Source of the DNA: a virus
DNA: 26,104 nucleotides
Strand: one strand, 5' to 3'
Virus record (IMG/VR): IMGVR_UViG_3300045926_000180
Location: 1 to 26,104 of that record
Positions 1 to 26,104 of the stretch are shown piece by piece; position 1 is the first letter of the stretch, and every line of letters begins with the position of its first letter. Below the pieces are notes generated by a model, which saw only the letters and a list, made by a program, of their open reading frames with translations, searched no databases and was not told the origin of the DNA. Position numbers and translations under genes: made by a program.

Positions 1-92
1 CCCCGGCTTGTTCGGCGAGTTGCGACTGCGTGAGACGCGCAATCTGTCGGGCCGTTTTGAGCTTCATCGGTACCTTGAATGCGCATTCTGCG
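1..92. repeat. Left arm of a perfect inverted repeat of at least 92 bp
   Basis: Bases 1-92 are the exact reverse complement of 298-389, with no mismatch by hand alignment. The match stops between 92/93 and 297/298. The outer end is cut by the window edge, so the arm may be longer. The arm contains the first 22 codons of the XRE regulator read on the minus strand. It is either a real inverted duplication or a contig-end chimera. Confidence 0.95.
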
Positions 93-250
93 GCGCGACA
101 AAAGGCGTTGCGTTTCATCCGCAGCTTCGCGATCCCGATCCGCAGCGTATCCGCGAAGTGCTGCAACTCGCCCGCATCCATAGGGCCATTCTGCGACCGC
201 GCGAGCGGGGCTTCAAGCGTCAGCGTGGAAACGCGCAGTCGATTGACCAT
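1..250 (-). CDS. Partial minus-strand ORF ending in a second copy of the XRE helix-turn-helix
   Basis: Reading the minus strand from ATG at 250-248 gives 83 codons without a stop up to the left edge. The first 61 residues are unfamiliar (start MVNRLRVSTLTLEAP). From MKLKTARQIARLTQSQLAEQ onward the frame is identical to the + strand XRE gene at 323, because this part lies in the inverted repeat. The result is an apparent fusion of about 61 residues onto the regulator's N-terminus. No Shine-Dalgarno sequence precedes this ATG. If the inverted repeat is an amplification or assembly artefact, this ORF is not real as drawn. If it is genuine, it is a diverged second regulator. No function is assigned to the N-terminal part. 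Confidence 0.35.
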   Translation of the reverse strand, partial: MVNRLRVSTLTLEAPLARSQNGPMDAGELQHFADTLRIGIAKLRMKRNAFCRAAECAFKVPMKLKTARQIARLTQSQLAEQAG

Positions 251-276
251 ATTCGGCAATGACTATCGCACATGAC

Positions 277-310
277 TTGACATTGCGCAAGATGCTGCGC
301 AGAATGCGCA
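277..310 (+). promoter_or_regulatory. Putative promoter and operator of the XRE regulator
   Basis: TTGACA at 277-282 is followed after exactly 17 bases by CAGAAT at 300-305, a four-of-six match to TATAAT. The ATG at 323 would then have a short leader. Three copies of the palindrome TGCGCA lie at 284-289, 296-301 and 305-310, between and over the boxes; the last sits in the 12-bp palindrome GAATGCGCATTC. They look like autoregulatory operator half-sites. Inferred from sequence only. Confidence 0.5.
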
Positions 311-389
311 TTCAAGGTACCGATGAAGCTCAAAACGGCCCGACAGATTGCGCGTCTCACGCAGTCGCAACTCGCCGAACAAGCCGGGG
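298..389. repeat. Right arm of the perfect inverted repeat
   Basis: This is the exact reverse complement of 1-92. It covers the -10 box, the leader and the first 22 codons of the XRE gene that starts at 323. The 205-base interior (93-297) is unique and holds the -35 box on the right side. Confidence 0.95.
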
Positions 390-580
390 TCGACCCGGCG
401 CTGATCTCCCGCCTCGAGGCGGACACCCGGAGGACGAAGCGGCCCAGTTACGTCGCGATCGTCCGCATCAGTCGCGTGCTCAACCTCGCGCCCGATGAAT
501 TGTTTCCCGTGCCGCCCTACCGCCCACGGCGCCGCCGGCCGGCGCGGCCCGCGCGCGTCGCCGAAGGGACGGAGCCATGA
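323..580 (+). CDS. XRE/Cro-CI family helix-turn-helix regulator (85 aa)
   Basis: A small DNA-binding protein. The helix-turn-helix covers about residues 7-36, with the family pattern LTQSQLAEQAGVDPALISRL, followed by the usual recognition-helix tail and NLAPDELF near residue 60. The C-terminus is a basic arginine/proline tail. Family members act as phage repressors or early regulators that bind palindromic operators. Three TGCGCA boxes just upstream suggest autoregulation. The ATG at 323 is chosen because an in-frame stop (278-280) lies upstream with no other ATG or GTG between. The ribosome binding site is weak. The stop overlaps the next start (ATGA at 577). The first 22 codons are duplicated in inverse orientation at 1-67. 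Domain assignment is firm; the exact regulatory role is inferred. Confidence 0.85.
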   Translation: MKLKTARQIARLTQSQLAEQAGVDPALISRLEADTRRTKRPSYVAIVRISRVLNLAPDELFPVPPYRPRRRRPARPARVAEGTEP

Positions 581-819
581 CCGAGGAACGCTACGTCTCG
601 CTCGCGGAGCTCGCCGTCTACTCGACGCTGTCGCGGCGGCAATTGCGCCGGCTGACCGACGCCGCGATCCATCCGTTGCCGGCGCATCGCGTCGGCGCGC
701 GGCTGCTGTTCAAACTGAGCGAGTTCGACACCTGGGTGCGCGAACAGGCCGGGCGCCGACCCGCCGTGCGGCCGCTGCCGCCGAAACTAGCCCTCGCGGT
801 TAGGGGTCGCCGGTGCTGA
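577..819 (+). CDS. Excisionase/MerR-like helix-turn-helix DNA-binding protein (80 aa)
   Basis: Residues 5-55 fit the HTH_17 (excisionase-type winged helix) pattern: YVSLAELAVYSTLSRRQLRRL is followed by a proline, then PAHRVGARLLFKLSEFDTWV. In phages such proteins are excisionases, AlpA-like activators or replication-associated DNA binders. The first turn is SLAELAVYSTLS, and the RVGxRLLFK strand and SEFDTW helix form the wing end of the domain. ATG 577 overlaps the previous stop by four bases and has AAGGGA seven bases upstream. It is likely co-transcribed with the XRE gene. No integrase is visible in the window, so an excisionase role cannot be supported by context. The C-terminal 25 residues are basic and unstructured. 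Confidence 0.75.
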   Translation: MTEERYVSLAELAVYSTLSRRQLRRLTDAAIHPLPAHRVGARLLFKLSEFDTWVREQAGRRPAVRPLPPKLALAVRGRRC

Positions 820-862
820 CCCTCGTCTGCACACGAATCAGAGATCGGAAGGCAAAAGCGAA

Positions 863-1129
863 ATGCCGACAGCGAGCAATGTCCTCTGCGGGTGTGGTCG
901 ACTGATGCGGGTCCTGCGGAACTCCGTCACCGTCGAGGAGCTGCTCGAGGACGGCGCCCCCTACCGGCTCTGGGATGCCGATCTGTACCTCTGTGACGAT
1001 TGCGGCTCGGAAGTGATCACCGGCTTCGGCCGCGCGCCGTTCGCCGAGCACTGGCAGCCGGACTACGCCGACACGCGCGAGCGCCTGGCGCCGATCTATC
1101 CGGCGCGCTGCCGGGAAGAGGCCTCGTGA
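863..1129 (+). CDS. Small cysteine-containing (zinc-ribbon-like) phage protein (88 aa)
   Basis: Not recognised at family level. Cysteine pairs CGC (residues 9-11) and CDDC (about 44-47) bracket the sequence and could bind one zinc ion. The middle has LWDADLYLCDDCGSEV followed by an aromatic PFAEHWQPDY stretch. Similar short proteins are common in phage early regions, with unknown roles. GGAAGG lies upstream of ATG 863. The stop TGA at 1127-1129 shares a base with the ATG of the next gene (TGATG), so translation is probably coupled. Zinc binding is inferred from cysteine spacing only. Confidence 0.65.
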   Translation: MPTASNVLCGCGRLMRVLRNSVTVEELLEDGAPYRLWDADLYLCDDCGSEVITGFGRAPFAEHWQPDYADTRERLAPIYPARCREEAS

Positions 1130-1362
1130 TGGCCCCGCCCAAACAGCTCTCGCTCCCGCTCGCGGCCAAGACCCCGACCGCTCGGCCACGGACGTCACCC
1201 GAGGCCGACCGCGAGGCCGCCATCGCCGCGTCGGGGCGCTACCTTGACGCGATCGAGACGCGCGCGAAGACTGCGCCAGGCGCACTCGCGGTCGATCGGA
1301 CAAATACGCTGGTTGATGTCGCGCAGCGACGGCGCCGGCTGCAGCAGGCGAAGAGGCGCTAG
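1129..1362 (+). CDS. Hypothetical basic protein (77 aa)
   Basis: Starts at ATG 1129, coupled to the preceding stop. An earlier in-frame ATG at 1000 exists, but it lies inside the previous gene and would read that gene out of frame. The protein begins MAPPKQLSLPL, is alanine- and arginine-rich, and ends in a basic segment (QRRRRLQQAKRR). The middle (EADREAAIAASGRYLDAIET) is predicted helical. The stop TAG overlaps the next GTG by one base (TAGTG). Function unknown. Its place in a chain of overlapping early genes supports it being translated. Confidence 0.6.
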   Translation: MAPPKQLSLPLAAKTPTARPRTSPEADREAAIAASGRYLDAIETRAKTAPGALAVDRTNTLVDVAQRRRRLQQAKRR

Positions 1363-1619
1363 TGCGGATCGGCCCCGTCCTCGTCGTCGATTCGTGGTTC
1401 ATCGAAGGGCCGAAGGCCCTGCAGAGCCACTACATCATCGACGTCCAGCCGCCGCAGCCGCCCTGGGCGCCGCGCACCCGGCTGATCACCCGCGACCGCG
1501 GCCTCTACTCCGACTGCCTCGGCGTCGAAGGTCTGAAAATTCCCGTGCTGATCGGTTTCTCCCGCGTCGGCGATCAGAACGTCCTCGAGTGGGTCGAGCT
1601 GGCGGAGAAGGACTCGTGA
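1362..1619 (+). CDS. Hypothetical protein (85 aa)
   Basis: GTG start at 1362 overlaps the previous TAG stop by one base. The protein alternates hydrophobic and polar residues (MRIGPVLVVDSWFIEG, then HYIIDVQPPQPPWAP) and looks like a small mixed alpha/beta fold. No membrane segment, no cysteine cluster, no known motif. GC-rich third positions agree with real coding. The stop overlaps the next GTG (GTGA at 1616). Function not recognised. Confidence 0.6.
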   Translation: MRIGPVLVVDSWFIEGPKALQSHYIIDVQPPQPPWAPRTRLITRDRGLYSDCLGVEGLKIPVLIGFSRVGDQNVLEWVELAEKDS

Positions 1620-1864
1620 GACGCGCGCGCTGCTGGTGGTGCGGCTGGCCGCGGCAGAAACCCGGCGCCGTGGTCCGGCACGCGCCGGACTGTGTGCTGC
1701 TCTCGGGCGTGCCGGATCAGCGAACGTTCGAGTGGGACAGAAACAAAACGGAACACAACGATGGCCCGAACAACAGCAGCACTCGTGCGGCGCAGCGACG
1801 ATCTCGAACCCTATGCAGCGCGGATCAATCAAGCGCTGGGGAAGACTGTCGAGGCGATCTTTGA
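1616..1864 (+). CDS. Small zinc-finger-like protein running into the next gene (83 aa)
   Basis: GTG at 1616 overlaps the previous stop as GTGA and has AGAAGGA three bases upstream. The first 45 residues look real: CWWCGWP (Cys-x2-Cys), then HAPDC (His-x3-Cys), which could form a small zinc knuckle, with GC-rich third positions. From about base 1738 the codons become AT-richer and the reading frame overlaps the DUF3102-like gene (start 1761) by 104 bases. This tail (asparagine/serine/arginine-rich) is probably not original. The gene may have lost its own 3' end where the lower-GC cassette joined. It could also be spurious. Confidence 0.4.
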   Translation: MRRARCWWCGWPRQKPGAVVRHAPDCVLLSGVPDQRTFEWDRNKTEHNDGPNNSSTRAAQRRSRTLCSADQSSAGEDCRGDL

Positions 1865-2357
1865 AACCGGGCGCTTGCTGCTCGAGGCGCGCGACAAGCT
1901 CGAACACGGCAAGTGGGAGCGGCTGTTTGCAGAAGGCCGCGTACCGATCTCCGTTGCGACGGCGCGGAAGTTTATCGAAATCTACAAACGGCGCGAGATG
2001 CTGACAAATCGTTCCGATCGGAACGATTTGCCGCCGTCATGGACGATTCTGTACGCCCTCGCTCGCTTGCCTGATGACACGCTCGCCTGGGCACACGAAC
2101 AGAAAAAGATCACGGCCGATCTTGAAACAAAAGATGTTGCGCGCCTGCGATCGGAATACGACGGCGCCGAGTTGCCTTCATCCCAACCTGCTAACGCGCC
2201 AATAGGCGCACGAACTCCCGGGTCAGAACTCGTAACGAAGATCGAACGGCTTCTCAACGGGACCATCGAGAAGCTCTCACCCGACGATCGCGATTACGTC
2301 GTGTGCATGTTGCGCGAAACGCTCGAACGTCTCGTCACCAAAGGGGAGGCCTCGTAA
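1761..2357 (+). CDS. DUF3102-like protein (198 aa)
   Basis: Residues 20-75 show the DUF3102-type pattern seen in phage and plasmid proteins: INQALGKTVEAIFETGRLLLEA, then EHGKWERLF and SVATARKFIEI. The family is found on mobile elements, often with a helix-turn-helix-like fold, and its role is not settled. The C-terminal 50 residues (ELVTKIERLLNGTIEKL, YVVCMLRETLERLV) form predicted helices. ATG 1761 is preferred over an in-frame ATG at 1692 because the upstream extension is cysteine/arginine-rich and lies in another gene. The base composition is visibly lower in GC than its neighbours on the left. It ends one base before the GHKL ATPase gene, so the two are almost certainly one transcription unit. 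A 26-bp palindrome lies inside (2005-2030). Confidence 0.75.
   Translation: MARTTAALVRRSDDLEPYAARINQALGKTVEAIFETGRLLLEARDKLEHGKWERLFAEGRVPISVATARKFIEIYKRREMLTNRSDRNDLPPSWTILYALARLPDDTLAWAHEQKKITADLETKDVARLRSEYDGAELPSSQPANAPIGARTPGSELVTKIERLLNGTIEKLSPDDRDYVVCMLRETLERLVTKGEAS
2005..2030. repeat. Perfect 26-bp palindrome inside the DUF3102-like gene
   Basis: The sequence reads CAAATCGTTCC-GATC-GGAACGATTTG and equals its own reverse complement over all 26 bases. It encodes part of an asparagine/arginine/aspartate-rich linker. Its core, GTTCCG facing CGGAAC, recurs in the 24-bp palindrome at 8415-8438. Confidence 0.95.
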
Positions 2358-3755
2358 ATGGATATCCGACCCAAGACGCATCTGATCGAATCGATCCGAC
2401 ACGACAAACAGAACTGGTCGATCCTGCTGGCCGAGGCGATCGACAACGCCCTCGACGCCGGGGCGCGTCATGTCGCCATCGCGGTCACGGGATCGCGCGT
2501 CGAGATCGCGGACGATGGCGAAGGGATCACCAGGGCTCGCGAAAAGGCGATCGTGCGATTCGGCGACCATCAGCCGATGGCGACGACCGCCCTCGGCCGC
2601 TATGGGATCGGGTTCAAGTACAACGCGGTCAACGCGAGCGATCGGTTTCTCGTTGAGAGTAGTTCGCGTGATGGCCGCATGCGCCTGGTCGTCGAGAGTT
2701 GGACGCGGCTGAGTCAAAGCGGCGAATGGGAAATCCCTGATCCGTTGTGGCAATCCTTGCGGGTCACTGGCGCGCCGACCGGAACAACGATCATCCTCGA
2801 GCGCCTCCGATGGAAGGAACCCCGCGAGCGGGAACTACTGCGGGCACGCGAGGAATTAACCCGAATGTTCAATCCGGCCCTCATGGCCGGCGTTGCGGTC
2901 GTGGTCAACCGCAGCGACCTCCAGCCGATTCAGGAACCGGAACTCTCCGACGCAATCGACACCGTTGTCCATTTGACGGACGGGAAGTCGGCGCACGTGC
3001 GCGCGGGATACCTCGTCATGCCAGGGCGGATTCACCACGTCGATGTGTCCTATAAGCATCGAGTGATCGAGAAGGAATCTACATTCGGATGCGATGACTA
3101 TAGCGGCCTCAGCCGATTGTTTGCACGCGTCGAACTCAGCGGTCCGTGGGTCTTGAGTCGGTTCAAGGACGAACTCCTCGATGCCGACCGCGAGAATCTT
3201 GAGTCGGCTGTGCTCGAGATCCTGACGCCGATCCTCGAGAAGTGTCACAGCGCGCAACTCGATTTGAACGTCGATCAGATGACCGGCCTACTCAATGACA
3301 TGTTGCCGCTAGAACTTCAGAACACGCGACCGAAGCGGACCGCTCCATCACGACCGTCGCAGACGTCACGTCGGAGACGCCCGCATGGCGAGACACGGGA
3401 CGCGCCGCCCGCGCCCAACGGACCGACACGTCAACTACAAAGTCCTCAACGGAAACTCCTGATTGCGTTCGAGGACCGACTGTCCGACGAGTACGGCTAT
3501 GGACAAGTGAAGGGAGGTAAACCAGATCGCATCGAGCTCGCGCGCGATAACCCAGACATTCAGCGATGGCTGTCGTTCCGCGACAAGGACGAGGGCAAGC
3601 GGGCACTCTACGCCGTCGCAATAGCACTCTACGAGCACTTCAAGGAAACGACTCAACGACAAATCAGTCTCGAATTTGCAAATGAACCCTTCGGCCGTCG
3701 GGTCTGGCTCACTCGGCAGCGGCAACCGATCGACGTTGAAGAAAAGGGAGCTTGA
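2358..3755 (+). CDS. GHKL-fold ATPase, MORC/HSP90-like (465 aa)
   Basis: The N-terminal 150 residues carry all Bergerat-fold ATP-binding motifs: N box EAIDNALDAGA (residues 26-36, with Glu26 and Asn30), G1 box ADDGEGI (51-57), G2 box LGRYGIGFK (79-87) and a G3-like GTTIIL (142-147). GRYGIGFK is closest to MORC and related HATPase_c_3 proteins; MutL and gyrase differ there. No histidine-kinase H box and no recognisable MutL C-terminal domain are seen. Residues about 150-320 may be a transducer-like region. A basic proline-rich linker (about 325-365) precedes a C-terminal domain (about 370-455, FEDRLSDEYGYGQV to RRVWLTRQ) that I do not recognise. It starts directly after the DUF3102-like stop and shares its lower GC. 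ATP binding is well supported. The biological role (recombination, DNA clamp, or defence/anti-defence) is not shown by the sequence. Confidence 0.8.
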   Translation: MDIRPKTHLIESIRHDKQNWSILLAEAIDNALDAGARHVAIAVTGSRVEIADDGEGITRAREKAIVRFGDHQPMATTALGRYGIGFKYNAVNASDRFLVESSSRDGRMRLVVESWTRLSQSGEWEIPDPLWQSLRVTGAPTGTTIILERLRWKEPRERELLRAREELTRMFNPALMAGVAVVVNRSDLQPIQEPELSDAIDTVVHLTDGKSAHVRAGYLVMPGRIHHVDVSYKHRVIEKESTFGCDDYSGLSRLFARVELSGPWVLSRFKDELLDADRENLESAVLEILTPILEKCHSAQLDLNVDQMTGLLNDMLPLELQNTRPKRTAPSRPSQTSRRRRPHGETRDAPPAPNGPTRQLQSPQRKLLIAFEDRLSDEYGYGQVKGGKPDRIELARDNPDIQRWLSFRDKDEGKRALYAVAIALYEHFKETTQRQISLEFANEPFGRRVWLTRQRQPIDVEEKGA

Positions 3756-3760
3756 TTCCA

Positions 3761-4639
3761 ATGACGATCGACGCGCCCGGCATCTACGACATGCCCGCCG
3801 CGGCCTACCATGCCGACCCCTGCCCCGCGCCGTCCCTCTCCTGCTCGATCGCGGTGAAGCTGTGCCAGGCGTCGCCGGCGCACGCCCGCGCCGCGCATCC
3901 GCGCCTGACCCCGGACGCCGTCGAGGAGAAGGCCGAGGCCTTTGATCTGGGCACCGTCGCGCACGCGCTCTTGCTCGAGGGCAGCGATGCCCGCGTCGCG
4001 GTGATCGACGCCAAGGACTTTCGGACGAAAGCCGCGCAGGAGGCGCGGGACGCCGCCTACGCCGCCGGCCAGTGTCCGATCCTCGCGGCGCGCTGGACCG
4101 ACGTCCAGGCGATGGTCGCCGCCGCGCGCGGCCAGCTCGATGCCCACCGCGACGGCGGGCGCGCGATGTTCACCAGCGGCAAGCCGGAGCAGACCGTGAT
4201 CTGGCAGGAGGCCGGCGGCGTCTGGTGCCGCGCGCGGCTCGACTATCTGCGGCTGGCGGCCGACGGGCCGGCCGTCGACGACTACAAGACCACCAGCGGC
4301 TCGGCGAACCCGGAACACTGGAGCCGATCGCTCTTCGACCGCGGCGGCGATCTGCAGGCGGCCTGGTACCGGCGCGCCGTCCTGCACGTCACCGGCGTCG
4401 AGCCGACGTTTCGCTACGCGGTGCAGGAGACGTTTCCGCCCTACGCGCTGTCGGTGATCAGCCTCGGGCCCGACGCGCTGCTCCTGGCCGAGAAGAAGTG
4501 TCTCTACGCGCTCGAGCAGTGGACGCGCTGCCTGGCGCGCAACGAGTGGCCGTCGTATCCGCGCGAGACGGCCTACGCCGGCCTGCCGCCGTGGGAAGAG
4601 GCGCGCTGGCTCGAGCGCGAGCTGCGGGAGGCGTCGTAG
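3761..4639 (+). CDS. PD-(D/E)XK nuclease, RecE/exonuclease VIII-like (292 aa)
   Basis: The RecB/Cas4/RecE nuclease fold is visible in order: GTVAH (His68), EQTVIW (Glu143), RARLDYL (Asp161), VDDYKTT (Asp174-Lys176) and QAAWYRRAV (Gln199), the usual motif set for metal-dependent DNA exonucleases. The N-terminus (GIYDMPAAAYHADP, then SLSCSIAVKL) matches the phage DUF3799/exodeoxyribonuclease 8 type. It probably resects double-stranded ends to give single strands for annealing, acting with the RecA-fold protein at 6028. ATG 3761 is chosen because AAGGGAG at 3744-3750 lies ten bases upstream. A TTG at 3752 overlaps the previous stop but is only one base from that site. GC content is high again, unlike the two genes before it. 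Confidence 0.85.
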   Translation: MTIDAPGIYDMPAAAYHADPCPAPSLSCSIAVKLCQASPAHARAAHPRLTPDAVEEKAEAFDLGTVAHALLLEGSDARVAVIDAKDFRTKAAQEARDAAYAAGQCPILAARWTDVQAMVAAARGQLDAHRDGGRAMFTSGKPEQTVIWQEAGGVWCRARLDYLRLAADGPAVDDYKTTSGSANPEHWSRSLFDRGGDLQAAWYRRAVLHVTGVEPTFRYAVQETFPPYALSVISLGPDALLLAEKKCLYALEQWTRCLARNEWPSYPRETAYAGLPPWEEARWLERELREAS

Positions 4640-4651
4640 CCATGAAGCGCA

Positions 4652-4675
4652 CAGGCAGGCAGGCAGGCAGGCAGG
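4652..4675. repeat. Tetranucleotide microsatellite (CAGG)x6
   Basis: Six perfect CAGG units run from 4652 to 4675. The last unit, extended to CAGGG, supplies the AGGG Shine-Dalgarno sequence eight bases before ATG 4685. Slippage would change the number of AGG ribosome-binding options upstream of the winged-helix gene. Confidence 0.95.
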
Positions 4676-4684
4676 GCAAACGTG

Positions 4685-5089
4685 ATGCCGCCCTCCACCA
4701 GCCACATCGGACGAGCGATCACGGAGCTGGAAGCCGAGCGCGCCCATCTGTCGGCGCGCCTCGCCAAACTGGACGAGGCGATCACGACGATGCGCGCGCT
4801 GTTCCACTTGCCGCGGGTGGAGGCGGGCGCGCGCACCCTGACGCGGCGGCACGCGGCGCCGGCGTCGAACGGCAACGGCCACGACACCGACACGGCGAGA
4901 AGGATCCTCCACGTCCTCGCCGCCGGCGCGATGTCGCCACGAGAGATCTCAGCGCGGCTCGGGATCGATCGGAGCCATCTGCGGCGACCGTTGAAAGAGC
5001 TCGAGCTCGCCGGCGTCATCGTCGCGACCGGCGCGACGGCGAATCGGCGGCTCGCGCTGGCCGGGCCGCCGGCGAAGGAGGTGCCCTGA
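4685..5089 (+). CDS. Coiled-coil plus winged-helix DNA-binding protein (134 aa)
   Basis: Residues 8-42 form a heptad-like helix (AITELEAERAHLSARLAKLD) expected to dimerise. After a basic linker, residues 68-125 form a winged helix: TARRILHVLAAGAMSPREIS, RLGIDRSHLRRPLKELELAG and a wing VIVATGATANRRLAL. This is the MarR/IclR-type layout used by many phage regulators. ATG 4685 has AGGG at 4673-4676; a GTG at 4682 is an alternative. The (CAGG)6 repeat lies just upstream. The stop overlaps the next ATG (TGATG). A regulator is likely; target unknown. Confidence 0.7.
   Translation: MPPSTSHIGRAITELEAERAHLSARLAKLDEAITTMRALFHLPRVEAGARTLTRRHAAPASNGNGHDTDTARRILHVLAAGAMSPREISARLGIDRSHLRRPLKELELAGVIVATGATANRRLALAGPPAKEVP
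5075..5083 (+). promoter_or_regulatory. Near-perfect ribosome binding site pointing at ATG 5089
   Basis: AAGGAGGTG at 5075-5083 matches the anti-Shine-Dalgarno sequence fully and sits five bases before ATG 5089. That ATG opens a 56-codon frame (to 5259) with poor coding character. The better coding frame (5109 or 5112 onward) is offset by one base. Confidence 0.8.
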
Positions 5090-5108
5090 TGTCGCTGTCA
5101 GAACGACC

Positions 5109-5312
5109 GTGGTGTACGGCGAGACCTTGCTCGACGCACGCAGGAGACTCGAGGAGTCGCTGCGACTCCAGCGCATCGCGCGTGCGGCGCCGCCCGTGGC
5201 GACGTTCGATGGCCGCCTGCAGGCCTGGCGCGACGCGAAAGGCGAGTGCGAGGAATTAGTCACCATCTGGAGCGGCGGTGAGGGCTTGACGTCGTTTGGT
5301 CGGCAACGATGA
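5109..5312 (+). CDS. Hypothetical protein, start uncertain, possible frameshift (67 aa)
   Basis: The frame that starts with GTG 5109 (or 5112) has GC-rich third codon positions and a protein-like sequence: an amphipathic helix LLDARRRLEESLRLQRIARA, then FDGRLQAWRDAKGECEELVT. It has no ribosome binding site of its own. The very strong site at 5075-5083 serves ATG 5089 in another frame, whose product would be an arginine/serine/cysteine-rich 56-mer. One missing or extra base between 5089 and 5112 would join that ATG to this frame. So this is either a frameshifted gene, a sequencing error, or two overlapping ORFs. Function not recognised. Confidence 0.5.
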   Translation: MVYGETLLDARRRLEESLRLQRIARAAPPVATFDGRLQAWRDAKGECEELVTIWSGGEGLTSFGRQR

Positions 5313-5337
5313 CTTTTGCTGAGAGACACGAGGCGTG

Positions 5338-5538
5338 ATGAGCACCGTCGACCCAAACGTCTACGACCTGGCCGAGCGCTTCGTCGACGACGCCCTCGCC
5401 GAGGCGCCGCGCGCGGTGTCGGACGTCCAGCGCCTCACCTACATCCACCGCGTCGCCGAGGCGCTGCAGCGCGCCATCGAAGGCGAGTGCAGCGTCATCG
5501 AGGCCGAGCTCCTGGAGGCGTCACATGAGCGGCGTTAA
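5338..5538 (+). CDS. Hypothetical helical protein (66 aa)
   Basis: Starts at ATG 5338 (a GTG at 5335 is also possible) with a short GAGG at 5329-5332. The product is acidic and almost wholly helical (VYDLAERFVDDALAEAPRAV, then YIHRVAEALQRAIEGE), with no cysteine and no membrane segment. It overlaps the HNH gene that follows by 14 bases. Function not recognised. The good third-position GC bias supports it. Confidence 0.55.
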   Translation: MSTVDPNVYDLAERFVDDALAEAPRAVSDVQRLTYIHRVAEALQRAIEGECSVIEAELLEASHERR

Positions 5539-6031
5539 GGGACACGGGAATCCGAACGGCCGGCCGAAGCACGGGCATTCGCCAGGCAGCGGATGGAGCG
5601 AGACCTACGCCTCGTGGGTGAACATGCACTCCCGCTGTCGGTATTCGACACAGAAAGGGTTTCGCTACTGCGGCGCGAAGGGCATTCAGGTGTGCGAGCG
5701 CTGGCAGACCTTCGAGCACTTCCTGGCAGACATGGGGCCGCGTCCCTCTCGGGCGCATTCGCTCGATCGCATTCGACGGGACGAGCACTACGGGCCGGGC
5801 AACTGTCGATGGGCGACGCGACGAGAGCAGGACCGGAATAAGCAGCAGACGGTTCTCGTCACGATCGGGAACCGCACCATGTGCGCCACGGATTGGGCGC
5901 TTGAGAACGGCCTTCGGCCATCAACGGTCTTGGCTCGCATCTACAAGCTGGGATGGGATCCCGTTCTTGCCGTGAGTACCCCGGCCACGCATCGGCGTCG
6001 CCTCTACCTGCACGGCGAAAGGATCGCGTGA
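5525..6031 (+). CDS. HNH-like free-standing endonuclease (168 aa)
   Basis: Matches a common phage family with the pattern W-x2-M-x2-RC, YCGAKGIQVCERW, F-x2-FLADMG-x-RP, SLDRIRRDEHYGPGNCRWAT and REQDRNK. These are HNH-superfamily nucleases related to homing endonucleases. Here the set is complete: MHSRC near residues 35-39, VCERWQTFEHFLADMG near 56-71, and the His-Asp-Asn active-site region from SLDR to NCRW. A C-terminal segment (CATDWALENGLRPSTVLARI) looks like a helix-turn-helix or NUMOD-type DNA-binding module. The base composition is lower in GC than the flanks, fitting a mobile gene. It starts at ATG 5525 inside the previous gene and ends with GTGA overlapping the NTPase gene. No intron is apparent. 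Confidence 0.75.
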   Translation: MSGVKGHGNPNGRPKHGHSPGSGWSETYASWVNMHSRCRYSTQKGFRYCGAKGIQVCERWQTFEHFLADMGPRPSRAHSLDRIRRDEHYGPGNCRWATRREQDRNKQQTVLVTIGNRTMCATDWALENGLRPSTVLARIYKLGWDPVLAVSTPATHRRRLYLHGERIA

Positions 6032-6984
6032 CTTTCACCTTTCGTCCAGCCAAACGGGAAAGCGTCGGATTGCTGCTGGGTGTCTGCGGACCCAGCGGGA
6101 GTGGCAAGACGTTCTCTGCCATGCGGCTCGCGAAGGGGATCGCCGGCGACGCGCCGTTTGCCGTGATCGATACGGAAGCCGGACGCGCGAAGCATTACGC
6201 AGATCTCTTTGCCTTCCATCACGGTGATCTGACGCCGCCCTTTACGCCGGATCGCTACGCCGCGGCGATCGCCGCCGCGGACGCCGCCAAGTATCCGGTG
6301 ATCGTCGTGGACTCGATGTCGCACGAATGGGCCGGCGAAGGCGGGATCTTGGACTGGCAGGAAGCCGAGCTCGATCGCATGGCGGGCACCGATGCGAAGC
6401 GCCGCGAGGCCGTCAAGATGGCCTCGTGGATCAAGCCCAAAGTGTCACACAAACAGATGGTGCAGCGGCTGCTGCAGATCCGCGCCCACTTGATCCTGTG
6501 TTTTCGGGCGGAATCGAAGATCGAAATGGTCCGCGGCGCCGACGGCAAGATGGAGATCCGCGAGAAGCAGTCCCTCACCGGCCTGCACGGCTGGATCCCG
6601 ATCGCCGAAAAGAATCTGCCCTACGAGCTCACCGCAAGTTTCCTGCTGTTGCCCGACCAGCCGGGCCTGCCGCTGCCGATCAAGCTGCAGCAGCAGCACC
6701 GCGCGCTGTTCCCGCTCGACCGGCCGATCACCGAAGCCTCCGGCGTCGAGCTCGCGACCTGGGCGCGCGGCGGGGCGCCGGCCGCTGACGCGACCGTGTT
6801 GTCAGAGCAGCAATGGCTCTCGAAGATGCTCGCGGCGAAGACGAAGCCCGACCTGCGCGCCGTCGGCGAGGCCCTGAAGGCCGCGCACGACACGCTCACC
6901 GCCGACGAACTCACCGCGCTGCGCGCGGCCTACAATGCCCGACTCGCGACGGTCGGGCGCAAGCCAAAGGAGATCGCCCGATGA
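6028..6984 (+). CDS. RecA-fold P-loop NTPase, AAA_24/Sak4-like recombination protein (318 aa)
   Basis: Walker A GPSGSGKT lies at residues 21-28, FAVIDTEAGR at 44-53 and Walker B VIVVDS at 91-96, followed by SHEW. The LILCFRAESKIEM segment resembles the usual sensor region of the phage AAA_24 family. Such RecA-like proteins include the Sak4 type and help single-strand annealing or replication-linked recombination. The GTG at 6028 overlaps the previous stop (GTGA) and has AAAGGA four bases upstream. The longer in-frame ATG at 5953 lies inside the HNH gene. The C-terminal 70 residues are helical and form a separate segment (LSEQQWLSKMLAAKTK to LRAAYNARL). With the RecE-like nuclease upstream, it probably forms a recombination pair. 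Confidence 0.8.
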   Translation: MTFTFRPAKRESVGLLLGVCGPSGSGKTFSAMRLAKGIAGDAPFAVIDTEAGRAKHYADLFAFHHGDLTPPFTPDRYAAAIAAADAAKYPVIVVDSMSHEWAGEGGILDWQEAELDRMAGTDAKRREAVKMASWIKPKVSHKQMVQRLLQIRAHLILCFRAESKIEMVRGADGKMEIREKQSLTGLHGWIPIAEKNLPYELTASFLLLPDQPGLPLPIKLQQQHRALFPLDRPITEASGVELATWARGGAPAADATVLSEQQWLSKMLAAKTKPDLRAVGEALKAAHDTLTADELTALRAAYNARLATVGRKPKEIAR

Positions 6985-7220
6985 AAGCCCGGATCGACGT
7001 CAAAGACCGCACCGAAGCCGACCACATTACCGCGGCCCTCGAGGACCCGGAGACGCGCGCGTATGTCGTCGTGCTGGGCATCCTGCAGCAGCTGCCGGAC
7101 GATGCGGCGCGCGTGCGCGTCGTGCGTTGCGTCGAGATCCTGCTCTCGAGCGCGCCGGAGACGCGCGCGAAGGGGAATGGCAGTCTGCGGCTGCACGCGG
7201 CGGGCGACACTGGCGAATGA
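6981..7220 (+). CDS. Hypothetical protein (79 aa)
   Basis: ATG 6981 overlaps the NTPase stop as ATGA, so translation is coupled. The sequence starts MKARIDVKDRTEADHITAAL, continues with a helix-rich VVVLGILQQLPDDAARVRVV segment, and ends with a polar tail. It has one cysteine and no membrane span. It may be a small partner of the NTPase, judged only from coupling. Not recognised. Confidence 0.6.
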   Translation: MKARIDVKDRTEADHITAALEDPETRAYVVVLGILQQLPDDAARVRVVRCVEILLSSAPETRAKGNGSLRLHAAGDTGE

Positions 7221-7228
7221 TGAAGGAA

Positions 7229-7286
7229 TCGGCGGGCCTAGGGTAGCTCCCGAACGGCGCCTTTCCTGGGGCGCCTGACCCGCCGA
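7229..7286. other. Nested inverted repeats (possible structured RNA) before the HNH gene
   Basis: TCGGCGGG (7229-7236) pairs perfectly with CCCGCCGA (7279-7286). Inside, GGCGCC at 7256-7261 pairs with GGCGCC at 7270-7275 over an eight-base loop, and a weak GGG/CCC hairpin spans 7241-7251. The layout resembles a three-way junction. There is no T tract, so a classical terminator is unlikely. It lies in the 99-base gap between 7220 and 7320. Confidence 0.45.
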
Positions 7287-7319
7287 GGAACTCACCAGGA
7301 TGCAGCGGCAGGAGGCTGT

Positions 7320-7907
7320 ATGGCGCTGAGCGTTCGTACGCGGTTTGAGATTTTCAAACGTGACGATTTTACGTGCCGGTACTGCGGTCGTCGGTCGCCG
7401 GAAGTGGTGCTCGAGATTGACCATGTCCTCCCTCTGTGCGAGGGCGGATCGGATGACGAGATGAACCTGTTGACCTCGTGCTGGGAGTGCAACCGAGGCA
7501 AGTCGGGGATCCCGCTGGCGCTGATCATGACCGGCGAAGACCCACACGATCGTGCGATCGAGTTGCTGGAACGCGAGCGGCAATTGAGTGAATACAACCG
7601 CCTGATTGCCCATGAGCGACAACAGCGAGAGGAGAAGGCATGGGAGTTGTGGCGCTACTGGCAACGGGCGCGTGGCTTGAAGGCCAAGAAGGAGTTGAAC
7701 ACCGTGCCGCGGTTCGAGTGGGGATGGTTGCTGAGGGCGTTGACGTACTGCCCCCTCGAACAGATTCGGATCTTCATGGATCTGGCGCTCGAGAAAGGGC
7801 TGCACCGGAACCTGCGGTACGTGGGCGGATGCGTCCGGAACTGGCGATACGAGTACCAGGCGAACAAGGACTTTGGGCGCGACGATGTGCTGCCGGGGAG
7901 GGAGTAA
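7320..7907 (+). CDS. HNH endonuclease with extra C-terminal domain (195 aa)
   Basis: A canonical HNH nuclease domain fills residues 1-65: RFEIFKRDDFTCRYCG (Cys19, Cys22), LEIDHVLPL (Asp34-His35), then NLLTSCWECNRGKS (Asn49, Cys54, Cys57, Asn58, Lys61). The four cysteines bind the structural zinc and His35 is the expected general base. Residues 70-125 are a charged helical segment (ELLERERQLSEYNRLIAHER). The remainder (FEWGWLLRALTYCPLEQIRI) is an aromatic helical domain not recognised. AGGAGG at 7308-7313 lies six bases before ATG 7320. The GC content is lower than that of the neighbours. It may be a mobile endonuclease or a replication-associated nuclease. Confidence 0.8.
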   Translation: MALSVRTRFEIFKRDDFTCRYCGRRSPEVVLEIDHVLPLCEGGSDDEMNLLTSCWECNRGKSGIPLALIMTGEDPHDRAIELLERERQLSEYNRLIAHERQQREEKAWELWRYWQRARGLKAKKELNTVPRFEWGWLLRALTYCPLEQIRIFMDLALEKGLHRNLRYVGGCVRNWRYEYQANKDFGRDDVLPGRE

Positions 7908-7915
7908 CAGGGACT

Positions 7916-8542
7916 ATGGCGGACGATCGGTTGTTTCATCGGCGGCTCGGCCAGGGCGATCGCGTCAACCAACTGACGCCGCTCGAAGAGATCGCGTGGT
8001 ACGCCTACATTCTGGCCGCCGACGACTTCAGCGTGCTGCCGTTTGACGCGCTGGAACTGCAGCGCATGCACCGGCGGCTGCACGCCTGCACGCACGCCGT
8101 CGTGCAGCGCATGTTCGCCACGATCTTCGACGTCGGGCTGATCCGCCTGTTCGAACATCAGCGCCGTGTCTACTGCTATCAGCCGGACTGGCAGGACTGG
8201 CAAAAGATCCGCTACGCCTTTCGCACGATCTACCCGCCGATTCCGGCGGCCATCCTCCCGCAGTGCACCCGCGCGACGCAGTGGTTGTGGACGGTCTGGC
8301 CCGGCGGCGGGCGAAATTCGAAGCTGAAGCAATGGGAGCCGCCGGCGACCTGGACGGCGCCGGACTGGGCCGTGCTGCGACCAGATGAGCCGCGGAACGG
8401 GTCCGGACCGGTGGCGGACCCGTTCCGGAACGGGTCCGGACCTCGCGCGCGCGGGCGCGACGCGCGCGTAGTCAATAGCATTGGCATTGACCCCCCGGAG
8501 GTACTACCAGCAACCAGCTCTAAACAGGGGCGCACGTGCTGA
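7916..8542 (+). CDS. Replication-initiator-like phage protein (208 aa)
   Basis: The N-terminal 125 residues resemble phage proteins placed near replication genes: LFHRRLGQGDRVNQLTPLEE, AWYAYILAADDFSVLPF, FATIFDVGLIRLFE and YQPDWQDWQKIRY. Together these suggest a winged-helix replisome-organiser domain. The similarity is judged by pattern, so the assignment is tentative. ATG 7916 is used; it follows the HNH stop by eight bases with AGGGA close upstream. The C-terminal 50 residues are low-complexity and contain RNGSGP twice, encoded by the repeats at 8394-8442. An origin inside the initiator gene, as in lambda, would fit. The protein ends in a Cys residue just past a GGAGGTACT repeat (8497-8505). 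Confidence 0.5.
   Translation: MADDRLFHRRLGQGDRVNQLTPLEEIAWYAYILAADDFSVLPFDALELQRMHRRLHACTHAVVQRMFATIFDVGLIRLFEHQRRVYCYQPDWQDWQKIRYAFRTIYPPIPAAILPQCTRATQWLWTVWPGGGRNSKLKQWEPPATWTAPDWAVLRPDEPRNGSGPVADPFRNGSGPRARGRDARVVNSIGIDPPEVLPATSSKQGRTC
8394..8442. repeat. Interleaved direct and inverted repeats with a 24-bp palindrome
   Basis: GGAACGGGTCCGGACC occurs at 8394-8409 and again at 8427-8442. Between them GGACCCGTTCC (8416-8426) is the inverse of the shared 11-mer, giving a hairpin with 8394-8404 (11-base loop) and, with the second copy, a perfect palindrome at 8415-8438 with no spacer. The array lies in the 3' part of the replication-like gene. Confidence 0.95.
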
Positions 8543-8569
8543 TCCGTAGAGGTACTCCCAGCAACCAGC
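8498..8569. repeat. Pair of 21-bp direct repeats, 51 bp apart
   Basis: GAGGTACTaCCAGCAACCAGC at 8498-8518 recurs with one change (a to c) at 8549-8569. The first is in the last codons of the replication-like gene, the second in the 106-base noncoding gap 8543-8648. Both include GAGGTACT, which resembles a ribosome binding site. The role is unknown; they could be protein-binding or recombination sites. Confidence 0.9.
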
Positions 8570-8648
8570 CTCTTCGGATCGGTCGGGTGATCCGATCGTC
8601 AGTGGTATCACCGCCGCGCTGCGCGCGACGGGCTTCGCACTGAGTGAA

Positions 8649-8867
8649 ATGCAGACCCGAAACCGGCTCACATTCGCGGCGTTGTGCTGCATCGCTCGGA
8701 AGAGCCTTGAGCAGGACCCGAGCATCGACGATGCGGAGTGGAAAGAGCGCATCAAGTGCCGCGTGGCGCACGAACGGCGCGCCTATCCGACGCCAGAAGA
8801 ACTCGCGCGGGTGCTCCGCGCCGTCGAAGCGGTGCTGGTGCAGCGCTGGGGACCCCGACCATGCTAA
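8649..8867 (+). CDS. Hypothetical protein (72 aa)
   Basis: ATG 8649 after a weak GAGTGAA. The sequence is mixed: TFAALCCIARKSLEQDPSID, then helices AEWKERIKCRVAHERRAY and TPEELARVLRAVEAVLVQRW. It has four cysteines without clear metal spacing. The WKERIK and PEELARVLRAVEA segments look like DNA- or protein-binding helices. Not recognised. Preceded by 106 noncoding bases that contain one of the 21-bp repeats. Confidence 0.55.
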   Translation: MQTRNRLTFAALCCIARKSLEQDPSIDDAEWKERIKCRVAHERRAYPTPEELARVLRAVEAVLVQRWGPRPC

Positions 8868-8901
8868 CGACACGCAGACCCACGCCAGGAGGATCCCGAC
8901 G

Positions 8902-9486
8902 ATGACCCTTGACGATTACGAAGCCTTGTTCTTCTCGCTGATTCAGCGGGCGCCGGGCCAGCCGGCGGACGACTGGGAGGCGGTGCTGGCGGCCAGCACG
9001 ATCCCCGCCGGCCTCGGGCCGTATGAGATCCCCGACGCCGCGGCGCCGCACCATGCGATGACCCAGCAGATCCGATCCAGCGGCGACCCGGCCGGCCGCA
9101 TCTTCCTGCCGACGGCGACGCCGGACGACCTCGGCTACTACGCGCACCCCATCAGCCCGCTCCGGGACGGCCCGACGGCGGGATCGCTGGTGTGGGAGTG
9201 GCGCGATCTCGGCGGCCCGCCGGTGGTCGACCCAAGCAGCGACAGCGGCAGCGCGGGCGGCACCGAACTCGAGCAGCGCGTCGCGACGCTCGAGGCGCAG
9301 GTCGCGCGACTCCAGGCGGACGCCGTGCAGCGCGGCGACGCCATCAGCCTGCGCATGGCCGAAGGGCAAGTCCTGTGCGCCGCCAATGGCGGGCCGACCA
9401 AGCCGCACCAGGTGGTGCGCTTCGAGTCGCGCGCCGAGCCGGCGGGCGCGTGGGAAGCGTTTGTCGTGGATCTGCCGGCTCGATGA
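8902..9486 (+). CDS. Coiled-coil protein with fascin-like C-terminal motif (194 aa)
   Basis: AGGAGG at 8888-8893 lies eight bases before ATG 8902. Residues 1-105 are proline/aspartate-rich without a recognised domain. Residues 120-145 form a short coiled coil (ELEQRVATLEAQVARLQAD), typical of trimerising phage fibre parts. The C-terminus (ISLRMAEGQVLCAANGG, then AWEAFVVDL) resembles one repeat of a fascin/beta-trefoil carbohydrate-binding unit, whose pattern is LRtanGqylcAenGG with a terminal WEtF. A host-surface or virion-decoration role is possible but inferred. In-frame upstream extensions run through the previous gene and were not used. It overlaps ATG 9483 (a poor-coding frame) by four bases. 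Confidence 0.6.
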   Translation: MTLDDYEALFFSLIQRAPGQPADDWEAVLAASTIPAGLGPYEIPDAAAPHHAMTQQIRSSGDPAGRIFLPTATPDDLGYYAHPISPLRDGPTAGSLVWEWRDLGGPPVVDPSSDSGSAGGTELEQRVATLEAQVARLQADAVQRGDAISLRMAEGQVLCAANGGPTKPHQVVRFESRAEPAGAWEAFVVDLPAR

Positions 9487-9546
9487 CGCGTTCAGCCAGC
9501 AAAGGAGCGGCCGTGATCGCCGGGGGGCACCGACGGGAGGTGGGCG

Positions 9547-9903
9547 ATGCGACGGGGGTATTACCGCCGGCAGCGGCAGCGGATCGGGCAGCGGGGCGCG
9601 ATCAACCGGCCCGTCCCCCCGCCGGACGCGTCGTGCCCGGGACCGCCGTCGGCGCCGCCGGCGCCGCGGCGGGACTGGCCCGCGATCTCGTCAGCGCATC
9701 CGGGCTGGTGGCAGGTCCACCGCGTCGAGGTGCGGGGCGGCGCGCGCGGGTTCGCGCTGATCGCCGAAGTGCGGACGGAGGCCGAGGCCTTCCAGGTCGC
9801 CGCCACGCAGGCCTCGCAAGTGCGCATCACGAAGTGGGGCGACCGGCAGCGGCCCTACTTCTCCCCGCAACGGCCGCGGATGCTGGCCGACGAGCCGGTG
9901 TGA
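9547..9903 (+). CDS. Hypothetical protein with proline-rich N-terminus (118 aa)
   Basis: GGGAGGTGG at 9534-9542 lies just before ATG 9547, a strong site. Residues 1-50 are basic and then proline-rich (MRRGYYRRQRQRIG, PPPDASCPGPPSAPPAP). Residues 50-105 look folded: GWWQVHRVEVRGGARGFALI, then helix RTEAEAFQVAATQ and strand QVRITKWGDRQRPYF. The folded part could be a small alpha/beta domain. Function not recognised. Another frame from GTG 9513 has a good ribosome site but alanine/arginine-rich shadow composition. Confidence 0.55.
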   Translation: MRRGYYRRQRQRIGQRGAINRPVPPPDASCPGPPSAPPAPRRDWPAISSAHPGWWQVHRVEVRGGARGFALIAEVRTEAEAFQVAATQASQVRITKWGDRQRPYFSPQRPRMLADEPV

Positions 9904-9945
9904 CGGTGCCAAGAAAAATTTGGGCGCCTGTATTGGAGATCCGCG

Positions 9946-10155
9946 ATGTTCACAGCCGTCGTGACGTTCGAGCGAGACGGGGGTGACCCGGTGGTGGTCC
10001 GGACGACGATCGTCGATTCTGCGCCGGAGTCGGCGGCGCGGAAGGCCGTGTTTCGGGCCTTGTCTGAAGGCGCGCGGGTGAAATGGGAGAGCCTCGTGAT
10101 CGTCCTCGAGCGGGGCGGGCGGTCGCGGCCACCGGGGCCGGGGGCGGACCGCTGA
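9946..10155 (+). CDS. Hypothetical small protein (69 aa)
   Basis: GGAG at 9933-9936 lies nine bases before ATG 9946. The sequence FTAVVTFERDGGDPVVVRTT followed by APESAARKAVFRALSEG and VKWESLVIVLE suggests a two-strand, helix, strand mini-domain seen in many small phage proteins. The C-terminal 15 residues are basic. Not recognised. It precedes the membrane protein at 10176 by 20 bases. Confidence 0.55.
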   Translation: MFTAVVTFERDGGDPVVVRTTIVDSAPESAARKAVFRALSEGARVKWESLVIVLERGGRSRPPGPGADR

Positions 10156-10175
10156 GCTGGCGCGGAGGGCCGACG

Positions 10176-10331
10176 ATGCTTGCCTTGATCCTGACGCTGA
10201 TTATTCTCGGGGTGCTGTGGTACCTCGTGGACACCTATATCCCGATGCCGGCGCCGATGCGGACGATCGTGCGCGTCGTGATCATCCTCGCGGTCGTGCT
10301 CTACGTGGCGCGGTTCTTCGGGGTGCTGTGA
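10176..10331 (+). CDS. Two-helix small membrane protein, Thivi_2564-like, possible holin (51 aa)
   Basis: Two hydrophobic helices cover residues 2-18 (LALILTLIILGVLWYLV) and 30-50 (TIVRVVIILAVVLYVARFFG). A short loop DTYIPMPAPMR joins them. This layout, including the YIPM turn, resembles the small Thivi_2564-type membrane proteins found in phages and bacteria. GGAGG at 10164-10168 lies seven bases before ATG 10176. A 51-residue two-span protein in a late accessory region is a candidate holin, but no endolysin is recognised nearby, so this is only inferred. Confidence 0.65.
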   Translation: MLALILTLIILGVLWYLVDTYIPMPAPMRTIVRVVIILAVVLYVARFFGVL

Positions 10332-10355
10332 TCATGGGTGCGGTGGGACCTGCTG

Positions 10356-10490
10356 TGAACCGTGAACTAGTCGCCGGACGTGTGCGGCGTCCGCGCGAAG
10401 GGTTCGATCCCCTTACCAGCGAATCTCGTCGGCCGCATGGCGGCGGGACTACTGAGAGCAAGAGGTTGTCGCGGACTGGTTCACGGTTCA
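10356..10490. ncRNA. Structured intergenic element with tRNA-like T arm inside a 17-bp stem
   Basis: Bases 10356-10372 pair with 10474-10490 (17 pairs, one G-U at 10368/10478). Inside lie a 5-bp stem with a 7-base loop (10376-10392), five bases, then a perfect T arm: AAGGG (10398-10402), loop TTCGATC, CCCTT (10410-10414). Spacing from 10351 to 10422 equals a 72-nt tRNA, but there is no D arm, no U33 and a poor acceptor stem. A further hairpin GCCGC/GCGGC sits at about 10432-10444. Strand is not certain; the ribosome site of the next gene starts at 10492. A working tRNA is unlikely. Confidence 0.45.
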
Positions 10491-10505
10491 GAGGAGGGGT
10501 TTGAC

Positions 10506-10742
10506 ATGGCCGATTCGCCGCTGCCGTCGCACGTGCGCGCCGTGGGCCAGGTGGACGTCTCCGACCGCGCGGTGATCGTGCTCGAATGCGACGCGCCCCT
10601 GACGCACGAGGCGCGCGAGGCGTTGCGCGCGCAACTGCTCGAGTTGTGGCCCACCCACACGGTCCTGGTGCTCGACCCGGGGATGCGGCTGCGCGTCATC
10701 ACCGGCCACACGGGGGTCGAGGTCGACGCCGCGCCGTGCTGA
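10506..10742 (+). CDS. Hypothetical protein (78 aa)
   Basis: AGGAGG at 10492-10497 lies eight bases before ATG 10506. The sequence alternates strands and helices (VGQVDVSDRAVIVLECDAPL, HEAREALRAQLLELWP, HTVLVLDPGMRLRVI). This suggests a compact alpha/beta domain without cysteine motifs or a membrane segment. An in-frame upstream ATG at 10380 runs through the structured element and is not used. The stop overlaps the next GTG. Function not recognised. Expression may depend on folding of the element just upstream. Confidence 0.6.
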   Translation: MADSPLPSHVRAVGQVDVSDRAVIVLECDAPLTHEAREALRAQLLELWPTHTVLVLDPGMRLRVITGHTGVEVDAAPC

Positions 10743-10867
10743 TCGTGCTGGTGTGCGTCGTGGCGGCGATCTGCATGCTGCTGCTGTCGACGCTGCGGGA
10801 TGACCCGACCGATCGGATCAGGCGGCGGCGGGACTGGTTCGACGACGACGATCGAGGAGGGCCGTGA
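10736..10867 (+). CDS. Single-span membrane mini-protein (43 aa)
   Basis: GTG 10736 overlaps the preceding stop by seven bases. Residues 1-20 are a strongly hydrophobic helix (VLIVLVCVVAAICMLLLSTL). The remainder is highly charged (RDDPTDRIRRRRDWFDDDDR). The layout is that of a short membrane anchor with a charged cytoplasmic tail, as in some phage spanin-like or holin-like proteins. There is no clear ribosome binding site, so it would rely on coupling. Function inferred weakly. Confidence 0.5.
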   Translation: MLIVLVCVVAAICMLLLSTLRDDPTDRIRRRRDWFDDDDRGGP

Positions 10868-10888
10868 TGGTGGTGAGGCGCGCGCGCG

Positions 10889-11056
10889 TCAGGACTGGTG
10901 GGGCGGATGGGGAGGCGTCGGCGGCTCACGTCGCACGCCTTGGTTGCGAATGTCGACCAGGACGTCGCGAATCTGCGTCAGCAGATAGTCGGTGCGGGAG
11001 AACAGGCCCCAGATGGAGATCGCCAGTCCGGCGACGGCGATTAGAAGTTCCGCCAC
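10889..11056 (-). CDS. Minus-strand small membrane-anchored protein (55 aa)
   Basis: On the minus strand, GTG at 11056-11054 opens a 55-codon frame ending at TGA 10891-10889. An N-terminal hydrophobic helix (residues 2-19, AELLIAVAGLAISIWGLF) is followed by an amphipathic helix (DYLLTQIRDVLVDIRNQ) and a proline-rich tail (REPPTPPHPPHQS). It overlaps the end of the upstream minus gene by 16 bases, a sign of coupled translation. The + strand frame here is arginine-rich and shadow-like. Possible roles are lysis control or superinfection exclusion; none is demonstrated. Confidence 0.6.
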   Translation of the reverse strand: MAELLIAVAGLAISIWGLFSRTDYLLTQIRDVLVDIRNQGVRREPPTPPHPPHQS

Positions 11057-11157
11057 AGGTAGACGATCGTCGCGCCGATCGTCAGGCTGCAGCCGATCCA
11101 GATGAGGAGCCGATCGCGCAGGTGGTGATCAATGGCGCTGTGGCGGTCGTGGGTCAT
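11041..11157 (-). CDS. Minus-strand single-span membrane mini-protein (38 aa)
   Basis: Reads from ATG 11157-11155 to TAA 11043-11041. A GGAG ribosome site lies five bases upstream on the minus strand. Residues 1-16 are polar and histidine-rich (MTHDRHSAIDHHLRDR). Residues 17-35 form one hydrophobic helix (LLIWIGCSLTIGATIVYLW) and the tail is RNF. With the gene that follows (10889-11056) it forms a two-gene minus-strand unit inside a + strand region. A 14-bp dyad (11174-11187) lies just upstream and may be its operator. Confidence 0.6.
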   Translation of the reverse strand: MTHDRHSAIDHHLRDRLLIWIGCSLTIGATIVYLWRNF

Positions 11158-11173
11158 GGTGCTCCTAGTGTAC

Positions 11174-11187
11174 GCCGATCTATCGGC
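11174..11187. promoter_or_regulatory. Dyad GCCGAT-CT-ATCGGC upstream of the minus-strand genes
   Basis: A perfect 6+6 bp inverted repeat with a two-base centre lies 17-30 bases before the minus-strand ATG at 11157. The centre is too tight for an RNA hairpin loop, so a dimeric DNA-binding protein is the more natural reader. No convincing -10/-35 pair was found beside it. Confidence 0.4.
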
Positions 11188-11354
11188 AGCGCCCCGCCTC
11201 GGCTGTAGCCATGCCGATGCGCCCCGCGCCGAGGTGTCCGCCGTGCGAGCAACGACAGCCGTGCGCCCCGCATCGTTCCGCACGTCGCGGCGGTGGAGAT
11301 CACCGGCGAGGCCGGCGACGTGGAGCGCGCCATTCGGGTGCACAAGGACGACGC
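11188..11354. other. 167-base stretch without a confident gene
   Basis: Two short + strand frames look partly coding: one from ATG 11211 with a cysteine-rich start (CPPC), and a later frame ending VERAIRVHKDDA just at 11358. They are offset, as if one small gene had been frameshifted near 11270. Neither is called. The region also carries the leader of the gene at 11355 (AAGGA at 11344-11348). Confidence 0.35.
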
Positions 11355-11546
11355 ATGACACCGGACGCGGAGATCCTGTTGCTGATCATGGCGGCGAACG
11401 GCGGCGAGATGGACGAGGCCGACGCGCGCCGCGAGTGGCACCGCGTGCTAGCGCTCTCGCCCGAGGCGCGCGCCGAGTGGCGCCGACGCATCATGCCACT
11501 TGTGCAGGCGCACGCGCGTCGGCATCTGACAGGCCGCGACGAGTGA
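11355..11546 (+). CDS. Hypothetical helical protein (63 aa)
   Basis: ATG 11355 has AAGGA six bases upstream. The product is predicted all-helical: PDAEILLLIMAANGGEMDEA, ADARREWHRVLALSPEARAE, then WRRRIMPLVQAHARRHL. It is mildly acidic at the start and basic at the end. No cysteine or membrane span. It lies four bases before the HNH gene and may be co-translated with it. Function not recognised. Confidence 0.6.
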   Translation: MTPDAEILLLIMAANGGEMDEADARREWHRVLALSPEARAEWRRRIMPLVQAHARRHLTGRDE

Positions 11547-11549
11547 CAC

Positions 11550-11924
11550 GTGGCGACGATCCCGCCGCATCCCTGCCCTCGACCGCACTGCGGCCGAGTG
11601 ACGCGGGCCCGGGTCTGTGGTCCGTGTCGGCGGAAAGAGGACCAGGCCCGGGGCACCGCCGCCGCCCGCGGCTACGACCGGACCTGGGCCACGGTCTCGG
11701 CCGACTGGCTGCGCCGGCACCCGTGGTGCGGCCAGCGCATGGACGGCCAGCTGCACGCCGAGCACTCGCGCTGCGTGCAACGTGGCGAGCGCCGCCGCGC
11801 CACGGTGACCGACCACATCGTCTCGTTGCGCGACGGCGGCGCACGCCTCGACCCCCGCAACTTTCAATCGCTCTGTCGCGGGTGTAACGTCGCCAAGGAC
11901 GCTAGGCGAGGACCGCGACTGTGA
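11550..11924 (+). CDS. HNH endonuclease of the terminase-associated type (124 aa)
   Basis: Two zinc-binding CxxC-like clusters open the protein: CPRPHC (9-14) and CGPC (23-26). ARGYDRTWA then precedes WLRRHPWC. The HNH core is VTDHIVSLRDGG (Asp88-His89), DPRNFQSLCRGC (Asn104, Cys109, Cys112) and K116. This is the usual pattern of phage HNH proteins found next to terminase genes. In some phages such proteins are needed for cos cleavage with the terminase, an established association. The terminases here start 1.4 kb downstream, separated by the toxin-antitoxin module. GTG 11550 follows the previous stop by three bases; the stop overlaps the next GTG. Confidence 0.85.
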   Translation: MATIPPHPCPRPHCGRVTRARVCGPCRRKEDQARGTAAARGYDRTWATVSADWLRRHPWCGQRMDGQLHAEHSRCVQRGERRRATVTDHIVSLRDGGARLDPRNFQSLCRGCNVAKDARRGPRL

Positions 11925-12148
11925 CGCTGGACCGGTGGCGCGGGCGCCGAGGCGCGATCGGGTGGGTGGTGCGCCAGTGGGACGTGTGGCACGTCCGGCG
12001 CGCCCTGCGCTCGGGTGAGGGCTGGCCGCCGTTGCCGCGGCCGTTGCCGCCACCGCCGTTGCCGCCGCGAGCGATCGATCGCGATCGGATTGATCGGATC
12101 GATCGCGATCGATCGCTCGCGCGAGGGCAGGGGGATCACAATCGCTAG
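11921..12148 (+). CDS. Low-complexity ORF, doubtful (75 aa)
   Basis: GTG 11921 overlaps the HNH stop (GTGA). Residues 1-30 (LDRWRGRRGAIGWVVRQWDV) could be real protein. Residues 35-50 are a proline tract coded by CCGTTGCCGC-like repeats at about 12030-12069. Residues 50-66 (IDRDRIDRIDRDRS) are simply the translation of the large GATCG hairpin. There is no ribosome site beyond coupling. The functional unit, if any, is probably the N-terminal part, later extended by repeats. Confidence 0.35.
   Translation: MTLDRWRGRRGAIGWVVRQWDVWHVRRALRSGEGWPPLPRPLPPPPLPPRAIDRDRIDRIDRDRSLARGQGDHNR
12067..12120. repeat. Perfect 21-bp inverted repeat with 12-base spacer (GATCG-rich hairpin)
   Basis: The arms 12067-12087 and 12100-12120 are exact reverse complements built from GCGAGCGATCGATCGCG-like units; the spacer is GATTGATCGGAT. 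The array contains many GATC and CGATCG sites. No T run follows, so intrinsic termination would be atypical. It separates the HNH gene from the toxin-antitoxin promoter by about 130 bases. Confidence 0.95.
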
Positions 12149-12245
12149 GCGCAAATCGTACCAAACCGGCCTGGCGGGCGCCTCGCGCGGCCGCGAAATT
12201 CGAGCGGGGGGGGGCCATTCGCGCGCGGGTGATCGACAGGGGGCC

Positions 12246-12282
12246 TTGGCGGGGATATATCCGTTAGGATATACTAAGGGGG
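12246..12282 (+). promoter_or_regulatory. Promoter and operator of the toxin-antitoxin module
   Basis: An AT-rich island in GC-rich DNA holds TTGGCG (12246-12251) and, 18 bases on, TATACT (12270-12275), a good -10. The palindrome GGATATATCC (12253-12262) and the near-palindrome TTAGGATATACTAA (12264-12277) lie between and over the boxes. They are likely operators for the XRE antitoxin. The -10 is so close to ATG 12283 that the transcript would be nearly leaderless. Confidence 0.65.
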
Positions 12283-12612
12283 ATGAAACCGGTCACGTGG
12301 ATAGGCAGCGCGAAGCGGGATTTGCTGGCCTGCCCGTCGGACGTGATCACCGCCGCCGGCCGCGAGCTCGAACGCGTGCAGCGCGGCGCCGATCCGATCA
12401 ATTGGAAACCGATGCCGAGCGTGGGGAACGGGACGCGGGAGATTCGCGTGCATCTCCGCGGCGCGCACCGGGTGTTCTACGTGGCCGCGTTTCCGGAAGC
12501 GATTTATGTGCTGCACGTCTTCGAGAAGAAGGCGCAGAAAACGCCCGCGCGGGACCTCGCGCTGGGCCAGCAGCGCTACCTGACCATGCTGAAGGGGAGG
12601 ACCGCCCGATGA
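12283..12612 (+). CDS. Type II toxin, RelE/HigB-like of the Gp49 family (109 aa)
   Basis: The sequence fits the Gp49-like HigB toxin family (PF05973). The visible parts are the conserved WKPMPSVGNGTREIRVHLRG, the core strands HRVFYVAAFPEAIYVLHVFE, and the family signature KKAQKTPARDLALGQQRY. These toxins are ribosome-dependent mRNA interferases, and the basic KK and R residues after the strands usually serve catalysis. ATG 12283 follows AAGGGGG directly, and the -10 box lies eight bases upstream. The antitoxin gene overlaps its stop (ATGA). Toxin-first order is typical of higBA. Confidence 0.85.
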   Translation: MKPVTWIGSAKRDLLACPSDVITAAGRELERVQRGADPINWKPMPSVGNGTREIRVHLRGAHRVFYVAAFPEAIYVLHVFEKKAQKTPARDLALGQQRYLTMLKGRTAR

Positions 12613-12923
12613 GGAAACGACCGCGTGCGGACGTCGAGACGACCGGCAGTGTGTTCTTCGATCTGTTCGCCCACGCCGAGGCCGAACGGCTCTCGATTCA
12701 GTCCGGCCTCGCGCTGGCGCTCGAGCAGGAAATCACCGCGCGGAAATGGACGCAGGTCGAGGCCGCGCGCGCCCTGGGCGTGGCCCAGCCCCGCATCAAC
12801 GATCTCCTGCGCGGCCGGCTTGCGCGGTTCAGCATCGATGCCCTGATCGAATACCTCGCGCGGATCGGCGTCCAGGTGCACATCACGACCACGGCGCCGA
12901 AGCGGTCCACGCGGGTGGCCTGA
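12609..12923 (+). CDS. XRE-family antitoxin (HigA-like, 104 aa)
   Basis: An N-terminal helical segment (SVFFDLFAHAEAERLSIQSG) is followed by a helix-turn-helix at residues 47-75: WTQVEAARALGVAQPRINDL, then LLRGRLARFSIDALIEYLAR and VQVHITTT. This is the HTH_37/XRE antitoxin layout that partners Gp49-like toxins. It should bind the palindromes at 12253-12277 and repress the module. ATG 12609 overlaps the toxin stop by four bases. Its stop shares a base with ATG 12923. Assignment is firm from pair order and domain. Confidence 0.85.
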   Translation: MRKRPRADVETTGSVFFDLFAHAEAERLSIQSGLALALEQEITARKWTQVEAARALGVAQPRINDLLRGRLARFSIDALIEYLARIGVQVHITTTAPKRSTRVA

Positions 12924-12988
12924 TGGCAAACGATGCTCGGGGCCCGCAGAAGACGCCGACCAAGCCGTTCGGCCGCGAGCTGCGATGA
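12923..12988 (+). CDS. Tiny linking ORF (21 aa)
   Basis: ATG 12923 shares its A with the antitoxin stop. The 21-codon frame (starts MANDARGPQKTP) ends in ATGA, where the next gene starts at 12985. It bridges two genes with no free bases, which suggests translational coupling. The peptide may have no function of its own. Confidence 0.35.
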   Translation: MANDARGPQKTPTKPFGRELR

Positions 12989-13287
12989 CGCGCGAAGAAC
13001 GGTGGATCGTCAGCCTCGACGAGATTCGGGCGATTCGGTGGGAGTGCCCGCAGTGTCACCTGGCCATGTCGTACGCGATGGACGAAACGGTGAAGCTGCC
13101 CGCCAGTTGTCCGAGCTGCCATAGGGACCTGCTCGATACGTTCACGCGCCAGGACGACCACGCCTACGAGGCGTTCGTGCGGGCGCTGAAGGTGATCCGG
13201 AGCCAGCAGCAGAGGTCAGGGGCTGGCGGACTCCTCAAGCTCGAATTCCTCGCCCACCCCGCGTCTCGTCCGGGCGAGGGTGTGTGA
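12985..13287 (+). CDS. Zinc-ribbon protein (100 aa)
   Basis: Two CxxC pairs, CPQC (residues 21-24) and CPSC (about 42-45), with aromatic and hydrophobic residues between (HLAMSYAMDETVKLPAS), form a typical zinc ribbon. Residues 50-75 (FTRQDDHAYEAFVRALKVIR) form a helix. Such proteins next to terminase genes may bind DNA, but no specific role is shown. It starts inside the ATGA of the linking ORF. The stop overlaps the GTG of the terminase small subunit. Confidence 0.65.
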   Translation: MTREERWIVSLDEIRAIRWECPQCHLAMSYAMDETVKLPASCPSCHRDLLDTFTRQDDHAYEAFVRALKVIRSQQQRSGAGGLLKLEFLAHPASRPGEGV

Positions 13288-13811
13288 ACGGCCCGATGAC
13301 CGAGGACGACATGCGGGGACGCAAACCGAAACCGACGGCGCAGCGCCTCCTGGAAGGCAACCCGGGGAAGCGGCCGCTGCCGCACGACGAGATCGCGCCG
13401 GCGGCGACGAGTGCCACGTTCAGCACGGCGCCGATCGAGCTCGAGGGCGATGCCGTGGCCACCGCGGAGTGGGGACGGCTGGCGCCGATGCTGCTGCGCG
13501 TGCGCGCCGTCACGGACGCGGACCGCAGCGCGCTCGTCGCGCTCTGCCTGGAGTGGGCGCGGTACGTCGAGGCGACCACGAAGCTGAAGCAGCTCGGCCT
13601 GATCATCGCGGCGCCGAGCGGCTATCCCATGCCGAACCCCTATCTGGCGATCGCCACGCGGGCGCTCGCGGGGTGTCGCGCACTCTGGCCCGAGCTCGGG
13701 CTGACCCCCTCCAGCCGCACGCGCGTCACGCCGGCGACGCCAGGCCTCGCGCCCGGCGTCGAGGACGAGTTCAGTGAGTTCGACCGGCCGAGGCCGCGGC
13801 GTGCCCACTGA
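13284..13811 (+). CDS. terS: Terminase small subunit, P27 family (175 aa)
   Basis: The signature GRKPKPTAQRLLEGNPGKRP near residues 12-31 defines the P27 family of small terminases. The middle is helical (DADRSALVALCLEWARYVEA) and is followed by PNPYLAIATRALAGCRALWPELGLTPSSRTRV, another family hallmark. The protein recognises the packaging site on the phage DNA and recruits the large subunit. GTG 13284 overlaps the previous stop. ATG 13296 is an alternative, with GAGGG 15 bases upstream, so the start is uncertain by four codons. It is followed after three bases by terL. Confidence 0.9.
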   Translation: MNGPMTEDDMRGRKPKPTAQRLLEGNPGKRPLPHDEIAPAATSATFSTAPIELEGDAVATAEWGRLAPMLLRVRAVTDADRSALVALCLEWARYVEATTKLKQLGLIIAAPSGYPMPNPYLAIATRALAGCRALWPELGLTPSSRTRVTPATPGLAPGVEDEFSEFDRPRPRRAH

Positions 13812-13814
13812 CGT

Positions 13815-15476
13815 ATGCCGCATCCGGTGGACGCGTACGCGCAGGCTGTCCTCAGGGGCCGCGTCCCGGCCGGGCGCTATCACCGCTTGGCGTGCGAGCG
13901 GCACGTCCGCGACCGTGCGCGCGAGGGCACGCGCCGCTTTCCGTATCGCTTCGTGCCGGGCGAGGCCGACCGGTTTTTCCGGTTCGCGGGGAAGCTCAAG
14001 CACTATAAAGGCGAGTGGGCCGGGCAGCCGATCGAGCTGCAGCCGCATCAGAAGTTTCGACTCGGCTCGTTGTTCGGGTGGTTGCATCGGAAGACCGGCC
14101 TGCGCCGCTTCCGGACGTCGTACAACGAGGTCCCTCGCAAGGACGGCAAATCGACCGAGGCCTCGATCGTCGCGCTCTATGTGACCTTCTTCGATGGCGA
14201 GGAGGGCAGCGAAGGGTACTGCATTGCGACGAAACGAGCGCAGGCGCGCATCGTCTGGGACAACGCCAAAGAGCTGGTCGTCCGCAGTGGCCTGCGCTCC
14301 CGCATCGTGCCGCTGGCGGCGAATCTGCACCGCGCCTCGACCGCGTCGAAGCTCGAGCCTCTCGGGGCCGACAAGGACTCGACCGACGGCCTGAACCCGA
14401 ACGTGGTGATCGTCGACGAGTTCCACGCCCACAAGACGCGCGGGCTGATCGACGTGATGGAGACGGCGACCGGCGCGCGCCTCCAGCCGGTGAGTTTCCA
14501 AATCACGACCGCGGGCACGGACCCTTTCAGTCCGTGCGGGGTGCAGCACGACTACGCCTGCAAGATCCTCGAGCAAGTGCTCGTCGACGAGACGTTCTTC
14601 GCGTTCATCGCGCACGCCGATGAAGGCGACGATCCGTTCGACGAGCAGACCTGGCGCAAGGCCAATCCGAACTACGGCGTCTCGGTTCGGCCGGACGACA
14701 TGCGCGCCCTCGCCGCGAAGGCGCGGCACATGCCGGCGGCGGCGGCGGCCTTCAAGCAGAAGCGCCTCAACCTCTGGGTCCACGCCGAGACGCCCTGGCT
14801 ATCCCTGGAAGGGTGGCGACAGGGGCAGAGTCGCTGGTCGATCGAGGAGCTCCGCGGTGCGCGCTGCTGGCTCGGGATCGACCTGTCCTCCAAGATCGAC
14901 CTCACCGCCGTCGTCGCGGCGTTTCCCCCGGAGGAGACGCGCCGCGCCTGGCGTCTCGTGGTCTGGGGCCTGACGCCCGAGGAGACGATCGAGGCGCGCG
15001 CGCTGCGCGACCGGGCGCCGTATCCGTTATGGCAGCAGGCCGGGTGGCTGCGGACCAATCCCGGCAACCGCATCGACCAAGACGAGGTGCGCGCGATCGT
15101 CGCCGAGGCGCGGGCACGGTTCGACGTACAGCAGGTGGGGATCGACCCGTGGAATGCCGGCAACCTCGTGAAAGACCTGAGTGACGACGGCTGCGTCGTG
15201 GTCGAGGTGCCGCAGAACATGTCGCAGATGTCGCAACCGTCCAAGGAATTCGAGGCCGACGTCCTCGACGGGCTGGTCGACGCCGGCGACAACCCGCTGA
15301 TGCAGTGGTGTGTCGCGAATGCGCGCGTCCAGACCGACAACAAGGACAACATCTACCCGACAAAGAAGCGCAGTCGCGGCCGGATCGACCCGGTGATCGC
15401 GGCGCTCATCGCGCGTAAGCTGGCGATGCTCGACGACGAGGAGGCCGCCGACGACCCGGATCTCATCGTCGCGTGA
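13815..15476 (+). CDS. terL: Terminase large subunit (553 aa)
   Basis: Packaging motor and nuclease. A Q-motif-like LQPHQKFRLGSLFGW lies at residues 75-89, Walker A PRKDGKST at 107-114 and Walker B VVIVDE at 197-202, followed by FHAH. The C-terminal RNase H-like nuclease domain has GIDLSSKIDLTAV (Asp356), VGIDPWNA (Asp444) and RIDPVIAA (Asp525), the three acidic positions expected. This is the Terminase_1 (HK97-type) family at full length. ATG 13815 lies three bases after the small-subunit stop. The RKDGKS form of Walker A is normal for this family. Confidence 0.95.
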   Translation: MPHPVDAYAQAVLRGRVPAGRYHRLACERHVRDRAREGTRRFPYRFVPGEADRFFRFAGKLKHYKGEWAGQPIELQPHQKFRLGSLFGWLHRKTGLRRFRTSYNEVPRKDGKSTEASIVALYVTFFDGEEGSEGYCIATKRAQARIVWDNAKELVVRSGLRSRIVPLAANLHRASTASKLEPLGADKDSTDGLNPNVVIVDEFHAHKTRGLIDVMETATGARLQPVSFQITTAGTDPFSPCGVQHDYACKILEQVLVDETFFAFIAHADEGDDPFDEQTWRKANPNYGVSVRPDDMRALAAKARHMPAAAAAFKQKRLNLWVHAETPWLSLEGWRQGQSRWSIEELRGARCWLGIDLSSKIDLTAVVAAFPPEETRRAWRLVVWGLTPEETIEARALRDRAPYPLWQQAGWLRTNPGNRIDQDEVRAIVAEARARFDVQQVGIDPWNAGNLVKDLSDDGCVVVEVPQNMSQMSQPSKEFEADVLDGLVDAGDNPLMQWCVANARVQTDNKDNIYPTKKRSRGRIDPVIAALIARKLAMLDDEEAADDPDLIVA

Positions 15477-15529
15477 GCGTCTGGCCGCTCGACCGCTACA
15501 ATTTCCGGGACCGTTCGCTGCGATCGTGA
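15473..15529 (+). CDS. Tiny coupled ORF after terL (18 aa)
   Basis: GTG 15473 overlaps the terL stop (GTGA), and the frame ends at TGA 15529, which overlaps the GTG of the next gene, again as GTGA. The peptide would be VSVWPLDRYNFRDRSLRS. It may only pass ribosomes from terL to the RHH-like gene. Confidence 0.3.
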   Translation: MSVWPLDRYNFRDRSLRS

Positions 15530-15714
15530 AACGCGAGAAGAAGCCGCCGCACCGCCCACCGCTCGACCCACAGCATCCGTCGACGTCCGTCCACTTGCGC
15601 CTGCCGGCGCCGCAGTACGACGACACCTATCACCGCGCGCAGTCGGCCGGCGTCAGTGTGCCGGAGCAGCTGCGCCGTGACCTGCAGGCGGCGACCTTTC
15701 GGTACCAAAAGTAG
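15526..15714 (+). CDS. Ribbon-helix-helix-like small protein (62 aa)
   Basis: GTG 15526. A basic proline-rich start (MKREKKPPHRPPLDP) is followed by a beta strand and two helices: STSVHLRLPAPQYDDTYHRA, then SAGVSVPEQLRRDLQAA. The VHLRLPAPQYD strand followed by a helix and the turn GVSVPEQLRRDL match the Arc/CopG ribbon-helix-helix pattern. Such proteins are dimeric repressors. Here it may regulate head genes or bind packaging DNA; the position between terL and portal is unusual. Evidence is pattern-based. Confidence 0.55.
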   Translation: MKREKKPPHRPPLDPQHPSTSVHLRLPAPQYDDTYHRAQSAGVSVPEQLRRDLQAATFRYQK

Positions 15715-15751
15715 CCACCAGCCTCGGCGGTTCGCATACTGACCCGCACGC

Positions 15752-15970
15752 ATGCGTTTCTGGTGGCAGCCGCCGTGTCTGCTGCGCGCCGTCATCGTCA
15801 ACATGAAGCACGATTCCGAAGCCTTGCGCGGTGTGCTCTGGCACAGTCGCGGTCCGTGGCTCCAGCTGCGGGAGGTGACCCTGCTGCGGCCGCAGGCCGA
15901 ACCGCAGCCGGTGGACGGTGAAGTCGTCGTGCATCGGGACAACGTCGCGTTCATCCAGGTGATCCCCTGA
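15752..15970 (+). CDS. Hypothetical small protein before the portal gene (72 aa)
   Basis: ATG 15752; the stop is directly followed by the portal ATG at 15971. The sequence VIVNMKHDSEALRGVLWHSR, then PWLQLREVTLLRPQ and VDGEVVVHRDNVAFIQVIP, predicts a small all-beta barrel, a kind often seen between terminase and portal genes. No known function. The N-terminal MRFWWQPP may be a poor start; another start further in cannot be excluded. Confidence 0.6.
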   Translation: MRFWWQPPCLLRAVIVNMKHDSEALRGVLWHSRGPWLQLREVTLLRPQAEPQPVDGEVVVHRDNVAFIQVIP

Positions 15971-17488
15971 ATGGCGATCGTCCTGAGCCGCGGCACGCTT
16001 CGCACGATGGAGCAGGCGCCTGGCGCCCCGCCGGTCAGTAGCGCCTCCGGCTTCGACGACCGCAGCAACGCGACCTACGCGGCCATCTACCGCACGCAGC
16101 CGAACGTGCGCACGGTGGTCGACTTCCTCTCCCGGAATGTCGCCGACCTCGGGCTGCACGTCTATCGCCGCGTGTCTGACACCGACCGCGAACGGCTGAT
16201 CGACCACGAGCTCGCCACCTGGATGGCCGCGCCGAACCCGGCGATGACGCGCTACCGGATGATCGAGAACCTGATGAGCGACATGGGCGTGTACTTCAAC
16301 GCCTACTGGCTCAAGCTGCGGTTCGATCCGACGCGACTCTGGTTTATCCGTCTGCCGCCCGAATGCGTGACGGTCGATGGCTGGCTGCTGCCGGCGGCGT
16401 TCTACTGGACGCTGCCCGACAGCACCGTGCAGCACCTCTCCCCGCGCGACGTCGTGCACTTCAACGGCTACGACCCCATGAACCCCTTAATGGGCCTCTC
16501 GCCCATCGAGACGCTGCGCAGCATCCTCGCGCAGGAAGCGGCCGAGGCGGGCTATCGCCTCGCGTCGATGCGCAACTCTGCGCGGATCGAAGGCGTCGTG
16601 ACGCGGCCGCGGGAGGCGCCGAAGTGGACCCCGGAGCAGAAGCAGGCGTGGCGGGAACAGTGGCAGACGCGGTTCGCCGGCGTCGCCAACGCCGGCCAGG
16701 TCGCGCTCCTCGAGGACGGGATGACGTTCACGCCGGCCGGCTACTCCGCGAAGGAATCGGAGTTCACCGGCGCGCGGAAGCTGTCGCGTGAGGAAGTCGC
16801 GCGGGCGTATCACGTCCCGCTGCCGATGGTCGGCATCCTCGACCACGCGACGTTCAGCAACATTCGCGAGCAGCATAAGAACCTCTACCAGGACTGCCTC
16901 GGGCCGTGGCTGACGATGCTGCAGGAGGAGTTCGAGCGCCAGGTGCTCCCGGAGTGTGACGACACCGACGGCGTCTATGCCGAGTTCAACATCGACCAGA
17001 AGCTGCGCGGCAGTTTCGAGGAACAGGCGGCCTCGCTGCAGACGCTGGTCGGCCGTCCCGTCATCACCGTCAACGAAGCGCGGGGCCGCCTCAATCTGCC
17101 GTCCATCAAGAACGATCCCAGCGCCGACCGGGTCGCGCAACCGCTCAACATGACGACGGCGCCCGGGGTGCCGCCGGCGCCGGCCGGCCGGGCGCTGGCG
17201 ACGGACGTGACGGCGCCGGTCATCCGCGAGACGTGGCGCCGCCAGCAGGCGCGGCTGCAGAAGGTCGCCCTCGCGGAGCGCGCGGCGGCGTTCGACCGGG
17301 ACCGCTGGGATCGGGAACTCGCGCGCGCGCTGGAGCCGCTCTATCGCGCGGCCGGCGCCGGCGCCGACCTCGCCGCGCGGGAGAGCACCACACTGGCGAC
17401 GGTCGTCAACGCCGACACGCTGCAGCTGCTCGTCGCCGGCGAGGACGCGTTCTCTCCGAATCGAGAGGCAGGGCTCTATGGCTACTAA
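15971..17488 (+). CDS. HK97-type portal protein (505 aa)
   Basis: Forms the dodecameric ring at one capsid vertex through which DNA enters. HK97-portal features are present: an N-terminal YRTQPNVRTVVDFLSRNVAD helix, LRFDPTRLWFIRLPPECV, then HFNGYDPMNPLMGLSPIETL and AGYRLASMRNSARIEGVVT. AYHVPLPMVGILDHATFSNI and LGPWLTMLQEEFER complete the set. The length suits the family, with a C-terminal helical extension of about 100 residues (from PAPAGRAL) that is alanine/arginine-rich. The stop overlaps the protease start by 11 bases. Confidence 0.92.
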   Translation: MAIVLSRGTLRTMEQAPGAPPVSSASGFDDRSNATYAAIYRTQPNVRTVVDFLSRNVADLGLHVYRRVSDTDRERLIDHELATWMAAPNPAMTRYRMIENLMSDMGVYFNAYWLKLRFDPTRLWFIRLPPECVTVDGWLLPAAFYWTLPDSTVQHLSPRDVVHFNGYDPMNPLMGLSPIETLRSILAQEAAEAGYRLASMRNSARIEGVVTRPREAPKWTPEQKQAWREQWQTRFAGVANAGQVALLEDGMTFTPAGYSAKESEFTGARKLSREEVARAYHVPLPMVGILDHATFSNIREQHKNLYQDCLGPWLTMLQEEFERQVLPECDDTDGVYAEFNIDQKLRGSFEEQAASLQTLVGRPVITVNEARGRLNLPSIKNDPSADRVAQPLNMTTAPGVPPAPAGRALATDVTAPVIRETWRRQQARLQKVALAERAAAFDRDRWDRELARALEPLYRAAGAGADLAARESTTLATVVNADTLQLLVAGEDAFSPNREAGLYGY

Positions 17489-18458
17489 GCGCGCGCACGG
17501 CATCGACCGCATCCTCGGGACCGTCGTTCTCGCGCCCTGGGCGATTGAGGCGGCGATGCTGACGACGATCGCCCACGTCGTCGCGCGTCGGATGTCGGGC
17601 GAGGTGTTCGCGTTCGACGACTTCGAGCGGGAGGACCCGGCGCCGGCCAGGACCGAGCGCGGGCTGGCGATCATCCCGATGCACGGGGTGCTCGCGCCGC
17701 GCATGAATGCCCTGACGGACATCAGCGGCGGCACGTCGTTCGAGCAGCTCCGGGGCCAGGTGAACGCGGCCGCGGCGGACAAGACCGTGCGCGCGATCGT
17801 GCTCGACATCGACTCCTGCGGTGGCTCGGTTCTCGGCGCGACTGAGACGGCTGATACGATCCGCAAAGCGCGCGAGGTCAAGCCCGTGTACGCGCACGCG
17901 AACCTGACCTGCGCGAGCGCCGCCTATTGGATCGCCGCCAACGCGACGGAAGTCATCGCCTCGCCGTCGGCGCAGATCGGATCCGTCGGCGTCTACTCCA
18001 TTCACAACGATCTGTCCGCGGCGCTCGAGCAGCTCGGCGTGAAGCGGACCTACGTCAGCGCCGGCAAGTTCAAGCTCGATGGGGTGGACGGCCTGCCACT
18101 GAACGAGGCCGCCCTCGCGCGCCGGCAGCAGCAGGTCGATACCTGCTACGAGACCTTCATTGCCGACCTCGCGCTCGGCCGCGGCGTGCCGGCCGCGACC
18201 GTGCGCGCCGGGTTCGGGGAAGGCGCCTGTCTGGACGCCGCCGCGGCGCTCGCCGCCGGCATGATTGACCGCGTCGAACCGATCGACGCCACGCTGGCGC
18301 GCGTCCTCAGGGACGCCGCTCCCTCGCAGCCGATCCTCGCCGCTGCGTCGACCCCGCCACCCACGGACACGCCGCACGAGCCCTCACCGGCCACCGGCCA
18401 CGATCGCGTGCGTGCGCGGCGCGACCTCCAGCGCGCGATCCTCGAGCTGCAGCTGTAA
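17478..18458 (+). CDS. Prohead maturation protease, S49 (SppA/lambda gpC-like) family (326 aa)
   Basis: Serine protease that processes the prohead. The SppA-like core runs from GLAIIPMHGVLAPR to the C-terminal region: IDSCGGSVLGATE oxyanion segment, then LTCASAAYWIAANA with the expected nucleophile Ser147. SAGKFKLDG carries Lys197 and Lys199, one of which completes the Ser-Lys dyad; Lys199 fits the family's GkyK pattern best. Residues 300-326 are a proline-rich linker and a basic helix ending in LQRAILELQL, which might act as a scaffold fragment. It overlaps portal by 11 bases and is followed by the capsid gene. Confidence 0.9.
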   Translation: MATKRAHGIDRILGTVVLAPWAIEAAMLTTIAHVVARRMSGEVFAFDDFEREDPAPARTERGLAIIPMHGVLAPRMNALTDISGGTSFEQLRGQVNAAAADKTVRAIVLDIDSCGGSVLGATETADTIRKAREVKPVYAHANLTCASAAYWIAANATEVIASPSAQIGSVGVYSIHNDLSAALEQLGVKRTYVSAGKFKLDGVDGLPLNEAALARRQQQVDTCYETFIADLALGRGVPAATVRAGFGEGACLDAAAALAAGMIDRVEPIDATLARVLRDAAPSQPILAAASTPPPTDTPHEPSPATGHDRVRARRDLQRAILELQL

Positions 18459-18469
18459 GGAGTCCTCCC

Positions 18470-19711
18470 ATGTTGAACCTGGCTCAGTTGGAACGGGACC
18501 GCGCGGAGCAGGCGCGCAAGGCGAAAGACCTGCTCGCCGAGACCATGCGGACGGCCGAGACCGAGAACCGCGAGATGACGGCCGAGGAAACGGGCGCGAT
18601 CGAGGCGATCGCCGTCAAGGTCCGCGAGATGCAGGCCCGCATCGAAAAGGCGCGCGGCTTCGAGACGCTCACCGACGAGCTCAATCGCTACGTCAGCCAC
18701 GGCGATCCGACGGCGCGGCCGCGGAAGGCGATGAAGAGTCTCGGCCAGCAGTGGGCCGAGTCCGACGCGATGGAGTTCATTCGCCAGAAGCACCACCGCG
18801 CGCAGTCGGCCTGGCGCACGCCCAGCGTCGAGCTCTTCGATCCGCGGGCGGCCACGCTCACGGAAGATCCCGCGAGCGGGGGCGCGCTCGTCCTGCCGCA
18901 GCAGATTCCCGGCATTGTGCCGACGCTGTTCCGGCGGCTCGTCGTCGCCGACCTGCTCGCGTCCGGCACGACGACGTCGAACGCCGTCAGCTACATGCAG
19001 GAGACGCTGTTCACGAACGCCGCGGCGGCGGTCCTGGAAGGCGGAGTGAAGCCGGAATCGACGCTCACCTTCGAGGCCGTGACGGACCTGGTGCGCAAGA
19101 TCGCGCACTGGCTGCCGGTCTCCGAGGAGATGCTGGAAGACGTCGCGCAGATCCGCAGTTACATCGACGCGCGGTTGACGCTCGGCGTCGAGCTCGCCGA
19201 AGAGGACGAGATCCTCAACGGCAGCGGCGTGGCGCCGCACCTGCTCGGCCTCCGCACGCGCCCCGGCCTGGCGGCCGACGTCGTGCGCGGCGCCGCGGAG
19301 ACTAACGCCGACGCCATCTTCCGCCAGGCGATGGCGATCTTCTCGGCCTCGTTCCTCATGCCGACCGGCGTGGTCATGAACCCCGCCGACTGGGCGACGA
19401 CGGCGTTGATGAAGACGACCACCGGCGAGTACCTCGCGGGCGGGCCGTTCTCGCCGGCGATCACGCCGACGCTGTGGGGGATGGCTGTCGCGGTCACGCC
19501 GGTGATGACGGCCACGGTGGCCTTCGTCGGCGCCTTCAAACAGGCCGCGCAGATCTTCCGGCACGGCGGGATCCGGGTGGAAGCCTCCAACTCGCACGCG
19601 GATTTCTTCATCAAGAACCTGGTGGCCATCCGCGCGGAGGAGCGGTTGGCCCTCGCCGTGTATCGACCGGCCGCGATGGGCGAGGTCACGGGCCTCGGCG
19701 TCCCGGCGTAA
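18470..19711 (+). CDS. Major capsid protein, HK97 fold (413 aa)
   Basis: Residues 1-75 form a long coiled-coil delta domain (LERDRAEQARKAKDLLAETM to ARIEKARGFETLTDEL) that would act as an internal scaffold and be cleaved by the S49 protease. The mature part shows family landmarks: SGGALVLPQQIPGIVPTLFR, HWLPVSEEMLEDVAQIRSYI and ELAEEDEILNGSG. Further on are VVMNPADWATTALMKTT, TPTLWGMAVAVTPVM and VEASNSHADFFIKNLVAIRA, with ERLALAVYRPAAM. AAGGAG at 18458-18463 lies six bases before ATG 18470. A cleavage site near residues 85-105 is likely but not located. Confidence 0.95.
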   Translation: MLNLAQLERDRAEQARKAKDLLAETMRTAETENREMTAEETGAIEAIAVKVREMQARIEKARGFETLTDELNRYVSHGDPTARPRKAMKSLGQQWAESDAMEFIRQKHHRAQSAWRTPSVELFDPRAATLTEDPASGGALVLPQQIPGIVPTLFRRLVVADLLASGTTTSNAVSYMQETLFTNAAAAVLEGGVKPESTLTFEAVTDLVRKIAHWLPVSEEMLEDVAQIRSYIDARLTLGVELAEEDEILNGSGVAPHLLGLRTRPGLAADVVRGAAETNADAIFRQAMAIFSASFLMPTGVVMNPADWATTALMKTTTGEYLAGGPFSPAITPTLWGMAVAVTPVMTATVAFVGAFKQAAQIFRHGGIRVEASNSHADFFIKNLVAIRAEERLALAVYRPAAMGEVTGLGVPA

Positions 19712-19719
19712 GGATCGCC

Positions 19720-20019
19720 ATGAGCCGGCACGGATCTCACGGGTGGCGGGACGTCCCGCCACCCTGTCCCGTCGACGACACGCCGTTCACGGCGTGCACC
19801 CCCGAGTCCGTCGCGCGGCAGCGCCTGGCCGGGCCGGTCGCGGCGGACACGGCGCCGTGCGTCACCGTGGTTCGCGTCAACCCGCCGCAGGTGTTGACGC
19901 AGTGCCGTCCGACATCACCGCCCGATCCGGGCCGCGAGACGTTCACGACGAAGACGTACCGCGGCAAGCACCCGAAGCCCGAGAGGCGGCTGCCGCCCCA
20001 CGGCCATTCGCACCGATGA
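19720..20019 (+). CDS. Hypothetical small protein after the capsid gene (99 aa)
   Basis: ATG 19720 follows the capsid stop by eight bases with AAGGA at the stop itself. The product is proline- and histidine-rich (GWRDVPPPCPVDDTPFTACT, then VTVVRVNPPQVLTQ) with four cysteines and a basic tail (HPKPERRLPPHGHSHR). It looks disordered, like small head decoration or completion proteins, but no family is recognised. The stop overlaps the next start as ATGA. Translation of this frame is supported by position only. Confidence 0.5.
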   Translation: MSRHGSHGWRDVPPPCPVDDTPFTACTPESVARQRLAGPVAADTAPCVTVVRVNPPQVLTQCRPTSPPDPGRETFTTKTYRGKHPKPERRLPPHGHSHR

Positions 20020-20636
20020 TGATTGCGCCCTGGCAGTCGCCGCTGAAGTCGTTTTCGGTGTTGATCACGCCGCCGGCCGAGGAGCCGTTGACCCTCGAGG
20101 AGGGCAAGCTGCGCGCGGCGCTGGACTGGCCGTCGGCCGTCGCGCCGGACCCGCCAAACGCGCGCGACCAGTTGATGCTGGATCACATCGCGGCGGCGCG
20201 CAGCCAGGTGGAACGGGACACCGGCCTCGCGCTGCTGACGCAGACCCGCGACATCTACTTCACGACGATTGGCGACGGGTTGATTGCGCTGCCCTGCCAG
20301 GCGGTGCCGTTGCAGTCGATCGACAGCGTGACGCCGGTGGAGCAGGCCACGACCGCGGCGTGGCGATCGCCGACGATGACGCTGATCGACGGCCGCGCCT
20401 CAGGATGGCTCGACGCCCTCGGTGGCATCCAGACGGGCGTGGCGCGGTGCGTGGTCGGGTGGGTCGATCGCGCGGACCTGCGCGCCCGAGAGCCGCTGCT
20501 CGTGCAGGCCGTGGGCCTGCTCGCGGCGCACATGGCGACCTTCGGGCGCGACGCGGTGACGAACGACACGCCGAACCTCGTCCCGCTCGGGTATGAGGAG
20601 GCGATCGCGTCGTATCGCCTCATCTGGATGATCTGA
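20016..20636 (+). CDS. Head-tail connector, phiE125 gp8/HK97 gp6-like (206 aa)
   Basis: Adaptor that joins portal to the head-closure protein. The pattern LTLEEGKLRAALD, LMLDHIAAARSQVERDTGLA, LLTQTRDIYF and VPLQSIDSVTPVE matches the gp6-like connector family. The C-terminal helix LLVQAVGLLAAHMATFGRDA is also typical. ATG 20016 overlaps the previous stop (ATGA); ATG 20019 is a second option. The length is near the family norm. It is followed after one base by the head-closure gene. Confidence 0.8.
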   Translation: MMIAPWQSPLKSFSVLITPPAEEPLTLEEGKLRAALDWPSAVAPDPPNARDQLMLDHIAAARSQVERDTGLALLTQTRDIYFTTIGDGLIALPCQAVPLQSIDSVTPVEQATTAAWRSPTMTLIDGRASGWLDALGGIQTGVARCVVGWVDRADLRAREPLLVQAVGLLAAHMATFGRDAVTNDTPNLVPLGYEEAIASYRLIWMI

Positions 20637-20637
20637 G

Positions 20638-20991
20638 ATGGCGATCATTGGCACGCCGACGGCGATCGGGCAGCGGCCGCACCAGGTGGTGTTCGAACAG
20701 CCCGGCGACCCGGTCGCGGACGGGAAGGGCGGCTACACCGAGGGCGCGGCGACGCCGATCGCCACGTTGTTCGTGCGGATTGCGCCGGCCTCGGCCGGCG
20801 ACATGGAGCGGGTGGCGCCCGGCACGGTGCTCTCGCACGCCTCCTACGTGGTGAGCGCGCCGTACCACGCTGGCCTGACGACGCGCGCGCGGATGCGCTA
20901 CCACGGCCGGGCCTTCTCGGTCATGGGCGTGACGAACCTCGAGGAGCGGAACGTGGAACTGCGGTTGGTGTGCGAGGAGGTCGTCACCTAG
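20638..20991 (+). CDS. Head-closure protein, SPP1 gp16-like (117 aa)
   Basis: Fits the phage head-tail joining family (PF05521): HQVVFEQPGDPVADGKGGYT, TLFVRIAPASAGDMERVAP, SYVVSAPYHAGLTTRARMRY, GRAFSVMGVTNLEERNVELR and LVCEE. The protein closes the portal channel before tail addition. It starts directly after the connector (one-base gap). The stop TAG at 20989-20991 is followed by a 158-base gap with a hairpin. Length and strand order match the family. Confidence 0.85.
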   Translation: MAIIGTPTAIGQRPHQVVFEQPGDPVADGKGGYTEGAATPIATLFVRIAPASAGDMERVAPGTVLSHASYVVSAPYHAGLTTRARMRYHGRAFSVMGVTNLEERNVELRLVCEEVVT

Positions 20992-21047
20992 ACGACATGT
21001 TTCCAGGAGAGGCGCTGAACGATGAATTGGATGTTTCGGCGGCTGAC

Positions 21048-21077
21048 TCCAAATGCGCGAGCCAACGCGCATTTGGA
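21048..21077. repeat. Perfect 12-bp hairpin in the gap before the tail-completion gene
   Basis: TCCAAATGCGCG (21048-21059) and CGCGCATTTGGA (21066-21077) pair fully over the loop AGCCAA. No T tract follows, so it is not a standard terminator. It interrupts an otherwise gapless late operon between head and tail genes, in a stretch of lower GC (about 20992-21149). Confidence 0.95.
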
Positions 21078-21149
21078 CTCTCGATTGGCGGCGCGGTGAC
21101 GAATCTCCATCACTTCACACGATTCATTCTATTGCGAGGAAGTCCCGTA

Positions 21150-21593
21150 ATGGCCGACAACCGCCTCCTCCTGCACGGGTACGACGAGCTCGTGGCGCAG
21201 TTGCGCGCCCTGCCGGCCGCGTTGACGGCCGAGGCGCAGGACCTCGTCGACGCCTCGGCGGTGCGCGCGACGCAGGCGGTCGAGGCGCAGTACCCGATCG
21301 GGAAGACCGGCAACCTGCGCGGCGGCGTGTTCGTGCAACTCGGCGTGCGCGGCCATCATGTCGCGGCCTCGCGCGCGCTGACGACCGCGCCGCACTCGCA
21401 CATCTACGAGCACGGCACGAAGGCGCGCAAGACGAAAGGGCGCGGCAAGTACCGCCGGCCGGCCGGCCGCGGCACGCAGCGGCCGCGGGTCACGTTCATT
21501 CCGATCGTCGACAACGAACGCAAGGGTCGCCTGTATCCGCAGCTGCGCGCGATGGTCGAGGCGCACGGCCTGAAGGTGACGGGGACGCCGTGA
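21150..21593 (+). CDS. Tail-completion protein, HK97 gp10-like (147 aa)
   Basis: The pattern LLLHGYDELVAQLRALPAAL, VDASAVRATQAVEAQYPIGK, TGNLRGGVFVQLG and HSHIYEHGTKARKTKGRG matches the HK97 gp10 family, which finishes the tail-facing end of the head-tail joint. The IYEHGT motif is typical. ATG 21150 has GAGGA nine bases upstream. An in-frame ATG at 20997 would add 51 residues that read through the hairpin and look unrelated to the family, so it is not used. Confidence 0.8.
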   Translation: MADNRLLLHGYDELVAQLRALPAALTAEAQDLVDASAVRATQAVEAQYPIGKTGNLRGGVFVQLGVRGHHVAASRALTTAPHSHIYEHGTKARKTKGRGKYRRPAGRGTQRPRVTFIPIVDNERKGRLYPQLRAMVEAHGLKVTGTP

Positions 21594-22042
21594 CCGATTC
21601 GACCGCGATCGATACGGCGTTGGTCGATCGCCTCGCCGGCGACGCGACGTTGAGCGGCCTGCTGCCGGACGGCGTGTTCTTCGACGTGGCGCCGCAGGGC
21701 GCGCTCCGCTTCCTGCACCTGGCGCTGTTTGAGTCCCGCGACGAGTGGGCGCAGGGCACGCCCGGCGCGCGGCGCATCGCCGAGGAGTGCATCTTTCTCG
21801 TGCAGGCCGCGGTGCAGGAGCCGTCCGCGGTGGTGGCCGACGCGGCGGCCGTGCGCATCGATGAATTGTTGGAGGACCAGCCGCTGACGATTGTCGGCTA
21901 CTACAACCACGCGATTCACCGCGTGCAACGGATCCGATCGTCCGCACCCGACGCCGCGGACGCCTCGCTGCGCTGGCAGTACCGGGGCGGCCGTTATCGG
22001 GTGGCGGTGACGCCGTTGAGTGCAGGAAGGACAACGCCATGA
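21590..22042 (+). CDS. Tail terminator-like protein (DUF3168 type, 150 aa)
   Basis: GTG 21590 overlaps the previous stop (GTGA). Residues TALVDRLAGDATLSGLLPDG, VFFDVAPQGALRFLHLALFE and EECIFLVQAAVQEPSAVVAD, then AAVRIDELLEDQPLTIVGYY, follow the layout of small tail-terminator proteins that form a ring at the head end of the tail. The gene lies between tail-completion and tail-tube genes, the usual place. The stop overlaps the tube ATG (ATGA at 22039). Family name is by pattern and position. Confidence 0.75.
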   Translation: MTDSTAIDTALVDRLAGDATLSGLLPDGVFFDVAPQGALRFLHLALFESRDEWAQGTPGARRIAEECIFLVQAAVQEPSAVVADAAAVRIDELLEDQPLTIVGYYNHAIHRVQRIRSSAPDAADASLRWQYRGGRYRVAVTPLSAGRTTP

Positions 22043-22458
22043 TCACGTCAGGCCGCAATGGGGAAGTCCGGTGGGACCCCACGGGCGCCGGCGGCGCGAC
22101 CCTCGTGCCGCTGCTCTCGATTAAGGGGTTCAAGCTCGATATCAAGACCGACAAGCTGAACGTCACGTGTTTCCAGGATCCCAACAAGGTCTATGTGCCG
22201 GGGCTGCGCGATATCGCTGGCAATCTGACCGGGTTCTGGAATGACGAGGACTTGTCGCTCATCGAGGCGACGACGCTCACGGTCCCAGGGCTCATCGAAC
22301 TGGTGCCCGACATCAACCGGCCGACCACGCCGGCGCCGCACAAGTTCGGAGGGCCGGCGTATCTGGACGCGTCCATTGACACCAACGTCGAGGGCGCGCC
22401 GGCGGTGACCGCGGAGATTCTCGCCGCGGGCGCGTGGACGCTGCCGTCCACGCCCTGA
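22039..22458 (+). CDS. Major tail tube protein (139 aa)
   Basis: The gene between tail terminator and chaperones codes for a mostly beta protein: NGEVRWDPTGAGGATLVPLL, IKGFKLDIKTDKLNVTCFQD, GLRDIAGNLTGFWNDEDLSL and FGGPAYLDASIDTNVEGAPA, ending AEILAAGAWTLPSTP. The pattern of alternating strands and the D-x-T-x-F-x-D segment match siphoviral tail tube proteins, which stack as hexamers to form the tail. ATG 22039 overlaps the terminator stop. No membrane or cysteine features. Confidence 0.8.
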   Translation: MITSGRNGEVRWDPTGAGGATLVPLLSIKGFKLDIKTDKLNVTCFQDPNKVYVPGLRDIAGNLTGFWNDEDLSLIEATTLTVPGLIELVPDINRPTTPAPHKFGGPAYLDASIDTNVEGAPAVTAEILAAGAWTLPSTP

Positions 22459-22489
22459 CGGGCGCGCGGCGCAGGAAGGCGGCGCGCGG

Positions 22490-22786
22490 TTGCGCTACTT
22501 GCTCAACACCGTCAGCGTGCACGGGCAGGCCGGGACGATCCTGCGCGGCGGCCTGCGCCCGGCGGCCTGGCTGCGCACGTGGACGATTCACCGCACCGAC
22601 GACCAGTGGTCGCTGGCGGCGTCCATCGAGCGCGTGGATACGTTTCAACTCCGCCAGACGGCGCTCGCGTTCACGGCGCCGCGCGTCACGCACACCAAAG
22701 GGTTTTGGTACTTTCCCGTGCTCGCGAGCTCGATCCGCCTCGACGGGCAGTCGTTGTTCGCCAAGCTTGGACCACCGGAGCAATAG
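22490..22786 (+). CDS. Hypothetical tail-region protein (98 aa)
   Basis: Starts at TTG 22490 with AGGAAGG at 22473-22479, ten bases upstream; no ATG or GTG fits better. The sequence YLLNTVSVHGQAGTILRGGL, RTWTIHRTDDQWSLAASIER and VTHTKGFWYFPVLASSIRLD is beta-rich. It sits between tube and chaperone genes, where small accessory tail proteins occur. The stop TAG is followed directly by ATG 22787. Not recognised as a family. Confidence 0.55.
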   Translation: MRYLLNTVSVHGQAGTILRGGLRPAAWLRTWTIHRTDDQWSLAASIERVDTFQLRQTALAFTAPRVTHTKGFWYFPVLASSIRLDGQSLFAKLGPPEQ

Positions 22787-23203
22787 ATGCGCTCGCGATT
22801 CGTGAAGCCGGAAGTCACCATCCTGTCGCTCTCCGAGGGCGACTCCCTGACCGTGCGCAAGCGGTTGACGCATGGCGAGCTCCAGGACGCCTATGCGCGC
22901 ATGTACATCGCCGGCCTCAACGGCGACCTGAAGATGGACGCGCGCAAGTACGGCGACGCGATGATCTGCGCCTACCTGGTCGACTGGACGTTCCGCGACG
23001 AGGCCGGCGCCGTCATCCCGATTCGGGGACTGGCGCCGGCCGACCTCAGCGCGGTGCTGCGCGACCTCGACCCGCTCGACTGGGTGGAGGTGCGCCAGGC
23101 GATCGAAGCGCACGACGCCGCGATGGCCGAGGCGCGAACGCAGGAAAAAAAACACCCGGATGGCGCGACGGCGTCCTCCGCGACTTGGCCGTCTGTCGCG
23201 TGA
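22787..23203 (+). CDS. Tail assembly chaperone, zero-frame product (138 aa)
   Basis: Position just before the tape measure gene and the slippery run at its 3' end identify this as the gpG-like tail chaperone. The protein is mainly helical with some strands: EVTILSLSEGDSLTVRKRLT, HGELQDAYARMYIAGLNGDL, DLSAVLRDLDPLDWVEVRQA and IEAHDAAMAEARTQEKK. Without a frameshift it continues HPDGATASS to a stop at 23203. With a -1 shift it extends to the 167-aa form. These chaperones coat the tape measure protein during tail assembly. Confidence 0.8.
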   Translation: MRSRFVKPEVTILSLSEGDSLTVRKRLTHGELQDAYARMYIAGLNGDLKMDARKYGDAMICAYLVDWTFRDEAGAVIPIRGLAPADLSAVLRDLDPLDWVEVRQAIEAHDAAMAEARTQEKKHPDGATASSATWPSVA

Positions 23204-23289
23204 TGGGCTGGACCTACGCGGAGGTGCGGGCGCTCGACGCGGAAGTCTACGACGTGCTCGTGACCGAACTCGCCAAACCGCAGACCTGA
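22787..23289 (+). CDS. Tail assembly chaperone, -1 frameshift fusion (gpGT-like, 167 aa)
   Basis: A -1 slip at A AAA AAA (23146-23152) after codon 122 joins residues 1-122 to a second domain: TPGWRDGVLRDLAVCRVMGW, TYAEVRALDAEVYDVLVTEL, AKPQT, ending at TGA 23287-23289. The extension is a small helical domain like the T domain of lambda gpGT. It lacks its own start codon and ribosome site. Stops in the two frames are 86 bases apart. Conserved use of such frameshifts in tail chaperones is established for siphophages. Confidence 0.8.
23146..23152 (+). promoter_or_regulatory. Slippery site for programmed -1 frameshift
   Basis: Zero-frame codons are GAA AAA AAA CAC, with A runs from 23145 to 23152 (eight A). 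The A AAA AAA heptamer allows both tRNAs to slip back by one base. It is the only run of eight A noticed in this GC-rich window. Possible downstream stem sequences (GGCGCGACGGCGTC) are not tested. Confidence 0.8.
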
Positions 23290-23290
23290 G

Positions 23291-25348
23291 ATGCTCACCG
23301 GCACCTTCCTGGCGGACTTTCAGTCGTTCTTCTACGCGACGCAGAAGGCCGAAGCCGGCCTCGAGTCGATGAAGAAGGAGTCGCTCGCCACCGAGAAGCA
23401 GATCGACAAAATGGTCGAACGGTTCCGCGGCGATCGGGTCGTGGCCGAGGCCGCGGCCATGGCCGAGGCGATCGATCGCCTCGGCGACAAGGCCGACCTC
23501 ACGGAGAAGGAGCTCGCGCAGGTCGCGTCGAAGGCGACCGAGGCCGCGTCGAAGCTCAAGGCGATGGGCGCCGACGTGCCCGAGAACATCCAGAAGTACG
23601 CGACGGCCGCCGGCGGCGCGACCACCGCGACCGCGGGCTTGACGAAGGGCGTCATGTCGCTCGCGGGCGCGTTCGGCGTCGCGTTCACCGCCGACGCGGT
23701 CATCGGCGGCATCGTGAACTTTACCAAAGGGCTGTTCCAGAGCGCCGATGCCCTCGTGAAAGTCTCGGACCAGACCGGCATGACGATCGAGCAGGTCCAG
23801 CGGCTGTCCTACGTCGCCAACCAGAGCGGGACCACGTTCGACGCGATGTCGAACGCGGTCGGCAAGCTCCAAGGGAGCCTGGACGACGCCAAGATTCAGC
23901 AGACGCTGCGCGAGATTGGCATCAGCGTCGACGAGTTCGCGCGGTCGGGTGCCTACGAACAGACCGAGATGCTGGCCGACGCGATCGGCCAGATTCCCGA
24001 CCCGGCCGATCGCGCGCGCGTCGCCATGGACCTGTGGGGCAAGAGCGGCCGCGAAATGCTGCCGGCGATGACGCAGGGCTTCAAAGACCTCGCCGCGGAG
24101 GCGACCGTCGCCAGCGAGGCGACCGTCCGCACGCTGGAGGCCGCCGGCGACGCGATCGATCGGTGGAAGACGAAGATCAAGAACGCCGCGACCGAAGGCC
24201 TCGGCTCGTTTCTCCTCGCCGCCGAACAGTTGGGCAACATGGACTTGTCGGAGGCGTTCAAAGTGGCGCTCGCCTCGGGCAGCATGAGCCAATTCTTGTT
24301 AACCCTGAAGGAAATCAAGCTCGCGAAGGATGACCTGAAGAAGGACGTGGCCCTGCCGTATGAGGGTCCGCAGACGCTCGACATGGGTGGGTTCTCCGAC
24401 GAGGAGAAGAAACAGATCAACGACGCCTACACCGCCTATCAGAAAGTCGTCGCCGCGCAAAAAGAACTGACCGAGGCCGGGCGCGGGTGGGACGCGCTTC
24501 TCGCGAGCGTCACGCCCAAGCAACAGGAGCAGATCCGGCAGTACACCGAGATGGGCGTGGCGCAGCAGACGATCGCCACCGCCCTCGAGGTGACCGCGCG
24601 CCAGGTCGAGGCCGTGGTGCGCGCGCGGCAGCAGGAGGCCGCGGCGACGAAGATCGTGCAGGACGCCGCGCAGGCGCACCACACCGCGCAGATTGACGCG
24701 GTGGCCACGCAGGAGCAAAAGCAGATGCTCGCGATCGGCACCTGGCGCGCCACGCAGATGAAGGCGCTCGCCGACTCGGGCGCCGCGACCGCCGAGCACT
24801 ACGACGCCATCGACGCCCTCTATACGCAGAAGCTGCAGGAGCAGAACGACGCACAAGCCGCGGCGTTGGCGAAGCGCACGGGCGCGTCGCAGGCGGCGCT
24901 GGACCAGGAGGCCGCGGCGTTTCAGCGCGAGACGGACGCGATGGTGGCCGCCTACATCGACATGCAGTACGGCGCCGGCGCCGCGCTCGATTCGGTCGCG
25001 GCCAAGACGCGCGAGGTCACCGTGGCCACCGTGCAATTGAACACCGCGCTCGGCGCCAACAAGAGCGCGTGGGAGTCGGTCGCCGCCGGGCACGAGTTGA
25101 TGAACGCCTACCGCGGCGCGGGCGTCGCCATGGGGTCGCAACTGGCGATGGGAGGCTACAACCAGTCGATGCGGATGCGCGCCGGGATTCCCACGTCGCA
25201 GGACGTGTTCGGGTTGACTCCGGGGGCGCCTGGCGGTGGCGCGTGGGGCAACCAGAACACGCTGACCGTCAACGTGAACAACGCCGACGCGACGCAGATC
25301 GCCGACAAGTTGGTGCGCGAGATGAAGCACCAGGGCGTGCGGCTCTGA
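23291..25348 (+). CDS. Tail tape measure protein (685 aa)
   Basis: The longest gene, right after the chaperones. It begins ATG 23291, one base after the fusion stop. Residues 1-110 are helical and lysine/glutamate-rich (TQKAEAGLESMKKESLATEK). A hydrophobic region at about 120-155 (TKGVMSLAGAFGVAFTADAV, IGGIVNFTKGLFQ) is expected for membrane insertion on DNA entry. Residues 160-620 contain repeated alanine/glutamine-rich helices (AAAKTKEVTVATVQL-like). The tail end NTLTVNVNNADATQIADKLV is a common terminal motif. By the usual rule of about 1.5 angstrom per residue, the tail would be near 100 nm. Confidence 0.92.
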   Translation: MLTGTFLADFQSFFYATQKAEAGLESMKKESLATEKQIDKMVERFRGDRVVAEAAAMAEAIDRLGDKADLTEKELAQVASKATEAASKLKAMGADVPENIQKYATAAGGATTATAGLTKGVMSLAGAFGVAFTADAVIGGIVNFTKGLFQSADALVKVSDQTGMTIEQVQRLSYVANQSGTTFDAMSNAVGKLQGSLDDAKIQQTLREIGISVDEFARSGAYEQTEMLADAIGQIPDPADRARVAMDLWGKSGREMLPAMTQGFKDLAAEATVASEATVRTLEAAGDAIDRWKTKIKNAATEGLGSFLLAAEQLGNMDLSEAFKVALASGSMSQFLLTLKEIKLAKDDLKKDVALPYEGPQTLDMGGFSDEEKKQINDAYTAYQKVVAAQKELTEAGRGWDALLASVTPKQQEQIRQYTEMGVAQQTIATALEVTARQVEAVVRARQQEAAATKIVQDAAQAHHTAQIDAVATQEQKQMLAIGTWRATQMKALADSGAATAEHYDAIDALYTQKLQEQNDAQAAALAKRTGASQAALDQEAAAFQRETDAMVAAYIDMQYGAGAALDSVAAKTREVTVATVQLNTALGANKSAWESVAAGHELMNAYRGAGVAMGSQLAMGGYNQSMRMRAGIPTSQDVFGLTPGAPGGGAWGNQNTLTVNVNNADATQIADKLVREMKHQGVRL

Positions 25349-26104
25349 TGGCGGCGCTCTCTCCGAACCACCGGCCCGGCTGCGCGCGCCTCGGGGTCGC
25401 GCGCCTGAAGGCGTTCCGCCTGAACGTCTACGAAGCGATCGCGTGGGGCAGCCTCGACGGCCAGTATCTCGGGTCTGGCGGACCGGGCACCGGGATGCTG
25501 ATCGCCGGCGCGAGTATTCAGCACGTCCTGAACGATCAGCCGGACACGCTGAGCGTGCGGATGCGCGGCGTGACACCCGTCGCCGGGCAGCAGGTCGGCG
25601 TGCAGGTTGGGGATCTCCACGACAGCCAGCACACCCTGTTCGCCGGGCCGATCATCGAAACCACGCTGACGACCGATGGCATCGCCACGAACACGGTGCA
25701 CGACGTGCGGGCGGTGGACCCGACGTGGCTGATGCAGCGGCGGCTCGTGCTGAAGACCTACATCAACCAATCGGCCAGCGCCATTGCGTTAGACCTCCTC
25801 GTGACCTACTGCCGCAGCATCGGCGGCGCCTACATTCAGGCCGGGCTCCCGGTCATCGACGCGATTAGCTTCACGAACGAACAAGTGCCGGCGTGCCTGA
25901 CGGCGCTCTGTCAGCGCATCGGGGCGTACTGGTACGTGGACTATGGCTGGCAGCTGCACGTGTTCACGAGCGAAGACGCGGATGCCTATTCGATTACCGA
26001 CGCGGACCCGCGCACGTCGCGCCAGCACGCGCTGCGCGAAGACCTGTCGCAAGTCGTTACGGCAGTGATCGGGCGCGGCGGCGGGGTCGGCGCGGCGATC
26101 GACC
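25348..26104 (+). CDS. Baseplate hub / tail protein, partial at right edge
   Basis: ATG 25348 shares a base with the tape measure stop (TGATG). An open frame of 252 codons runs off the edge. The sequence DTLSVRMRGVTPVAGQQVGV, QHTLFAGPIIETTLTTDGIA, VHDVRAVDPTWLMQRRLVLK and YINQSASAIALDLLVTYCRS, then ISFTNEQVPACLTALCQRIG and YWYVDYGWQLHVFTSED, resembles the gpD/gp27-like hub protein of siphophage tail tips. Position after the tape measure fits distal tail proteins. The remainder of the protein is outside the window, so the exact type is not certain. Confidence 0.7.
   Translation, partial: MAALSPNHRPGCARLGVARLKAFRLNVYEAIAWGSLDGQYLGSGGPGTGMLIAGASIQHVLNDQPDTLSVRMRGVTPVAGQQVGVQVGDLHDSQHTLFAGPIIETTLTTDGIATNTVHDVRAVDPTWLMQRRLVLKTYINQSASAIALDLLVTYCRSIGGAYIQAGLPVIDAISFTNEQVPACLTALCQRIGAYWYVDYGWQLHVFTSEDADAYSITDADPRTSRQHALREDLSQVVTAVIGRGGGVGAAID

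Follow-up and report, generated by a model that had tools for sequence, protein, structure and literature searches.

Two abutting genes in the early region of a phage may form a swappable DNA-clamp module, a reading to which we give a probability of about 45%. The window, the whole stretch of DNA analysed here, is a virus record of 26,104 nt from IMG/VR in which terminase, portal, S49 protease and capsid genes were recognised, with repressor-like and excisionase-like genes at its left end. The first gene of the pair (1761-2357, plus strand) encodes a DUF3102 protein of 198 aa, a putative site-specific DNA-binding partner that is all-helical in prediction. The second (2358-3755, plus strand) encodes a MORC-like GHKL ATPase of 465 aa, consisting of a GHKL domain, an S5 transducer, a long helix, a basic proline-rich linker and a C-terminal domain.

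A swappable cassette

A preliminary description, made from the sequence alone, had proposed a gapless, low-GC pair of a DUF3102-like protein and a GHKL ATPase, and each element of this was borne out. Both proteins are matched in Pfam, to DUF3102 (PF11300, E 1.5e-5; 25.7 bits, gathering cut-off 24.4) and HATPase_c_3 (E 4.6e-13), and there is zero gap between the DUF3102 stop at 2357 and the GHKL ATG at 2358. The DUF3102 start is placed at ATG 1761 by alignment with the proteins of L005 and L007; a longer start at GTG 1692 had no support from relatives. GC content is 59.5% in the pair and 67.9% in the window, the lowest-GC other 2-kb stretch among those tested lying to the right of 3755 (64.5%), and GC3 is 0.66 and 0.70 in the two genes compared with about 0.82-0.94 in most flanking genes. 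Import cannot be proved from composition alone, because two HNH endonuclease genes (5525-6031 and 7320-7907), which are likely homing-type insertions, are also somewhat low in GC, notably the second. The same description had a small zinc-finger-like ORF overwritten at its 3' end from about 1738. The ORF exists (GTG 1616, stop 1864), the overwriting was not confirmed, and no homologue with an original 3' end was found; the single similar ORF, in L015 (CxWCG...HAPDC, 83 aa), has another location and another tail. At the left end of the window, positions 1-92 and 298-389 form an exact 92-nt inverted repeat beginning at contig base 1, which resembles a fold-back artefact that amplification or assembly would leave at a contig end.

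The flanks of the pair are shared with phages that lack it. On the left, a small Cys-rich gene (863-1129, plus strand) is common to relatives with and without the pair, at nucleotide identities of 75% (L090), 70% (L091) and 76% (L015). The right anchor is an ExoVIII/RecE-like PDDEXK exonuclease (3761-4639, plus strand; phrog_412, E 2e-64), with 81-82% identity to its counterparts in the phage contigs L090-L093, all four without the pair. Six tandem CAGG units just past this gene (4652-4675) are a possible slippage site. In the stretches examined, a DUF3102 or GHKL ORF was absent from all 15 exonuclease relatives. The right edge is sharp, with DNA homology restarting at the exonuclease ATG, 3761, in L091 and at 3764 in L090. 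Leftward, homology to L090, the nearest relative, is regained at the Cys-rich gene (863-1134), and because it stops at 1134 the replaced segment may extend left beyond about 1738. Two of the four close relatives carry other genes in the slot: L090 has an N6/N4 DNA methylase together with a 191-aa protein that matches no family, and L091 has a DUF5131 protein directly upstream of the exonuclease.

Other phages carry the pair between different flanks, in the order RecT-YqaJ-small gene-DUF3102-GHKL (L005 and L015/L007). The window DUF3102 protein is 61% identical to those of L005 (residues 4-138) and L007 (residues 5-134), and the ATPase just 28-30% identical to those of L005 and L015/L007. In these phages too the pair is the low-GC part, most clearly the DUF3102 gene. 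The pair therefore is a swappable cassette, as had been suggested, and low GC travels with it; related phages all carrying the pair at normal composition, an outcome named beforehand as a refutation, were not what we found.

The ATPase family and its two kinds of partner

The Bergerat motifs listed in the preliminary description, EAIDN, DDGEG and GRYGIGFK, are all present. EAIDN (2433-2447, plus strand) contains E26, the putative catalytic base, and N30, a putative Mg ligand; E26, D29 and N30 are each kept in 17 of 18 sequences of the family alignment. W264 and the transducer lysine K270 (3165-3167, plus strand), a putative gamma-phosphate finger, are invariant (18/18), and DDGxG and GRYGIGxK are conserved across the family, while a KD conserved in relatives is KY in the window ATPase. 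The whole length of the ATPase aligns, including a small alpha/beta domain at the C-terminus (residues ~366-440; 3453-3677, plus strand) that is found in all full-length members. In the AF2 model this domain has strands at 368-395 and helices at 399-432 (pLDDT about 62-80 for residues 371-430), the GHKL model as a whole being of moderate confidence only (pLDDT 65.5). The earlier statement that there is no known C-terminal effector holds, with the qualification that the last ~100 aa are a family-conserved domain: no database match was obtained, and a sequence search of solved chains gave no relative, housekeeping or otherwise, while the fold comparison barely covered this domain. For the family profile the best solved chain was MORC2 (3.6e-8), followed by MutL (2.5e-7). 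By fold (VIA Z, residues 1-315) MORC3 (16.9), MORC2 (16.1), topo VI-B (16.1) and GyrB (15.8) are tied.

Relatives were collected with the pattern LGRYGIGxKxA, which gave 11 phage stretches, and with a looser pattern, which gave nine more; all 11 of the former hold ATPase relatives, full-length where the contig permits. Scans of viral contigs with the GHKL protein (single-protein and first two-row) gave no match, as exact peptide words cannot pick up so divergent a family. The first scan of genome contigs was empty, and the second gave one family member (L020) together with distant GHKLs, which served as controls. At E 1e-25 the family occurred in one of 1186 sampled genomes from three phyla, on a 3.3-kb contig. 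The view that the family is mostly phage-borne is provisional, since scoring was limited to the top few candidates of each genome and part of the survey had no positive control. In the tree the window ATPase sits on a long branch and its placement is unsure; a single clade of DUF3102-paired ATPases has no support.

The neighbour of the ATPase follows a rule that the preliminary description missed. Counting loci whose abutting gene falls inside the contig (those of L011, L018 and L109 are truncated), the ATPase is abutted by a ParB/Noc-like gene in 14 (gp95-96 of Mycobacterium phage Bobby, L010, L012, L013, L014, L020, L106, L107, L110, L111, L112, L116, L117 and L118), or 16 if the duplicate contigs L017 and L019 are counted. 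In three phages, the window, L005 and L015, the abutting gene is DUF3102, so that the DUF3102-GHKL pair recurs outside the window. In L009, whose ATPase is truncated by the contig end, the upstream gene is a different one, of 222 aa. The loci are not independent, falling into eight lineages at about 60% identity; DUF3102 is the partner in two of these and ParB in six. The loci from a later scan fit the rule in 8/8 cases, with a ParB profile built from the earlier loci, and only L112 (E 2.8e-18) is a new lineage. Within the pair-carrying loci there is no other ParB-like match, and no locus has both partner types. We inspected 68 distant chromosomal GHKL loci to about 8 kb on either side, as far as the contigs reached, and none has a ParB-like or DUF3102 neighbour. 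Gene order varies, with ParB downstream of the ATPase in L010, L014 and L111 and upstream elsewhere.

The ParB assignment rests on a profile of these partners that matched the structures of Noc (1.9e-12), ParB (5.6e-11) and Spo0J (1.2e-10); the same search returned pentatricopeptide rows, without any stretch passing alone. The nucleotide-binding motif columns G49/R52 and N82/R85 are conserved, and the L010 and L014 partners match ParB-like PHROG families. The DUF3102 model is helical throughout at low to moderate confidence, and Foldseek against the PDB gave no match under E 0.3. DUF3102 was considered as a degenerate ParB, for which there is no sequence support (hhalign probability 0.4%, from only 4 rows) and weak fold support (Z 4.3-5.0 to ParB/Noc). 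A C-terminal helical hairpin shared by DUF3102 and ParB as a docking element was rejected, because shuffled sequence does at least as well as the DUF3102 tails. The role of DUF3102 is therefore argued from its position beside the ATPase. Most DUF3102 genes outside the pair-carrying phages have no known tie to GHKL. Since Mycobacterium phage DeadP (L003, gp51-gp52) and L008 carry palindrome-bearing copies with no GHKL gene adjacent, DUF3102 may act with other partners too. The gene that follows DUF3102 in these two phages is ParB-like by eye, gp52 having no significant Pfam match.

Palindromes inside the partner genes

A perfect 26-bp palindrome, CAAATCGTTCCGATCGGAACGATTTG, lies within the DUF3102 coding sequence (2005-2030) and is a candidate self-recognised, parS-like site; it too was missed in the earlier reading. 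It has no repeat elsewhere in the window within 5 mismatches. A lone palindrome is unremarkable in the window, because there are three further perfect ones of 24 bp (8415-8438, 19741-19764 and 23462-23485), and conservation is what counts. The comparison covered 31 DUF3102 genes taken from phages, from Pseudomonadota genomes and, through a third search, from one more genome, and in 15 of them the best palindrome is centred at one common alignment column. Choosing the best site per gene inflates the pairing, not the shared position. The 15 aligned palindromes have the ends AAAT or AAAA ... ATTT or TTTT around variable cores, for example CGTTCCGA, CGTGGCAA, GTTTCACC, CCCGCACC and ACGGATAC, each with a matching complement. 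Across the 13 distinct sites, 144 of 156 cells are paired, against a mean of 94 and a maximum of 125 when arms were shuffled between genes (0/5000). When synonymous codons were redrawn the observed score was rarely reached (P < 0.00005 for the window; P <= 0.0007 in 14/15 genes; 0.012 in L128), and therefore the nucleic acid itself seems to be under selection, in addition to the encoded peptide. Roughly half of the family has no such site; there 8-9 of 12 positions are paired, as in most background ORFs.

The ParB-type partner genes show a weaker pattern, the best palindrome falling in one column in 8/14. Seven of those eight sites come from one lineage, with ends GGT/TGT...ACC, and the eighth from the unrelated L010 (11 of 12 paired). 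In total 77/96 cells are paired compared with 59 on shuffling, where 5/5000 shuffles reach the observed value, and the central pair is not conserved. Three Pseudomonadota DUF3102 genes (L125, L127 and L141) carry the palindromes TGTTTCAC-CG-GTGAAACA and TGTTTCCC-CG-GGGAAACA, which we take to resemble the canonical parS, TGTTTCACGTGAAACA, with two additional central bases. A parS site inside the spo0J gene is a precedent for such a location.

Proposed function and comparison with known systems

The module has recombination and replication-initiation genes as neighbours, which points to phage DNA handling more than to host defence. RecT and YqaJ lie upstream of the pair in L005 and L015, YqaJ is near it in L010, L011 and L014, and a Sak4-like gene in L110; the context in the window includes the ExoVIII and AAA_24 genes. 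A replication initiator is the next gene after the pair in L005 and L117. ParB is a CTP-gated clamp that loads at parS (PMC12704722), and MORC2 is an ATP-dependent DNA clamp that compacts DNA (PMC12216690). Analogy with ParB acting at parS suggests that the first protein (DUF3102 in the window, ParB/Noc-like in most relatives) would bind a palindromic site, often one within its own gene. We conjecture that it would then recruit or load a dimer of the GHKL ATPase onto phage DNA, around which the N-terminal gate would close on ATP. Such a clamp could hold or organise early phage DNA beside the recombination and replication-initiation machinery. With variable cores, each protein-site pair would be private, a property to be expected if such elements encounter one another in the same cell.

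The preliminary description had left a choice between defence, anti-defence and a DNA clamp, of which gene context and ParB-like partners favour the clamp; the defence-model libraries searched gave no membership-level match for the pair. An anti-defence or exclusion-resistance factor like T4 rIIA/rIIB, the ATPase shielding phage DNA or blocking host or prophage exclusion, is unlikely. RIIA proteins do recur among matches to predicted viral structures (BFVD, E 4.5e-10 and weaker), but these proteins are of 618-1049 aa, the matches cover the GHKL/transducer part only (TMq 0.35-0.40), and topoisomerases and Hsp90 match as well. The cassette-like presence of the pair would suit an arms-race gene. 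Also in favour of this account, the slot in L090 holds the methylase and the 191-aa protein, and ParB-methylase fusions are enriched in prophages, with an anti-defence role suggested (PMC12704722). Least probable of the accounts considered is prophage-borne defence, in which the pair would guard a lysogen against infection by other phages, as further defence systems with a GHKL component do. The window is possibly temperate, given its repressor- and excisionase-like genes, and weak matches to MzaB (PADLOC 7.6e-7; NCBIfam 4.4e-10) and BbrUII suggest an ATPase ancestry shared with defence proteins. Those scores are, however, far under the cut-offs (38.5/850 bits for MzaB in NCBIfam, and 26.3/550 bits) and concern the ATPase part only, neither gene yielded a nuclease, helicase or toxin domain, and the rarity of the family in the sampled genomes, on the best few candidates per genome, also speaks against it.

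The palindrome might instead form an RNA hairpin through which translation of the operon is tuned, with DUF3102 an early-gene regulator exerting KorB-like repression and not a clamp loader, an account that we consider improbable. RNA spanning 1995-2040 has a folding energy of -20.9 kcal/mol (z -4.5), the partner is of the helical or HTH type, and KorB controls genes over long distances by means of CTP binding (PMC12704722). Against this, the search for a known RNA-binding domain was negative, and in the DUF3102 genes pairs 11 and 12, the innermost ones and of no use to a hairpin loop, are paired in 13/13 and 10/13 sites. This retention of the innermost pairs favours a DNA dyad site over an RNA hairpin.

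If the clamp reading is true, this compact phage module would be a small, testable model of how MORC-like clamps get targeted, and the pair could be how these phages mark and hold their own DNA during copying and recombination. The covarying palindrome is a concrete candidate binding site, and may help to explain DUF3102, a name seldom met in the literature searched. In eukaryotes, MORC ATPases take part in chromatin silencing and compaction. Their prokaryotic MORC-like counterparts have been reported chiefly in the company of helicases and nucleases (PMC2292703). GHKL proteins of the rIIA type count as a counter-defence that is little understood (PMC7824862), and the ParB proteins of phages are known as orphans or as parts of fusions (PMC12704722). 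The literature searched, with subscription papers and preprints outside it, held no account of a ParB-GHKL or DUF3102-GHKL pair and no paper combining 'GHKL ATPase', 'ParB' and 'phage', and a 2025 survey of the ParB fold makes no mention of GHKL, MORC or HATPase. The pairing thus seems to be undescribed, and there is a fair chance that the module is its own kind.

Among known systems, T4 rIIA-rIIB is, like the window pair, a two-gene arrangement. It shares with the window a GHKL ATPase in a phage early region, but the similarity seen in BFVD is confined to the GHKL/transducer fold, and at 465 aa the window ATPase is shorter than the RIIA proteins among its matches; no gene resembling rIIB was noticed. 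MzaB of the MZA system is a distant relative of the ATPase domain, and no other MZA gene was recognised beside the window ATPase. MORC and prokaryotic MORC proteins (paraMORC1-5; PMC2292703) share the GHKL domain and S5 transducer, intact ATP motifs and the basic finger K270, and of the solved structures MORC2 and MORC3 come closest by profile and belong to the best fold matches. A full match to the MORC signature GhXhhpXXRhl occurs only in L012/L019; the Arg of the signature is invariant, other relatives have 1-3 deviations and the window sequence, HVDVSYKHRVI, has 3. Restriction-type operons of MORC and paraMORC have a superfamily II helicase and a nuclease or methylase as neighbours, whereas those in the window are DUF3102 and ExoVIII, and the phage-early-region location and distinct C-terminal domain also set the module apart. 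L111 is the one relative found to resemble such operons, with a SNF2-type helicase and an N6/N4 methylase (L111 2968-5300) 0.6 kb downstream of its ParB-GHKL pair. With ParB/Noc/Spo0J and their parS or NBS sites, most partners share the fold (E down to 2e-12) and a similar palindromic site, although the window partner, DUF3102, has no demonstrable homology to them; the neighbour here is a GHKL ATPase, with no ParA or SMC gene noticed beside the partner. Tentatively, the module may represent an undescribed class of mobile phage DNA-organising system, in which a ParB-fold or DUF3102 partner, often with a diversifying, private and centromere-like palindrome in its own gene, would load a MORC-type GHKL clamp and not act through ParA or SMC.
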